A stretch of 64,000 nucleotides of DNA from Orbus hercynius (lineage in GTDB: Bacteria > Pseudomonadota > Gammaproteobacteria > Enterobacterales > Orbaceae): positions 989,955 to 1,053,954 of the forward strand of contig NZ_RBWY01000001.1 of assembly GCF_003634275.1 (NCBI RefSeq), read 5' to 3'. Numbering within the stretch: position 1 is the first letter of the stretch; the number at the start of each line of letters is the position of its first letter. Below the pieces are notes generated by a model, which saw only the letters and a list, made by a program, of their open reading frames with translations, had not been told where the DNA came from and made no database searches. Positions 1-64,000 of this stretch are shown here, piece by piece. The position numbers were made by a program, and so were the translations under genes.

Positions 1-428
1 GGCCCCTCTCCAATCATAATATCAAGTTGATAATCTTCCATTGCCGGATACAAAATCTCTTCAACAACAGGCGACAATCGATGGATTTCATCAATAAAAA
101 GGACATCGTGCGGCTCAAGATTAGTTAACATCGCCGCTAAATCGCCGGCTTTTTCAAGCACTGGACCTGATGTGGTTCTAAGATTGACATTTAATTCGTT
201 TGCCACAATGTTGGCTAAGGTAGTTTTACCAAGCCCTGGCGGACCAAAAATTAATAAATGATCTAGGGCATCACCGCGCTGCTTTGCCGCCTGAATAAAA
301 ATCTGCATCTGCTCACGGACATGAGGTTGGCCTATGTATTCCGTTAAATATTTTGGACGAATCGCCCGGTCAATAGGATCATCGTCTCTTTGTTCAGTCG
401 GTGATATTAAGCGATCAGCTTCAATCAT
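1..428 (-). CDS. ruvB: Holliday junction branch-migration helicase RuvB (partial, C-terminal part outside the window)
   Basis: This is the first 142 residues of RuvB, the hexameric AAA+ motor that drives Holliday junctions through the RuvA tetramer. The gene reads toward base 1 and is cut by the window edge. Visible are the N-terminal MIEADRLIS, the Walker A motif GPPGLGKTT and the Walker B motif with sensor context [10 protein letters not shown], all as in E. coli RuvB. The start is the ATG at 428. It lies 48 bases downstream of the ruvA stop, as expected for a ruvAB operon under the SOS box upstream of ruvA. Only the truncation limits the call. Confidence 0.97.
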
Positions 429-476
429 GGTTATTGCTCTTTAAATTAAATATCGTTATCAACAAGTTTGAAACCA

Positions 477-1097
477 TTATAATGCTGACTTCAACGCTTC
501 TTTTATCAGTGTTTCGCTATCCATCTCAGGTTTTATCACTTTACTGATTATTTTACTTGCTTCTTGTGGCTTATAACCTAGCGAAATTAATGCGGAAATA
601 GCTTCACGCTCAATATTGTTTGCTAATTGCATCGATTTTACCGACTTATCTTCACAATCTTCAGGCACCGTTCGATTAAGCAGATCACCACCAAAGTGTT
701 TAAAACGATCCTTCATCTCAACAATTAAACGTTCGGCAGTTTTTGTGCCCACACCCGGCAATTTAACTAAAGTTTTAATCTCGCCTTGTTCAACTGCGGC
801 AACAAACTGAGTTGCAGACATACCAGATAAAATTGCTAATGCTAATTTTGGACCAACACCATTAACTTTAATTAATTCACGAAACAATAAGCGCTCTTGC
901 TGATGATTAAAACCATAGAGTAATTGTGCGTCCTCTCTAACAACAAAATGTGTCAAAATAACCGCTTCTTGACCATTATCAGGTAAATCATATAAACATG
1001 TCATCGGCATTGACACTTCATATCCCACACCATTTACCTCAATTAAGACTTCTGGCGGCTGTTTTTCTATTATAATGCCTCGCAAACGACCAATCAC
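477..1097 (-). CDS. ruvA: Holliday junction DNA-binding protein RuvA
   Basis: RuvA binds four-way junctions as a tetramer and loads RuvB rings. The 206-residue product has the usual length. It has the N-terminal OB fold ([20 protein letters not shown]), helix-hairpin-helix motifs around residues 70-125 ([16 protein letters not shown] and [20 protein letters not shown]), and a C-terminal RuvB-contacting domain after a variable linker ([11 protein letters not shown]). The start is a GTG at 1097 with an AGGGA-type ribosome site upstream. It heads the ruvAB operon, and a LexA-type box lies about 70 bases upstream. Confidence 0.97.
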
Positions 1098-1167
1098 CTT
1101 GTATCCCTTTTTATTATCATAAAATTTTGCTTAGTTTACCTGATGATAGTAAAAGAATAAAGAAAAA

Positions 1168-1183
1168 CTGTATAAATACACAG
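1168..1183. promoter_or_regulatory. LexA (SOS) box upstream of ruvAB
   Basis: The sequence CTGTATAAATACACAG has the CTGT-N8-ACAG arrangement of the gammaproteobacterial LexA operator with an AT-rich core. It sits 71 bases upstream of the ruvA GTG. The ruvAB operon is SOS-controlled in E. coli, so the position fits the known regulation. Confidence 0.8.
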
Positions 1184-1283
1184 CCATAGTTAAGGTCAGC
1201 AGGTTTTGAATTAAATGACCTAGCAGGTAATTAGCGAGACTGACAGACTATTACCGACCAGGTCTAAGATAAACAGTTGCAGG

Positions 1284-1946
1284 CTATCGTACGAAAGTGA
1301 TTTTTTTAAATGTGCGTGACACCCTTAGCTGCGCGGTAAATAGAGCAAGGTACATTGCAAGTTCAGCCAGTTCTTCCATGATTTGCATCTGACCTTCACT
1401 AAAGCCGTTTACCCATGGTAACGACAAATGCATGTGCCCTTCTGAGGCAGTTGAAATCAGAGCTCCGATAGCCGCTAAAATAAATTCAACTAAAGGAAAC
1501 TGTTTTTCACGCCATAGCATAGTAACGGTTCGATATTGCCGTTTCACAAAAAAGACTAGCACAATCGCCGCTAATAATGCCCATAACAGTGGGTGGATAA
1601 TCGGTTTATACCAGAGTGACGAAGAAGGGTATGCGCCACCAGTTTCAGTATTCATTGTCGTTGGTGGATACAAGCAGGCTCCCCAACTGAGTTCTCGCCA
1701 AAACATGATAAACCAAATCACCATAATCATCGTCCAAAACCAGCGTAGATCGCAGCGTTTCTCGTAATAAAAGGCGTAAGTCGCCAAGGCAAAACCAACA
1801 AAGCAAACGGCTAGTTGAGTATTTTCAAATAAACCATTTTCCCATCCAAATTGCACAGGAAAAAACCATGCCATTGGATAAAGTAATACATAAATTAGCA
1901 TGATAATTACCCTTAATAGGGTGATTCCCTGTTTATTAATCGTCAT
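1284..1946 (-). CDS. Inner-membrane protein of unknown function
   Basis: I do not recognise the family. The 220-residue product is very hydrophobic, with about six membrane segments (near residues 10-30, 44-60, 70-84, 118-135, 152-168 and 190-206). Between them are conserved-looking polar motifs: a WREL-SWG segment near residue 85, an ENTQ segment near 43, and an acidic EELAE helix near 192 that enters the last membrane segment. Charged residues beside membrane segments suggest a functional intramembrane site rather than a simple anchor. The start is the ATG at 1946, six bases after GAGGCG; a TTG just before it is less likely. It stands alone between the ruvA promoter and the terminator behind ruvC. 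Confidence 0.75.
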   Translation of the reverse strand: MTINKQGITLLRVIIMLIYVLLYPMAWFFPVQFGWENGLFENTQLAVCFVGFALATYAFYYEKRCDLRWFWTMIMVIWFIMFWRELSWGACLYPPTTMNTETGGAYPSSSLWYKPIIHPLLWALLAAIVLVFFVKRQYRTVTMLWREKQFPLVEFILAAIGALISTASEGHMHLSLPWVNGFSEGQMQIMEELAELAMYLALFTAQLRVSRTFKKITFVR

Positions 1947-2124
1947 CAATCGCCTCTTATATTTATTGCGCTCAAAACAATTAATTTATGCTGCCATCAA
2001 TAATAAGTGATGGCCAAAAATTTCAGCATGGCCGGCGCTATCTCACAAATTGAAGCAAACTAAATGAAATGCAGAACGTAGGTAAGTTTAATATATTTTG
2101 TTAACCTTGATCCTAAGATTAGGT

Positions 2125-2165
2125 AAAAACGTGGCTATAGTATCAGAAACACTCGCCACGTTTTT
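2125..2165. terminator. Bidirectional Rho-independent terminator behind ruvC
   Basis: AAAAACGTGGC and its exact complement GCCACGTTTTT enclose a 19-base loop, giving an 11-bp stem with a U-tract on either strand. It lies about 80 bases after the ruvC stop and would end the aspS/nudB/yebC/ruvC transcripts. Confidence 0.75.
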
Positions 2166-2246
2166 AGCATAAAATAGCATGAAACAACAAAATTCGGGGT
2201 ATTAAAGAGAAAACTAAGCAGATTGATTGATAGTGATTTTGATCGG

Positions 2247-2738
2247 TTATTTTTTATAATTTTGTAGTAAATTTTGATAGCTATGTGCATGAGTGATAGC
2301 AATTGCCAGCGCATCGGCCGCATCGGCTTGTGGGCTCGCTGGTAACTTGAGTAACATTTTAACCATATGCTGAACTTGCTTTTTATCGGCAGCGCCGGTG
2401 CCCACCACTGATTGCTTGACTAATCTTGCCGCATACTCAAATACTGGCAACTCTTGATTAACCGCCGCGACGATTGCCGCACCACGTGCTTGACCTAATT
2501 TAAGCGCGGAATCAGCATTCTTCGCCATAAAAACTTGTTCTATCGCAAACATATCAGGTTGAAATTGTAAAATAATCTCGCTAACGCCGGCATACACTCG
2601 CTTTAAACGCGTTGGCAGATCATCGACGGCGGTGCGAATACACCCACTACCAAGGTAAGTTAACTGACGGCCTGTTTGACGAATTACACCGTAACCCGTC
2701 AAACGCGAACCGGGATCGATGCCTAAAATAATAGGCAT
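2247..2738 (-). CDS. ruvC: Crossover junction endodeoxyribonuclease RuvC
   Basis: RuvC resolves Holliday junctions as a dimer with symmetric Mg-dependent nicks. The 163-residue product has the four acidic catalytic residues at D8 (GIDPGS), E67 (FAIEQVF), D139 and D142 (QADAADALA), one residue offset from E. coli. It overlaps yebC by one base: the yebC stop and the ruvC start share an A in TAATG on the minus strand, which implies translational coupling. Unlike in E. coli, ruvC here is separated from ruvAB by the membrane protein gene and a terminator. Confidence 0.97.
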
Positions 2739-3481
2739 TATAACGTTGCTGCAACCTCGTCAGAAACTTCACCATTATGGTAAACTTCCTGTACGTCATC
2801 ACAGTCTTCAAGCATATCGATAAGACGTAATAATTTTGGTGCAGAGTCGATATCTAAATCAACTTTGGTCGCAGGAATCATCGATACTTCAGCCGATTCT
2901 GAAACGAGTCCAGCCGCGTCTAAGGCATCTTTCACTTCCCCAAACGATTCTGGCGTAGTAAATACATCAATTGCGCCATCATCATAAGTAACGACATCAT
3001 CAGCGCCCACTTCTAACGCCGCATCCATAACTTGATCTTCATTCGTCCCCGCAGGGTATGAAATCACGCCTTTTTTGGTAAATAAATAGGATACCGAGCC
3101 GTCAGTACCAAGGTTACCACCTGTTTTAGTGAATGCATGACGCACTTCAGATACCGTACGATTACGGTTATCACTTAAGCATTCAACCATAACGGCCGTG
3201 CCCGCTGGGCCGTAACCTTCATAAATGATAGTTTCCATGTTGCTATCATCTTCACCGCCCACACCACGAGCGATAGCACGATTCATGGTATCTCGCGTCA
3301 TATTATTCGATAATGCTTTATCCATTGCCGCACGTAAACGTGGATTTGACGCTGGATCGCCACCACCGATTTTCGCTGCGGTTACTAATTCACGAATAAT
3401 TTTGGTAAAAATTTTACCGCGTTTAGCATCTTGCGCTGCTTTACGGTGTTTGGTATTGGCCCACTTGCTATGACCTGCCAT
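2738..3481 (-). CDS. yebC: YebC/TACO1-family regulatory protein
   Basis: The 247-residue product belongs to the YebC family, whose members act as DNA-binding regulators and, in recent work on relatives, as factors that relieve ribosome stalling on proline-rich stretches. The family hallmark [14 protein letters not shown] is at the N-terminus. The start is the ATG at 3481, preceded by CTGGAG; a longer in-frame extension upstream lacks the family start and is rejected. The order aspS-nudB-yebC-ruvC is the same as in E. coli. Confidence 0.96.
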
Positions 3482-3551
3482 AAAATTCTCCAGATAAAAA
3501 ATTGGTTTCAATAAAATCGCTGCATTCTAACAGAGTTTTTTTTAAAATTCA

Positions 3552-3998
3552 TTATAAGTTTATCCACTGCGTTATTTGAGTAATTGCTTGGCTATTATTC
3601 CATGAAGGGGTCAGTTGTGCTGCTTGATCAAACGGTAACCAATCAAAGTTTAAATGCTCAGTCAATACTGGCGTAATTTCCTGCGGCAAATTTAAGTAAA
3701 ACCAATGTTCTTTATTGATCGTCACCCCCGGTGCATAGCGATGACGAAATTGGGCAAAGATCTCAAACTCAACGCTATAACGCGTATCGATGAGCTGATA
3801 ATGATGCTTAATGATATCAATTCCGGTCTCTTCGTGCACTTCGCGCAGAGCGGTTTGATAAGGGATCTCATTTACTTCTAAACTGCCAGTGACAGACTGC
3901 CAGAATGAAGGATCATCCTGGCGCTGCATCATCAAACAACGATGTGTTGTTTGACAGTAAATCACAACTAAGACGGACTCTGGATTTTTATAATTCAT
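3552..3998 (-). CDS. nudB: Dihydroneopterin triphosphate diphosphatase NudB
   Basis: NudB removes pyrophosphate from dihydroneopterin triphosphate in folate synthesis. The 148-residue product carries a perfect Nudix box beginning GSLEVNE and ending REVHEETGI, plus the NudB-type segments DDPSFWQSVTGS and FRHRYAPGVT. The ATG at 3998 is chosen because it follows TTTGGA at a proper distance; a TTG four codons upstream is the alternative. Its neighbours aspS and yebC are the same as in E. coli. Confidence 0.93.
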   Translation of the reverse strand: MNYKNPESVLVVIYCQTTHRCLMMQRQDDPSFWQSVTGSLEVNEIPYQTALREVHEETGIDIIKHHYQLIDTRYSVEFEIFAQFRHRYAPGVTINKEHWFYLNLPQEITPVLTEHLNFDWLPFDQAAQLTPSWNNSQAITQITQWINL

Positions 3999-4047
3999 CA
4001 ATATGTCCAAAGCGTAAAATCAATGAGTTAACGCTTTAATAGGCCAG

Positions 4048-5805
4048 TTATTTTTTGCTTACTTCAATACCAAGTTCAGTTAACGCAGCTGGATTTGCTG
4101 GGCTTGGTGCATCAGTTAATAAACACGCAGCCGCTGTTGTTTTAGGGAATGCAATAACATCACGAATATTATCAGTGCCATTGAGTAACATCGCTAAGCG
4201 ATCTAGCCCAAATGCTAAACCGGCATGAGGAGGCGTGCCATATTTTAATGCATCAAGTAAGAAACCGAATTTCTCACGTTGCTCGTGCTCGCTAATGCCT
4301 AAAATAGTAAAGACAGCTTGCTGCATTTCATTACGGTGAATACGCACCGAGCCCCCACCGACTTCATAACCATTAATGACCATATCATAAGCATTAGCAA
4401 CCGCATTAATCGGATCTTGCTTAAGCTGTTCGGGTGAATAATCTTTTGGAGAAGTAAATGGATGGTGCATTGCACTTAATCCACCATCGGTTTCTTCAAA
4501 CATAGGGAAATCGATCACCCAAAGTGGCATCCATGACTTTTCATTCGTTAATTGTAAATCTTTACCGACTTTCAGTCTTAACGCGCCTAATGCATCGCTC
4601 ACCACTTTATAGCTATCGGCACCAAATAATAAAATATCACCATCTTTAGCATTTGCACGCGCAAGCACCGCTTCCATTTGCGCCTCATCAAAGAATTTCG
4701 CAATAGGGCTTTGCACACCTTCTAACCCTTTACAGCGATCATTGACTTTAATCCATGCCATGCCTTTGGCGCCATAAACACTGATAAACTGCGTATATTC
4801 ATCGAGTTGTTTACGTGTTAACGACGCACCACGCGGTACACACAGTAATGCCACGCGGCCTTTAGGATCATTTGCTGGCGCGGAAAAAACATTAAAATTA
4901 ACAGTTTTAACCAGATCAGCCACATCAATAATTTCAAGTGGATTTCGTAAGTCAGGCTTGTCACTACCAAAACGACGCATTGCCTCAGCAAAGGTCATAA
5001 TTGGGAACTTGCCCAGATCAATATTGAGAATTTTTTTCCATAAACCGTGAATCATTGTTTCCATAATTTCACGTACTTGCTCAGCGGTCATAAACGAAGT
5101 CTCAACATCGATTTGCGTAAATTCAGGCTGGCGATCGGCGCGAAGATCTTCATCGCGGAAACATTTCACAATTTGATAATAACGGTCAAAACCGGACATC
5201 ATCAGCAGTTGTTTAAAAATCTGTGGTGATTGTGGTAGCGCATAAAATTCGCCTTTATGAACACGGCTTGGCACTAAATAGTCCCTTGCACCTTCTGGCG
5301 TTGCTTTAGTCAGCATTGGCGTTTCAATATCTAAAAAGCCATGTTCATTCATAAATGCCCGTACAAATGCTGTAATATTGGCGCGTGTTTTAAAAATTTT
5401 CGCCATTTCGGGACGACGTAAATCAATGTAACGGTATTTTAAGCGTTGTTCTTCGGTATTCGTTTGATTAAAATCTAGGGGTAAAACGTCAGAACGATTA
5501 AAAATGGTCAGCTCGGTTGCTAACACTTCAACCGCACCAGTAGCCATCTCTTTATTAACCTGACCTTCAGGACGCGCTCTAACCTTGCCTTTAATCTGAA
5601 TACAAAACTCATTACGCAGTTCAGATGCAAGTTTGAATGCCGCGTCATAATCTGGATCAAAAAAGACTTGTACAATCCCTTCACGATCTCGCATATCAAT
5701 AAAAATCATACCACCAAGATCACGTCGTTTGTTAACCCATCCACAGAGAGTAACGGTTTGATCAACATGAGCAGCATTTAATTGCCCGCAATAAATTGTT
5801 CGCAT
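4048..5805 (-). CDS. aspS: Aspartyl-tRNA synthetase
   Basis: AspS charges tRNA-Asp. The 585-residue class II synthetase has the N-terminal anticodon-binding OB domain ([21 protein letters not shown]), class II motif 2 ([17 protein letters not shown]), the bacterial GAD insertion in the middle, and motif 3 ([13 protein letters not shown]) near the end. Length agrees with the bacterial-type enzyme (about 590). The start is the ATG at 5805 after CAGGAT; seven further in-frame upstream codons do not match the family. It is the first gene of the minus-strand aspS-nudB-yebC-ruvC cluster. Confidence 0.98.
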
Positions 5806-6148
5806 AAAAGATATCCTGTAAGCCATTTTGCTAAATAGCCGTTATTATAGAGCAATTTCTTTTTGTATAAAAATGATATTCAATCTTTATTTATACCAAA
5901 GTAATTATTTTGAGCTATATTCCGCTTAAGTAATCAGAAAAAATTACCATTTTATGCTTTTCTAATATGACAAACGCATAAAAACACTTGAGGAAAAAAT
6001 AGCAATATATCCAATTATATTGTTATATTTCAGCAAATTAAACTAAACCTCGCCACTAATTTTTCAACATACCCCTTTCCAAAATAGATTTGACCATCTA
6101 ACTGAAAAATACTAAATTTAAGCTCAATTTACATTATTGAGAAATAAC
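5806..6148. other. Divergent intergenic region between aspS and the efflux cluster
   Basis: No open frame of note. It is AT-rich and must hold the aspS promoter (minus strand) and the promoter of the membrane-fusion gene (plus strand). A plausible sigma-70 promoter for the latter is listed separately. Confidence 0.6.
6090..6118 (+). promoter_or_regulatory. Predicted sigma-70 promoter of the HlyD/ABC-2 operon
   Basis: TTGACC (6090-6095) and TAAATT (6113-6118) are separated by 17 bases. Transcription would begin near 6125, giving a short leader before the ATG at 6149. Confidence 0.5.
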
Positions 6149-7120
6149 ATGAGTAGTAAAAAGCATATTTTTATTTTATTTATTGCGATCATTGTTCTAG
6201 CGAGTTTTATTTTATATTATTCCCTTTCTAGTCATACCATGAGTTTACAAGGCGAAGTTGAAGTTAACCGAGTTGATATTGCCGCACGCGTGCAAGGAAG
6301 AGCAAGCCAGATCAATTATGATGTCGGTGATAATGTCAGTAAGGGAGATGTATTACTGGTATTAAGTAGCCCATCACTTGTTGCACAACGTGATTATGTT
6401 CAATCCCAACTTGATGTTGCCATTGCTAATCGAAATATTGCCTATAGCACTCGTCAAGAAACTATTGATGCCCAAAAAGCCGCATTAGAAAAAGCAGAAG
6501 CCGATTTGCTACTTGCACAGCTAAGCTATGAACGTCTAAAAAAATTAGCAGAAAAAAATCTGATCTCTAAACAGCAATTTGATGAATCGAGCAATCAGTT
6601 ATCGGTTGCTAAGCAAGCACGAGAAGAAGCTAAAGCTAATTATCAATACAGCGTTAATGGGAATAGTGTTGAGTCTAAAGAGCTTGCAGATGCTCAAGTT
6701 AAAGAAGCACAAACTGCGTTATCCCAAGTTAATGTTGATCTCAGTGAATTAACGGTTATCTCACCAATTAATGGTCAAATTACAGCAAAAGTCGCCGAAA
6801 TTGGGCAGCTTTATAGTCCTGGTACGCCCCTGTTTTCAATCATCGACTTAGATGATATGTGGATCACTTTTAATGTCCGTGAGGATCTGCTGCATAATGC
6901 TAAGGTGGGCGACATTTACCGTATCACGATTCCGGCTTTAAAAAAACAGATTCAAGTTAGAATTACCGCTATTAATGCGCTTGGCGAATATGCAAATTGG
7001 CGCGCAACTAAAGCAACGGGTGATTTTGATTTAAAAACATTTGAAGTAAGGGCAAAACCCACTGAACAAGTGGATGGCTTAAGACCGGGTATGAGTGCAA
7101 CAATTACATGGAAAGAATAA
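6149..7120 (+). CDS. HlyD-family membrane-fusion (periplasmic adaptor) protein
   Basis: The 323-residue product has one N-terminal membrane anchor (residues about 7-25), a biotinyl-lipoyl-like half (EVNRVDIAARVQGRASQ, DVGDNVSKGDVLLVL), a long coiled-coil hairpin (about residues 80-185), the second lipoyl half (LTVISPINGQITAKVAEIGQ) and a beta-barrel domain ending in GLRPGMSATITW. Such adaptors bridge an inner-membrane pump to an outer-membrane TolC channel. It is followed closely by two ABC-2 permeases. The ATG at 6149 is preferred over a TTG four codons earlier. The substrate is unknown. Confidence 0.88.
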   Translation: MSSKKHIFILFIAIIVLASFILYYSLSSHTMSLQGEVEVNRVDIAARVQGRASQINYDVGDNVSKGDVLLVLSSPSLVAQRDYVQSQLDVAIANRNIAYSTRQETIDAQKAALEKAEADLLLAQLSYERLKKLAEKNLISKQQFDESSNQLSVAKQAREEAKANYQYSVNGNSVESKELADAQVKEAQTALSQVNVDLSELTVISPINGQITAKVAEIGQLYSPGTPLFSIIDLDDMWITFNVREDLLHNAKVGDIYRITIPALKKQIQVRITAINALGEYANWRATKATGDFDLKTFEVRAKPTEQVDGLRPGMSATITWKE

Positions 7121-7150
7121 GCACGAGTGTGATCAAAATAAGGAGATTAT

Positions 7151-8347
7151 GTGAAAGATAATTCAGCTTGTGATTCTTTACCACGTAAGCCTATCATTTT
7201 ATTTATGATGTTAAGAGAACTGCGTCTAATAAGAAAAATCCCCTCACTGATGATTATGGTTTTTATTTATCCATTTTTAATCGCAGTGACGTTCTTTTCT
7301 TTATACCATGCAGGCAGTATTACGCAAGTACCCATTGCTATTGTCGATCAAGATCAGTCAATCTCATCACGTCAGCTAATACAAAGAATTGCCGCAAGTT
7401 CTGAAATCGCGGTATCCCAACGTTTTCATGATTTAACCGCAGCAAAACAACATTTATTAAATAATGATATCTATGCCATTGTCATGATTCCGCCAAACTT
7501 TGAACAGCGTATGCTTGCCAATAAACAGCCTGAAGTGACGACATTTTACAATAACCAATATATGACTGTCGGCGGTACAGCTAATCGAGCGATTTCAAGT
7601 AGCCTAAGCGGTTACATTGCTGAAATCCAATTACAGAAAATTAAACAAAGTAACACGCCAACAGCAATAGGCCAAAACCAGCTTAAGCCTCTCGCGATAG
7701 ACACCCATCCACTCTTTAATCCAACATTGAGTTTTGTCTATACCCTTGTCAGTGGTGTTTTTCCGGCTGTGCTACAAATTATTATGATGTTTACCATGAC
7801 GGCAACGATTCATCTGGAAAAACAGTTTCAACCCAATTTAAACTCATTACGCCGAGTAGCCAACAACAATCCCATTCTTTTTTTTATCAATAAGAGTTCA
7901 CTCTACATTGCTATCTTTATGGTTCCGTTATTGTTTTTAGATTTTATTATGACCTATTACTTTGGACTGCCGATAAATGGCAATATCTTTATGCTAATTA
8001 TCGGCGATCTTCTTTTTATTATTGCTGCACTAATGATTGGTATGATGTTCGCAATTTTTATGCCAGATAAACTCTCAAACTTCGGGGTGATTGGGGTTTG
8101 TTCCGCGCCCGCTTTCGGCTTCACTGGACTGTTTTTCCCTCGTTTAGCAATGAATAGTTTTGCCTACATTTGGGGGAGTCTGTTGCCTGTCACATGGTAC
8201 ATACAACTACGATTAGATCAAACGCTTCGAGGCTTAACCACAACCGATGCGTTTACGCCAATATTTTTTATGTTGTTGCTAACATTCGTACCGCTCTGCC
8301 TGATTGGCCTAAATTTTAAGAACAAGACTAAACGAGGAACCATATAA
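7151..8347 (+). CDS. ABC-2 type transporter permease (YhhJ/YbhS-like)
   Basis: A 398-residue ABC-2 permease with one N-terminal membrane helix (about 32-52), a large extracytoplasmic domain (about 55-205) with the typical IAIVDQDQSISSRQLIQRI start, and a C-terminal block of about five helices. It lies 30 bases after the adaptor, with AAGGAG just before its GTG start. Its stop overlaps the next start by one base (TAATG), so the two permeases are coupled and probably form a heterodimer. No ATP-binding subunit gene is adjacent. Confidence 0.87.
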   Translation: MKDNSACDSLPRKPIILFMMLRELRLIRKIPSLMIMVFIYPFLIAVTFFSLYHAGSITQVPIAIVDQDQSISSRQLIQRIAASSEIAVSQRFHDLTAAKQHLLNNDIYAIVMIPPNFEQRMLANKQPEVTTFYNNQYMTVGGTANRAISSSLSGYIAEIQLQKIKQSNTPTAIGQNQLKPLAIDTHPLFNPTLSFVYTLVSGVFPAVLQIIMMFTMTATIHLEKQFQPNLNSLRRVANNNPILFFINKSSLYIAIFMVPLLFLDFIMTYYFGLPINGNIFMLIIGDLLFIIAALMIGMMFAIFMPDKLSNFGVIGVCSAPAFGFTGLFFPRLAMNSFAYIWGSLLPVTWYIQLRLDQTLRGLTTTDAFTPIFFMLLLTFVPLCLIGLNFKNKTKRGTI

Positions 8348-9531
8348 TGGGAAAATGCCTTTTAGCCATCATTATTGCAGAGTTTAAAAATATATTTTTA
8401 AATAAAAATGTTATTAGCGTTATGATTATTGGCCCACTCGTTTACTGTTTTTTTTACCCGCAGCCTTATGTCAAAGAAGTATTAACGAATGTATCAATTG
8501 GGGTATTAGATCAGGATAATTCAACGATGAGTCGAGAATTAATACGTAATGTTAATGCAACTAAAACGGTTAACGTTACAACCATGGTTAATTCGATGTC
8601 ACAAGCCGAGCATCTGCTTAAAACACGTCAAATAACGGGTATTCTTGTTATTCCTTTACGCTTTGAACAAAAAATATTACGTGGAGAATCATCACCTATC
8701 GCATTTTATGGTGATGCCAGTTATATTCTTATTTATAATAATGTTGCTACAACGCTTAGCAGCGTTGTAGCTGCAATGGGTAGTAAAATTTCAGTTGAGC
8801 GGCAAATTGTACAAGGGATTGATCCTGCCGTTGCTCAAGGCGGTAGTCAGCCATTTATCACAAATATGATCGGTTTATTTAATCCGCAATCAGGCTATGC
8901 AACGTATGTGCTACCTCCCGTTTTTATTCTTATTTTACATCAGTTGCTATTTATTGGCATACTATTAACGACCTTTTCATCAAAAGATAAAACCGCTACG
9001 CTATTTGCTTCATTTACCACAGTAACTTCTTCGTGGCTGCAATCCTTGTTATTTATCGTCGGTAAAATTTTCACATTCTTATCGGTTTATTTGGTGATGC
9101 TTTCTTTTTATCTTACGATGGTTATCAAGTGGTACGATATTCCCAATCTAGCAGATTATAGTGATATTTTACTGTTTATTTTTATTTTCCTCTGCACAAC
9201 AATTACCTTTGCAATTGCATTAAGCTCTTTTATGAAACGCGCAGAGGATCCCTTTTTATTAATGGTGCCAATTAGTATTTTGTTATTCTTTTCATCTGGC
9301 ATATCTTGGCCAAAAGAGTTAATTCCTTCAGCTATCACCTTTATTGCTCATCTATTTCCGGCAGTTCCAAGTATGATAGCCTTTGTAAAAATTGCTGAAA
9401 TGGGTGCCCCATTAGCTTTAGTTTTACCGGAAATGTATAACTTATTGTTACTCTTTATTATTTATTTTATTATTGCGCTTTACTGTTATCATCGTCAATT
9501 TAAGCGTTTACAACATCGCTCTCATCCGTAG
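8347..9531 (+). CDS. ABC-2 type transporter permease, second subunit
   Basis: A 394-residue paralogue of the preceding permease with the same plan: an N-terminal helix (about 22-38), an extracytoplasmic domain starting SIGVLDQDNSTMSRELIR, and five to six C-terminal helices including SSGISWPKELIPSAI, typical of ABC-2 permeases. It shares one base with the upstream stop codon. The pair plus the adaptor resembles YhiI-type drug or lipid exporters, but the fused or separate ATPase usual in those loci is absent here. Confidence 0.87.
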   Translation: MGKCLLAIIIAEFKNIFLNKNVISVMIIGPLVYCFFYPQPYVKEVLTNVSIGVLDQDNSTMSRELIRNVNATKTVNVTTMVNSMSQAEHLLKTRQITGILVIPLRFEQKILRGESSPIAFYGDASYILIYNNVATTLSSVVAAMGSKISVERQIVQGIDPAVAQGGSQPFITNMIGLFNPQSGYATYVLPPVFILILHQLLFIGILLTTFSSKDKTATLFASFTTVTSSWLQSLLFIVGKIFTFLSVYLVMLSFYLTMVIKWYDIPNLADYSDILLFIFIFLCTTITFAIALSSFMKRAEDPFLLMVPISILLFFSSGISWPKELIPSAITFIAHLFPAVPSMIAFVKIAEMGAPLALVLPEMYNLLLLFIIYFIIALYCYHRQFKRLQHRSHP

Positions 9532-9538
9532 TTTGCAT

Positions 9539-9583
9539 AAACGGCTAATCATCACATCAAAGCATGATGGTGATTAGCCGTTT
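9539..9583. terminator. Rho-independent-like terminator after the ABC-2 operon
   Basis: AAACGGCTAATCA (9539-9551) pairs with TGATTAGCCGTTT (9571-9583), and an inner CATCA/TGATG pair extends the stem. The T-run is short (TTTAT), so termination may be moderate. It sits just after the permease stop at 9531. Confidence 0.6.
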
Positions 9584-9705
9584 ATAGATAATTATCGTAA
9601 CACCTAACTCACCACATTTTAATTTATAAACATAATTTATCACTTGTCATCTATCCCATTTATGCCTAAGCTTAAATGACCTGTGATATATTTGATAAAT
9701 AAAAC

Positions 9706-10251
9706 ATGAAAGCATTAATCTCAATTGATTACACGAATGATTTTATCGCTAATAATGGCGCACTTACCACCGCCAAAGCTGGGCAAGAAATCGAATCGCA
9801 GTTAGTTGCAACAACACGTACATTTATCGAGCAAGGTCATTATGTTGTATTTGCTATTGATTGCCATGATATTAATGACTCTTTTCACCCCGAAAATAAA
9901 CTCTTTCCACCGCATAATATTATCGGCACTACAGGGCAAGCACTTTATGGCTCATTAGCGACGCTTTATCAACAATATCAATCATCACCTCACATTTATT
10001 GGATGAATAAACGCCATTACTCGGCATTTTGTGGTACAGACTTAGATTTACGCCTACGAGAAAGGCAGATTACCGAAATCCATTTAACGGGTGTGTGCAC
10101 CGATATTTGCATCTTACACACTGCTATAGATGCCTATAATTTAGGTTATCAAATTGTCATTATTAAAAAAGCAGTAGCGAGTTTTGATCCCAATGCCCAC
10201 CAATGGGCACTGAATCATTTTAAACAAGTACTAGGCGCCAGCGTCTTATAA
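9706..10251 (+). CDS. Isochorismatase/nicotinamidase-family cysteine hydrolase
   Basis: The 181-residue product has the cysteine-hydrolase triad D8 (SIDYTNDF), K102 (MNKRHYSAF) and C131 (LTGVCTDICI), with the cis-peptide context before the cysteine. The DCHD-x-FHPE-like segment (DCHDINDSFHPENKLFPPH) resembles the metal site of nicotinamidases and pyrazinamidases, so nicotinamide deamidation in NAD salvage is a reasonable guess. The length is close to short Gram-positive-type nicotinamidases rather than the about 213-residue PncA. It is monocistronic, flanked by a terminator and a gene remnant. Confidence 0.82.
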   Translation: MKALISIDYTNDFIANNGALTTAKAGQEIESQLVATTRTFIEQGHYVVFAIDCHDINDSFHPENKLFPPHNIIGTTGQALYGSLATLYQQYQSSPHIYWMNKRHYSAFCGTDLDLRLRERQITEIHLTGVCTDICILHTAIDAYNLGYQIVIIKKAVASFDPNAHQWALNHFKQVLGASVL

Positions 10252-10281
10252 TCAAAATATTATTACGCTGTATCATAGTTT

Positions 10282-10413
10282 GTGCTTTTAGTAACAAGAT
10301 CTAACGCAAAATTGTTTTCAAGTGGATTAGCTGTGTGTGTACTTATCGGCCAACAGATCCCTGGAATTGTTGCAGTATATCCGATATTATATGCCATGAT
10401 TATTAGCGACTAA
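10282..10413 (+). pseudogene. Possible C-terminal remnant of a membrane transporter gene
   Basis: A 43-codon open stretch ending at TAA (10411-10413) encodes a hydrophobic tail with SSGLAVCVLIGQQIPG followed by VYPILYAMII, which looks like the last two membrane segments of a transporter, possibly of the bile-acid:sodium symporter type. There is a stop just upstream (10276-10278), no ribosome site and no N-terminal part. It could be a decayed gene end. The reading is weak, since short hydrophobic frames occur by chance in AT-rich DNA. Confidence 0.3.
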
Positions 10414-10491
10414 ATAACCAAGTCCATTGACAATAAATGAACGATGTTTGGCGGGCTTATCTGATTTAAAAAAAGGGACCGCTAGGCTAAA

Positions 10492-10520
10492 TTGTCACTC
10501 AATGTGCTAATTTTTATGTT
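10492..10520 (+). promoter_or_regulatory. Predicted sigma-70 promoter of moeB
   Basis: TTGTCA (10492-10497) and TATGTT (10515-10520) are 17 bases apart. Transcription would begin near 10527. This lies after the ATG at 10524 and so argues that the ATG at 10560 is the real moeB start. Confidence 0.5.
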
Positions 10521-10559
10521 AAAATGATCACAATAACATTCAATAAATGTATTGCCTCT

Positions 10560-11312
10560 ATGCACCAACTGACCAACAAAGAACTCCTGCGTTATGACCG
10601 CCAAATAACGCTTAAAGGGTTTGATATTGATAAACAAATGATTTTGAAGCACCGTTCAGCCTTAATTATTGGCCTTGGCGGACTAGGTTGCAGTGCATCA
10701 CTCTATTTAGCCAGTGCTGGAATTGGTCATTTAACTCTCGTTGATTTTGACACGGTTAGTGAATCTAATTTGAATCGGCAGATTCTTTATACGGCTCAGT
10801 CGCTGAAACAAAAAAAAGTATTAGCTGCAAAACAAGCCCTATCGCAACACAATCCAGATATACGAATTGATATTATTTCGCAGCAGTTAGATGATAATGC
10901 GCTTGCGCATCATATCGCGCAGCACGATATAGTGTTAGATTGTAGCGATAATATTCAAACACGTGAACAGATCAATGCCTGTTGCTATCGTTTGCGTAAA
11001 CCACTCATCTCTGGCGCAGCAATTCGTATGGAAGGATTATTATCCGTATTTACCTATCAAAAAGATACACCTTGCTACCAATGCTTAAGCCAACTATTTG
11101 GCCGGGAAACCTTAACCTGCGTTGAAGCAGGTGTAATGGCGCCTCTCGTCGGTGTAATCGGTTCCTTACAAGCTTTAGAAGCGATTAAGGTGTTAACCCA
11201 TTATGGACAGCCACTGATTAATCGTTTGTTAATGATTGATATGATGACCATGCAATTTAACGAAGTTAAATTCACTAAATGGGCAAACTGCCCAATCTGC
11301 CATGCTCACTAA
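10560..11312 (+). CDS. moeB: Molybdopterin-synthase adenylyltransferase MoeB
   Basis: MoeB adenylates the C-terminus of MoaD in molybdopterin synthesis. The 250-residue E1-like protein has the ATP-binding loop GLGGLGC, the R-finger context DFDTVSESNLNRQ, the SGAAIRMEG segment, and two zinc Cys pairs (CYQC and CPIC). ThiF is the closest alternative, but SGAAIRMEG and CVEAGVMAPLVGVIGS match MoeB. The ATG at 10560 gives the E. coli length; an upstream ATG (10524) lies before the predicted transcription start. No moeA is beside it. It overlaps dusC by 11 bases. Confidence 0.92.
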   Translation: MHQLTNKELLRYDRQITLKGFDIDKQMILKHRSALIIGLGGLGCSASLYLASAGIGHLTLVDFDTVSESNLNRQILYTAQSLKQKKVLAAKQALSQHNPDIRIDIISQQLDDNALAHHIAQHDIVLDCSDNIQTREQINACCYRLRKPLISGAAIRMEGLLSVFTYQKDTPCYQCLSQLFGRETLTCVEAGVMAPLVGVIGSLQALEAIKVLTHYGQPLINRLLMIDMMTMQFNEVKFTKWANCPICHAH

Positions 11313-12261
11313 CCTTCAACAAATTGTGCTGGCGCCAATGGAAGGCGTGCTAGATTATCAAGTGCGGCAATTACTGACCGAACTCAATGATATTGATTAT
11401 TGTGTGACGGAATTTGTACGCGTCACGCATCACAGACTCACTAAGCGAACATTTTACCGGTTATGTCCTGAATTATCCCAACAAGGCAAAACGCTATCAG
11501 GCACGCCAGTGCGCGTACAACTGCTGGGGCAATCACCCGAGCTAATGGCGGAAAACGCTGCTTATGCCACTGAGCTCGGTTCTTACGGTATTGATATTAA
11601 TTGTGGCTGCCCGGCCAAAACCGTGGTTGGCAGCCAAGGCGGCGCGTATTTATTAAAATCACCGGAGTTAATCTATCAAATTGCCCGGCAAGTCAGAGCG
11701 GCTATTGCGCCAGAGCAAACGCTATCCATTAAAATTCGGCTTGGCTTTGATGATAAAAGTCGCTGCTTTGAAATTGCCGATGCTGTTGCCCAGGGTGGTG
11801 CCAATGAGGTTGTCATTCATGGTCGCACAAAGCAAGATGGCTATCAGCGCGATAAAATTGACTGGCAAACTATTGGTAAAATTAAACAAACATTATCGAT
11901 TCCCGTCATTGCCAATGGCGAAATCTTCAGTCCACTTGATGCCCAGCATTGCTTAATACAAACTGGCACAAATCGCATCATGTTAGGGCGCGGTATTCTT
12001 ACCCGCCCTAATTTGGCCAATATGATTCGTCACAATCAGCCACCGCTAGCTTGGCCGGCTGTCTTATCAATATTGCAGCAATATGCGCAATCTACCTCGC
12101 CAGAAGAACAGGTGTCATTAAAACCGCTATACCATTCGGCACGAATTAAGCAGTGGTTAAGCTACCTTAAGCAGCATTACCCACAAGCCGTACTCTTGCT
12201 TGAACGTGTTCGTAAACTTAAAACACAACAAGAGATGCTTGATAGCTTAACCATGTGCTGA
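11302..12261 (+). CDS. dusC: tRNA-dihydrouridine(16) synthase DusC
   Basis: DusC is an FMN enzyme that reduces U16 in tRNA D-loops. The 319-residue product begins near the flavin-site motif LAPMEGVLD. It has the TEFVRV segment, the catalytic cysteine region INCGCPAKTV (C103) and the phosphate-binding GRGILTRPN. The LAPMEGVLD start and NCGCPAKTV place it with DusC rather than DusA or DusB. It overlaps the end of moeB, so the two are cotranscribed; a functional link between them is not known. Confidence 0.93.
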   Translation: MLTNLQQIVLAPMEGVLDYQVRQLLTELNDIDYCVTEFVRVTHHRLTKRTFYRLCPELSQQGKTLSGTPVRVQLLGQSPELMAENAAYATELGSYGIDINCGCPAKTVVGSQGGAYLLKSPELIYQIARQVRAAIAPEQTLSIKIRLGFDDKSRCFEIADAVAQGGANEVVIHGRTKQDGYQRDKIDWQTIGKIKQTLSIPVIANGEIFSPLDAQHCLIQTGTNRIMLGRGILTRPNLANMIRHNQPPLAWPAVLSILQQYAQSTSPEEQVSLKPLYHSARIKQWLSYLKQHYPQAVLLLERVRKLKTQQEMLDSLTMC

Positions 12262-12654
12262 TTTTAACGCAACACGGAAAAGCGTTTTGGGCACTCATAG
12301 AATTTCATTTCACTAAAATGATAAAGACGATAATACTTATTATGAACATAGACGAATCGAATAACTTTCAAGCGGATAAATTCGTTTTCTAAGAAGTTTT
12401 ATAATAGTGATGATGAAATAAATCAGTATGCGCACATTGAGCCCTAAACAAAATATAAGCTAATAGCATGATTATTCATGCTTTGGCGTATTCTTACTAT
12501 ATAATTGGTCACCGATAAATTAATAAATATCTTTAATCCGAATAAAAACCAGATAAAAAAGCAAACAAAATACAATTTAACGCACTACACCAACCAAACT
12601 TTAGCATAAAAGCAATCAAATAAGGAATAATCATTTTTTTAATGCTAAAAAACC
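12262..12654. other. Intergenic DNA between dusC and the FNR promoter
   Basis: About 390 bases of AT-rich DNA without a convincing gene. The only ATG frame of note (12342-12392) has 16 codons and no ribosome site. A small palindrome GCATGA-TTAT-TCATGC with a short T-run lies at 12466-12484 and shares the 12-mer ATGATTATTCAT with a hairpin in the downstream small RNA candidate (12775-12786). Confidence 0.5.
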
Positions 12655-12696
12655 TTGATATAAATCAAAATATATAGAAAAACTTCGATTTACAAT
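12655..12696 (+). promoter_or_regulatory. Class II FNR-dependent promoter
   Basis: TTGATATAAATCAA (12655-12668) is a perfect match to the FNR consensus TTGAT-N4-ATCAA. A near-consensus -10 element TACAAT follows at 12691-12696. With a start at about 12703 the FNR site centres at -41.5, the canonical position for activation by FNR under anaerobic conditions. No protein gene follows before the terminator at 12811-12839. Confidence 0.72.
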
Positions 12697-12702
12697 GTTT
12701 AT

Positions 12703-12838
12703 TCATTTTCTTTAATTAATGATTACGATTACTTAACGGACAAAATAATTAAAAAAGATAATAATACAACTTCAATGATTATTCATTGTTTTCCTATTCC
12801 TTATTATTTTGCGAACTCATATTGGGTTCGCTTTTTTT
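12703..12838 (+). ncRNA. Candidate FNR-activated small RNA (FnrS-like by promoter and size)
   Basis: The predicted transcript is about 135 nt, begins seven bases after the -10 element of a perfect FNR promoter and ends in a Rho-independent terminator. It contains a hairpin CAATGA-TTAT-TCATTG (12773-12788), then a pyrimidine-rich single-stranded stretch (GTTTTCCTATTCC), then the terminator stem, a plan typical of Hfq-dependent sRNAs. E. coli FnrS is about 122 nt and FNR-activated; I see no clear primary-sequence identity with it. A short frame from 12775 runs through the terminator and is unlikely to be a gene. Confidence 0.55.
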
Positions 12839-12839
12839 T
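12811..12839 (+). terminator. Rho-independent terminator of the small RNA candidate
   Basis: GCGAAC (12811-12816) pairs with GTTCGC (12826-12831) across a nine-base loop and is followed by eight T. It functions only in the plus direction, because the minus strand lacks a U-tract. It lies 48 bases before the distal end of the CRISPR array. Confidence 0.82.
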
Positions 12840-13875
12840 GTTTAGCTTATTGAACAAATAACCGCAATGACAGGTAAAAAAGTGGATTTTTTAAGTTATC
12901 TATGTGGCAGTGAACTACCCGATTGTCTTTTCCGATTAGCTACGCTTTTTCTAAGCTGCCTATGTGGCAGTGAACGCTGATATTCAAAATAGAAATACAA
13001 GTATTGTTTTCTAAGCTGCCTATGTGGCAGTGAACCTGTATCACTCTTAAAGTATTTATTTGCTTTTTTTCTAAGCTGCCTATGTGGCAGTGAACATCTA
13101 CGTTTGTCGCCGACACAATGTTTGATTTTTCTAAGCTGCCTATGTGGCAGTGAACTCGCGGCACAGGAATACGTACTGAATGTTTATTTTCTAAGCTGCC
13201 TATGTGGCAGTGAACGAAAATCAATTAAAACGATTGAGTTTAAACAATTTCTAAGCTGCCTATGTGGCAGTGAACCAACACGATCATGAAATTGATTTAC
13301 TCTTACATTTCTAAGCTGCCTATGTGGCAGTGAACTTAGCTGAACGAAAATAACTTTAGCTTTTTTATTTCTAAGCTGCCTATGTGGCAGTGAACAGCAA
13401 GTAGAGATTTATTAGCTACTCAAAACTTTTCTAAGCTGCCTATGTGGCAGTGAACATGTTTCAGCAAACGATGTAGATGTTTCGAAATTTCTAAGCTGCC
13501 TATGTGGCAGTGAACGGTAACATAATGTTGTGTAATAACAAGCAAATTTTCTAAGCTGCCTATGTGGCAGTGAACGTAGAAAAATCAAAACTATCGAGTT
13601 TAAACAATTTCTAAGCTGCCTATGTGGCAGTGAACCAATAAAATTTTGGACGCTTAGAGCGGATCTATTTCTAAGCTGCCTATGTGGCAGTGAACTTAAG
13701 CTAATTAAAACTAAAGCTAAATCATACTTTCTAAGCTGCCTATGTGGCAGTGAACCACTTACAGAAAATTTAGCTTGAGATGTGATATTTCTAAGCTGCC
13801 TATGTGGCAGTGAACAAAATAATTCGCTTTTCGGAAAATTAATTAAATTTCTAAGCTGCCTATGTGGCAGTGAAC

Positions 13876-13907
13876 ACAATTAATTTTTAGGGGCGCAAGC
13901 CCCTTTT
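13876..13907 (-). repeat. Spacer 25 from the leader, derived from a terminator-like hairpin
   Basis: The spacer contains AGGGGC-GCAA-GCCCCT followed by T residues that run into the repeat, i.e. a Rho-independent terminator on the plus strand. On the array-transcribing minus strand the hairpin remains, but it is followed by A residues, so it should not stop precursor transcription. Confidence 0.7.
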
Positions 13908-14175
13908 TTTCTAAGCTGCCTATGTGGCAGTGAACTAGTATCTCTTATAGTCGACTTAGAGAGAGTTTTTCTAAGCTGCCTATGTGGCAGTGAACTGCTC
14001 TCTCGTATCGAGAGCGAAGCGCTTCTATTTCTAAGCTGCCTATGTGGCAGTGAACAAATGTTACTGTTTCGTCTATCATAAACGAATTTTCTAAGCTGCC
14101 TATGTGGCAGTGAACGAAAGAGTTGTTAGCTAGCGACGTAAAACAGTTTTCTAAGCTGCCTATGTGGCAGTGAAC

Positions 14176-14327
14176 AAAGTGATATCGCTAATAATAGATT
14201 ACGCATTTTTCTAAGCTGCCTATGTGGCAGTGAACAACGAAGATGAGATTAACAAGAACGATAATATTTTCTAAGCTGCCTATGTGGCAGTGAACAAAGT
14301 GATATCGCTAATAATAGACTACGCCTT
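14176..14327 (-). repeat. Near-identical spacer pair (spacers 18 and 20 from the leader)
   Basis: Spacers 14296-14327 and 14176-14207 differ at two of 32 positions. In crRNA orientation the changes are at guide positions 3 (seed) and 9. One unrelated spacer lies between them. Confidence 0.95.
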
Positions 14328-15376
14328 TTTCTAAGCTGCCTATGTGGCAGTGAACGTTTACTAAGTCTGACATCAATCAAAAAGTGTTTTTCTAAGCTGC
14401 CTATGTGGCAGTGAACCATCAATTCGTGCTGATTTAACTTATCAGCAATTTCTAAGCTGCCTATGTGGCAGTGAACCAAGATCTCGGAGAGAGCGAAAAA
14501 GATTTATCTTTCTAAGCTGCCTATGTGGCAGTGAACTGCTTGGAAAAGCTGCCGATTTTATTGTTGACTTTCTAAGCTGCCTATGTGGCAGTGAACATAA
14601 GTGCAGAAGTTCTACACTATTCTAAAATTTTCTAAGCTGCCTATGTGGCAGTGAACAAATATTCTGAAAATGATTTTTCTTTTAAAGATTTCTAAGCTGC
14701 CTATGTGGCAGTGAACATGTTGCCACTTTCTTTGACACAATAAAATTTTTTCTAAGCTGCCTATGTGGCAGTGAACAACAGAAGACGATATTAAACTTCA
14801 CAAGCTCTTTTCTAAGCTGCCTATGTGGCAGTGAACCAAGCCGTAACAATTCTTGCATTCTTAATGTTTTTCTAAGCTGCCTATGTGGCAGTGAACTAAA
14901 ATTGGTGCTGCATTCCATATTCCTCATGTTTCTAAGCTGCCTATGTGGCAGTGAACAATACCCCGAGTTAGCGAAAGTTTTCCCCGCATTTCTAAGCTGC
15001 CTATGTGGCAGTGAACTTATCCACTTTGAATCAAACTCAATCACAGCTTTTCTAAGCTGCCTATGTGGCAGTGAACATTCCGGCGTTAAATTTTGGGCTA
15101 CAGAAATATTTCTAAGCTGCCTATGTGGCAGTGAACACAATCCGAAGACTAGGCTGGTACCGCGGGTCTTTCTAAGCTGCCTATGTGGCAGTGAACGTTG
15201 CGAGTAATTTTTGTGTTTCTGCTGTGAGTTTCTAAGCTGCCTATGTGGCAGTGAACACAGAAACGAACAATTTTTATTAATCAGAAATTTTCTAAGCTGC
15301 CTATGTGGCAGTGAACTAAGAGATGGGGCTTTATCTGTAGTAAAAGTATTTCTAAGCTGCCTATGTGGCAGTGAAC

Positions 15377-15696
15377 TGTAATCTTAACATAATAAATAAA
15401 ATAATAACAACGTGTTAATTATCGAATTTTTAAATTACCCATAGTTTACGTGAAAAAAATTAATTAATTGATTTTATTTAATTATTTAAAATAAAAAAAA
15501 CTTTGGGTAATTTTATTTGTGGGTTTTATTTAAACAGGGTCAGTCAATACGCTATTGATACGGCAATAAATGGTACTACCATAAAATAACTTGATAACAG
15601 CGAGTTAATCTTTTTATAACTAAAAATTCACAATTAACATCGCTATTATATTGTATTGATTTTATTCGATTGTTAAAGAACAATAAACTATTTAGA
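15377..15696 (-). promoter_or_regulatory. CRISPR leader and cas6f-array intergenic region
   Basis: About 320 AT-rich bases between the newest repeat and the cas6f stop. AAATTACCCA (15432-15441) and TGGGTAATTT (15504-15513) form a 10-bp inverted repeat. Between them, at 15461-15473, the minus strand reads AATCAATTAATTA, which fits the IHF consensus WATCAA-N4-TTR. Two small palindromes, TCAATA-CGC-TATTGA (15544-15558) and ATGGTA-C-TACCAT (15570-15582), lie closer to cas6f. Type I-F spacer integration uses IHF bending of the leader, so this layout is plausible. I did not find a convincing promoter. Confidence 0.6.
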
Positions 15697-16299
15697 CTAA
15701 AATTCTGGTACCGAACTATCCGAACTTAATCCATACGTACTAAATTCTTGCTTGCTTGTGTTCTCCGCTGATTTCCTTTCTATAAACAGTTTAAAGTTTG
15801 TTTTATCTTGCCCAGCGGATGAGCTTAAACTCATCATTTGAACATAAGGTAAATTGGTCTTGGTAACAACATGGTTATAATTAGCTACTGCGTCGCTATA
15901 ACTAATGTCACCACGTTTTACTCGATGACGAGCTAGACGTTCTGCACTGGTTTTTACTTGTTTACGCTTGTAAATAACATAGCTATTTACATTATCGGGA
16001 ACCTGTCGAATCGAAGCAATATGCAGATAATCAGTCAAACGCGCAAGCCACCGCCCCAGATCTAATTTTTGCAAATCCAGCTCAGATGGCGCCAAAAGAC
16101 GTAACTTTGTGCCTAAAAAACCCACGGACTTTTGTTGATTAAAGCGATACTGCGGGAATGAAACGCCAATATTGACTTTATTGTTATCACCTTTTTGTTC
16201 GACTAAGGCCAAATGAAGCTGAGTATAAAGATGTGACCATAACTGATACGGGGAATAATCAGGATTATCCATCAGTGTGAGTTCAATATAATACTTCAC
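15697..16299 (-). CDS. cas6f: Cas6f (Csy4) crRNA-processing endoribonuclease
   Basis: Cas6f cuts the I-F repeat hairpin and stays bound to the crRNA 3' handle. The 200-residue product has the catalytic His at residue 29 (YTQLHLALVE), the same number as in P. aeruginosa Csy4. It also has an arginine-rich helix for RNA binding (SAERLARHRVKRG, about 118-130) and the C-terminal GLSSDSSVPEF that parallels the GLS-x-x-x-VPWF end of Csy4. The start is a GTG at 16299, five bases after AAGGAG. It is the last cas gene, next to the leader. Confidence 0.95.
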   Translation of the reverse strand: MKYYIELTLMDNPDYSPYQLWSHLYTQLHLALVEQKGDNNKVNIGVSFPQYRFNQQKSVGFLGTKLRLLAPSELDLQKLDLGRWLARLTDYLHIASIRQVPDNVNSYVIYKRKQVKTSAERLARHRVKRGDISYSDAVANYNHVVTKTNLPYVQMMSLSSSAGQDKTNFKLFIERKSAENTSKQEFSTYGLSSDSSVPEF

Positions 16300-16308
16300 G
16301 GTATCTCC

Positions 16309-17322
16309 TTAAATATGAATATCAGTAACATAAGCCAGCCCTTTTTTACCTAAATAAAACGAGGAAACACCCGCATTATCTATTTTTTCATTTAAATCCA
16401 GCGCCTGTTCTTTAGAAATATTGAGGTTGATCGTGAGCTTACCATTTGCTTTAGTGAGTATTGATACAACTTCACCCTCGCCTTTTTTTCTCTCTTTGAG
16501 TAAATAAGGATTGCCCCAAACTAGTTTTTTAGCACCGGTAGTATAACGAGCCATAAAATCCTTTTTAGTAAAGCCACGTTTCGAAATACCACTTAAACCG
16601 CCACTTTTTGTCAGTACATTAGTCAAATCAAACTGTTTAACAAGGCGATCAATTTGTAAATACAAAGCAGACGTATAAAGACTAACCAATGGCAGCTGAT
16701 TTTTAGCCGTTAAATAATGAATATCAGGAAATGTTTGTTGAAAAATCAGTAATGTTTTTTCAATTTCACCTACCACATCAATCGGTTTTTCTGCACTTAA
16801 CGACTCTATTTTTTCACAAACAATAATGGGATCTAATTCTCCAGAGAGACTAACTTTCACTGATTCATCGGCAACAAACTGACATAATTCTTCGCGACAC
16901 ATCCATAAAATGCCCCATAGTTGTTGAGAATACTCTGATCGAAACGTCGGATCATTGGCTTTTATCTCACCAGTGAATGAATTTTGATCTTCACTGCCAG
17001 AAATATTACGAATGTAAACCATTTCACTGCTATATAGTGCTTCATCAATAATGTCACTTTGCTGTAATATTGGCTCAATATCAGTGAAATAATAATTATC
17101 ACTACCACGCGATTGATATAATTTTCGCTGATCACCAATTAAACGATTAAGAATCCCCATCACGGTGTCTTTAGTTACGCTACGCTTGATGTAATTTCCT
17201 TCTTTTTTTAATTCAGTCATTGACGCAATAAATTTTCGGCCATCCTTAGGCAATAACTCATTATTCGACCCATTCAAAAATGAGTTGCGCCAAGACGCTT
17301 CATATTCAATCGTAATTTTCAT
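16309..17322 (-). CDS. cas5fv: Cas5fv, subunit of the minimal I-F2 Cascade
   Basis: Between cas7 and cas6f, a standard I-F locus has csy1, csy2 and csy3. Here one 337-residue gene stands in that place, as in the I-Fv system of Shewanella putrefaciens CN-32. There Cas5fv binds the crRNA 5' end and, through an alpha-helical insertion, takes over PAM recognition from the missing large subunit. The sequence shows an N-terminal beta-rich start (KITIEYEASWRNSFL), a helical middle (about 130-235) and a basic, glycine-rich segment (about 240-285) fitting an RNA-binding RAMP. The start is the ATG at 17322, six bases after GAGG. The family call rests on position, size and fold pattern. Confidence 0.82.
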   Translation of the reverse strand: MKITIEYEASWRNSFLNGSNNELLPKDGRKFIASMTELKKEGNYIKRSVTKDTVMGILNRLIGDQRKLYQSRGSDNYYFTDIEPILQQSDIIDEALYSSEMVYIRNISGSEDQNSFTGEIKANDPTFRSEYSQQLWGILWMCREELCQFVADESVKVSLSGELDPIIVCEKIESLSAEKPIDVVGEIEKTLLIFQQTFPDIHYLTAKNQLPLVSLYTSALYLQIDRLVKQFDLTNVLTKSGGLSGISKRGFTKKDFMARYTTGAKKLVWGNPYLLKERKKGEGEVVSILTKANGKLTINLNISKEQALDLNEKIDNAGVSSFYLGKKGLAYVTDIHI

Positions 17323-17333
17323 CACTCACCTCA

Positions 17334-18323
17334 TCACTGAGCTTTAAAATAAAGAGCATAATCATCTTGCGGTTCGGTATTGGCTTGCTCTGGATGGCGT
17401 TTAATGCGCATCATTTTGTTACTGTCGTTGTAATCGACCTCTATCGCATCGACACACATATAGCCCTTAGCTTGTTTAATCACTAAGTCTTGTAGCATAC
17501 TGAGTGTTTCGTGGACTAATATATCAATAGCCGTATTATCTAATAGTATTCCAACTTCCCCTTCCTGAAAGATCGTGCCTTTACGCACATAATTGGCGTG
17601 AAAGGTTGCTTGTGGATTTTTAGCTGGATCTAAGCTTTTAATAAAAGAAGCGATCGTTTGTGCAATTTTAGGCCCATCACCTTCTTTGATAACCATCGCG
17701 GCACGGTCGAATTTTTTATCCAGCGAAATAAACTGTAGTTGCTCAATACTAATCGAGCCATAAGCAATATACTCAGTATCACCAAATGTCGTTTTCGAAA
17801 AAATTGAATTATCACCACGCTTAAATGTTTTAGAGCCATCTGAATTAATAATTTCTGTATTTGAACTTGCATTGGATAACTGTTCAAAATTACCGTTCCC
17901 TAACTGTTCAATAAAGTCGGTAATCAGTAAAGGACTCGTTCGTTTACATTGACTAGACGGCACAACATAACCACGAATTAACCCTGTAATTGATGCTAAC
18001 ACATCCAACAAATTTTTATCTTTTGCATAATGCAAATCAAATGATTGATCGCGAAATAGATGATGGCGGATACAGTTTTGACTAATATATAACGGCGTTT
18101 CTTTAAAATTAATATCGGTGATTTCTTTACGGTATTTGTACCCAGTTTCCTCTTTAACCTTACCCGATAGATTGCTAAAACCCCGTAATTTAGGTAAGGT
18201 ATGATTATCAACAGTTTTACCATCATTGCCAGTCAGCGATGTGGGCCCATTCCAGTTAACCACCCCATAACCATAGGCGGTAATTTTAAAATCAACGCTT
18301 TTTACACCTGTTATTTTCGACAT
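17334..18323 (-). CDS. cas7fv: Cas7fv, backbone subunit of the minimal I-F2 Cascade
   Basis: Cas7fv polymerises along the crRNA spacer and sets the length of the interference complex. The 329-residue product opens with [20 protein letters not shown] and has basic segments around 40-66 ([15 protein letters not shown]) and the [11 protein letters not shown] segment (about 80-90). C-terminally there is a thumb-like beta region. Size and position directly after cas2-3 match Cas7fv of the Shewanella I-Fv operon. Canonical Csy3 would be a similar size, but here csy1 and csy2 are missing. It lies 14 bases after the cas2-3 stop. Confidence 0.85.
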
Positions 18324-18337
18324 AGTATTTTCCTTAT

Positions 18338-21277
18338 CTATTTGATCAAAAAATGTAGTTTGTCTAACGATATTGAACCAATTGGTTGCCGGTCACATAC
18401 AGCATAATAAATGGCTTCATCACATCGGTTGCCTGTGCCACCAACTTTATTTAAGTCATCTTCGGTATAACTCAAATACAAGGGATAATCCGCATCTCGG
18501 GCATAACTTTCAAGCACGGTGCAGCGTGCTTGCTGTTTCTTGATAGGAATGCCTTTAACAGGATGCGTTGGCTCGATATTGCCATGTTTTTGAGCGATAT
18601 AGTTTATTAAGCCTCTATCTCGAATCGTATTTAACGATTCAGTCAAGTTATCATATTCAGCTGAATCATCGAATGGTGGCTGATAAGCATAACGATTTTC
18701 AAATACTGGCGATTGATAATCATTGATATTCAAAACAGCAAGTTGAACGAAACGATTATCACCACGTAACGAATTTTTACTGATTTTAACTTTACGTTCA
18801 GTACTTTTAGTTCGGATTATTTTAGTCGGTTCGGTCACTTTTTTATTAATCAGCATAATACTTTTCTTTAAAGCACTGTCCATATCTTGCAATACTGCGG
18901 ACTTTTGCTGTTGTGCCTGTTGCTGTCGATAAAACTCACGGTACAGCTGATAGCATTGAGATAATTTGATTGGTAGTGCTGATAACTGCTGTTGTAAAAA
19001 ATCAAACCAGGCTTTGGTTGTTTGTAAACAATTTACCTGATTTAAAAAATAGGCAGACGCGCCTTTGCAGCTACCTTTTTTAATATTTTCTGTTATCGCA
19101 ACTTGCAGCAGATTCACCTCAATACTTTCTCCAAAACGGTCTAAACGACCAAGACGCTGAAGCATATTTTCAGGAGAGGTCATCTCGATTAACATATGTT
19201 TGCTAGTAATGTTTAATGATGCCTGCACAATCGGGCCACTTCTTAATACTGAATATTTTTTATTACCCTCCTTTTTAAACGCATCATACACTTCATTAAA
19301 CCAGTATTTTTTATCACTTTTTTTATACTTAGAATGAAATAAAACGGCATTTTCATTATGCTTTTGATAGATAAAACCGAGTTGAGCGGTTAGCGCGGTA
19401 TTGGCAATAACAAAGGTTTGATCGGTATACTGTTGATAGAAAGGGTTGCCAACAATTTGTGTTTCATCATAATCAATAAACTCAATTTGATAGTCACATG
19501 TGTTAAATGATGGCATTTCAATCACATCATCAGGTGCTATTCCTAACATCTTTTCCAGATAGAAATAGTGTGGCGTAGCTGACACTAAAAGCGTATTTTT
19601 CTCATAATTTTTGCGCATATTCTTACAAGCAATTAATTCGGCAAATAAGAGATTAAAAATTTCCATGCCAATATATTCGTGATACTCATCAAAAATAATA
19701 TGCGCGTCCATAAAGGGCAATAAACTATTCACATTGCTATGAGTGATAATTGAACTCAAGATTTGATCAATGGTGGTAACCACCACATCACCTGAGAAGT
19801 AATCTTCATCTGGCGTTGTATGATTCCACTGATTAGTGAATTTAAATTCACCGGTAAAAATTTCAACTCTTGCATCAGGTAAATAGGTTTCAATCAACTC
19901 TTGAAATATACCTTGGCACACTTGTACCCTAGGACAAATCCAAATTATTTTTTGGCTACTTTTTAGTCTTGCCCACTCTAATGCAATGCGGGTTTTGCCA
20001 CATCCAGCTGGCCCTGCTAGCACCGCAATATCTCGAACCTCGGCTAATGTTTTAGCGACTAAATTTTGCTGTTGTGTACGTTCACTATTAGCAAACTTAG
20101 TCGTAGCATTAGATAAATGTTGCGCTAAATTAGACGATAACTCTTGATTGTCGAGTAACTCATCTAAGCGCTGTTGCTCAATATAATCACACAAGTCTTG
20201 CGCGGTTAACTTAGATATCAACCTATCGGCACTAATCACACACGCTCGCAGTAAATTATATTGACCATTTAATTCACTTTTACTTTTCAACACATCTGTT
20301 AAATCATTGTTAGAGTAAGATTTAAAATCGGGTAAACCTTTATCTTTGATTTGGTACTCAAAATTGGCAATGGTGTCTGGTGTTAAGTCAAATGTCAGTG
20401 GAAAATGACGTTCAACTAAATCAATATGATGATATCGCTTAGCTATCAAGTTGATCTGCTTAACTAAATTGCAGCTGTCGTTAATCAGCGTAATCAGTTT
20501 TTCGGCACCAATATTTTTAATTAAGTATTCATAGATTTTATCTACACCAGTAAAATCATCATTTTGCCGATAAGGTTTGGCATGATGCCAATAGATAACG
20601 TGCTGCAAACTGGTTTTTTGACGAGGATTTAGGCCTTTTGATTGTTGTTCTAAAAAATGAAATATCGCCAGTGATATTTCATTATGACGTGGATGCTTAT
20701 CAAAGCTAAACTTACTATCAATATGCTGTCCATCTTCATCTGGATCTTTTTGTTTACCCTTTTTTACCCACTCTTGAAAATGCGGATCTAACTTCCCGAT
20801 ATCGTGTAAACATCCAGCTAAAAAAGCCACTTTAGATAAATTATCATGGTCATTATTCGCCACGACTTTATTAAATAATTGCTGTGCCAGGTAGCCAACA
20901 GCAAATAAATGTTCGACTAAAAGTTGTCCATGTGTGTTGGCATAAAATTGGTCTTTTTTCATTTTCATTGTTCTCACATCCATGAATAGATCTTTTTGTG
21001 TACTGTTAACCGGAACAATACCTTGATGATTAAATTTATGGCGATTACCAACGATCCAAAGCAGTTCACTGCGGTGTCGCCCTCTAATACGATGGCAACT
21101 CACTGCGGTACTTTTCGTTACCGTATTTTTCAGCATTCGCCTTATCGCTTGTAGCCCCTCTAAGGTAATAACCGTTTGCCAAGTGTTATCACCAATACGA
21201 TCAGCAAAAGCATCTAAAATTCGGCGGGTACGTGCTAATGCTTTTTTTTCACATTGACTAATAAGTGTTACGATCAT
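18338..21277 (-). CDS. cas2-3: Cas2-3 fusion: adaptation subunit plus HD nuclease/helicase
   Basis: The 979-residue product is the Cas2-Cas3 fusion that defines type I-F. The Cas2 part is N-terminal ([20 protein letters not shown], residues 1-90). The HD nuclease domain follows (EHLF near 122 and HDIGK at 158-162). The superfamily 2 helicase has Walker A GPAGCGKT near 422-429, DEYH near 530, and SATPHYF. All catalytic motifs are intact. The ATG at 21277 is used because it starts the Cas2 domain and follows AGGGG; 14 upstream in-frame codons are not part of it. It joins with Cas1 for spacer uptake and is recruited by Cascade to degrade targets. Confidence 0.97.
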
Positions 21278-21335
21278 TATGACCCCTGATAAAAACCGCA
21301 AAATACATGGGTTAAACATAGACTAATTCACTTCA

Positions 21336-22286
21336 TTATTTACCATGTGCTAACGCAATACTTTTTACTTGCTCAAACATAAAATCTAAACATTGATGTT
21401 CAGTAAATTTTTGTAAAATCTGTTGACGAAACTGTTGCTCAGTCATTTTTTCTTGTGCACAAATAAAGGACCAAGGTAGAATAATGGCATCTTTAATCAA
21501 ATCCGCCACATCAAAAACGAGTGCTCCTCTGCGTGTTTTGCCGTGCATCACCGCAAAGCCATGAGGAATTCCTAGCACCCAAAGGCAGCATGCCGCTAAT
21601 CCATAAGCAAGATAATTGCCATGGTTTAAAAATTGATTAGGAAGATCGGGATCGTCTCGCTGCCGAAGGAAATTAGGCGTACTCGTTTTTTGAGCAACGT
21701 ATCTATAGAGCTGTTTAGTTAGGCTCGCCTCCGCCAGAAGCAAGTCCCCCACTTTATCCACTTGTGTGATTTTATTTTCAAACGCAATAAATTGCGGCCC
21801 AACAATCGAATCATCGTAAAAAATCCCTTCTGCTTTAAGCTCTTTATCTTTCGACCAAATAGAACGAATAAACGAAATTCTAGCTTGCTGAAATGTTTTT
21901 GCTGCCTCAAGACGCTTCGCCTCATTAAACCAAAACTGCATCCAACCTTGGATATATTCGGTAGGACGGTACTCACTTTGTGGCATCAACCATTCAATTT
22001 CTGCTCCCATAAAAAGCGGTGTACCACCTCCGCCACAAAAACCGACAAGCACACCGGCACTCGATAGCATCCTCATAGCAGCTTGAGTAATAGACGTGCC
22101 TGTTCCTAAAAGAATAACGGTCGTGTTAGCAATCGGGATATTCCAGTATAGGTTGTCATATTTCGCTTCGGTCAAATATAAAACCCGCCCGTCTTTTTGC
22201 ATCACACGGCAGTGCTCTAAATAATAGATATTAGCTCGCTTGGAATGTAGAATAGCTTTTAAATCGCTAGGAGAAAGTTGTTCCAT
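21336..22286 (-). CDS. cas1: Cas1 integrase, type I-F
   Basis: Cas1 forms the spacer integrase with the Cas2 part of Cas2-3. The 316-residue product begins with the I-F signature (SDLKAILHSKRANIYYLEHCRV). It keeps the metal ligands E186 (LLAEASLTKQLY), H248 (MHGKTRRG), D259 and D262 (FDVADL). It is the first gene of the cas operon; a TTGACG/TATATT promoter lies just upstream. No clear ribosome site precedes the ATG at 22286. All adaptation residues are intact, in line with a long array and related spacers. Confidence 0.97.
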   Translation of the reverse strand: MEQLSPSDLKAILHSKRANIYYLEHCRVMQKDGRVLYLTEAKYDNLYWNIPIANTTVILLGTGTSITQAAMRMLSSAGVLVGFCGGGGTPLFMGAEIEWLMPQSEYRPTEYIQGWMQFWFNEAKRLEAAKTFQQARISFIRSIWSKDKELKAEGIFYDDSIVGPQFIAFENKITQVDKVGDLLLAEASLTKQLYRYVAQKTSTPNFLRQRDDPDLPNQFLNHGNYLAYGLAACCLWVLGIPHGFAVMHGKTRRGALVFDVADLIKDAIILPWSFICAQEKMTEQQFRQQILQKFTEHQCLDFMFEQVKSIALAHGK

Positions 22287-22317
22287 ATTGTTAGTTATAA
22301 GAAATTCATATCGGTTT

Positions 22318-22345
22318 AATATAAAAGATAATTATATATCGTCAA
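22318..22345 (-). promoter_or_regulatory. Predicted promoter of the cas operon
   Basis: On the minus strand TTGACG (22345-22340) and TATATT (22323-22318) are 16 bases apart. Transcription would begin near 22311, 25 bases before the cas1 ATG. Confidence 0.5.
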
Positions 22346-22518
22346 TATTTATTTGGCAGCAAGCATTAAAAATTTAATGTCCATCTCATAATTAATCGAT
22401 ACACAATCAATTAAACTGCGTATCAATTAAAAACTTCATTCGGATATTTTGTTGAATTGAGAGTATTTAGGGTATGTAACGGTCAAGCTCACAATATGAC
22501 AATGATTAAAATAGTGTT

Positions 22519-22545
22519 GTTCACAACCAACATAAGGCAATAAAC
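22519..22545 (+). repeat. Weak degenerate CRISPR repeat-like sequence in plus orientation
   Basis: GTTCAC, CC, ACATA and GGCA occur in the order and spacing of the array repeat, allowing two substitutions and two single-base insertions. Its orientation is opposite to the array and to the element at 22578-22605. The stretch also forms a small palindrome of its own (GTTG-TTCA-CAAC), so chance cannot be excluded. Confidence 0.3.
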
Positions 22546-22577
22546 TATTAGAGGTGAGTAATGCTATTACGTATCAA

Positions 22578-22605
22578 TTTCTAAGCAGCCTATGTGGCAG
22601 TTAAC
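22578..22605 (-). repeat. Solitary CRISPR repeat upstream of cas1 (two mismatches)
   Basis: All 28 positions align with the array repeat except two (one inside the hairpin stem, one in the GTTCAC start, which becomes GTTAAC). It has the same orientation as the array but lies 7.2 kb away, on the far side of the cas operon, with no second intact repeat next to it. It could be a remnant or a source of a single atypical guide. Confidence 0.9.
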
Positions 22606-22787
22606 GGTTCATCATAATCACGAATAAGCAGATAATCATAGTGCAACACGCTAGCATTATTAATCATAAATTATCTGGTAAGCAAATATGGGATCGTTGA
22701 TCAGTTTAGGGCATCAAAGTGGGTAGTAATCACATGAATAACGCCTAGCATACCTGATGTAATAAATGGATAACAAAGCGATTAGGC

Positions 22788-23738
22788 TTAATTTTGTTGT
22801 TGTAAATACATACCCGCACCAAGCAGGCCTGGATCAGGATGAACAACGACATAAACGGGAATCGTTTTAAGCAAATATCCCATTCGCCCTTTTTGCTCAA
22901 AATTTTTTCTAAAATCGGATTGCTTAAAAAACTCAATAAAACGCGGTACAATACCACCTGCGATATATACGCCGCCTTTAGTGTTAAGTGTCAATGCTAA
23001 ATTCCCCCCAAAGCGTCCCATCAATGCACAAAAAAGTGTCAATGTTTCTACACAGAGAGAACAAGATTGGTTTAAAGCATTATCAACTATATCTTTAGGG
23101 TCAATCGTCGTATTATCAAGTTGCTGCATTGCAGCTAGTGCTTGATAAATGTTAACTAAACCATTACCAGAGAGCAAACGCTCAGCTGACACGCGACCAA
23201 ATTTTTGACGTAAGTGCGCTAATACCTGATTTTCATATTCACTAATCATTGGTAGCTCAACATGTCCCCCCTCGCCGGGTAAACTCAACCATTGCTGCTG
23301 CGTTTTAATTAAATGGGCAACGCCAAGCCCAGTACCGGCGCCATAAATTGCAACCGGATAATCGGTATCAGGCTGCGTTCCGCCAACTTGGCACACGTCT
23401 TTTGGCTGTAGCGCCGGTATAGACATCGCCACTGCCGTAAAATCATTGATTACCGCTAATTGTTTCAAGCCTAACGCAGCTTGTAATTCACTGCGTGAAA
23501 ACTGAATATGGTTATTTGTCATATCAATCCAGTCGCCTTCAATTGGACAAGCTATCGCTAGGCAGGCGCGTTCGATTTCCGTCGAACATTCATTGAGATA
23601 GTTTATGATTAATTGCTGTAAACTCATCTCAGCAGTAATAGTGAACTTTTTAATAACTGAAAGTGTTTGTGTCATGTGATCATACAAAGCAAAACGTGCA
23701 TTAGTGCCGCCAATATCAGCAACGAGTACCTGTTTCAT
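22788..23738 (-). CDS. glk: Glucokinase
   Basis: Glk phosphorylates intracellular glucose. The 316-residue product has the phosphate-binding ADIGGTNARFALYD at the N-terminus, the catalytic Asp at residue 99 (AVINDFTAV), the GAGTGLGVAHL loop and the C-terminal GGIVPRF segment of the ROK-unrelated bacterial glucokinase family. E. coli Glk is 321 residues. The ATG at 23738 follows AAGG at seven bases. It stands as its own unit, upstream of the CRISPR locus. Confidence 0.95.
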   Translation of the reverse strand: MKQVLVADIGGTNARFALYDHMTQTLSVIKKFTITAEMSLQQLIINYLNECSTEIERACLAIACPIEGDWIDMTNNHIQFSRSELQAALGLKQLAVINDFTAVAMSIPALQPKDVCQVGGTQPDTDYPVAIYGAGTGLGVAHLIKTQQQWLSLPGEGGHVELPMISEYENQVLAHLRQKFGRVSAERLLSGNGLVNIYQALAAMQQLDNTTIDPKDIVDNALNQSCSLCVETLTLFCALMGRFGGNLALTLNTKGGVYIAGGIVPRFIEFFKQSDFRKNFEQKGRMGYLLKTIPVYVVVHPDPGLLGAGMYLQQQN

Positions 23739-23840
23739 TCATCTACCTTCTCAATGATATTATTAAATCGTTATCTCAATTGCACCTTGCGGCACTGCTT
23801 AAGAATCTATTCAGTACGAAATACTATCAATTACCTAATT

Positions 23841-24785
23841 TTATAGCCACTTTTTCAATTTAAAATAGAAATACGGCGCTAAGCCGGCCACTAACATTAA
23901 TATGAGTGCCATCGGGTAACCTAAATCCCAATGAGTTTCTGGCATAAAATCAAAGTTCATCCCATATGCCGATGCAACCACTGTTGGGGGTAAGAATACC
24001 ACCGATACAACCGAGAAAATCTTAATAATCCGACTCTGTTCGATGTTAATAAAGCTGGTGGCCGCTTGCATTAAAAAGTTAACTTTTTGAAACAATGATT
24101 CATTGTGCGGAATCAGTGATTCAATATCGCGAATGACCTCCCGCGCCTGCTCTAACTGTACATTTGGCATTTTAGCACGTCTAACAAGATAGTTAAGAGC
24201 CCGCTGGCTATCCATCAAACAAAGTCGCACTTTCCAAGCAGTATCTTCAAGTTCAGCGAGTGTTGAAATCGCTTCATCGTAATGCTCTTGTGCACCACGA
24301 TTCATAATAATTAAACTGAGTTCTTCTAATTCACTATAGATGTTCTCAATTTCATCAGCCAATTGTTCCACTTTAACTTCAAACAAATCAAGTAAGATTT
24401 CGTAAGCATTACCGTCGATCACTTCTTGATAGCGCGAGCGCATGCGATACAAACGAAAGGCGGGTAAATCACGTTCTCTTAAGGTAAAAAGTCGACCATT
24501 ATGGATAGTAAATGCAACCGTGGAATTACCTGCTCGGTCTTCAACATCGGCATAAAAGAAAAAGGAGTGAACATGTAAACCTTCCTTATCTTCAAAGAAA
24601 CGCGCCGACGCTTCGATATCATCAAGCTCGATACTTGTTGCTAAATTTTGACCTAATTGGCTATAAATAAAGTCACGATCCGCCTCTTGTGGCTCAATCA
24701 GATCTATCCAAACGGCACTTTCGATATCCGCTTCATCGTGAATTTTAGCTAAGTGTTTATTATTTAATTTAAACCCATTGAGCAT
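23841..24785 (-). CDS. corA: Magnesium/cobalt transporter CorA
   Basis: CorA is a pentameric Mg2+ channel of the inner membrane. The 314-residue product has the long cytoplasmic domain, the stalk helix and two C-terminal membrane helices, with the selectivity motif YGMNF (about residue 280) between them and a basic tail (KLKKWL). The E. coli protein has 316 residues. GAGG precedes the ATG at 24785. Confidence 0.96.
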
Positions 24786-24829
24786 AACGGCCTCTTTGTT
24801 TTTATGACGACAAAATATTCAATTATACG

Positions 24830-25801
24830 CTACTTAACAGTTAATTTCACACCATTAAACATCGTTAATATTTGATTGTTATTAGCACAAGACAGTGCCT
24901 GGTTAACCGTTTTTTTATCAAGATGCGGGGAAAATTGATAAATAAAATCATACATGTAGTTGCGTAAATACAACGAACGTAAGAAAACGATATACGTTGT
25001 ATTATAAGAAAATAAATGGCTTGCATTTAAAATAATAAAATCGTTATCTTCCGTTTTATCCATTGCCATTTTAGCGATGATCCCAACGCCTACACCTAAT
25101 CTAACATAGGTTTTAATCAAGTCAGCATCCGCCGTATTAAAGATAATATTCGCTGATTGACCCGCTTTAATGAAGGTTTGCCTAATATCGACACCATCTT
25201 TTGCCGCATCGTAAGTAATGAGTGGATACTTAGCAAGTTCAGCAATTGATATCACTACCTGTTGCGCTAAGGGGTGAGTTTTAGGCACAATAATCGCCTG
25301 ATTCCAATGATAGCAAGGTAAAGCTATCATCTCCTCACTTAAATCAGTCAGATCGGTTAATACTGCAAAATCGGTCACTCTATTTTTAAGGTTTGCTAAA
25401 CATTGCGCCGAATCACCTTGTTCCATTTTCAAGGCAATATCGGTATAGTGTTGCATAAACACTCTGAGCACCGGCGGCAACGCATAACGTGCTTGAGTAT
25501 ACGTTGCGGTAATTGACAACATGCCGCAGTTCGGTTTAGTAAATTCTTGAGCAATAACTTTGATGTCATGTGTTTTATTTAGAATCGTTCTGGCAACATC
25601 AATAACTTTTTCACCAATTGGCGTAATACCCGATAAGTGTTTACCTGAGCGCTGAAAAATTTGTGCACCTAATTCATCTTCTAATTGCTTAATTTGCTTG
25701 CTAATACCTGGTTGAGAGGTAAACAGCTTTTCAGCTGTCAATGAAACATTGAGCTCATTATTAGCGACTTCAACAATATAACGAAGCTGCTGTAGTTTCA
25801 T
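24830..25801 (-). CDS. cysB: LysR-type regulator CysB
   Basis: CysB activates sulfate-assimilation and cysteine genes in response to N-acetylserine. The 323-residue product begins MKLQQLRYIVEVANN with the winged-helix motif (LFTSQPGISKQIKQLEDELG). The effector domain keeps the CysB-type segments TYTQARYALPPV, DADLIKTYVRLGVGVGIIA and RNYMYDFIYQFSPHL. The start is the ATG at 25801, preceded by AGGAG. It lies next to topA, as in E. coli, here directly downstream of it. Confidence 0.95.
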   Translation of the reverse strand: MKLQQLRYIVEVANNELNVSLTAEKLFTSQPGISKQIKQLEDELGAQIFQRSGKHLSGITPIGEKVIDVARTILNKTHDIKVIAQEFTKPNCGMLSITATYTQARYALPPVLRVFMQHYTDIALKMEQGDSAQCLANLKNRVTDFAVLTDLTDLSEEMIALPCYHWNQAIIVPKTHPLAQQVVISIAELAKYPLITYDAAKDGVDIRQTFIKAGQSANIIFNTADADLIKTYVRLGVGVGIIAKMAMDKTEDNDFIILNASHLFSYNTTYIVFLRSLYLRNYMYDFIYQFSPHLDKKTVNQALSCANNNQILTMFNGVKLTVK

Positions 25802-25832
25802 ATCATCTCCTCTCAAAACCGATCACTACAGG

Positions 25833-28448
25833 TTATTTTTTGCCTAGAACCCACTTACCATCGATATAATTAACTAACCAGCCCGTTGATTTACCATTAA
25901 CTTCAGATGTGACATATTGTTGTTTATTTTTACGACTAAAACGCACAATGGCATCATTACCCTCTGGATCTTGAGCGGGTGCTTGAGTTAAGTATTGGAA
26001 TTTAACTGGTAAGCGGTCTTTAAAACGTTTTAATTCAGCCACTAATGGAGCACGTGTTTCACGGGATTTCGGAAAATTATGTGCGGCCAAGAAGATACCC
26101 GAAGCGCCATCACGTAACACAAAGTGCGCATCGGATTTAGTGCATTTGAGTTCAGGTAAGTCAACAGGATCTTCTTTAGGCGGCGCTACATCACCATTTT
26201 TAAGAATCTTGCGCGTATTTTTACATTCCGTGTTGGTGCATCCCATATACAAGCCAAATCGGCCTGATTTAAGGTGCATTTCACTGCCACACTTCTCGCA
26301 TTCAATAATCGGTCCTTCATAAGTCTTGATTTTGAAATTACCTTCTTCGACCACAAATCCATCACAAATTGGATTATTACCACAAATATGTAGTTTATGG
26401 CTGCTATCAAGTAAATAGCTATCCATTGCGGTGTGGCATTTGGGGCATCGTTTACGTGCGCGTAATGCATCAGTTTCAGCATTACCAGATTCAAGATCAT
26501 CCTCTTCTAGCAGATTCAACGTTTCATGCTCAGGAATTAAGTTGATCGTTTGTTTACAGCGCTCTTTGGGTGGCAAGCTGTAGCCGGAACACGCTAGAAA
26601 CACACCGGTACTCGCTGTTTTAATGCCCATTTCACGACGGCAATTAGGACATTTTATCTCTGGCGTTAACACTAAAGGATTAAGCTGCATTCCGCCGTTA
26701 GTTGGCTCTTTTTCGGCCAGCTCGAGATGCTTTGAAAAATCATCAAAGAAATGATCGAGTACCGCTTTCCAATTATTTTTTGCGCTAGCAACATCATCGA
26801 GCGTATCTTCCATACGAGCAGTAAAATCGTAACTCATTAGGTCGTTAAAGTTTTCACTTAATCGGTCAGTGACAATTTCCCCAATTTTTTCAGCATAAAA
26901 ACGGCGGCTATCCAGTCGAACGTAACCACGATCTTGAATGGTTGAAATAATTGTGGCATAGGTTGATGGCCGACCAATACCGCGTTTTTCTAATTCACGA
27001 ACTAACGAAGCTTCATTATAACGCGCAGGCGGCTTAGTAAAATGCTGTGCTGGTTTTAATGTTAATAAGTTAAGCGTTTCATTTACATTAACTGTAGGCA
27101 GTATTTTATCATCATTATTTTTCAGCAATTGTGGCTGCACTTTTGTCCAACCATCAAAACGCAATGTGCGACCTTTTGCCTTTAATAAGAAATCGGCTGC
27201 TTTAGCTGTAATCGTTGTTGAGTTGTATTCTGCTGCTGTCATTTGGCAAGCAACAAATTGCCGCCAGATAAGCTGATATAATTTACGTGCATCAGATTCG
27301 AGGTCTTTTAATTGCTCACCTAGCAACGCAACATCAGACGGTCGAATCGCTTCATGCGCTTCTTGTGAGTTTTGTTTACTAGAATAAAAATTTGGTTTTT
27401 GTGGTAAGTATTTTTGGCCAAACTCTTTTTCGATATAGCCCCGAACCATATTCAATGCATCTTGACTTAAATTGGTTGAATCGGTACGCATGTAAGTAAT
27501 ATAACCCGCTTCATACAAACGCTGAGCAAGTGTCATGGTTTTTTTTACACCAAAACCGAGTCTGGTACTTGCAGCTTGTTGTAAGGTAGAGGTTATAAAA
27601 GGCGCAGTGGGATTACTTTTTGTTGGTTTTTCATCAATGCTTTTTACTTGATATTGGCAATTATTGAGCGCGGCTAATGCCATATCAATGGCAATACGAT
27701 CTTTGGGTTCAAACACTTTATCGTTAAAGTGTGTTACTTGCATCGAGATTGTCTCTTTACCTTGCGTGCTAAAGTCAGCATACAGATCCCAAAACTCTTC
27801 AGGAATAAATGAATGAATTTCACGTTCACGTTCAACCACCAATCGCACAGCAACTGATTGCACGCGTCCTGCTGATAATCCACGCGCCACTTTTTTCCAC
27901 AATAATGGCGATAACATAAAACCAACCACGCGATCCATAAAGCGACGTGCCTGCTGAGCATTGACACGATCAATATCGAGTAAACTCGGTTTTTTAAAGG
28001 CATTTTGAATAGCGGTTTTGGTGATTTCGTTAAAGACAACGCGACGATATTTATCATCATCACCACCAATGACCTCCTTCAGATGCCATGCAATCGCTTC
28101 CCCTTCTCTATCCAAGTCGGTTGCGAGATAAATAGTATCGGCATCTTTTGCTAATTTTTTCAATTCTGCAACAACTTTGCTTTTACCTGGTAAAATTTCG
28201 TAATGGGCTTGCCAATCATGATAAGGATCAACCCCCATACGATCAACTAATGCTTGCTCTGGTGAGCGCTTGATTTTTTTAGTCGTCGTTTTTTTACTAT
28301 CCTCAGTTGAAGAGGCAGATTTATTACCGCTGACAGGCAGATCGCGAATGTGACCAATACTGGATTTAACAATATAATCTTTACCGAGATATTTATTGAT
28401 AGTTTTTGCTTTTGCTGGTGATTCCACGATAACTAGGGATTTTCCCAT
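25833..28448 (-). CDS. topA: DNA topoisomerase I
   Basis: TopA relaxes negative supercoils through a 5'-phosphotyrosine intermediate. The 871-residue product has the Toprim residues E9, D111, D113 and E115 ([13 protein letters not shown]) and the active-site Tyr at 319 ([11 protein letters not shown]), exactly the E. coli numbering. Behind the core are C4 zinc-ribbon motifs ([27 protein letters not shown]) and a C-terminal single-strand-binding tail. The linker after residue 43 (serine/lysine-rich) is slightly longer than in E. coli. Confidence 0.98.
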
Positions 28449-28492
28449 AATTCTTACCTACATTTTCAATATGAAATTTATTAAGATTTAAG

Positions 28493-28957
28493 TTAACTGT
28501 TTTCTTGGTTATTAAACAGTAAAGACATTAAATCATCTTTAATCGTTGATACTTTATTGGCGTACTGCTCTTTTTGTTCAGCATCTTCAATAAGCTGAAT
28601 AATGACTTCTGATAACGTTGCGTTACGTCGTTTTGCTAGATTCGCTAAACGTTGCCAAACAAGAAACTCAAGATCAATGGATTTTTTACGTGTATTTTGA
28701 CTTTCAGCGTTAAAATGACGCTTTCGTCTTGCTCGAATGGTTTGCTTCATTCGATTTTCTAATTCAGGATTAAGATGTTGTTTTATCCAATCATGTATAT
28801 TTGTTGGATTATGCTCCAACAATAATAACTGCTGTACGGCATATTGCGCTTCACTACGTTCTATATGGCAGGTGATAGCCTCACCTTCTTGATGCCGTTT
28901 GACTAAATACTTCCATTTCCAACCACATTCTAGATTTTCTAACTGTTGGTATTTCAT
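28493..28957 (-). CDS. matP: Macrodomain Ter protein MatP
   Basis: MatP binds matS sites and organises the replication-terminus domain. The 154-residue product begins [19 protein letters not shown] and has the highly conserved [16 protein letters not shown] followed by [17 protein letters not shown], i.e. the four-helix bundle and the ribbon-helix-helix DNA-binding part, ending in the tetramerising coiled coil. Its presence implies Ter-domain organisation in this chromosome. I did not see a matS site in the window. It is 44 bases upstream of topA. Confidence 0.95.
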
Positions 28958-29167
28958 ACTTTTTTCTTAGTGACGCTGTAACTTAGCCGATATTTTTATC
29001 ATTGTTCGGCATGAAACTCAACTGATTTATTATTTATCTGTTCATTAAAGCGACGTGTTTATGACACTAGTGTGGTGCTAATAAAGCATCGTTTCAACTC
29101 ATATCACCCAATTTTTCACGTTTTTAACATATCGGTTGCACACTGAAGCCACAATTTAAAACGCATT

Positions 29168-29191
29168 AAAAAGGGACATATCGTCCCTTTT
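29168..29191. terminator. Terminator of the potFGHI operon
   Basis: AAAAGGGAC-ATATC-GTCCCTTTT forms a 9-bp stem followed by T residues on both strands. It lies ten bases after the potI stop on the minus strand. Confidence 0.8.
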
Positions 29192-29200
29192 ATATTCACT

Positions 29201-30238
29201 TTATTTGACGCCGCGAATTTCTTGTAGACGCCGTTTTTCGCGTTTACGCATTAAAATCCACGAAGCAAAACCAATTAAGGCAACAATAAGTAAAATAATA
29301 GTTGCTAATGCATTGATATCAGGACTTACCCCTAATCTCACTTTCGAGAAAATTAACATTGGTAGCGTTGTTGAACCCGGTCCGGCAACAAAGCTTGCGA
29401 TAACTAAGTCGTCAAGTGACAAAGTAAAGGCCAGTAACCAACCCGATACTAATGATGGTGCAATCATTGGTAAGGTAATCACAAAAAAGACTTTTAATGG
29501 ATTGGCACCTAAGTCCATTGCAGCTTCTTCAATAGATCTATCGAGTTCGCGCAACCTTGCACTCACCACAACCGTCACATACGCAGTACAAAACGTAACG
29601 TGAGCTAGCCAAATTGTAATAACGCCCCGGTCTTGTGGCCAGCCAATGAGTTGGCCCATTCCAACAAAGAGTAACAATAAGGCTAAACCGGTAATGACAT
29701 CAGGCATAACAAGTGGCGCTGTGGTCATAAACGAAAATAAATTAGAGCCTTTAAAACGTCTAAAACGAACAATAACATAAGAAGCAAGTGTACCTAATAT
29801 AATTGCTACTGTTGCAGAAGCACATGCAATAGACAAACTTAAACCGACTGCTTTTAGTAATGCTGAATTATCGACTAACTCACCATACCACTTAGTCGAA
29901 AACCCGCCCCACACAGTGACCAGTCTTGAGCTATTAAATGAGTAAATTATCAGCATCAACATTGGTATATATAAAAAGGCAAAGACCACAAGCAAAATCA
30001 TACGTTTCGGCGAACGGCTAACAATAGCATCGGTAATAAACGTGATGATAATGGCGAATAGAAAAGCGACAACATAAATTTGACCATGCTCAACAGGATC
30101 AGAAATAACGCTATATAAACTTCCCGTTGCACATAACATAATGATAAATTCGATCACTAGCAATCCCACCAAACTCGTCACAAATAGTTTGGTTAAGAAG
30201 AAAGGACTATTTTTTGATAAAAGCTGTTTTAACATCAT
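29201..30238 (-). CDS. potI: Putrescine ABC transporter permease PotI with an N-terminal extension
   Basis: PotI is one of two inner-membrane permeases of the putrescine importer. From about residue 80 the protein matches PotI (YIPMLMLIIYSFNSSRLVTVW), with the EAA loop (EEAAMDLGANPLKVFFVITLP) that contacts PotG. E. coli PotI has 281 residues; this one has 345. The extra N-terminus holds two more membrane segments (about 16-40 and 52-68). The ATG at 30238 follows GGAGGGA and overlaps the potH stop in ATGA, so the longer start is well supported. Confidence 0.94.
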   Translation of the reverse strand: MMLKQLLSKNSPFFLTKLFVTSLVGLLVIEFIIMLCATGSLYSVISDPVEHGQIYVVAFLFAIIITFITDAIVSRSPKRMILLVVFAFLYIPMLMLIIYSFNSSRLVTVWGGFSTKWYGELVDNSALLKAVGLSLSIACASATVAIILGTLASYVIVRFRRFKGSNLFSFMTTAPLVMPDVITGLALLLLFVGMGQLIGWPQDRGVITIWLAHVTFCTAYVTVVVSARLRELDRSIEEAAMDLGANPLKVFFVITLPMIAPSLVSGWLLAFTLSLDDLVIASFVAGPGSTTLPMLIFSKVRLGVSPDINALATIILLIVALIGFASWILMRKREKRRLQEIRGVK

Positions 30239-31422
30239 TCAGTCCCTCCCATTTGTTTGTTCTGGAATTTGTTAAAGTAAAAAATCGGCACAATCAAGAT
30301 CAATAACATCACAGAGGCTACCGCTGATGCCGCCGGCCAATCGCGATTATTAAAGAATTCTAACCACAGTTGCTTACCAATCATTAAGGTATCTGAGCCG
30401 CCTAATAATTCAGGAATCACATACTCACCAACGGCAGGGATAAATACCAACATGCCGCCGGCAATCACGCCGCTTTTTGTTAATGGCACAATAATTTTAA
30501 AAAACGTGGCAATCGGTTTACAGCCCAAATCTAATGCGGCTTCAACCAAAGTTGTATCGATCTTACTCAATGAGGTATAAATTGGTAAAACCACGAATGG
30601 TAAATACGAATACACAATACCAATGTATACGGCTAAATTGGTATTGAGGATAATTAATGGGTCATCAATTACACCTAACCAAATTAAGAAATTATTGAGT
30701 AATCCGTTATTTTTCAGTATCCCCATCCAAGCATAAACACGAATCAAAAACGATGTCCACGAAGGTAAAATCACCAACAATAATAAAATGTTTCGCGTTG
30801 ATTGCTGACACTGCGTAATCGCCCATGCTAATGGATAACCAATTAAAATGCATAAAAATGTTGAAATACACGCAATTTTTAGTGATTGCAAGTAAGCGTC
30901 AATATAAATCGTATCGTCGATTAAATTCAGGTAGTTACCCACATTTAATGCAATATTAACAATACCATCTTCATAATTGACCAAATCTGTATACGGCGGA
31001 ATCGCCCTTACCATTTCAGCAAAACTAATTTTAAATACAATCAAAAATGGTAATAAAAATAGTAGTAGCATCCATAAATAAGGAATACTCGTCACTAAAA
31101 GGCGGCCATACGAGGTCATAAGATCCGAATCATCTCGTAACTTTTTAAGTCGTTTAAGGGTATAATAAATCCCCATCGCCCCAACCGGAATTAACGTTGG
31201 TAAAAACATCACGAAACCAACAATAATCACCCAATAAGATAGGCGCGTTGCTTTATATTGAGTAAGAAAAAGCCCAACTAAAGACACCAGTAATCCAAAT
31301 ACCATGACAGTGAATAATAAATCGACCATTGCATATTCAAATGCCTGATGATTGGTCAAACTAACATATGCACACAGCAAAATGAATACATTGAATAAAA
31401 CACAAGACCCAATGATACGCAC
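30235..31422 (-). CDS. potH: Putrescine ABC transporter permease PotH with an N-terminal extension
   Basis: The second permease of the putrescine importer. The PotH core starts near residue 110 (SIPYLWMLLLFLLPFLIVFKIS) and includes SWTSFLIRVYAWMGILKNNG and the EAA loop (EAALDLGCKPIATFFKIIVPL). The product is 395 residues against 317 in E. coli. The additional N-terminal 80 or so residues form about three membrane helices. The start is the GTG at 31422, six bases after a perfect AGGAGG; a TTG seven codons upstream is rejected. Confidence 0.94.
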   Translation of the reverse strand: MRIIGSCVLFNVFILLCAYVSLTNHQAFEYAMVDLLFTVMVFGLLVSLVGLFLTQYKATRLSYWVIIVGFVMFLPTLIPVGAMGIYYTLKRLKKLRDDSDLMTSYGRLLVTSIPYLWMLLLFLLPFLIVFKISFAEMVRAIPPYTDLVNYEDGIVNIALNVGNYLNLIDDTIYIDAYLQSLKIACISTFLCILIGYPLAWAITQCQQSTRNILLLLVILPSWTSFLIRVYAWMGILKNNGLLNNFLIWLGVIDDPLIILNTNLAVYIGIVYSYLPFVVLPIYTSLSKIDTTLVEAALDLGCKPIATFFKIIVPLTKSGVIAGGMLVFIPAVGEYVIPELLGGSDTLMIGKQLWLEFFNNRDWPAASAVASVMLLILIVPIFYFNKFQNKQMGGTE

Positions 31423-31456
31423 TGAGAGCCTCCTAATTATCAAAAGGAAAAATACA

Positions 31457-32593
31457 TCATTCCGTTAATACAACACAACTATCAACATCCCAGCTTAGGT
31501 ACATATCATCACCCCAAGTTGGCATCCCTTTTCGATAACGATCTTCATTTTGTAACTGTGCAATAATCACTTGACCACTGTGCAAGCGAACATAGTAAAT
31601 AGAAAGATCGCCTAAATAGGCAATATCCGCAACTTCACCAACCGCAAAGTTGTAGCCATCTTCAGGTATATCTTCACATAAGCGAATTTTTTCAGGTCGT
31701 AATGCCACCATAACGGGCACCCCTTCAACTGCAGGAGAATCATAATCCACTTTGATTGGGTGTTTAAGCATCGGACAGTTGATGACTAAGCCATCTTCCA
31801 ATGTTTCTTGCAAAATACCTTCGAAAATATTCACCGAGCCAATAAACTCAGCACTATAACGACTATTTGGATGCTCGTATAACTCTTCCGGTTCACCAAT
31901 TTGTACGAACTGACCTTTGTTCATAATGGCAATACGCCCCGCCATCGTCATCGCTTCTTCTTGATCATGAGTTACCATTACACAAGTTGCACCCACTTGT
32001 TCAAGAATCGATACAACTTCTAGCTGCATGCGATCACGCAGCTGTTTATCTAAAGCGCCCATAGGCTCGTCAAGTAACAGTAATTTAGGGCGTTTTGCTA
32101 AACTACGCGCTAAAGCAACACGTTGGCGCTGGCCACCAGATAATTGGTGCGGCTTACGCTTGCCGTATTGTTCCATATGGACTAACGCAAGCATCTCTTT
32201 AACGCGTTGTTCAATCTCTTTAGCCGGTAAATAATCCTGTTTTAAACCAAAAGCAATATTCTGCTCAACCGTCATATGCGGAAATAACGCATAAGATTGG
32301 AACATCATATTAATCGGCCTTTTATAAGGTGGCACAGTTGAAAGATCTTTACCATCTAAAATAATGCGACCTGATGTCGGCTGTTCAAAACCAGCTAGCA
32401 TTCGTAATAGCGTTGATTTACCACTTCCTGACGCGCCTAATAAGGCAAAAATTTCACCCTCATAGATTGTGAGGTTGATATCATCAACAGCATAATAGTC
32501 GTCATTAAATATTTTAGTAAGATTTTTAATCTCCAATAATGGAGTTATCATCTTCTTTTTAGGTTGAACCTGAACTGTTGAGGTATTGTTCAT
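31457..32593 (-). CDS. potG: Putrescine ABC transporter ATP-binding protein PotG
   Basis: PotG powers putrescine import. The 378-residue product has Walker A GASGSGKST, the signature LSGGQRQR, Walker B LLLLDEP, the switch His (VMVTHDQEEA) and a C-terminal TOBE domain. An N-terminal tail before the ATPase (MNNTSTVQVQPKKKM) and segments such as NMMFQSYALFPHMTVEQNIAFGL and the end VDSCVVLTE identify PotG rather than spermidine PotA. AAGGAA precedes the ATG. It lies between potF and potH, as in E. coli. Confidence 0.96.
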   Translation of the reverse strand: MNNTSTVQVQPKKKMITPLLEIKNLTKIFNDDYYAVDDINLTIYEGEIFALLGASGSGKSTLLRMLAGFEQPTSGRIILDGKDLSTVPPYKRPINMMFQSYALFPHMTVEQNIAFGLKQDYLPAKEIEQRVKEMLALVHMEQYGKRKPHQLSGGQRQRVALARSLAKRPKLLLLDEPMGALDKQLRDRMQLEVVSILEQVGATCVMVTHDQEEAMTMAGRIAIMNKGQFVQIGEPEELYEHPNSRYSAEFIGSVNIFEGILQETLEDGLVINCPMLKHPIKVDYDSPAVEGVPVMVALRPEKIRLCEDIPEDGYNFAVGEVADIAYLGDLSIYYVRLHSGQVIIAQLQNEDRYRKGMPTWGDDMYLSWDVDSCVVLTE

Positions 32594-32684
32594 GAACCCA
32601 TTTCCTTATAAAAAGCTAAAAAAAAAAGTAGACGGCAAGATTAAATAATCTTCCGTCTATAGGCTTTGTCGTAAATACGATAAC

Positions 32685-33818
32685 TTATTTACCCGTTTTA
32701 AATTTAGTCCACGTGCGCGTGATAGTTCGCTCAAGTTTTGGTTCTTGAACCTTTAACGTGAATAATTTCTCCATCGCAGCATCACTTGGATACACTGCAG
32801 GATCATTTCTCACATCCGAACGAACAAAGTGATCATTAGCTGCTTTATTGGCACTAGCAAAATTGACGTCATTAGTCACCTCTGCAGCAATTTGCGGCTC
32901 TAAAATAAAGTTCAAAAACTCAAGCGCTTCATCGACATTTTCAGAATCCTTTGGGATGGCAAAGGTGTCAAAAAACACAAGTGCCCCTTCTTTAGGAATT
33001 GAGTAGCCAATATGTACACCATTATTTGATTCTTTAGCACGATCACGTGATTGTAAAATATCACCAGACCAGCCAAGTACGACACAAATATCACCATTAG
33101 CTAAATCATTAATATACTGTGATGAATGGAAATAGCGAATATTCGGTCTAACTTGTGATAAAAGTTCAAAAGCAGGACCAGTATAATCCTTAGCATTGGT
33201 ACTATTTGGATCTTTACCTAAATATTGTAATGCGCTGGCAAAAATTTCAGTTGGTGCATCTAAAAACGCCACACCACAATCTTTTAATTTTTCCATATTT
33301 TCAGGCTTAAACACTAAGTCCCAGCTATCAACAGGCGCATCTTCGCCGAGACGCTCTTTAACTTTATCAATATTATAACCAATACCCGTTGTCATCCAAA
33401 CGTAAGGAATTGCATACTTATTGTCTGGATCATGAGTAGCCATGAGCTTCATCAAGTTGGGATCAAGATTATCCCAGTTCGGCAATTTACTTTTATCTAA
33501 CGGTAAATAGATATCTGACTGAATTTGTCTTGCTAAAAAGCTATCTGATGGCGATACCACATCAAAGCCAGAGTGGCCAGCCATGAGTTTACCTTCTAAC
33601 ACTTCGTTAGAATCAAATACATCATAGTTAACTTTGATATTAGTTGCTTTTTCGAACTGAGAAACCGTGGTGGACCCAATTTGTCCGGCCCAGTTATATA
33701 CATTCACTGTTCGATCTTTTGCCATCGCATTTTGCGACAATACAACTGATACACCAGCAATGATTGAAAGAAATTTAATTGAAGATTTGCTAATTGATTG
33801 ATTACGTTGAGCAAACAT
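32685..33818 (-). CDS. potF: Putrescine-binding periplasmic protein PotF
   Basis: PotF captures putrescine in the periplasm for PotGHI. The 377-residue precursor has a Sec signal peptide (hydrophobic residues about 16-28, probable cleavage after AMA at about 33), then the mature start KDRTVNVYNWAG. Binding-site segments such as SPSDSFLARQ and VVLGWSGDI are present. The ATG at 33818 follows GGGAG at eight bases; two GTG codons just upstream overlap that site. It is the first gene of potFGHI. Confidence 0.95.
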   Translation of the reverse strand: MFAQRNQSISKSSIKFLSIIAGVSVVLSQNAMAKDRTVNVYNWAGQIGSTTVSQFEKATNIKVNYDVFDSNEVLEGKLMAGHSGFDVVSPSDSFLARQIQSDIYLPLDKSKLPNWDNLDPNLMKLMATHDPDNKYAIPYVWMTTGIGYNIDKVKERLGEDAPVDSWDLVFKPENMEKLKDCGVAFLDAPTEIFASALQYLGKDPNSTNAKDYTGPAFELLSQVRPNIRYFHSSQYINDLANGDICVVLGWSGDILQSRDRAKESNNGVHIGYSIPKEGALVFFDTFAIPKDSENVDEALEFLNFILEPQIAAEVTNDVNFASANKAANDHFVRSDVRNDPAVYPSDAAMEKLFTLKVQEPKLERTITRTWTKFKTGK

Positions 33819-34190
33819 GCGCACCACTCCCTATCGGGTAATAACATGTTAAACACAATGTCCATTGTGGTAAGCCTTACTTACACTTAACAACAGACAC
33901 CCAAATTTTGCCTGAAGCAGACGAAACCGAGGTAATTAAGTAGATCTAAATTTAATAATATTTAAATACTACTTTTCTATTACGGTGGCATAACATACTA
34001 TATTTTTGGAATATGTCTACTGATTAATAGACATTGGGCTTTATGATACCACTAACCGATTAATTTTCAATCAAAAATGGGAACGATTACCAAATCTTAT
34101 CAAACTTTTTAAAAATCAAAAAAAATATCCTAAAGTTAGACTAATCAAATAATTAAATATTTAAGTTAGTCAAATAAAATCACGTCAACA
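33819..34190. other. Regulatory region upstream of potF
   Basis: 372 AT-rich bases between potF and ybjN, both on the minus strand. No gene is seen. ATGTCTA (34013-34019) and TAGACAT (34028-34034) form a perfect 7-bp inverted repeat with an 8-base spacer, a possible operator. Further on, two related stretches (GTTAGACTAATC at 34135-34146 and AAGTTAGTCAA at 34161-34171) partly repeat each other. Confidence 0.45.
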
Positions 34191-34649
34191 TCAGTGAAAG
34201 ACTAGTGGTACAATTGATTGATGGGTATCTCGACATTTATTATTGAGTAACTCACAGCTATTGAGCTCGCCAATAACTTGTAATGCTTCTTCTTCGACGC
34301 TAGCTAATGACAAACTAAATTGGTTGAAAGTTAAATCATCAGCTGCATGTATTGCATAAGTGAATATTATTTTGGGTTCACTGTCATCAACAATATCTAA
34401 GTAAATTTTAGTAAAATAAATACTTTGATTAATTTGGCTCAGCTCAGCCATGAGTGATATGATGGCCGATAACTTAATTTGTGCGGTGATAACCACTTTC
34501 AAAATATCATCAATAAGCTCAATTTTTGCCTCATATATACCATCGATTTTTTGTAGATAACTAAGATGTATCGTAAAATCATCTTCATCTTGATAAAAAT
34601 CAACATTCATCTTGTTAAGCCATTGGGCAATTTGCGACAGTTCGGTCAT
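34191..34649 (-). CDS. ybjN: YbjN domain-containing protein
   Basis: YbjN is a small cytoplasmic protein of the type III secretion chaperone-like fold; in E. coli it affects motility, stress response and surface traits, but no exact activity is known. The 152-residue product has an N-terminal WLNKMNVDFYQDEDDFTIHL segment and the middle DGIYEAKIELIDD that parallels E. coli YbjN. It lies between grxA and potFGHI, the same neighbourhood as in E. coli (grxA-rimK-ybjN-potF), with rimK missing here. Confidence 0.85.
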   Translation of the reverse strand: MTELSQIAQWLNKMNVDFYQDEDDFTIHLSYLQKIDGIYEAKIELIDDILKVVITAQIKLSAIISLMAELSQINQSIYFTKIYLDIVDDSEPKIIFTYAIHAADDLTFNQFSLSLASVEEEALQVIGELNSCELLNNKCRDTHQSIVPLVFH

Positions 34650-34858
34650 AGTCTTTTAGGTAGCCGTAAATAAATTTGCCGCTATACTAATAAAAGCAAG
34701 ATAATAAAGCAATCTTTCTTGTCCATCCTCAGTAAGTTAAGCATAGCTGTGGTTTTGCTTTTCTGTCGTAATAAACGTTGATATTGTAATTAAATTGCTT
34801 GACTCACTTCACAGTTAAAAATTAATAGATCATTCCTATCCAAACACCCCCTATTTAC

Positions 34859-34889
34859 TACTTCACTTTTTTTTAAAGTGAAGTATAGT
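34859..34889 (+). promoter_or_regulatory. Palindromic operator overlapping the putative grxA promoter
   Basis: TACTTCACTTT (34859-34869) and AAAGTGAAGTA (34875-34885) are perfect 11-bp arms around five T. The right arm runs into a -10-like TATAGT (34884-34889). It lies about 35-60 bases before the grxA ATG, in the region shared with divergent ybjN. No U-tract follows, so an operator or an mRNA hairpin is more likely than a terminator. Confidence 0.5.
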
Positions 34890-34921
34890 AGTGAGTGATT
34901 TTTAAATTAAAGAGGTGTTTA

Positions 34922-35191
34922 ATGTACGCAGTCATTTTTGGACGACCTGGATGTCCATATTGTGTCAGAGCAAAAGAGTTAGCTGAAAAATTAGCTGAAG
35001 AAAGAGATGATTTTTCATATCGTTATGTTGATATCCACGCTGAAGGTATCACAAAAGAAGATCTATCAAAAAGTGTCGGTAAACCTGTTGAAACCGTACC
35101 ACAGATTTTTATCGATGAAAAACCAATTGGTGGATGCACTGATTTTGAAGCTTATGCAAAAGAGCACTTAGGTTTATTTAAACAACAATAA
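34922..35191 (+). CDS. grxA: Glutaredoxin 1
   Basis: GrxA reduces ribonucleotide reductase and other disulfides with glutathione. The 89-residue product has the dithiol active site CPYC (residues 11-14), the glutathione-binding TVPQIF and the following GGCTDF (in E. coli GGYTDF, so a cysteine replaces the tyrosine). The ATG at 34922 is used because it gives the family N-terminus (MYAVIFGRPGCPYC) and follows AGAGGTG; nine upstream codons are not homologous. Confidence 0.96.
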   Translation: MYAVIFGRPGCPYCVRAKELAEKLAEERDDFSYRYVDIHAEGITKEDLSKSVGKPVETVPQIFIDEKPIGGCTDFEAYAKEHLGLFKQQ

Positions 35192-35209
35192 TTCTGCGGT
35201 TTAAAATAA

Positions 35210-35236
35210 TAAAGGGGATATTTTCCCCTTTTTTAT
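35210..35236. terminator. Bidirectional terminator between grxA and tsaB
   Basis: AAGGGG and CCCCTT arms around ATATTTT, flanked by A-rich and T-rich tracts, form a terminator usable by both convergent genes. The tsaB stop codon abuts it. Confidence 0.82.
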
Positions 35237-35928
35237 TATCGCCCTGGTAATTTTTTCCAGGTCACATCATTTCTTAAATAGGTCGCTTCTACGTTTTGCG
35301 CACTCACGATATGCCCTTGCTCAAACTGTTTTTGTGCGATAAGGAGCATATCTTCGGCTCTTGGTAGTGCTATTTTTCCATCTTGTATACCAAGTAGCAT
35401 CTGCGGGTAAGTTTGCCAGCCCGTACCAGCATAATATACTGCGGGGGCACTTAGTGATAGGTTGGCAAGATAGCCGGCAACTTGATCAGGCTGAATGACG
35501 CATTCATTAATCATCGGTGATAATTCACCATTACCAAGACATTGGTATGCCCCTAAATAAACTTCTCCCATTCTAGCATCAATAGCGGTAATCACCTGCT
35601 CAGCCCCACTCATCCGATTAGCCCCTTGTGCCAGTGTTGCTAATGTGGATACTCCAACTAAAGGCTTATTAATGCCAAATGCTATTCCTTGTGCAATACC
35701 AATGCCGATTCGCACGCCAGTAAAACTGCCCGGCCCTTTGGCAAAGGCAATCGCATCAATTTGCGACAATGTACAACCAGCTTGCTTAAGTAAATCATCA
35801 ATCATTGGCAGTACTTGCTTAGTATGATCGCGCTGGGAAAGCGTAAAACGCTGGCTTAACTGCTGATTAAACATCAATGCCACAGAGCACGCTTCTGTTG
35901 ATGTATCAATGGCTAATATATTTATCAT
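35236..35928 (-). CDS. tsaB: tRNA threonylcarbamoyladenosine biosynthesis protein TsaB
   Basis: TsaB is the scaffold of the TsaBDE complex that makes t6A37 in ANN-decoding tRNAs. The 230-residue product has the ASKHA start (ILAIDTSTEACSVAL) and KGPGSFTGVRIGIGIAQGIA, with the degenerate nucleotide site typical of TsaB rather than TsaD. It lies 20 bases downstream of yoaA, an arrangement also found in E. coli. Confidence 0.95.
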   Translation of the reverse strand: MINILAIDTSTEACSVALMFNQQLSQRFTLSQRDHTKQVLPMIDDLLKQAGCTLSQIDAIAFAKGPGSFTGVRIGIGIAQGIAFGINKPLVGVSTLATLAQGANRMSGAEQVITAIDARMGEVYLGAYQCLGNGELSPMINECVIQPDQVAGYLANLSLSAPAVYYAGTGWQTYPQMLLGIQDGKIALPRAEDMLLIAQKQFEQGHIVSAQNVEATYLRNDVTWKKLPGR

Positions 35929-35947
35929 GATATAACTCTTTAAAACG

Positions 35948-37855
35948 TTAATGTTTATTGGCTAATAAAAAATCAGTGACTAGACCAATATCCCGTGTTC
36001 TTGGTGATGGTGGTAAGCTATTAATAAAAATAGCACCATAAGATCGCATAACTAAACGATTATCGCAAATCACAATGGCACCACGATCTTGATGATGGCG
36101 AATTAATCGGCCAACACCTTGCTTTAAGGTAATTACCGCTTCTGGAATTTGTATGTCATTAAACGGCTCTCCTCCTTGTAGTAAACAGTCCTCAATGCGC
36201 GCTTTCATTAATGGATCATCCGGTGATGAAAACGGTAATTTATCAATAATCACGCACGATAAAATATCACCGCGCACATCGATCCCTTCCCAAAAACTGT
36301 TTGTAGCAATCAGCAGCGCATTACCTTCATCAATAAATTGCTCCAATAATTGCGTTTTGCTTGTCTCACCTTGAACCAATACTGGTAATGCTAACTTTTC
36401 TCTAAATAATTTAGCCAATTCATTCATCATCATATGTGATGTACACAAAAAGAAGCAGCGTCCCTGATTTGCTTCAATAAGCGGCTGTAATATACTAACC
36501 AGTTTTTGTGCTGTGTTTTTTTCATTCGGTGAGGGAAGATACCTTGGCACACAAAAGAGTGTTTGATTGGCATAATCAAAGGGGCTTTCTAAAATCAATG
36601 ACGTGGCATCATTCAATCCTAAGCGCTTGGTAAAATAATCTAAATTATGATTAACCGATAACGTAGCTGAGGTAAAAACCCACGCCCCCTCACGCTCTGC
36701 CATCAATGACGCAAACTTATCGGCAACTGATAATGGTGTAAGCGCTAAGGTAAAGTGATTACCCAAGCATTCATACCAGTAGCTAAATCCGGTCACCTGA
36801 ATGCTTAATAAGCGCTGTAGCAAAGCCAAATACTGATTCACTCGCTCAAAGCAGTTGTCTAGGGTTGACGAACGCCCTATCGCGAGTTGTAAGACTTCAT
36901 GACAAAAATTGAGTGACTCGGTGAGATACGTGATTTCCGCTTTAATTAAAGGATGCTGAATTAAATCGCGTAAATTGCCCTTAAGACCAATATTGCCGAT
37001 TTGGATGCGTAAATCTTGGGTGCATTTTTGTAACTTATCAGCACATTTTTGCAGTTGCACCATATCACGCACTTCGGTTCGATAGCAAAGCAGTATCTCT
37101 TTCGCTAAATCAAATAGCTGCCTGCTTGTTAGCTGTTGACCAAAATATTGACACGCGAGATCGGGTAATTGATGGGCCTCATCAAAAATTAGCACATCAG
37201 CCTTTGGTATTAACTCTCCAAATCCGGTATCTTTAACCACGACATCCGCTAAAAAAAGATGATGATTAACAACGACAATATCCGCATTTAACGCGCGTCG
37301 CCTCGCTTTAACCACATAACAATCATCGTATTGTGGGCATTCACTCCCCAAACAACTCTCATTGGTGCTCGTCAACATTGGCCAAATCGGATTATTTTCA
37401 GTGATTGTCGCACATTTACTGATATCGCCATCCGTGGTTTTGGTCACCCACTGCCGTGCACGCACTAAATCAGTTTGCAAAGTTTTAGCGAGCTCACCGG
37501 GGGCTGAGTTATGATGCGTTAACTTTTCCAGACACAGATAATTACTACGCCCTTTTAACAACGCGATTTTACCGGAAAATTCAAGCGCTTTTTTAATAAT
37601 AGGCAAATCTTTGCTATACAGCTGATCTTGCAAGTTCTTAGAACCAGTGGAAATAATAACCTTTTTTTCACTACGCAAAGCCGGCACTAAATATGCAAAG
37701 GTTTTGCCAGTTCCGGTACCGGCTTCAACAACGAGTGGGCTACTTTGCGCAATGGCTTGATTAATTTTTGCCGCCATTTTTTGTTGTGCATCACGGGGCG
37801 TAAAATCCTTGATAGCCCGAGCTAGCATACCATTAGGAGCGAAATCATCAACCAC
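35948..37855 (-). CDS. yoaA: DinG-family iron-sulfur DNA helicase YoaA
   Basis: YoaA is an XPD/DinG-type 5'-3' helicase that works with the HolC (chi) subunit in repair of replication forks. The 635-residue product has Walker A EAGTGTGKT, four cysteines placed like an Fe-S cluster (C106, then CLGSECPQYDDC), the DEAH box (FDEAHQLPD) and the final helicase motif QGVGRLIRHHQDRG. Length and order with tsaB match E. coli YoaA; DinG itself is longer. The start is a GTG at 37855 with no strong ribosome site, so it may shift a little. Confidence 0.95.
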   Translation of the reverse strand: MVDDFAPNGMLARAIKDFTPRDAQQKMAAKINQAIAQSSPLVVEAGTGTGKTFAYLVPALRSEKKVIISTGSKNLQDQLYSKDLPIIKKALEFSGKIALLKGRSNYLCLEKLTHHNSAPGELAKTLQTDLVRARQWVTKTTDGDISKCATITENNPIWPMLTSTNESCLGSECPQYDDCYVVKARRRALNADIVVVNHHLFLADVVVKDTGFGELIPKADVLIFDEAHQLPDLACQYFGQQLTSRQLFDLAKEILLCYRTEVRDMVQLQKCADKLQKCTQDLRIQIGNIGLKGNLRDLIQHPLIKAEITYLTESLNFCHEVLQLAIGRSSTLDNCFERVNQYLALLQRLLSIQVTGFSYWYECLGNHFTLALTPLSVADKFASLMAEREGAWVFTSATLSVNHNLDYFTKRLGLNDATSLILESPFDYANQTLFCVPRYLPSPNEKNTAQKLVSILQPLIEANQGRCFFLCTSHMMMNELAKLFREKLALPVLVQGETSKTQLLEQFIDEGNALLIATNSFWEGIDVRGDILSCVIIDKLPFSSPDDPLMKARIEDCLLQGGEPFNDIQIPEAVITLKQGVGRLIRHHQDRGAIVICDNRLVMRSYGAIFINSLPPSPRTRDIGLVTDFLLANKH

Positions 37856-37938
37856 AACAACACCAATATTTTTTAATTAATTGGCGTCATTATGCCTGAA
37901 TGTGGGGGAAATGGGAAATTCAACGAGATATAAACATG

Positions 37939-38970
37939 TCACAAATTAATCCTTCGTTCAATAAAATCCAAATCGCTAATACGATGTTTTACTTTCTGAT
38001 ATTTGATCTCGTATTTCGTATTGAAATGTTTCAATATATTATAAAAATAAAGTTTCCCTTTATTTTTTATGCTATTGTGTTCGTTAATCAGCTTAATTAC
38101 TATTTCATGGCACAATTTGGGGTATTTATGCTTAAGTTTATATAAATATTCGGTATCATTTTCTTTACAAAAGCAAATCAACGCCTTTTCTACAAGATCT
38201 GTAATCTCACGCTCATAATTTCTATTAAAATGCTTTCCTAACTCTAAATAAAAGTTAATATAATTCAAAGTATTTTTTCTATACCAGTGCGAACTTTCCC
38301 AGCATCCTGACCAAATTCCTTCATCATGCTTACGATACACGCCCATTACATCATTAATATGATATATTTTACCCTTTTCTGCATGTAAAAGATGAATATA
38401 ATAATCAATAGGGATAATATCTTTAGGCAAAAAATTATGTATATTTTCTGAACAGAAGCGCCATCGATATACTACTGATGCAGTCGGAATAAAATTCTCT
38501 CTAAATAAATCCTCTAATGATAATTCTTTCTTATGAAAAATCTGATCTGATTCAGGATAAATCGAGTCCTGAAATTTATTGTTTTCCCATATCATTTTTA
38601 CATCATGGAAGATGATTGAAAAATTTTCATTTTTATCTAAAAAGTCAACTTGTTTTTGTAGCTTATTTTCATCAATCCAATAATCATCGCCTTCACATAA
38701 AGCTACATATTTAGATTTTATTTTATCAGCCATTTCCATCCAGTTTTGCCAAATACCTACATTTTTTTTTCTCAAGATTGGTTTTATTAGTTCAGGATAT
38801 TTTTCAGCGTATGAGGAAATAATTTCTTGAGTCCTATCAGTTGAGCAATCATCTGAAATAATAATTTCATAAGGAAAATTGGTTTTTTGTTGAACAAAGC
38901 TTTCTAGTGTTTGTGATATATACTTTTCATGATTATATGTTATACATGCAACTGTTAATTTAACTTCCAT
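37939..38970 (-). CDS. Family 2 glycosyltransferase
   Basis: A 343-residue GT2 enzyme with the GT-A start VACITYNHEKYISQTLES, the nucleotide-binding ISDDCSTDRTQEI, and a DxD-like EGDDYW (about residue 94) followed by the acceptor region. The C-terminal third is lysine/asparagine-rich and has no membrane segment, so it is a cytoplasmic transferase acting on a surface polysaccharide precursor. It overlaps the preceding acetyltransferase by 11 bases and ends the minus-strand polysaccharide group. Codon use is strikingly AT-rich. Donor and acceptor are unknown. Confidence 0.88.
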   Translation of the reverse strand: MEVKLTVACITYNHEKYISQTLESFVQQKTNFPYEIIISDDCSTDRTQEIISSYAEKYPELIKPILRKKNVGIWQNWMEMADKIKSKYVALCEGDDYWIDENKLQKQVDFLDKNENFSIIFHDVKMIWENNKFQDSIYPESDQIFHKKELSLEDLFRENFIPTASVVYRWRFCSENIHNFLPKDIIPIDYYIHLLHAEKGKIYHINDVMGVYRKHDEGIWSGCWESSHWYRKNTLNYINFYLELGKHFNRNYEREITDLVEKALICFCKENDTEYLYKLKHKYPKLCHEIVIKLINEHNSIKNKGKLYFYNILKHFNTKYEIKYQKVKHRISDLDFIERRINL

Positions 38971-39541
38971 TATCTTTTTCCATCTCTAAATTAGCTGCTA
39001 GGGATAATAATTTATTTTTTCTTTCTTTTAAGATTTTTGCAGGATTACCTGTAATAATTTTCCAAGATTCAAATGTTTTAGTTACTAAACTCATTGCACC
39101 AACGGCAGTTCCTTCACCCAGAGACACGCCAGGCAAAATTATTGCGCCAGCACCAACAATAACATGTTTACTAATAATTACTTTTTTAGAAAAAACGTTT
39201 CTATATTGGGTTGGTATAGTAGGATTTGTCAAAAATAGTCCAGAATAATCATCAGATACCGCATAAATAGAAACTCGGGAAGATAGCCCACTAAAATCAT
39301 TCAAGTCAATCCCTACATCTCCTGCAAATAAACAACAAAAACAAGCTATATGTACATAGTCACCGATATAAATGTTACCAGATAGTACACAAAAATCGTC
39401 TATCCGAACATTATTGCCAATCGATATTTTATCAGGCTGATAAATTGATACTTTTCGAGAAATTAAAACATTATCACCTATGGATTTAAATCCTAAAAGA
39501 CTTAACTCTGATATTGAATAAAAGCTATTTAATTGATTCAT
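38960..39541 (-). CDS. Hexapeptide-repeat acyltransferase (sugar O- or N-acetyltransferase)
   Basis: A 193-residue left-handed beta-helix protein with repeated hexapeptides (IGDNVLISRKVSIYQ, IGNNVRIDDFCVL, IYIGDYVHIACFCCL, VIVGAGAIILPGV, LGEGTAVGAMS). The GAGAIILPGVSLGEG block and GNPAKILKER end are typical of the maltose/galactoside-type acetyltransferase group. It lies between a sugar aminotransferase and a GT2, so acetylating the amino sugar (as VioB or FdtC do) is the likely role. Confidence 0.87.
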   Translation of the reverse strand: MNQLNSFYSISELSLLGFKSIGDNVLISRKVSIYQPDKISIGNNVRIDDFCVLSGNIYIGDYVHIACFCCLFAGDVGIDLNDFSGLSSRVSIYAVSDDYSGLFLTNPTIPTQYRNVFSKKVIISKHVIVGAGAIILPGVSLGEGTAVGAMSLVTKTFESWKIITGNPAKILKERKNKLLSLAANLEMEKDNGS

Positions 39542-39570
39542 ATAGTTACGCTGCTATAAATTGTCATAAT

Positions 39571-40656
39571 CTAGTGTAATAAATTACCATTAATAATTTG
39601 GCAAATTAAATCTACGTTATCATGTGTAAGATCAGTATATAGAGGAAGGCATGCTATTCTTAATGATATATCTTCAGAAATAGGACACTTTATATCATTC
39701 TTAAGATACTGTAATTTATTCAAACTCGGATAGAAATATCTACGAGGATAAATCATTTGCTTATTTAATGCTGTAAATACATTTAATAACTCGGATTCTG
39801 AACGGAATAATACAGGATAATAGGCATAGTTATACTCTAATTCATTATGTTTTAATGGATTCATAAGTCTCTTATCAAGCAATGCATCATAATGCTCACT
39901 AATTCTCTTTCTAATATTAATGAGCTGACTAATATAAGGAAAGTTAGCCAATCCCATTGCAGCATGAAATTCAGATTGTTTACCATTAATACCTAACATA
40001 ACATGCTCATCAGCATTATGACCAAATCGCTTAATTAGATCGAGATTATTACTAATATTTTTATCATTGACAATACATGCCCCCCCTTCTACTGTATGAA
40101 ATAGTTTAGTTGCATGAAAAGAAACAGTTGATATATCACCATAACTTAATAATGATTTACCTAAATAGCTAGAACCGAAAGCATGAGCCGAATCATAAAT
40201 AACTTTTAAGTTATATTTCTTTGCAATTTCTTCTATTTTTATTACATTGCATGGATACCCAAATACATGTACAGCAAGTATTGCTTTTGTTTTTTTATTA
40301 ATTAAAGCTTCTATTTTATCTGGATCTATACAATAATTATTAGGTTCAATATCGACGAAAATAGGAGTACAACGTTCCCATAAAATGGATGATGTTGTTG
40401 CAACGTAAGAAAATGGGGTGGTTATGATCTCACCTGACTCAATTCCTAACGCTTTAAACGCGAGCTGTATCGCAATGGTACCATTAGTTACATAATGTAA
40501 ATTTTCAACTTGCAAGAAAACTTTAAGTTTCTGCTCTAATTCTTGTAACAGTATACCTTGATTGGTTAATTGCCCATTGTCCCAAATTTTATCAACAAAT
40601 TCTAAATATTCATTTTTGGGTGGTAAAAAACTTTTCGTCACAAATATTTTATTCAT
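39571..40656 (-). CDS. DegT/DnrJ/EryC1-family sugar aminotransferase (VioA-like)
   Basis: A 361-residue PLP enzyme of the sugar-nucleotide aminotransferase family. It has the FLPP start, GEIITTPFSYVATTSSILW, VIYDSAHAFGSS and the PLP-lysine segment SFHATKLFHTVEGG. With dTDP-glucose enzymes RmlA and RmlB nearby, a 3- or 4-amination of a dTDP-keto sugar is the natural reading. The FdtB/QdtB partner isomerase FdtA/QdtA is absent, which favours a 4-transaminase such as VioA acting directly on the RmlB product. The ATG at 40656 follows GAGA; TTG/ATG codons upstream are rejected. Confidence 0.88.
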   Translation of the reverse strand: MNKIFVTKSFLPPKNEYLEFVDKIWDNGQLTNQGILLQELEQKLKVFLQVENLHYVTNGTIAIQLAFKALGIESGEIITTPFSYVATTSSILWERCTPIFVDIEPNNYCIDPDKIEALINKKTKAILAVHVFGYPCNVIKIEEIAKKYNLKVIYDSAHAFGSSYLGKSLLSYGDISTVSFHATKLFHTVEGGACIVNDKNISNNLDLIKRFGHNADEHVMLGINGKQSEFHAAMGLANFPYISQLINIRKRISEHYDALLDKRLMNPLKHNELEYNYAYYPVLFRSESELLNVFTALNKQMIYPRRYFYPSLNKLQYLKNDIKCPISEDISLRIACLPLYTDLTHDNVDLICQIINGNLLH

Positions 40657-40761
40657 AGCAATCATTCTCAATATATTTAATTTATATTTATTAAAGCTAG
40701 CTTAACATACAATACTACACATTTAATAATAGTTTGTACCCTACCAAATCAGAGTAATAAT

Positions 40762-40770
40762 TGCTATAAT
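40762..40770 (+). promoter_or_regulatory. Extended -10 promoter of the GT8 gene
   Basis: TGCTATAAT is a consensus extended -10 element with no good -35. Transcription would start near 40777, giving a 20-base leader before the ATG at 40798. Confidence 0.5.
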
Positions 40771-40797
40771 CTACAAAAATGGTAGCAGATACTTAAT

Positions 40798-41748
40798 ATG
40801 CAAAATCTGATCAAAAATAAAACAATTATCAATGAACATAGTTCTCGTTGCGAATTAAATGTTTTCTTATGCTTTAATGATAAATATGCTTTTCAAGCTG
40901 GTGTTACGGTTTCATCATTACTTAAAAATAATACTAACATCTCAATACACCTTTTTATGATTGACGTATCGGATAACAATAAAACTTATTTTCAACAATT
41001 AAGTTATTATAACAATACTATTATTTTTTATGATGTCGATTCCAGCATTATAGCCAATGAACATAAGTTAAAAGATCATCATATTCCAACCAGTTTACGT
41101 ATATTCGTGCCCCAAATACTAACAGAGATAGAAAAACTCATCTATTTAGATTCTGATATAATTTGCCATTCATCTTTATCACCGCTGCTTGAAATAAACT
41201 TTGAAGATAACATTGTGTTAGCGGCTAAAGACGAAGAAGAATCACAAAAAACACAATGTCCATTATTTGATATTCATTATGGTGAATATTTTAATGCTGG
41301 CGTGATGATTATTGATACTAATGCTTGGAATAATAATAATATTACTCAAAAATCGATGGATTTGTTAGATAATAGACGTAAAGAATTCAGATTATTAGAT
41401 CAAGATGCTTTAAATATAGCCTTAAAAAACCAAACAAAGATTATCGCTAACAACTACAATAAAATAGTAAGCATCTGTGAACATCAAATTGTTCCTGCAC
41501 TAAACAAGAATGATGTACTTATTCATTTTGCCGGTCCAATAAAGCCATGGTTTGCTGACACAATTCCAGAGCTTTATCAATACTACCAACAAATATCTCC
41601 ATGGAATGCGATTAAACTTGATAAACGGCCTAAAGAATCAGCATCAAAATATCGATTATTAGCTAAGCAACAATTTAAAGAAAAACACCCACTAAAAGCA
41701 ATTAAATATACATTGATTTATATATTGAAAAAACTAATAAAAAAATAA
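40798..41748 (+). CDS. Family 8 glycosyltransferase (LPS glycosyltransferase type)
   Basis: A 316-residue GT8 enzyme of the WaaI/WaaJ/RfaJ kind. It has LNVFLCFNDKYAFQAGVTVSS at the start, the metal-binding DSD at 118-120 (LIYLDSD), the FNAGVMIID segment and the HFAGPIKPW motif near residue 242. The basic C-terminus (KQQFKEKHPLKAIKYTLIYILKKLIKK region) suggests membrane association. It is the only plus-strand gene of the polysaccharide region, with its own promoter. Confidence 0.9.
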   Translation: MQNLIKNKTIINEHSSRCELNVFLCFNDKYAFQAGVTVSSLLKNNTNISIHLFMIDVSDNNKTYFQQLSYYNNTIIFYDVDSSIIANEHKLKDHHIPTSLRIFVPQILTEIEKLIYLDSDIICHSSLSPLLEINFEDNIVLAAKDEEESQKTQCPLFDIHYGEYFNAGVMIIDTNAWNNNNITQKSMDLLDNRRKEFRLLDQDALNIALKNQTKIIANNYNKIVSICEHQIVPALNKNDVLIHFAGPIKPWFADTIPELYQYYQQISPWNAIKLDKRPKESASKYRLLAKQQFKEKHPLKAIKYTLIYILKKLIKK

Positions 41749-41768
41749 ATTATTTCAGCTAATTAAAA

Positions 41769-41811
41769 TATTAGCTTATCAAATTGCTATTATTTATTAG
41801 ATAAGCTAATA
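41769..41811. terminator. Inverted repeat between convergent GT8 and rmlA genes
   Basis: TATTAGCTTATC (41769-41780) pairs with GATAAGCTAATA (41800-41811) across a 19-base loop. The tails are A/T-rich without a long T-run. Position between convergent genes favours a shared terminator. Confidence 0.55.
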
Positions 41812-41846
41812 ATTCTTTATACATCTAAACAATCAGCTGAATTTTT

Positions 41847-42722
41847 CTAATGATTACTTTGCACTAATTTGATTAAATACTGTCCGTATCTAGTCTTAGT
41901 TAAAATTTTTGCTTGTTCCAGTACTTGCTCTGTAGATAGCCAACCTTGGCGATAAGCGATTTCTTCTAAACAAGCGACTTTCATTCCTTGTCTATTTTCA
42001 ATGGTATGAACAAATTGAGAAGCTTCAATTAAGCTATCATGAGTACCTGTATCTAACCAGGCAAAACCACGGCCTAATATTTGAACTTTTAATCGACCTG
42101 CTTGTAAATAACACTCATTGAGATCGCTAATTTCAAGCTCTCCTCGCGCCGATGGTTTGAGCGTTTTAGCAATGTTAACCACCTGATTATCGTAAAAATA
42201 AAGCCCAGTTACGGCCCAACTCGATTTAGGATGTTGCGGTTTTTCTTCAATCGATAACGCATTATATTGATCATCAAAATCGACCACACCAAACCGCTCT
42301 GGATCACTCACTTGATAACAAAATATCGTCGCTGACTCATTAGATTGCGCTACAGCTCGCGCAAGTTGCTGACTAAAACTTTGACCAAAATAGATATTAT
42401 CTCCCAAAACTAAACAACATGGCTCATTAGCAATAAAATCTTCAGCAATGATAAACGCTTCAGCAATTCCATTTGGTTTATCTTGTATTGCATACGATAA
42501 ATGAATACCAAATCGCTCACCATTACCAAGCAATCGTTTAAAAGCCGCGTGGTCCTCTGGTGTCGTGATAATGAGTATCTCTGAAATTCCAGCCAACATT
42601 AACACGGAAATAGGATAGTAAACCATCGGCTTATCATAAATTGGCAATAATTGTTTTGAAACACCTTGGGTAATCGGATATAAACGTGTTCCAGACCCAC
42701 CGGCAAGCACAATACCTTTCAT
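41847..42722 (-). CDS. rfbA: Glucose-1-phosphate thymidylyltransferase RmlA
   Basis: RmlA makes dTDP-glucose from glucose-1-phosphate and dTTP. The 291-residue product has the nucleotide loop [11 protein letters not shown], the catalytic-site [24 protein letters not shown], and [20 protein letters not shown]. Length is that of E. coli RfbA (about 293). AAAGGA lies before the ATG. It follows rmlB in the same operon. RmlC and RmlD are not present in the window, so the product is probably not dTDP-rhamnose from this locus alone. Confidence 0.97.
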
Positions 42723-42740
42723 TATAAATCCTTTAATATG

Positions 42741-43805
42741 TTATTGGGTTAAGCCAATTCGTTGTCTTGCATAAGAGCCATCTTTAATATTGTTACACCA
42801 ATTTTGGTGACTCAAATACCATTCAACCGTTTTACGTATCCCGCTTGCAAATGTCTCTTGAGGCAACCAACCTAATTCTGTTGCTATCTTAGTTGCATCA
42901 ATAGCATAACGCTTATCATGACCGGGCCTATCGGCTACATAAGTAATCAAATCAGCAAAACTCGTGATATGATTAGGTTTATTAGTTACTAATTCATCGA
43001 GTAGTTGGCAAATGGTCTGCACAACATCAATATTCTTGCGCTCATTATGACCGCCAATATTATAGGTTTCACCAATTTTCCCTTTAGTAATAACCTGATA
43101 AAGCGCTCTAGCATGATCTTCAACATAAAGCCAATCTCGGATTTGGCTACCATTACCGTAAACCGGCAGCGACTTGCCTTCTAATGCATTAAGGATAACT
43201 AAAGGAATCAGTTTTTCTGGAAAATGATAAGGACCATAATTATTAGAACAGTTAGTAATAATGGTAGGTAAACCATACGTTCGATGCCATGCTCTCACTA
43301 AATGATCACTTGATGCTTTCGACGCCGAATAAGGACTACTCGGAGCATATGCGGTTGTTTCAGTAAATAAATCAGTTGTGCCAGCAAGATCGCCATAGAC
43401 TTCATCTGTCGAAATATGATGAAATCTAAATTGATTATTTAAACCACTGCCAAATTGTGACCAATAATGGCGTGCGCTTTCTAATAACTGATAAGTCCCA
43501 ATAATATTGGTTTCAATAAATGCTGATGGCCCATCAATAGAACGATCTACATGGCTTTCTGCCGCCAAATGCATCACAGCACCAGGCTTGAAAGCGGTGA
43601 AGAGATGATCGAGTGCAATTCGATCGCAGATATCAACCTGAGCAAACTGATAACGCTCACTGCCAGAAACCGGTGCTAAAGATTCAAGATTACCCGCATA
43701 GGTTAATTTATCAACCACTAACACCTCATCATGAGTATGCTCGATGATATGTCGAACTAAAGCAGAGCCAATAAAGCCAGCTCCGCCAGTAACAAGTATT
43801 TTCAT
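42741..43805 (-). CDS. rfbB: dTDP-glucose 4,6-dehydratase RmlB
   Basis: RmlB converts dTDP-glucose to dTDP-4-keto-6-deoxyglucose. The 354-residue SDR enzyme has the NAD-binding [20 protein letters not shown] with the catalytic D-E pair, and the YSASK active-site motif (about 162-166). It provides the keto sugar that the aminotransferase at 39571-40656 could use. It sits 18 bases upstream of rmlA in the same direction. Confidence 0.97.
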
Positions 43806-43821
43806 ATCTTTACCTTACTCA

Positions 43822-44733
43822 TTATTTTGTCATATAACTAACCGCTAAATCGGCTATTGTTTCAAAAATTATATTCTTATCACTTTCATTAGCAAAAAAA
43901 TCAATAATTGAATAACGATCACTTGTTGGGGCCCAGTTAGTCTGTAATAATGAATTGTTTCTCTCAAATAACGCGATAGTGGGCTTATTATAGGCTGATG
44001 CAATATGCACGATAGCCGTATCGGGAGAAATAATAACATCCACACTAGAACATAATGAAAATAGCTTTTCCATACCATCAGAGCTGTCGACTGCTACGAT
44101 ATTTTTATTAACAGTTTTATTAATAATTTCATCGATAACTGCTTTTTTATCCGCATAATAAGCCATATAAACAGGCGTATCAGGCAATCTTTCCATCAAT
44201 AAATTAAGTATGATAACGGCATCATCAACGTTTATCGTCCTACTCTCAATACTCGCAAAAATATTGAAAAATAGGCTATTTTTCTGCCATTGATATGATG
44301 CCATTTTAGATGAAGGCGCAATGTCATAAGATATATTGGAATTCTCACACCCCAACATTTCAAGTACGCGTTTTTCTTTTATTGAAGCATGCTCATCGGG
44401 TTTAACAACAAAAACTTTTGTACCAAATTTTGGATTTGCAAGCCAACAAAAAATTTTTAGCTTTTCATTTTTGATAGGATTCCATGAAATAATATAATCT
44501 AGCTTCTTTTTACGAACAGTCAGACCTAACTTAATCGCTTGCCAAAAAGATGGTTTCCAAAAATCCCAAGATTCCTCAATACGGCAATCTCGCTGCCAAA
44601 AATCGGTCGTCGAACCAGCTGTTGTACAGTAAATTTTAGCATCAGGATATTGCTGTTTAATTCCTTTTACTAAAGCCGTATGCAACACACCATCGCCAAG
44701 CTTACCATCATTAGAGAAAAATAAAATATTCAA
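43822..44733 (-). CDS. Family 9 glycosyltransferase (heptosyltransferase-like)
   Basis: A 303-residue GT9 protein with the N-terminal FFSNDGKLGDGVLHTALV (the family KIGD-type motif) and the C-terminal donor-site VDVIISPDTAIVHIASAYNKPTIALF. The start is a TTG at 44733, seven bases after AAGGAG. The family adds heptose or other sugars to LPS core. It is a diverged paralogue of the preceding gene, 11 bases away. The exact sugar cannot be told. Confidence 0.85.
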   Translation of the reverse strand: MNILFFSNDGKLGDGVLHTALVKGIKQQYPDAKIYCTTAGSTTDFWQRDCRIEESWDFWKPSFWQAIKLGLTVRKKKLDYIISWNPIKNEKLKIFCWLANPKFGTKVFVVKPDEHASIKEKRVLEMLGCENSNISYDIAPSSKMASYQWQKNSLFFNIFASIESRTINVDDAVIILNLLMERLPDTPVYMAYYADKKAVIDEIINKTVNKNIVAVDSSDGMEKLFSLCSSVDVIISPDTAIVHIASAYNKPTIALFERNNSLLQTNWAPTSDRYSIIDFFANESDKNIIFETIADLAVSYMTK

Positions 44734-44743
44734 AAATAGCTCC

Positions 44744-45820
44744 TTAACTATTTAAATCCAGATCGCCTTGTATTACAGGTAATTTGACTGTAGCAATATC
44801 TATTTCATTAATATTGTTTTCATAATAATAGATCATAGCATTTTGTGCGTTCATTGGTAACCATTTGCGATATGGATTTTGTGGATTACTGGACATATAA
44901 AATGCAATAATCGGTCTATTCAGTGCTGATGCGGCATGAATAATTGAAGTATCAGGGCTAATCACCATCGATGCATGTTTAATTAATTCAATTGAATCAA
45001 AAATAGTTTGCGTCCCTTCATACATAACATATTTATCGTTTATTAATAAGGGTTTGAGCTCGTTAGTCACTTTAGGGTAAGTGAGAATTAAGATAATCTT
45101 ATCGGGATAAACCAAATTTAATCTGGTTAACCACTTTATTTGTTGTTCAGTTGAGAATTTCTTATGATTTGCCGCACCAAAAAAATTAATTGCGATATAC
45201 GCTTTTGATAAGTACTGCTGGCAAAATGTCAGTAATTCTTCTGTAATAGGAATATTAGGGAATGAGTAATGCCGGTCCATTTTTTGTAACCCTAATATCA
45301 TCATCGCACTTTCATAATCAAGCGTAATATGTTCATTATTAGCTTGAATATTACGATTAAATAACTTTAATTCTGTTTGATTATAACCAATATTAATCGC
45401 CGCATTCACATAGCGGATTAAGACAATATCACGGTTACGTAAAAAATCAGTCAGATCAACCACAATATCATAATTTTCTTTCGCTATTTTTCGAGCAATT
45501 AACCAAAATGGCAATAGTGCTCGCTGAGGAGTAATATACAACGAATCAATATGAGGGTCTGTTTTAAAAAGATCCTGTGTTTCACAAGCACTCACGATCC
45601 CAATATGGATATTCGGATACTGTTTTTTTATCTCACGATAAACAAACGATGACACGATAAAATCACCTATTTTGCCATCATGGCGAATAAATAAAATTTT
45701 ACTGGTTGCTAATAAAGCGGGATCCCATTTTCGTGACGGTTTTTTATCTAAAATGAATCGGCCTAAAAAGAGACGAATATTTCTTAAATAAGATTTAATT
45801 TTTCGATGAAATCTTTTCAT
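44744..45820 (-). CDS. Family 9 glycosyltransferase (heptosyltransferase-like), second copy
   Basis: A 358-residue GT9 protein. The strongly basic N-terminus of about 40 residues (KRFHRKIKSYLRNIRLFLGR) may bind the membrane. The motifs are ILFIRHDGKIGDFIVSSFVY and MVISPDTSIIHAASALNRPIIAFY. It lies 15 bases behind the tyrR-like gene. Two tandem GT9 genes suggest two successive core-sugar additions. Confidence 0.87.
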   Translation of the reverse strand: MKRFHRKIKSYLRNIRLFLGRFILDKKPSRKWDPALLATSKILFIRHDGKIGDFIVSSFVYREIKKQYPNIHIGIVSACETQDLFKTDPHIDSLYITPQRALLPFWLIARKIAKENYDIVVDLTDFLRNRDIVLIRYVNAAINIGYNQTELKLFNRNIQANNEHITLDYESAMMILGLQKMDRHYSFPNIPITEELLTFCQQYLSKAYIAINFFGAANHKKFSTEQQIKWLTRLNLVYPDKIILILTYPKVTNELKPLLINDKYVMYEGTQTIFDSIELIKHASMVISPDTSIIHAASALNRPIIAFYMSSNPQNPYRKWLPMNAQNAMIYYYENNINEIDIATVKLPVIQGDLDLNS

Positions 45821-45835
45821 TTCATACTCAATTTA

Positions 45836-47119
45836 TTAAGTTTTACCAATCCCATATTCCCTTAATTTATTTGCAACGGCGGTATGTGAAATACCAAGCC
45901 GCTTAGAGAGTTTGCGAGAACTTGGATGGGTTTGATACAAATGACTTAATACTGTTTTTTCAAATTGCTTAGTCATTTCATCTAATGTTTTCCCTTCCAT
46001 CTCATCACTCAGTACATATGACTTAGCAGATTGAGAACGCGGCAGTGTAATATCGCTTGCCGTGATCTCCTGGCCATTTAGCTGAGCTAACGCGGAATAT
46101 AGCGTATTTTTTAATTCTCTGACATTGCCAGGCCAATCATAACTCAGTAAAACCAACTGAGCATCTAAGGTTAGAACAGGTGAGTTAATTCCCTGTTTAT
46201 TAGCAAATTCGTTAATAAAATAATGAGCCAAATCAATAATATCCTCACTGCGCTCATGCAATAAGGGCACGTGCAGTGGTAAGACATTTAATCGATAATA
46301 GAGATCTTCACGAAACTTACCTTGTTTTACCAGTAAAAAGAGATCGGCTTTAGTCGCACAAATCACGCGCACATCAACGCTGACTTCATTATCATCACCA
46401 ACACGGCGAAACGAACCATCATTAATAAACCGCAATAACTTAGTCTGCATTCTAAATGACATTTCATCAATACCATCTAATAACACCGATCCGCCGTTCG
46501 CTTGTTCAAAAAAGCCTCTTTTACCCTCAGTCGCACCAGGGTAAGCACCGGGCGCGTGACCATATAACTCACTTTCCACCACTTCATCGGGCATTGCCGC
46601 ACAGTTTAAGCCCAGAAAGACTTGATCGCCCCGTGGACTATATTGATGACACGCCAGTGCCAGTAAATCTTTGCCTGTTCCGGTCGAACCGGAAATTAAT
46701 AACGGCTCTTTCTGTTTAGAAAACGCTTTAGCTTGTTTAATCAGTTTTTGCATCGCCGCGCTATTGGTACAAAATACGTTAAACGCTTGCTGATTAGCTA
46801 TGCCTTTTTTTGATAATCGATTCTTAAGATAGCCAATAGGCTGAATTACGAAGACTAATCGCTCAATATCATCAAAAATTTGTAGAAAGTAGTATTGCTG
46901 CTTAAGTACAATTGTGGTGCTTTCTAACTGAGAAATTGGCAGATTTGGATCTAAATTCAGTGCCCTATAATAATCAAATTGATAGTGAGCTTGCTTGGTG
47001 CGTTGCAATAAAGCATCAGGTAATGATAATAGCGTGATAGCCGCTTGATTAACCGCTAATAAAACTCCATCAAGATCAATCTCGATGATGGCGACGGGTG
47101 AATAATGATGAGTTGTCAT
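45836..47119 (-). CDS. TyrR-family transcriptional regulator lacking the ACT domain
   Basis: A 427-residue AAA+ regulator with an N-terminal PAS domain (VAIIEIDLDGVLLAVNQAAI), Walker A GSTGTGKD, Walker B LLDGIDE, and a C-terminal TyrR-type helix-turn-helix (SRKLSKRLGISHTAVANKLREYGI). The loop that in sigma-54 activators reads GAFTGA is PGAYPGA here, so it probably works with sigma-70, as TyrR does. E. coli TyrR has 513 residues; the N-terminal ACT domain, needed with the PAS for aromatic amino acid repression and activation, is missing. It lies in an operon between nagZ and two GT9 genes. Confidence 0.88.
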   Translation of the reverse strand: MTTHHYSPVAIIEIDLDGVLLAVNQAAITLLSLPDALLQRTKQAHYQFDYYRALNLDPNLPISQLESTTIVLKQQYYFLQIFDDIERLVFVIQPIGYLKNRLSKKGIANQQAFNVFCTNSAAMQKLIKQAKAFSKQKEPLLISGSTGTGKDLLALACHQYSPRGDQVFLGLNCAAMPDEVVESELYGHAPGAYPGATEGKRGFFEQANGGSVLLDGIDEMSFRMQTKLLRFINDGSFRRVGDDNEVSVDVRVICATKADLFLLVKQGKFREDLYYRLNVLPLHVPLLHERSEDIIDLAHYFINEFANKQGINSPVLTLDAQLVLLSYDWPGNVRELKNTLYSALAQLNGQEITASDITLPRSQSAKSYVLSDEMEGKTLDEMTKQFEKTVLSHLYQTHPSSRKLSKRLGISHTAVANKLREYGIGKT

Positions 47120-47129
47120 GATATCCTAG

Positions 47130-48149
47130 CTATTGATATAAAGAATTTTGCCACTCTTCATTTAATTTACAGAGATTACGATGACGTTGTCGCCATTGAT
47201 CACTTTTAATTAAAGTCGGATAGTCAATACAGTTTGTCGCTAATAGCGTATTAGGTTTATCACTTGTTACGTGGCCTAAACTATCTAAAATTGTAAACGT
47301 TGCCGACCGATTATTACACGCTAACAAAATATCGCATCCCGCATTAAATGCCATATTTGCACGCTGAGCATAATCACCCATAAATGCAGCGCCTTCCATC
47401 GAAAGGTCATCAGAAAAAATGACACCATCAAACTGCAGTTTTTGTTTAAGTATTGTTTGTAACCAAAGAGGGGAACCACTAGCGGGCTTATCATCAAATA
47501 CGGGATAAATAACATGAGCAGGCATAACCGCATCAAGTTTACCCATTTTGATAAGATCTGCAAAAATCTGCATATCATCGTTGATTAATAACTGAGATCG
47601 ATTATCAATCGGTGATTCTTTATGGGAATCAGCTAATACTGCACCATGACCTGGAAAATGTTTACCGGTTGTTTTCATACCAGCATCATGCATACCATCA
47701 ATCATCGCGCCAGCAACTTGAAGTGCGATATGGCGATCTTGATGAAACGATCTCGAGCCTATCGCAAGACAACTATGCCCGAGATCTAAAACCGGCGCAA
47801 AACTTAAATCAATATCAAATGCCATCAGCTCCATCGCCAGCACCCACCCCGCATCAAATGCAAGCCGCTTAGCCTCATCGATTGGACGTAATTTGGCATA
47901 AGCTTGCGCTGGTGGAATAAGTGTAAAGCCTTGTTTAAAGCGCTGAACGCGGCCCCCCTCATGATCAACGGTGATGAGTAAACGCTGTGATGATGCTGAC
48001 CTAATTTGCTGCATCAAATCATACAATTGTATTGGGTCTTGATAGTTACGGCTAAATAAAATCACACCAGCAACGGCATTGTGTTGTAACAGCTTTCGGT
48101 CATCATCACTCAGTGTTAAGCCTGGAATATCAATCATCAATGGACCCAT
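47130..48149 (-). CDS. nagZ: Beta-N-acetylhexosaminidase NagZ
   Basis: NagZ removes GlcNAc from anhydro-muropeptides in peptidoglycan recycling in the cytoplasm. The 339-residue GH3 enzyme has LITVDHEGGRVQRF, the KHFPGHG motif (163-169), the acid/base pair D174 and H176, and the nucleophile segment VIFSDDLSMEGA. E. coli NagZ has 341 residues. It lies 10 bases after lpoB and 10 before the TyrR-like gene. Confidence 0.96.
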   Translation of the reverse strand: MGPLMIDIPGLTLSDDDRKLLQHNAVAGVILFSRNYQDPIQLYDLMQQIRSASSQRLLITVDHEGGRVQRFKQGFTLIPPAQAYAKLRPIDEAKRLAFDAGWVLAMELMAFDIDLSFAPVLDLGHSCLAIGSRSFHQDRHIALQVAGAMIDGMHDAGMKTTGKHFPGHGAVLADSHKESPIDNRSQLLINDDMQIFADLIKMGKLDAVMPAHVIYPVFDDKPASGSPLWLQTILKQKLQFDGVIFSDDLSMEGAAFMGDYAQRANMAFNAGCDILLACNNRSATFTILDSLGHVTSDKPNTLLATNCIDYPTLIKSDQWRQRHRNLCKLNEEWQNSLYQ

Positions 48150-48159
48150 AATACTCTCT

Positions 48160-48744
48160 CTATTTTATATTCTGGTCATTGACCAACTGATCAGATGAAA
48201 ATTGCCATACAATTTCACCGGTTTTTGTTAACAGTAATTCCATCTCAACATTAGCTTGTTCATTGGGTAATTCAGGCACTGTTTTAATCGTTGTAAATAG
48301 TACATAATCGGCTTTGACTTGCCTTGCAAGACCTATCATTTTGCTACGTGAAACTAAACCATCATCATTCGTGATACCTAAATGCAATTTAGTTTCAATT
48401 ATTGTGTTTGGATCAATCACATTAAAAATAGACTGCTGACGAAACGTATTAACAATAATGTTATTAAGCGTTGTTGATGAAACATATTGATTACTATTAT
48501 TGTTAATATCACTTATTAGCATTGTGTTATTATCACTCACTACCATCGTTTCAAGTAATTCATCAATCAATGGCGTAATAACGGCTTTCCAATCGATCGT
48601 CGAAATTTTAGGGGGCGTGTTAATAAGGCTCGTGCGTTTATCTTCCTCAGTAGGTAATATTGATTTAGTGTGAGGTATTAAATGACATGCACTTAATACT
48701 AGCATTAGCATCACCATTAAACCCGTCTGCCAAGCTTGTTTCAT
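48160..48744 (-). CDS. lpoB: Penicillin-binding protein activator LpoB
   Basis: LpoB is an outer-membrane lipoprotein that spans the periplasm to activate PBP1B. The 194-residue precursor has a lipoprotein signal (MVMLMLVLSAC, Cys at about residue 20) and a globular domain. In that domain, LARQVKADYVLFTTIKTVPELP and LLLTKTGEIVWQFS match LpoB. The disordered linker after the cysteine is short. The ATG at 48744 follows AAGGGG. Context hinT-lpoB-nagZ equals E. coli without ycfL and thiK. Confidence 0.9.
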   Translation of the reverse strand: MKQAWQTGLMVMLMLVLSACHLIPHTKSILPTEEDKRTSLINTPPKISTIDWKAVITPLIDELLETMVVSDNNTMLISDINNNSNQYVSSTTLNNIIVNTFRQQSIFNVIDPNTIIETKLHLGITNDDGLVSRSKMIGLARQVKADYVLFTTIKTVPELPNEQANVEMELLLTKTGEIVWQFSSDQLVNDQNIK

Positions 48745-48767
48745 AAATCCCCTTAACAACCAATAAA

Positions 48768-49115
48768 TTAATTGACTAATTGACCTAAATTCTTACCACC
48801 CAATAAGTGCATATGCAGATGGAAGACCTCTTGCCCCGCATCTTTATTACAATTGATAATCAGTCGATAACCATTTTCATCAATACCTTCTTGTTTAGCA
48901 ATTTGAGCCGCAACCACAAATAAATGCCCAAGCGCTTGCTCATCAGCCGCCGTCACATCATTTACTGTTGCGATCTGTTTGTTAGGTACAATTAAAATGT
49001 GCGTTGGTGCTTGAGGTGAAATATCACGAAATGCCGTTACTAAATCATCTTGATAAATAATGTCGGTGGGAATTTCGTGACGAATAATTTTACTGAAAAT
49101 AGTTTCCTGAACCAT
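48768..49115 (-). CDS. hinT: Purine nucleoside phosphoramidase HinT
   Basis: HinT hydrolyses adenosine phosphoramidates and aminoacyl adenylates. The 115-residue HIT protein has the triad motif HLHMHLLGG with H99, H101 and H103, and [16 protein letters not shown] in the nucleotide-binding strand. E. coli HinT has 119 residues. It sits between ycfH and lpoB. Confidence 0.96.
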
Positions 49116-49169
49116 AGGATATTCCTTAGTATTATGCCTATCTCATGACAACAATATCAAAATATATTA

Positions 49170-49940
49170 TCACAATCTTACACCAAATAAATGGCAAAAA
49201 TTTTCAGTTGTTTTTTCTGCAATTATCTCAACGGGCTGCTGCTTTAAAACCGCTAAATATTCAGCAACCTGACGGACATGAGCCGGCTGATTCTCTTTAC
49301 CTCGATAAGGAACAGGCGCTAAATACGGTGAGTCAGTTTCAATAAGTAACCGATCGAGTGGCACAAAACGGGCAACTTCTCGTATACTTTCCGCATTTTT
49401 AAATGTCACAATACCGGAGAATGAAATATATAAGCCTAAATCTAGCAGTTTTTTAGCTGTATCGAGATCTTCAGTAAAGCAGTGCAGCACGCCTGAATGG
49501 ACGTTTTCATCTTTCAAGATCGCCAATGTATCGTCTTTGGCTTGTCTGGTATGTACGATAACGGGTTTTTGTAATTCGCGCCCTAATCGAATATGTGCGG
49601 CAAATGCGGCTTGCTGAACTTGAATATGATCTTGTTGATAATAATAATCCAGTCCCGTTTCGCCCAGCGCAACAACGTGTTCGTCCTGAGCCAGATTCTT
49701 AAATAAATCCAAATCAAACGTCTCATCTTGTAAATTGAGCGGATGAACACCACATGACAACGAAATTTGCCCAAAATAAGGCGCGAGCCATGTTCGCATC
49801 GACTGATAACCCGATAAGGTTGTTGCTACACTTAAGCAATGCTTCACTGCATGCTCATTTGCTTTTGCAAGCACATCTTTAAGACTTTGATTATCATAAT
49901 TTAAACTGTCTAAATGACAGTGTGAATCAACTAAAAACAT
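49170..49940 (-). CDS. ycfH: TatD-family metal-dependent hydrolase YcfH
   Basis: A 256-residue TIM-barrel hydrolase of the TatD DNase family. Metal-binding motifs are DSHCHLD (residues 5-11), GETGLDYYY, IVHTRQAKDD, LHCFTED and ETDSPYLAPVPYRGK. The last motif and position next to hinT favour YcfH over TatD or YjjV. Its cellular substrate is not settled. It is the first gene of the minus-strand run that continues through hinT, lpoB and nagZ. Confidence 0.92.
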   Translation of the reverse strand: MFLVDSHCHLDSLNYDNQSLKDVLAKANEHAVKHCLSVATTLSGYQSMRTWLAPYFGQISLSCGVHPLNLQDETFDLDLFKNLAQDEHVVALGETGLDYYYQQDHIQVQQAAFAAHIRLGRELQKPVIVHTRQAKDDTLAILKDENVHSGVLHCFTEDLDTAKKLLDLGLYISFSGIVTFKNAESIREVARFVPLDRLLIETDSPYLAPVPYRGKENQPAHVRQVAEYLAVLKQQPVEIIAEKTTENFCHLFGVRL

Positions 49941-50046
49941 CTCATAAGCTCTTTGTATTAATGTAAATATTAGATTTATCTATCACTGAATGTAAAGCAT
50001 GTGATCTGACATCTAATTGATAAAAATGCATAATGACAACACCGAA

Positions 50047-51222
50047 CTAAGTTACATGTTGATCAAAATCACGAATCGGTTTAATCGTTGCCCATGAACG
50101 ACACGCAGGGCACAACCAATAAATCGAATTGACGGTAAAACCACATCGTTCACAGCGATAATTAGGAATCGCTTTAATTTGTTCACCTACCATATTACGC
50201 AAGAGTAACAAGCTCTCTTTGGCGCGTCCTTCTTCTGCATCAGCAAGATGGTAATCCATTAAACGGTAAAAACCTTTCAAATTTGGATGTTTGACCAGTT
50301 CTCGATAAATATAGTACTGTGCTGCATCTCGACCGGTTTGTTTTTCAATCATACTTGCGAGCATTAATTCAGCCACACTGCCTGAATCCACCTCAACACA
50401 TTGCTTCAAAAACTGTTTAAAATCATCTTCTTGAGATAAATTCTGATAGCACTCTTGCAGGAATGGCAAGGCTTCACCAATAAATGCTTTATCTTGGGTT
50501 AAAATTTGTTTTAAATATTGAACCGCTTTAGGATAATTACCTTGCGCCATTAAAACTCGCCCAAACATGAGTGATGTTCTCGCGCAGTTATTATCAGCCG
50601 AGAGGGAACGTTGTAAATAAAATAGCGATTTATTTAAATCATCAGCAGCAATCGACAGCGCTGCTAACTCACAATAAAATTGCGCAATATCTTTATTATA
50701 TTTAGTTTGACCTAATTTGACTAATTTTACAGCAACAGAAATGGCTTTATTCCAGTCACTTGTTGATTGATAAACAATAATAAGTTGTTGCAACGCATAT
50801 TGTTGAAAATCATCTTCATCAATAAGCTGTAAAAACATTTGCTCGGCACGATCAAAAAAACCAGCGGTCATGTAATCACGTCCAAGTTGCTGAATGGCTA
50901 ACAATCGTTGTTCAAATGTTAATGATGAGCTTTCCATCAATGCTTGATGAATACGAATTGCCCGATCAACCTCACCACGAGAACGAAACAAATTGCCGAG
51001 GGTTAAATGCGCTTCGAGCGTTCCTGAATCCTCTTTAAGCATATCAAGAAACAGATCAACTGCTTTATCCCTTTGATTTGAAAGTAGAAAGTTTAATCCA
51101 TCAACATATTCACGTGATAGACGATTGGATTCATTTCGATATTTTTGTTTTGCACTGCGCCCTCCCATATACCATCCATAGGAAGCAGCTATTGGCAATA
51201 ACAAAAACAGAAGTTCAAACAT
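50047..51222 (-). CDS. lapB: LPS assembly protein LapB (YciM)
   Basis: LapB recruits FtsH to degrade LpxC and so sets LPS output. The 391-residue product has an N-terminal membrane anchor (FELLFLLLPIAASYGWYMG), nine or so TPR helices through residue 350, and a rubredoxin-like metal site at the end (CERCGFTVNSIYWLCPAC). E. coli LapB has 389 residues. It follows lapA by eight bases. Confidence 0.97.
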   Translation of the reverse strand: MFELLFLLLPIAASYGWYMGGRSAKQKYRNESNRLSREYVDGLNFLLSNQRDKAVDLFLDMLKEDSGTLEAHLTLGNLFRSRGEVDRAIRIHQALMESSSLTFEQRLLAIQQLGRDYMTAGFFDRAEQMFLQLIDEDDFQQYALQQLIIVYQSTSDWNKAISVAVKLVKLGQTKYNKDIAQFYCELAALSIAADDLNKSLFYLQRSLSADNNCARTSLMFGRVLMAQGNYPKAVQYLKQILTQDKAFIGEALPFLQECYQNLSQEDDFKQFLKQCVEVDSGSVAELMLASMIEKQTGRDAAQYYIYRELVKHPNLKGFYRLMDYHLADAEEGRAKESLLLLRNMVGEQIKAIPNYRCERCGFTVNSIYWLCPACRSWATIKPIRDFDQHVT

Positions 51223-51229
51223 ATATTGA

Positions 51230-51550
51230 CTATTTATTTTCCGTAAGCGGTAAAGTTGTTAGCTCAGTCCGTTGGCGAGCAGCGATTTCGTCATCATACA
51301 TTTTTTGCAATTTTCTTAATTTTCGCTGAGCCGAAGAAAGTTTAAATTTGACTTTGACAAAAAAGATACCCGTTAATAGCCACCCTAAAACGAACCCAGT
51401 ACCAAACAAAATTGCCAATAATGTTGATAGACGTAACTGTGTTTGCGCCAAAAGATAATTAAATACTACTGGCTGATTATTATTCGCGCCAAGGGTTATC
51501 GAGATAGCAAAAATGACAATCAACACTAAAAAAAGTATGACAAATTTCAT
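51230..51550 (-). CDS. lapA: LPS assembly protein LapA (YciS, DUF1049)
   Basis: A 106-residue inner-membrane protein with two membrane segments (about 1-20 and 40-65) and a C-terminal coiled coil (SAQRKLRKLQKMYDDEIAAR). The pattern NNQPVVFNYLLAQTQLRLSTLLA between the helices is typical of DUF1049. It partners LapB in E. coli and lies directly upstream of it here. Confidence 0.94.
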   Translation of the reverse strand: MKFVILFLVLIVIFAISITLGANNNQPVVFNYLLAQTQLRLSTLLAILFGTGFVLGWLLTGIFFVKVKFKLSSAQRKLRKLQKMYDDEIAARQRTELTTLPLTENK

Positions 51551-51643
51551 TAGTTCTTCCTTCTAAATCATCCAGTTTTAATACACACTGGCTAGTATTG
51601 GTTAATTATATACTAAAGCGAATTAAAGAGGTATTGTATTGTG

Positions 51644-52363
51644 TTATTCTTTTATCAGTTGCCAACGCTTTGCTAGATAATAAGATAACATCGCAATGAA
51701 CCAAGCGATAATTGACCCGACAATAACATCGATCGGCCGGTGCATTCCTAGCACAATACGGCTCATTTCAATTAATACTGCCCAAGCTATAATGATACAA
51801 ATTATCGTTTGATATCGCTTAAAATTTAACAATGTTAAGGCAAGAAAGGCCCAAGTCGCCGCAAAAAGTGCATGACCAGATGGAAATGTATAACCCGTTT
51901 CACTGCGCCAATGCTGATAAAGCCATTTTGGTATCTCTGGCGAATGGGCAATATATTGTTTAAGAATTTCACGCCGATCACTACGGCTTAATGAGTAAAA
52001 ATATTCATCATCCACATTATATTTTGATTCAATCCATAATACAAAAGGCCTAGAATCAGCAGTATACGTTTTTACAACCGATTTAATCGCTTGTCCTAAT
52101 AGCATTGCAACGACAAGAATAATCAGTAATTTAGCTAACTGTTTTGGAGATTTAAGTTTTAAGCATAATGCAAATAAGAGAGCAAAAAATACACAGCTTA
52201 ATAAGGCCCATGGCACACCAGCTGTTTCAGTGATCCAAAACAGGTATTTTGAAGTACTGTTTAAGGTTTCTGGCTGCCATTGCCAATTAATTGCAATAAT
52301 AGTAATAGGTGTAATTAAAAAAATCGCAAGAGTAATAAGTGTTTTTTTTATGATAGATAACAT
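51644..52363 (-). CDS. pgpB: Phosphatidylglycerophosphatase B / undecaprenyl pyrophosphate phosphatase PgpB
   Basis: PgpB removes phosphate from PGP and undecaprenyl pyrophosphate at the inner membrane. The 239-residue PAP2 protein has six membrane helices and the phosphatase motifs K-x6-RP (SRPFV), PSGH (FPSGHALFAA) and SR-x5-H (SRIVLGMHRPID). The ATG at 52363 gives the E. coli-like start MLSIIKKT; nine upstream codons from a TTG are not matched. Order pgpB-lapA-lapB with ribA divergent is the same as in E. coli. Confidence 0.92.
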   Translation of the reverse strand: MLSIIKKTLITLAIFLITPITIIAINWQWQPETLNSTSKYLFWITETAGVPWALLSCVFFALLFALCLKLKSPKQLAKLLIILVVAMLLGQAIKSVVKTYTADSRPFVLWIESKYNVDDEYFYSLSRSDRREILKQYIAHSPEIPKWLYQHWRSETGYTFPSGHALFAATWAFLALTLLNFKRYQTIICIIIAWAVLIEMSRIVLGMHRPIDVIVGSIIAWFIAMLSYYLAKRWQLIKE

Positions 52364-52594
52364 TGTTTGTTTTATAAAAACCACTAACAAGAAAATGATT
52401 TTACATCATAGCATAGTTGGTTTATCCCGTATTATTTTTTACAAAAATATCACTAAAATACTCTAATAATTCAACTTGATGTAATAAAGTTAGTTGCATA
52501 TTGATACCTTAATTATAATTGCCTCTGCCACTTCACTTTATTTGAGTATATAATTATCACTAGTCGATTAATATTAAATGAAATGGAGTTCTCC

Positions 52595-53200
52595 ATGCAA
52601 TTAAAACGTATAGCACAAGCAAATCTTCCAACTCCTTGGGGAGTATTTACCATGATTGGTTTTGAAGAACTCGCAACAGGCAAGGACCACGTTGCGCTAG
52701 TCATGGGGGATATTACTCAAGATAAACCGATTTTAACTCGAGTCCATTCTGAGTGTTTGACCGGTGACGCCTTATTTAGTTTACGTTGTGACTGTGGATT
52801 CCAATTAGAAGCAGCATTAAAACACATTGCCGAAAACAAAACCGGAATATTGATTTATCACCGTCAAGAAGGCCGTAATATTGGTTTATTAAATAAAATC
52901 AGAGCGTATGCGCTGCAAGATCAAGGGTTAGATACTGTTGAAGCGAATCACAAATTGGGCTTTGCTGCCGATGAGCGGGATTTTACCCTTTGCGCTGACA
53001 TGTTAGCGTTACTCGGCGTTAAATCAATCAAACTCTTAACCAATAATCCGAAAAAAATACATGTGTTAGAAGAAGCCGGAATCAATATTGCTGAGCGAAT
53101 TCCACTTGAAGTCGGTGAAAATCCTAATAATGAGCACTATTTACAAACCAAAATGCAAAAAATGGGTCATATACTGCATTTACACCCGGTTGATAAATAA
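52595..53200 (+). CDS. ribA: GTP cyclohydrolase II
   Basis: RibA opens the GTP ring, the first step of riboflavin synthesis. The 201-residue product has the zinc ligands C54, C65 and C67 ([18 protein letters not shown]) and the GTP-binding [15 protein letters not shown]. The ATG at 52595 follows GGAG and gives the family N-terminus MQLKRIAQA; an ATG four codons upstream is rejected. It is a stand-alone RibA without a RibB fusion. Confidence 0.97.
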
Positions 53201-53299
53201 TTAAGGCGTCTGTAAAAGGCGTTTTTACTCTATAAATAGTAGCACTGACAAAGCTGCAAAAATCAACCACTTATTTTAAATAAAGCCTGACCTAACCTC

Positions 53300-54211
53300 A
53301 TGACACATAATAACTTAAATACGACTAGTAATGTTATACTTCAACTGCGCCAAAGCCTTGCTTTGCAGCAGCATCAATTACACTCATCTGCCGCAAAACT
53401 TGCGCAAGCAGCATTACTAACCGAAGTTGATCTCACCCCAAAACCGGGATTAGTCGATCAGGCCAATAGTGGTTCACATAAGGATATGGATTTATTAACC
53501 TTCCTACGTAGTATTTACGCAATTACGCCTTACTTTGATCAGTTTTACCAATATGGTATACAAACCGCACATGATGATAATCAATCGTTTTTAACCAATA
53601 TAAGACCACTTGGCATATCCTGTGAAAAAGCGATGTTTCTAGCAACTAATGGCGTGAATACTCATAAAGGCGCCATTTTTGCTTTTGGACTACTCTTATC
53701 ATCATTAGGCCGGCTACACGCGTTAGATAAAACGATTAATGACCAAACGATTTGCGCACAAATTAGTACCTTGTGCCAAGGTATGGTTGCGCGAGAGCTG
53801 AGTGATAATCAAGGCCAAACAATGGGTGAACGGTTATATCAACAATACGGACTAACCGGAGCGAGGGGCGAGGCAGAAAGCGGTTATACATTAGTGACAA
53901 AAATTGCCCTACCGAGTTATTTAGCCAGCCTTCAACAAGGTTATAGTGAAGCGCAATGCTTGCTACAAGCAATGCTATCTTTACTCGCTTATAATGATGA
54001 TACTAATATTGTGTCACGTGGCGGGCTTGATGGGCTGAATTTAGTCAAGCAGCATGCTCAATTGCTACTTGAAGAAGGTGGCGCATTAATCGCACAAGCC
54101 AACGTTAAACTACAGCAATTTGATCAAGTGTTAATCGAGAAAAACCTAAGCCCTGGCGGCACGGCTGATCTTATTGCTGTCACGTGGTTTTTATCTCACT
54201 ATCATCAGTAA
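53300..54211 (+). CDS. citG: Triphosphoribosyl-dephospho-CoA synthase CitG
   Basis: CitG makes 2'-(5''-triphosphoribosyl)-3'-dephospho-CoA, the precursor of the citrate lyase prosthetic group that CitX attaches to CitD. The 303-residue product has ALLTEVDLTPKPGLVDQANSG, NTHKGAIFAFGLL, GARGEAESGY and DDTNIVSRGGLDGL, all typical of the CitG/MdcB family. Unlike in Klebsiella it is not at the end of the lyase operon but upstream, convergent with citB. Confidence 0.95.
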   Translation: MTHNNLNTTSNVILQLRQSLALQQHQLHSSAAKLAQAALLTEVDLTPKPGLVDQANSGSHKDMDLLTFLRSIYAITPYFDQFYQYGIQTAHDDNQSFLTNIRPLGISCEKAMFLATNGVNTHKGAIFAFGLLLSSLGRLHALDKTINDQTICAQISTLCQGMVARELSDNQGQTMGERLYQQYGLTGARGEAESGYTLVTKIALPSYLASLQQGYSEAQCLLQAMLSLLAYNDDTNIVSRGGLDGLNLVKQHAQLLLEEGGALIAQANVKLQQFDQVLIEKNLSPGGTADLIAVTWFLSHYHQ

Positions 54212-54215
54212 TACA

Positions 54216-54905
54216 TCAGATAGCAATATGCTTGTAATAGCGCTCAGGGCGACCAATCTTACCATATTGAATTTCAACTTTTAGAAAATGTGTTTGCACA
54301 CAATATTCAAGATAACGCCTGACGGTTGTTTTACTAATTTGTGCTTTACTCACCACATCTTCAACCGTTAAAGCGTCAGAGGTATGAATAAATAATGACT
54401 GAATACGCTGTAAGGTCAACGCATCAATACCTTTAGTATTTTTTTGTGTCTCAACAAAATCCTTAATCTGTAAATTAAATAGCTCGTCAATTTGGCGCTG
54501 GCTTAAATTTTTAGGTGAGGATTGACGCAATAAAAATAATTTGAATTTATTTAATGAATAGGTTATCCGCTCATAAGAAACGGGCTTAATTAAGTAATCA
54601 AAAGCACCGTGACGAATTGCATGGCTACAGGTATCCATATCACTCGCTGCGGTAATAAAAATAATATATGTAGATAATTGCTTTTTCACAATATAATCAA
54701 ATAGCTCAATCCCCTGCCCATCAGGCAAATAGTTATCTAACAAAACTAATTGCGGGTTAAATTTTTCTAGCATGATTTTTGCATCATGCAGCGTTGAAGC
54801 AATACCAACTACTTTGATATTGGTATTGCGTTGTACAAATTCTGCATTGACTTCTGCCAAAATCGGTTCATCTTCAACAATTAAGGCATTAATATCAATA
54901 TTCAT
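54216..54905 (-). CDS. citB: Response regulator CitB (DpiA family)
   Basis: CitB activates citrate fermentation genes. The 229-residue product has a receiver domain (acidic pair E11/D12, phosphorylated D57 in LVLLDNYLPDGQG, YLIKP switch Lys) and a C-terminal DNA-binding domain with TVEDVVSKAQISKTTVRRYLEYC. It lies 24 bases behind citA and ends five bases from the convergent citG. CitB-type regulators bind AT-rich operators between citA and the citS/citC promoters. Confidence 0.94.
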   Translation of the reverse strand: MNIDINALIVEDEPILAEVNAEFVQRNTNIKVVGIASTLHDAKIMLEKFNPQLVLLDNYLPDGQGIELFDYIVKKQLSTYIIFITAASDMDTCSHAIRHGAFDYLIKPVSYERITYSLNKFKLFLLRQSSPKNLSQRQIDELFNLQIKDFVETQKNTKGIDALTLQRIQSLFIHTSDALTVEDVVSKAQISKTTVRRYLEYCVQTHFLKVEIQYGKIGRPERYYKHIAI

Positions 54906-54929
54906 GTTTCCCTACCTCTTATTCTGTCT

Positions 54930-56552
54930 TTATTTGGGGATAAAAATGGAGAAAATCGTACCTTGTGGCTCATTATTGCTAACCTCAATGTAACCGTTAG
55001 CTTTTTCTGTATAAGTTTTAACAAGGTATAACCCCACGCCATCACCCTTACTTTTAGTCGTTACGCCTAACTTAAAAATTGATGATTTTATCTCCTCATC
55101 GATTTGTGTGCCCTCATCAGTGACTTCAATCACATATTCATCTGTTGCATCATTTAGATAGAGATAAATCACTTTTTTATCTTTGCTAGCTGATTTTTGA
55201 TACTGCGCTAAACTGGCGGTAAACGCATTATCTAGTAAGTTGGCAATAATCGACATGAACTCCGTTTCAGTAATTTTATTCGGCACCTGATTGAGTTGAC
55301 ACATCGGATCAAATTGCAGCTCAAGTCCCATTTCATTAGCTTTACTCAGCTTACCTATCAATAAACCAGCGATAGTGGGCACTTTGATTTTTTCATTAAT
55401 AAAATCAAGATGTTGCTGATTTTGTGTTGATTGACGAGTAATGAACGTTTTCGCTTCTTCATAACGCTTCATATAGAGCAAACCAAGTAACGTTGCTAGC
55501 CAATTTTGATGTTCATGCCGTAAAGCACGTAAATTATCCGCATATTGCTGAACTTGAGAAAGACGCTTACTGAGTAAATTTATCTCATTCATATTACGAA
55601 ACGTAATGACCCAGCCTTGCAAACGATCATTAAAAATTAATCGAATACGACTGGCAATAACCGCTTCATCATTAAAGTGGCTGATACGATCGTAAATATC
55701 TTCAGCTAAACAATCATGGTTTTGTAATAAATCATTCGGCTTTGCAATATACAAAAACAAGCTAGAGCCATTTACCATATCAACATGTGCCGGAATATTT
55801 AAAAATTGACGGGCAAACTGATTAATATGGGTAATGTTATAATCAAGATCGATGGCGATTAATCCCTCATTAATCGACTCCATAATCGCACTTTGCATTC
55901 TAACTAATAATGAAATTTCCTTCGGTTCAAGATTAAACATCTGTTTCTTAATTAAATAGGAAAAAATATAAGAAAAAATAAACAGTGTAATAAACAAAAT
56001 AATACAGAAAATAATAAATGGATAAGACTGTACTTTATGTAATTCTTCTATTTTATCAAGCATATATCCGACGGAAACAATCCCAATGACTTGACCTTGC
56101 TTATCAAGAATTGGCGCCTTTCCGCGTAACGATTCGCCTAAAGAACCCTCACTAATCACGATAATGCTTTTCCCTTTTAACACTTCATGATTATCATCCC
56201 CTACCATTGGCACATTAAGAGGGGCATCTCGGGTATGAAACAAGCGATTAGCATGCTGATCGCCAATCACAATATAGCTCGCATCACTTTGTTTATGAAT
56301 ACGGCTAATGAGCTGATTAATGCCATCGAGATCACGATTAGCAACCGCAATCGCTAAAGCAGGAATTGCCGCTAACTCTTTTGCTTGGATTTGTGCTCTT
56401 TCGCCTAAATTTTTATATAAATTCATTTCGATAATATTATCAAGGTAACGTTGCATAATAAAAATTGAAAGGGCGAAGAGAATTGATAATGCAATAAATA
56501 ATTTTTGAGCGAACAAAAAATTGATTTTATTGATTCTTATTTTTACATTCAT
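54930..56552 (-). CDS. citA: Citrate sensor histidine kinase CitA (DpiB family)
   Basis: CitA senses external citrate. The 540-residue product has membrane helix 1 (about 12-28), a periplasmic PAS-like citrate pocket (about 45-170) with NRLFHTRD and GSLGESLRGKAPI like Klebsiella CitA, helix 2 (about 178-198), a cytoplasmic PAS (220-330), the phospho-acceptor His in RALRHEHQNWLATLLGLLY, and the ATPase motifs GVTTKSKGDGVGLYLVK. It is transcribed away from citS, from the shared regulatory region. Confidence 0.95.
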   Translation of the reverse strand: MNVKIRINKINFLFAQKLFIALSILFALSIFIMQRYLDNIIEMNLYKNLGERAQIQAKELAAIPALAIAVANRDLDGINQLISRIHKQSDASYIVIGDQHANRLFHTRDAPLNVPMVGDDNHEVLKGKSIIVISEGSLGESLRGKAPILDKQGQVIGIVSVGYMLDKIEELHKVQSYPFIIFCIILFITLFIFSYIFSYLIKKQMFNLEPKEISLLVRMQSAIMESINEGLIAIDLDYNITHINQFARQFLNIPAHVDMVNGSSLFLYIAKPNDLLQNHDCLAEDIYDRISHFNDEAVIASRIRLIFNDRLQGWVITFRNMNEINLLSKRLSQVQQYADNLRALRHEHQNWLATLLGLLYMKRYEEAKTFITRQSTQNQQHLDFINEKIKVPTIAGLLIGKLSKANEMGLELQFDPMCQLNQVPNKITETEFMSIIANLLDNAFTASLAQYQKSASKDKKVIYLYLNDATDEYVIEVTDEGTQIDEEIKSSIFKLGVTTKSKGDGVGLYLVKTYTEKANGYIEVSNNEPQGTIFSIFIPK

Positions 56553-56745
56553 AGGTCTGCTTTGGATAATTATTTTAACTCAATTCGATAATTCTTATAC
56601 GAGTTGCATATTATCATAAATTAAAACCGAAAGAGACATTAAAACCATTAAAACCACCTGAAAACAATGAGATATATCACAAAAATTTAAATTTTAATTC
56701 ATTATCATACACACCAAATTAATAACTGAAATATTGGGGAATATA
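56553..56745. promoter_or_regulatory. Divergent citA/citS control region with a possible CRP site
   Basis: AT-rich intergenic DNA between the sensor genes and the citrate carrier. AATGA-GATATA-TCACA (56666-56681) has one perfect and one weak half of the CRP consensus. In Klebsiella the equivalent region binds phosphorylated CitB and CRP. No obvious FNR box is seen here. Confidence 0.4.
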
Positions 56746-58104
56746 ATGAGTAAAACTGTTAATGCAGAAAAATCCAGTCCAGACGGGCAAAAAAATAAAT
56801 TCTGGCCGACGGGATGGTGGGGATGGTTAGATAACTATAAAATCGGTGTAATTCCATTGCCGCTTTTTATTATCGCCGGCATCCTTATTTTTGCAGAAGT
56901 TTATTACACAGGAAAACTACCATCTGACATCGTTGTTATGGTCGTGACTTGTGCTTTCTTTGGTTTCTTATGTGGTGAATTTGGTAAACGCTTACCTATC
57001 GTTGGAAAAATGGGCGCAGCTGCAATTTGTGCAACCTTTATTCCGTCAGCTTTAGTCTATTATGGTTGGTTACCAGCGCCAATCGTTGAAGCAACAACAA
57101 AATTCTATAAAGATACGCATATTCTTTACTTATATATCTGCTGTATTATCGTCGGTAGCATCATGAGTATGGATCGCCGCACTTTAATTCAAGGCTTTTT
57201 GCGTATTTTCGTACCAATGGCTTGTGGCGAAATCGTCGGCATGATAGTTGGTGTGGGCATGGGCGTATTATTAGGTCTTTCTCCTTTCGAAACATTCTTC
57301 TTCTTAGTACTGCCGATTATGGCTGGTGGTGTTGGTGAAGGTGCGATTCCATTATCAATCGGTTATGCAGCAATTTTAGGTATGGACCAAGGCGATGCGT
57401 TAGGTCGCGTATTACCAATTGTGATGCTTGGTGGATTAACCGGTATTGTCTGTGGTGGCGTACTTAACCGCTTAGGTAAAATGTATCCACACTTAACTGG
57501 TAATGGCAAACTTATGCCGTCAGATGGCAAAGAAGAGACATCAGCAACAAAAGAAAAAGCTGAACTCACTAACGACGTAACCGTATTTGCATCGGGTGTG
57601 TTACTTGCCGCAATGCTTTACATGGTTGGTATGATTGGCCATAAATTAGTTGGTTTACCCGCGCCAGTTGGTATGCTATTTGCTGCGGTTATTGTTAAAC
57701 TAACGCATGGTGTATCACCCAAAATTCTTGGTGGCTCACAAGTCGTTTACAAATTCTTTCAAACCTCAGTAACGTATCCAATTCTATTTGCGGTCGGTGT
57801 TGCAATTACACCTTGGCACAGAATTGTTGAAGCATTTACGATTGTCAACATCATCGTTATCGTTTGTACAGTGGTTTCACTTGTTGCAACAGGTTTCTTT
57901 GTAGCGAAAAAACTCGGTATGTACCCAATTGATGCAGCCGTTATCTCTTGTTGCCAAAGTGGTCAAGGTGGTACTGGTGACGTTGCAATCTTAACTGCAG
58001 CAGAAAGAATGGAATTAATGCCATTTGCACAAATCGCAACGCGAATTGGTGGCGCAATCAATGTTTCAGTTTCACTATTGATTTTAGGCAACTTCCTAGT
58101 CTAA
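56746..58104 (+). CDS. citS: Citrate/sodium symporter CitS (2-hydroxycarboxylate transporter family)
   Basis: CitS imports citrate with Na+. The 452-residue protein has 11 or so membrane helices and both re-entrant-loop signatures of the 2HCT family: the GG motif MAGGVGEGAIPLS in the first half and CCQSGQGGTGDV in the second. It also keeps the substrate-site Arg in ATRIGGAINV near the C-terminus. GGGGA precedes the ATG at 56746. It is the first gene of the plus-strand citrate operon. Confidence 0.95.
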   Translation: MSKTVNAEKSSPDGQKNKFWPTGWWGWLDNYKIGVIPLPLFIIAGILIFAEVYYTGKLPSDIVVMVVTCAFFGFLCGEFGKRLPIVGKMGAAAICATFIPSALVYYGWLPAPIVEATTKFYKDTHILYLYICCIIVGSIMSMDRRTLIQGFLRIFVPMACGEIVGMIVGVGMGVLLGLSPFETFFFLVLPIMAGGVGEGAIPLSIGYAAILGMDQGDALGRVLPIVMLGGLTGIVCGGVLNRLGKMYPHLTGNGKLMPSDGKEETSATKEKAELTNDVTVFASGVLLAAMLYMVGMIGHKLVGLPAPVGMLFAAVIVKLTHGVSPKILGGSQVVYKFFQTSVTYPILFAVGVAITPWHRIVEAFTIVNIIVIVCTVVSLVATGFFVAKKLGMYPIDAAVISCCQSGQGGTGDVAILTAAERMELMPFAQIATRIGGAINVSVSLLILGNFLV

Positions 58105-58128
58105 CTCTTAATCTTGACAATAACACAC

Positions 58129-58171
58129 TATGCTAACGCACCATTAACCGCAAGGACGCTGCGTTAGCATA
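58129..58171 (+). other. Perfect 12-bp inverted repeat between citS and the FAH gene
   Basis: TATGCTAACGCA (58129-58140) pairs exactly with TGCGTTAGCATA (58160-58171) across a 19-base loop. There is no T-run after it. It is best read as an intra-operon mRNA hairpin that could protect the citS message or set the ratio of transporter to lyase transcripts. Confidence 0.7.
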
Positions 58172-58190
58172 TCAGATACAAAGGCATTAT

Positions 58191-59030
58191 ATGAAATTTA
58201 TTAGTTATCTTTTAGCAAATAATCCAAGTTACGGCATCTTAACCACTAACGGTATTATTGACCTAAAATCACTAATGGGCGATCGCTATCCTGATCTTAA
58301 ATCTCTAATCAGTTGCCCAGCTGGCTTAGCACACGTTAAAACACTTAACCAAACACCAGCAACCGTTGATCCTCGTTATGTTACTTACTTACCTGTCATT
58401 CCTAATCCAAATAAAATTATTTGTGCGGGTATGAATTATGCAGATAAACGCAAAGAGTTTGATGCACAAGATCAAGCTGTTACACTATTTGTTCGCTTTG
58501 CTGACACCCAAGTCGGTCACTTATCTCCGGTACTTAAACCAAGTATTACTGAAGAGTTCGACTATGAAGGTGAGCTCGCCATTATTATTGGTAAACCGTG
58601 TTTCAAAGTTTCAAAACAAGAGGCACCAAACTACATCGCCGGCTACAGCTGTTATATGGATGGCTCGGTACGTGACTGGCAACATACTTGGTTTACTGCA
58701 GGTAAAAACTGGCCAAAAACTGGCGCGTTAGGGCCTTGCTTAACCACGCAAGACGAAATTGATGATTTTGACGCCCTATCTATCCGTACTTATTTAAATA
58801 AACAAATGGTACAAAACGACGTGTTAGGCAACATGGTGCATAAAGTCGAAGATATTGTCTCTTACATCAGTACCTTTACTCAACTTTCACCTGGCGATGT
58901 CATTTTAACAGGCTCACCTGGCGGCGTTGGTAAAAAACGCACACCACCACTATTTATGAAACCTGGCGATGTTATTGAAGTTGAAATTGAAAAAATTGGT
59001 CATTTAATTAATACCATTGTAGCTGAATAA
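58191..59030 (+). CDS. Fumarylacetoacetate hydrolase (FAH) family protein, possible oxaloacetate decarboxylase
   Basis: A 279-residue FAH-fold enzyme. The metal ligands are visible as EFDYEGELAIIIGK (two Glu) and GYSCYMDGSVRDWQ (Asp), with the lysine-containing FTAGKNWPKTGALGP and the closing LTGSPGGVG. The family includes 5-carboxymethyl-2-hydroxymuconate isomerases, acylpyruvases and oxaloacetate decarboxylases (FAHD1 type). No catechol or homoprotocatechuate genes are near. It stands between citS and citC, three bases before citC, where oxaloacetate made by citrate lyase must be removed. Decarboxylation of oxaloacetate is therefore the best inference. Confidence 0.85.
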   Translation: MKFISYLLANNPSYGILTTNGIIDLKSLMGDRYPDLKSLISCPAGLAHVKTLNQTPATVDPRYVTYLPVIPNPNKIICAGMNYADKRKEFDAQDQAVTLFVRFADTQVGHLSPVLKPSITEEFDYEGELAIIIGKPCFKVSKQEAPNYIAGYSCYMDGSVRDWQHTWFTAGKNWPKTGALGPCLTTQDEIDDFDALSIRTYLNKQMVQNDVLGNMVHKVEDIVSYISTFTQLSPGDVILTGSPGGVGKKRTPPLFMKPGDVIEVEIEKIGHLINTIVAE

Positions 59031-59033
59031 ATT

Positions 59034-60068
59034 ATGCAAGATAAATCAATATCATTTAAAACCGTCTCATTACAAAAAGATGAGTCTGTTTTAAACGCAA
59101 TCAAACATCTTTTAGCATTGGTTGATCTGAGTTTAGATAACCATGTTAATGACTTTGTTGTTGGTTATGTAGAACAACAAATTGTTGCTTGTGCTGGACT
59201 TGATCATAACATTATTAAGTGTGTTGCTGTGCATCCCGATTATCAAGGCAGTCAGCTCACACTAAAACTTATCAATACAGTGATTGATTTAGCTGACGAA
59301 AAAAATCAGCATCATCTTTTTCTCTATACCAAACCAGACAATGTGCCATTTTTTAAAAGTTGTGGCTTTTATCCTCTCGTCAAAATAGACGAGACGGTAA
59401 CCTTAATGGAAAATACCCCCGTGGGTATTAACCATTACTGCCAAAAACTCGCTCAGCATAAAAAAGTCGGCACATGCGGTGCCATCGTCATGAATGCCAA
59501 TCCATTTACACGTGGACACCTTTATTTGGTGGAGCTGGCAGCAAAAACCGTTGATTGGCTTTATATTTTTGTTGTTGAAGAAGATGCGTCTTTATTTCCA
59601 ACGGCAATTAGGCATCAACTTGTCAAACAAGGTGTGAGTCACTTAGGCAATGTCTCCGTTTTTCTGGGTTCTGAGTATATGGTTTCAAAAGCCACATTTC
59701 CGTCATATTTTCTTAAAGATCAAACCCTGATTGAACAAACGTATATGGCCATCGATTTGTTACTATTTAGAGAATATATTGCCCCTGCGTTAACCATTAG
59801 TGTCCGCTTTGTTGGGACTGAGCCGCGCAGTGAATTAACCAATGCTTACAATCAAGCAATGCCGTATTGGCTCGAACAAAAGGCGTTATCAACAGCGCCG
59901 ATAATCAAAGTGATTGAGATACCCAGAGTCACTGCCAGCAATGATGTGATTTCAGCATCACGCGTGAGAGCATTACTCGCACAAAAGCGTTATCAAGAGG
60001 TCTATGACTTAGTGCCGAAATCGACATGGTCATACCTCCAACAACATTATGTGATTGAAGATAAATAG
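59034..60068 (+). CDS. citC: [Citrate (pro-3S)-lyase] ligase CitC
   Basis: CitC acetylates the thiol of the lyase prosthetic group with acetate and ATP, turning the enzyme on. The 344-residue product has an N-terminal GNAT-like domain (about 1-120: VVGYVEQQIVACAGLD, CVAVHPDYQG) and a C-terminal nucleotidyltransferase domain (VMNANPFTRGHLYLVELA, about 155-320). It begins the citCDEF block. Confidence 0.95.
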   Translation: MQDKSISFKTVSLQKDESVLNAIKHLLALVDLSLDNHVNDFVVGYVEQQIVACAGLDHNIIKCVAVHPDYQGSQLTLKLINTVIDLADEKNQHHLFLYTKPDNVPFFKSCGFYPLVKIDETVTLMENTPVGINHYCQKLAQHKKVGTCGAIVMNANPFTRGHLYLVELAAKTVDWLYIFVVEEDASLFPTAIRHQLVKQGVSHLGNVSVFLGSEYMVSKATFPSYFLKDQTLIEQTYMAIDLLLFREYIAPALTISVRFVGTEPRSELTNAYNQAMPYWLEQKALSTAPIIKVIEIPRVTASNDVISASRVRALLAQKRYQEVYDLVPKSTWSYLQQHYVIEDK

Positions 60069-60078
60069 GTGAATATTT

Positions 60079-60366
60079 ATGAAAATAATTAAAAGTGCTT
60101 TAGCTGGCACATTGGAATCCAGTGATTTGCTGGTCAAAGTCGAGCCTCATGATAGGTTAGAAATTGTCATCAATAGTGATGTGAATAAACAATTTGGCCA
60201 ACAAATTCGCCAAGTCGTTGAAGATACCTTAGCCCGTTTAGAGGTTAAGCAAGGTCTTATCATTATTGATGATAAAGGCGCCTTAGATTGCGTCATTACA
60301 GCAAGAGTGCAAATTGCAATATCAAGAGCGGCAGCAGAAAAAGCACAGTGGAGCCAATTACTATGA
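60079..60366 (+). CDS. citD: Citrate lyase acyl carrier protein CitD (gamma subunit)
   Basis: CitD carries the phosphoribosyl-dephospho-CoA group. The 95-residue product has the attachment serine S14 in [15 protein letters not shown], as in Klebsiella CitD. Its stop overlaps the citE start in ATGA at 60363-60366, coupling the two subunits. CitX and CitG encoded nearby make and attach the cofactor. Confidence 0.96.
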
Positions 60367-61244
60367 AAAAATTAAGACGCAGTATGTTATTTTTACCGGG
60401 TTCAAATGCCGCAATGTTATCAACATCATTTGTCTATCAACCTGACTCTATTATGTTCGATCTTGAAGATGCGGTCTCCATTAAAGAAAAAGACTCTGCT
60501 CGCTTACTTGTCGTACAGACATTAAAACTGGGTATCTATCAAAAAATGGGTATCGAAACGGTTGTAAGAATTAATGCATTAGATACTCCATTTGGCCTTG
60601 ATGACGTAGAAGCCGTTGTTCGTGCTGGTGTTGATGTAGTGCGTTTGCCAATGACCCACAGTGCTGAAGATGTTCATCAATTAGAAGCGCATATTGAACG
60701 AATTGAAAACGAAATTGGACGTAAAGTCGGTTCAACTAAGATTATTGCCGCGATTGAATCTGCCGCTGGTGTGGTTAATGCGGTCTCTATCGCCCAATCA
60801 ACGCCACGAATGATAGCCATTGCCCTTGCTGCTTTCGATTATTTAGTCGATATGCAGACAGAGCGCGGTGATGGTACCGAACTATTTTATGCTCGCTGCG
60901 CCGTTTTACATGCCGCTAGAGTCGCTAAAATTGACGCATTTGATGTGGTTTATTCTAACATTAATGATGATGAAGGTTTTTTACGTGAAGTAAAATTAAT
61001 CAAACAACTTGGCTTCAATGGCAAATCATTAATTAATCCGAGACAAATCGAGTTACTGCATAACGCTTATGCACCAACACAAAAAGACGTCGACCATGCG
61101 CAAGAAATCGTAGACGCAGCGATAGAAGGTGAGAAAAAAGGTCTGGGCGTTGTGTCGCTCAATGGCAAAATGATCGATGGGCCAATTATTACTCGCGCCA
61201 AAGCGGTAATTGAATTAGCCAAAATGTCTGGTGTTCGTCGGTAA
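60363..61244 (+). CDS. citE: Citrate lyase beta subunit CitE (citryl-ACP lyase)
   Basis: CitE cleaves citryl-ACP to oxaloacetate and acetyl-ACP. The 293-residue TIM-barrel protein begins [15 protein letters not shown] and has [17 protein letters not shown] (Mg-binding acidic residues), [15 protein letters not shown] and [15 protein letters not shown]. The ATG at 60363 is chosen because it gives the family start and overlaps the citD stop; an open frame beginning inside citD is not the gene start. Confidence 0.96.
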
Positions 61245-61262
61245 GCATAAGGAATAAATAGC

Positions 61263-62783
61263 ATGACTAAACATATTGATATACTGGCATCACAATATCC
61301 ACAACTTGGTGCCTTAACCCCTTTTACTGGCGCCAATACAACCACGCCTTATTTAGCGGATATTAAACAAAAACACGAACGTAAGCTCTGTCAATCTATT
61401 GAAGATAGCATTAAGCAGTGCCAACTACGTGATGGAATGACAATCTCCTTTCACCATGCATTTCGTGAAGGGGATAAAATTATCAACTTAGTAATGGATA
61501 TTATTGCCAAAATGGGCATCAAAGATCTCACGTTAGCATCGAGTTCATTGTTATCGTGCAATACACCACTGATTGAACATATTAAATCAGGCGTCATTAC
61601 CCAAATTTATACCTCTGGTATGCGTGGTAAATTAGCCGAAGCGATTTCTCATGGTTTAATGAAAAATCCGGTACATATCCATTCACATGGTGGACGCGTT
61701 AAATTAATCCAATCAGGTGAAATTAATATTGATATCGCCTTTTTAGCGGTCTCAACCAGCGATGAGTTTGGTAATGCCAATGGCGTATCAGGCACATCAC
61801 GCTGTGGTTCACTAGGTTATGCCATGGTTGATGCGCAATATGCGAAAAAAGTGGTATTACTGGCTGAAAATATTGTGGCGTTCCCCAATCATCCAGCGAG
61901 CATTAAGCAAGATCAAGCTGATTATATTGTCAAAGTCGATGAAGTGGGTGACCCAACTAAAATCAGCGTGGGGGCGGCTCGTATTACCAGTAATCCACGT
62001 GAATTAATGATTGCCAAATATGCGGCAAGCGTCATTGAGCACTCTGGCTATTTTAAAGATGGTTTCTCAATTCAAACAGGCTCAGGGGCATCATCAACCG
62101 CCGCAACCCGTTTTTTAGAAGATAAAATGGTAGCGCAAAATATCACCGCGAGTTTTGCTTTAGGGGGCATCACGCAAAGTATTGTTGATTTGCATGAAAA
62201 AGGCCTAATCAAAACCTTACTTGATACGCAAAGCTTTGATAATGCTGCAGGTGATTCATTAGCTAAAAATCCAAATCATATCGAGATCTCAACCAATGTC
62301 TATGCCAACCCGGCTTCAAAAGCAGCTTGCTGTGATCAACTTGATGTGGTGATTTTAAGTGCACTTGAAATCGATTTGAATTTTAATGTTAACGTATTAA
62401 CCGGTTCTGATGGCATTATGCGCGGCGCTTCAGGGGGGCACTGTGATACCGCCGCGAGTGCCAATTTAACCATTATTGTTGCACCATTAATCCGTAGCCG
62501 AATTCCAACCGTGATTAATAAAGTGACCACAATCATTACGCCTGGCGAAAGTGTTGATGTTTTAGTGACCGACCATGGTATTGCCGTTAACCCAGCTCGC
62601 CCTGAAATCGCTGAACGCCTAACCGCAGCAGGCTTACCGGTAATGACGATTGATGAACTTTATCAACGCGCTATTAATCTAACTGGTGAACCAACACCAT
62701 TAGAATTTGACGATAAAATTGTTGGTGTCATCCGTTACCGTGATGGTTCAGTCATTGATGTCGTTAGACAAATTAAAGCATAA
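61263..62783 (+). CDS. citF: Citrate lyase alpha subunit CitF (citrate:acetyl-ACP transferase)
   Basis: CitF exchanges acetyl for citryl on CitD. The 506-residue product begins near FTGANTTTPYLADIKQKHERK. It has the CoA-transferase segments SFHHAFREGDKIINLVMDII, HSHGGRVKLIQSGE and the glycine-rich GSDGIMRGASGGHCDTA. E. coli CitF has 510 residues. AAGGA lies before the ATG. A strong terminator follows it. Confidence 0.96.
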   Translation: MTKHIDILASQYPQLGALTPFTGANTTTPYLADIKQKHERKLCQSIEDSIKQCQLRDGMTISFHHAFREGDKIINLVMDIIAKMGIKDLTLASSSLLSCNTPLIEHIKSGVITQIYTSGMRGKLAEAISHGLMKNPVHIHSHGGRVKLIQSGEINIDIAFLAVSTSDEFGNANGVSGTSRCGSLGYAMVDAQYAKKVVLLAENIVAFPNHPASIKQDQADYIVKVDEVGDPTKISVGAARITSNPRELMIAKYAASVIEHSGYFKDGFSIQTGSGASSTAATRFLEDKMVAQNITASFALGGITQSIVDLHEKGLIKTLLDTQSFDNAAGDSLAKNPNHIEISTNVYANPASKAACCDQLDVVILSALEIDLNFNVNVLTGSDGIMRGASGGHCDTAASANLTIIVAPLIRSRIPTVINKVTTIITPGESVDVLVTDHGIAVNPARPEIAERLTAAGLPVMTIDELYQRAINLTGEPTPLEFDDKIVGVIRYRDGSVIDVVRQIKA

Positions 62784-62813
62784 CAATGATTGCTTTACGG
62801 TCAATAACACCTA

Positions 62814-62844
62814 AAATGATAGGCATACTGCCTATCATTTTTTT
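62814..62844 (+). terminator. Rho-independent terminator between citF and citX
   Basis: AAATGATAGGCA (62814-62825) and TGCCTATCATTT (62829-62840) form a perfect 12-bp stem with a three-base loop followed by further T. It lies 30 bases after citF and 20 before citX, so citX would be expressed by read-through. Confidence 0.85.
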
Positions 62845-62863
62845 ATGCTGATACGGAATTAAT

Positions 62864-63409
62864 ATGACTCATCATACCTTACCAGATATCCGCCCTATTA
62901 CGCTGCATGAACTATTAGATGCAAAAGAAAAGCGCGTTGCTTTACAACATCGCTTACTAAAACAATATCGGTTACCGCTAATCTCCTTAACGATTACGCT
63001 ACCCGGTGCCGTTAAACTAAATGGCTGCGCCCTATTTTTATTCCGGCAAGCTCAGCAGCAAATTATTCAATATTACCAACAGCATCACATTACCTGCCTT
63101 AAAACGATTGAACACATTCAAGCAACTGGCTCTGAAGGTTTTTTTGTCTTAGATATGCCAGAATTGAGCTTAAAACAAGCGTGTATTGATCTAGAACAGC
63201 AGCATCCTTTAGGCCGTCTTTGGGATATTGATGTGTTATCGCCGGCTACATTAACGAGTATTTCAAGAACCCAGCTTGGTTACCCGCCTCGCCAGTGCCT
63301 GATTTGTGATAATAATGCTAAAATCTGTGGCCGAGCACGTACGCATTCCCTTGATGAGCTCAACCAAACAATCATGACCCTTGCCACACAACACGGTTAT
63401 CGCGCTTAA
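62864..63409 (+). CDS. citX: Apo-citrate lyase phosphoribosyl-dephospho-CoA transferase CitX
   Basis: CitX links the CitG product to CitD Ser14. The 181-residue product has LLDAKEKRVALQHRLL, the LPGAVKLNG segment, LGRLWDIDVL with the metal-binding acidic pair, and the C-terminal PPRQCLICDNNAKICGRARTHS typical of the family. It is the last gene of the citrate operon, behind the terminator. Confidence 0.95.
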   Translation: MTHHTLPDIRPITLHELLDAKEKRVALQHRLLKQYRLPLISLTITLPGAVKLNGCALFLFRQAQQQIIQYYQQHHITCLKTIEHIQATGSEGFFVLDMPELSLKQACIDLEQQHPLGRLWDIDVLSPATLTSISRTQLGYPPRQCLICDNNAKICGRARTHSLDELNQTIMTLATQHGYRA

Positions 63410-63616
63410 GTGGCAAGGAATTGCCATTATTACTGTGCTTTATTTCATCTTTGATCAAACTCTCACTAAGTAAACAATGAGCCATCATCGTATAAAGAAT
63501 TTGTATACGAGTTATTTAACTTGGATTAGCGCAATTTAATGATCGTTGTCCAAGTAATGGGCTAAATGAGTATTGTATGCGTATCAATACTTTTATCGTC
63601 AATATCTATCTGGCGA
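63410..63616. other. Intergenic region between citX and the VWA gene
   Basis: 207 bases between two convergent genes. I see no gene and no clear terminator hairpin here. Confidence 0.4.
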
Positions 63617-64000
63617 TTAATTGAATTCAATCACTTCTTGCTCATTATCTGTCATGATATTAAATAAAATATCTTTTAGATCTTCAATATTGGGGGAATA
63701 AAAAATATTGTTCTGGCCAGTACATTCAGCCCAGCGCTTAACATGTTTTTTATGCGCCCCTTTTGAAGCAAGCATAATAAAATAAATATTCACTTTTTTG
63801 GTATTTGGTGAATAAAGTTTATAACTATTAGGATCTTTGACTTTGTCACAAATCTGATATTTATCCATAAACACATCACGCATCTTTATATTACTATTAT
63901 CACCGCCGTCAGAAATTAAGATAATCGCTTTATTTTCTGATTTACCTTTAGTTATAACAGGAACTGCACGCATAAAACCTGACATTGATTCAGTCAAGCC
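63617..64000 (-). CDS. Von Willebrand factor A domain protein, C-terminal part (possibly TadG-like)
   Basis: The last 127 or so residues of a protein whose N-terminus lies beyond the window. It contains the VWA segment GLTESMSGFMRAVP, KAIILISDGGDNSN with the central strand, and a final Rossmann-type part (VNIYFIMLASKGAHKKHVKRWAECTG, then IFYSPNIEDLKDILFNIM). The pattern of a VWA domain with a C-terminal cysteine-containing AECTG end resembles TadG/TadE-type pilus assembly proteins, but the N-terminal membrane anchor cannot be seen. The frame is open to the window edge; a TTG near 63997 is not its start. Confidence 0.75.
   Translation of the reverse strand, partial: GLTESMSGFMRAVPVITKGKSENKAIILISDGGDNSNIKMRDVFMDKYQICDKVKDPNSYKLYSPNTKKVNIYFIMLASKGAHKKHVKRWAECTGQNNIFYSPNIEDLKDILFNIMTDNEQEVIEFN

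Follow-up and report, generated by a model that had tools for sequence, protein, structure and literature searches.

LhrC1-5 of Listeria are sibling small RNAs (sRNAs) whose copies are controlled by one two-component system, LisRK (PMC4132741). The Neisseria RNAs NgncR_162/163 provide a Gram-negative example, in which the sibling copies are adjacent and bind Hfq (PMC9973317). Both sets of CU-rich siblings repress by pairing at ribosome-binding sites (PMC4132741, PMC9973317).

The locus described here lies in a 64,000-nucleotide stretch of the genome of Orbus hercynius (Orbaceae), hereafter the window, where the initial annotation had read an FNR-driven RNA that follows the logic of FnrS. FnrS represses aerobic-metabolism mRNAs, while CpxQ, MicF and OmrA/B, the last in tandem, are envelope sRNAs regulated by CpxR or OmpR. 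No study of sRNAs in Orbaceae was found in the literature searched. Judged by comparison between genomes, the locus belongs to a genuine family of Orbaceae sRNAs that had not been listed before, though it is of a kind already known.

Results

Anatomy of the small RNA locus

The initial annotation had proposed an unrecognised sRNA, distinct in sequence from FnrS, that ends in a Rho-independent terminator about 50 bases before the CRISPR array, and this part of the proposal was borne out. A clean terminator closes the predicted gene (Table 1) ~50 bases before a degenerate CRISPR repeat (about 12888-12915), and a scan of Rfam at curated thresholds matched the CRISPR repeats alone, the sRNA family being absent from that collection. 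The best sub-threshold Rfam match, to the L20 leader, looks like a chance product of AT-rich sequence and a terminator. Folding of the 69-nt RNA (-17.2 kcal/mol, z -7.35) gives two hairpins and leaves the core unpaired; for the longer, 141-nt reading of the transcript the fold z is -3.33. A covariance model built without the window copy (R1) scores that copy at 58.1 bits, and a broader model (R2), the seed of which includes the window copy, matches 12769-12839 at 77.8 bits. The fold score, the homologues found genome-wide and the covariation of the terminator together place the predicted sRNA far beyond chance. The locus seems, on this evidence, to be a real small-RNA gene, with a start ~70 bases further downstream than first proposed.

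Table 1. Features of the sRNA locus and its upstream region (window coordinates).
Feature	Position	Strand	Remark
Exact FNR consensus, TTGAT-ATAA-ATCAA	12655-12668	.	private to the window copy
TACAAT, -10 of the first-proposed FNR promoter (start 12703)	12691-12696	+	not conserved
Three half-sites 11 bp apart: TTTAA 12711, ATTAC 12722, TTAAC 12733	12711-12737	+	putative OmpR/PhoB-family site
-35, CGGACA (C[A/G]GACA in paralogues)	12737-12742	+	17 bp from the -10
-10, AATAAT	12760-12765	+	same distance to the hairpin in nearly all copies
Small RNA, ~68 nt	12772-12839 (predicted start, 12771-12773)	+	family alignment, model hits, fold z -7.35
5' hairpin, CAATGA-TTAT-TCATTG	12773-12788	+	nearly invariant
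Unpaired core, TTTTCCTATTCCTTATT, putative anti-Shine-Dalgarno seed	12789-12805	+	nearly invariant in all clear copies
Intrinsic terminator, GCGAACTCATATTGGGTTCGC and eight T	12811-12839 (stem 12811-12831, T8 12832-12839)	+	covariation

It could be argued that the locus encodes a small peptide, either in a plus-strand frame that begins MIIHCFPIPYYF... (12775-12861) or from the ATG that follows AAGGAATAGGAAAACA on the minus strand, given that an ATG and a Shine-Dalgarno (SD)-like core are present. The plus-strand frame, which at 28 codons is the sole one to overlap the RNA, is, however, lost in relatives through single-base variation in the hairpin loops, the minus-strand frames stop after 2-4 codons in most copies, and promoter and terminator are both on the plus strand. 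We regard a peptide gene as barely credible; no credible open reading frame is present, in agreement with the original reading.

The transcription of the crRNAs, on the minus strand, converges on the sRNA from the side of the degenerate, leader-distal repeat at 12888-12915. Within the array, spacers 14176-14207 and 14296-14327 have almost the same sequence (AAAGTGATATCGCTAATAATAGAT/C TACGCAT/CT), which suggests that diverged versions of a single target were sampled more than once, and a further CRISPR spacer carries a terminator-like hairpin at 13889-13904 (AGGGGCGCAAGCCCCT, then a T-run). In the intergenic spacer upstream of the sRNA (12603-12648), AATAAGGAATAA, the complement of part of the core, lies within an 8-bp inverted repeat (TTTAGCAT/ATGCTAAA); this element is possibly a decayed copy, or it may have arisen by chance.

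Distribution and conservation of the family

When 60 relatives were searched at the DNA level, further copies came to light in the same genome and in a sister species (G001), as did a 23-base core that is perfectly kept in many genomes of one genus. Clear copies were found with the R1 model in 36 of the 44 Orbaceae genomes, and R2 added divergent ones, including those of G011 and G062, two divergent Gilliamella-group genomes in which the UUCCUUAU unit of the core is doubled. Nearly all Gilliamella genomes carry a single copy, as do Frischella and most other Orbaceae. The genome of the window (G000) holds at least six closely similar copies and the sister species six, which is the multicopy arrangement of sibling anti-SD sRNAs. 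Two Orbaceae genomes (G002 and G003) are without a clear sRNA, and from two others, G005 and G008, which belong to one genus, it is missing. Outside the Orbaceae, weak matches appeared in four genomes (395 of the order searched); on inspection these matches were found to lack the core, and they proved to be trailers of tRNAs, a different terminator or a tandem pair with no relation to the family. Elsewhere in the order, a locus designated L131, from a different family, contains two near-identical terminated elements of ~80 nt (2429-2510 and 2785-2866) with near-identical promoter-like upstream sequences. This candidate tandem sRNA pair has only sub-threshold Rfam matches in its vicinity.

The order of elements is the same in all clear copies, the -10 being followed by the hairpin (CAATG..CATTG), the core UUUUCCUAUUCCUUAU, a short spacer and the terminator. 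Across the family the core is almost invariant, and the 5' hairpin is so nearly invariant that it yields no covariation information. Terminator sequences vary (GCGAAC/GTTCGC, CCCAA/TTGGG) with their pairing preserved, and eight of the nine pairs show changes on both sides. The covariation score of the terminator is 0.309, compared with 0.084 in shuffled alignments (0/500) and at most 0.066 when the structure is slid, although the alignment, being fitted to the structure, favours it. The hairpin and terminator, the conservation of which had been put forward as a check on the RNA, are retained in relatives in this manner. The family, its structure and its conserved promoter are well supported by these comparisons.

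In addition to the window copy, the Orbus hercynius genome contains a copy that converges on sotB, another next to a lysR gene (gene names by eye) and three tandem, more diverged copies near a DUF423-like gene (L033 3460-4028). In the sister species two tandem copies lie behind dusC, and the others are found by sotB, DedA/gnd, a pseudouridine synthase gene and mrp (names by eye). The sotB-convergent copy is shared by Frischella and the two species of the window's genus, and this position is probably ancestral because Gilliamella and Frischella have a matching promoter and CCCAA-type terminator. The dusC position is common to the window and the sister species, in which different genes follow the copies. 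The CRISPR neighbourhood of the window copy thus seems incidental, since other copies lie elsewhere and the dusC copies of the sister species precede other genes. Several copies sit directly behind genes (dusC, lysR, sotB and hemW), which would be expected if the element were a dispersed repeat or terminator module and not a functional RNA. Against this reading, nearly every Gilliamella has one copy with an unchanged core and a conserved promoter, pairing is kept despite the changing sequence of the terminator, and homology stops at the promoter and the terminator. A repeat or terminator module is, in our judgement, highly improbable.

The conserved promoter and its candidate regulator

The spacer of the window is homologous to most paralogues from ~12708 to ~12841. 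The duplicated unit therefore comprises the downstream promoter and the RNA, minus the FNR region. This promoter, from whose -10 the hairpin begins ~7 bases downstream in all clear copies, travelled along with the gene at duplication. Its three half-sites are positioned at about -62, -51 and -40 relative to the conserved start, and among 21 promoters of the family pairs of TTWAC are over-represented at spacings of 10 and 11 bp (z ~7), a value that is indicative only as the shuffles were mononucleotide and the sequences are related. Direct repeats of 10-11 bp are typical of OmpR/PhoB-class regulators. The half-sites suggest a regulator of this class, perhaps CpxR, the consensus of which is GTAAA-N5-GTAAA (PMC12802237). 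The TTAAC half-sites match that consensus in part only; the CpxR-type motif is exact in two other copies (TTTAC-N5-TTTAC in L007 and TTTAC-N6-TTTAC in L015), and in the promoter of the window copy it has two mismatches when spaced by N6. The strict promoter motif does not define a wider regulon, as its genome-wide matches were no more frequent than in the control.

A CpxR-like protein is encoded (310 bits, below the curated cut-off of 341, with the next family at 194). Among 15 Orbaceae tested, 12 gave a single match (288-322 bits), a thirteenth gave two pieces, and the protein is missing in G005 and G008, both of which also lack the sRNA. This co-occurrence is weak and only a lead, because CpxR is also present in G002 and G003, where no clear sRNA is seen, and G005 and G008 represent one genus. 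ArcA was also considered, its boxes having a repeat spacing of 11 bp (PMC3798270) that the promoter repeat resembles, yet it is not encoded: the best match to the ArcA model reached 161 bits against a cut-off of 334.

The FNR site upstream of the window copy

The sequence elements on which the initial annotation had built its promoter are both present. The exact FNR site is centred at 12661.5, and the TACAAT places it at -41.5 relative to 12703, the position at which FNR-activated sites of E. coli cluster, that of fnrS being at -42.5 (PMC3688515). Exact FNR sites are expected by chance 0.23 times per 64-kb window and two were seen, the second at 34590-34603 (TTGATAAAAATCAA). For the 509-bp AT-rich spacer between dusC and the CRISPR array the chance of an exact site is p ~0.003, and a -10 of at least 4/6 in register with it is expected in 23% of cases. 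It is unlikely but not impossible that the site arose by chance.

The claim that these elements drive the sRNA was not supported by the comparison of 38 aligned copies, which puts the conserved promoter and the 5' end ~70 bases downstream, so that relative to the conserved start (~12772) the FNR site is centred at about -110. Indeed homology with most paralogues begins past the proposed promoter. No exact FNR box occurs in the 320 bases upstream of any other copy, one-mismatch matches being scattered, and the box is likewise missing from the sister species' syntenic dusC copies; one sister-species copy aligns from about 12649, yet has neither the box nor the TACAAT. The conservation of the box in relatives, which had been proposed as a check, thus fails at the species level. 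The comparison gives no support to the FNR promoter as the main one of the sRNA. That a single anaerobic, FnrS-like RNA is transcribed solely or mainly from it, as the architecture of 12655-12703 and the terminator had implied, is very unlikely, given the downstream promoter, the lack of exact boxes at other copies and the behaviour of the Rfam FnrS covariance model, which gave no match at gathering and none up to E 10 in 12560-12870.

A second, FNR-driven promoter that is private to the window copy is possible, because the genome encodes FNR (233.5 bits against a cut-off of 228). Dual input of this kind would combine the family promoter with a class II FNR promoter starting at 12703 and yielding an anaerobic transcript of ~137 nt that contains the sRNA. 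The exactness of the site, its register and its low probability within the spacer speak for such an arrangement, while the absence of box and TACAAT from all other copies, syntenic ones included, and the second exact match at 34590 speak against it. We consider dual input unlikely, if quite conceivable; the FNR box would provide no more than a further input, confined to the window copy.

Discussion

By analogy with described systems, the Orbaceae RNAs most likely form a family of sibling sRNAs that act by blocking the binding of ribosomes. The core is single-stranded, CU-rich and complementary to the SD sequence, and Hfq is encoded. In the explanation that we favour as a whole, and hold to be reasonably probable, an OmpR/PhoB-class response regulator, for which CpxR is the best present candidate, would act on the 10-11-bp direct repeats of the conserved promoter to switch transcription of the ~68-nt sibling sRNA. 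Hfq would hold the RNA, and UUUUCCUAUUCCUUAU would pair with SD regions (AUAAGGAA / UAGGAAAA), blocking ribosome entry on several mRNAs. Searches with ribosome-binding-site patterns returned SD-level matches only and no conserved target. The shared core-complementary sites that were inspected lie mostly inside genes or belong to different genes (by reading, for example, thiE-like in G001 and lpxK-like in G006). In the Orbus hercynius genome, long complementarity adjoins the start codons of genes for a PerM-like permease, an ABC permease and a TadE/F-like protein and of a frdD-like gene (names by eye), none of which is claimed as a target.

A bolder version, which we think rather improbable, holds that a lineage-specific burst of siblings in the Orbaceae, acting as general SD blockers, is run by the Cpx envelope-stress system, with private inputs added to individual copies, and that the CRISPR-adjacent copy gained an FNR promoter. 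If true, this promoter would tie the common seed to anaerobiosis. The Orbaceae, among them Gilliamella and Frischella, which are symbionts of the bee gut, thereby gain a conserved family of sRNAs that Rfam does not contain. The contrast between one copy in Gilliamella and Frischella and six or more in Orbus hercynius constitutes a natural experiment, in which one could test directly how sibling sRNAs originate and gain separate inputs while the seed is kept.

The family resembles LhrC1-5 in consisting of multicopy siblings with CU-rich, SD-binding motifs (PMC4132741). There is, however, no homology by Rfam scan and the phylum is different; unlike LhrC, the Orbaceae sRNA has one hairpin and a linear core, and its targets and regulator are putative. 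NgncR_162/163 are likewise unrelated by Rfam scan, and the Orbaceae family has at least six dispersed copies. With CpxQ, MicF and OmrA/B, to which Rfam gives no match, the likeness is in the putative response-regulator repeats at the promoter, the regulator in Orbaceae being a predicted one, and, for OmrA/B, in the tandem arrangement of copies. FnrS of E. coli shares the terminated sRNA and an upstream FNR site, the latter in the window copy only. The two RNAs differ in length and copy number, ArcA, the co-activator of FnrS, was not detected in the Orbus genome, and the FNR site is not a feature of the Orbaceae family.
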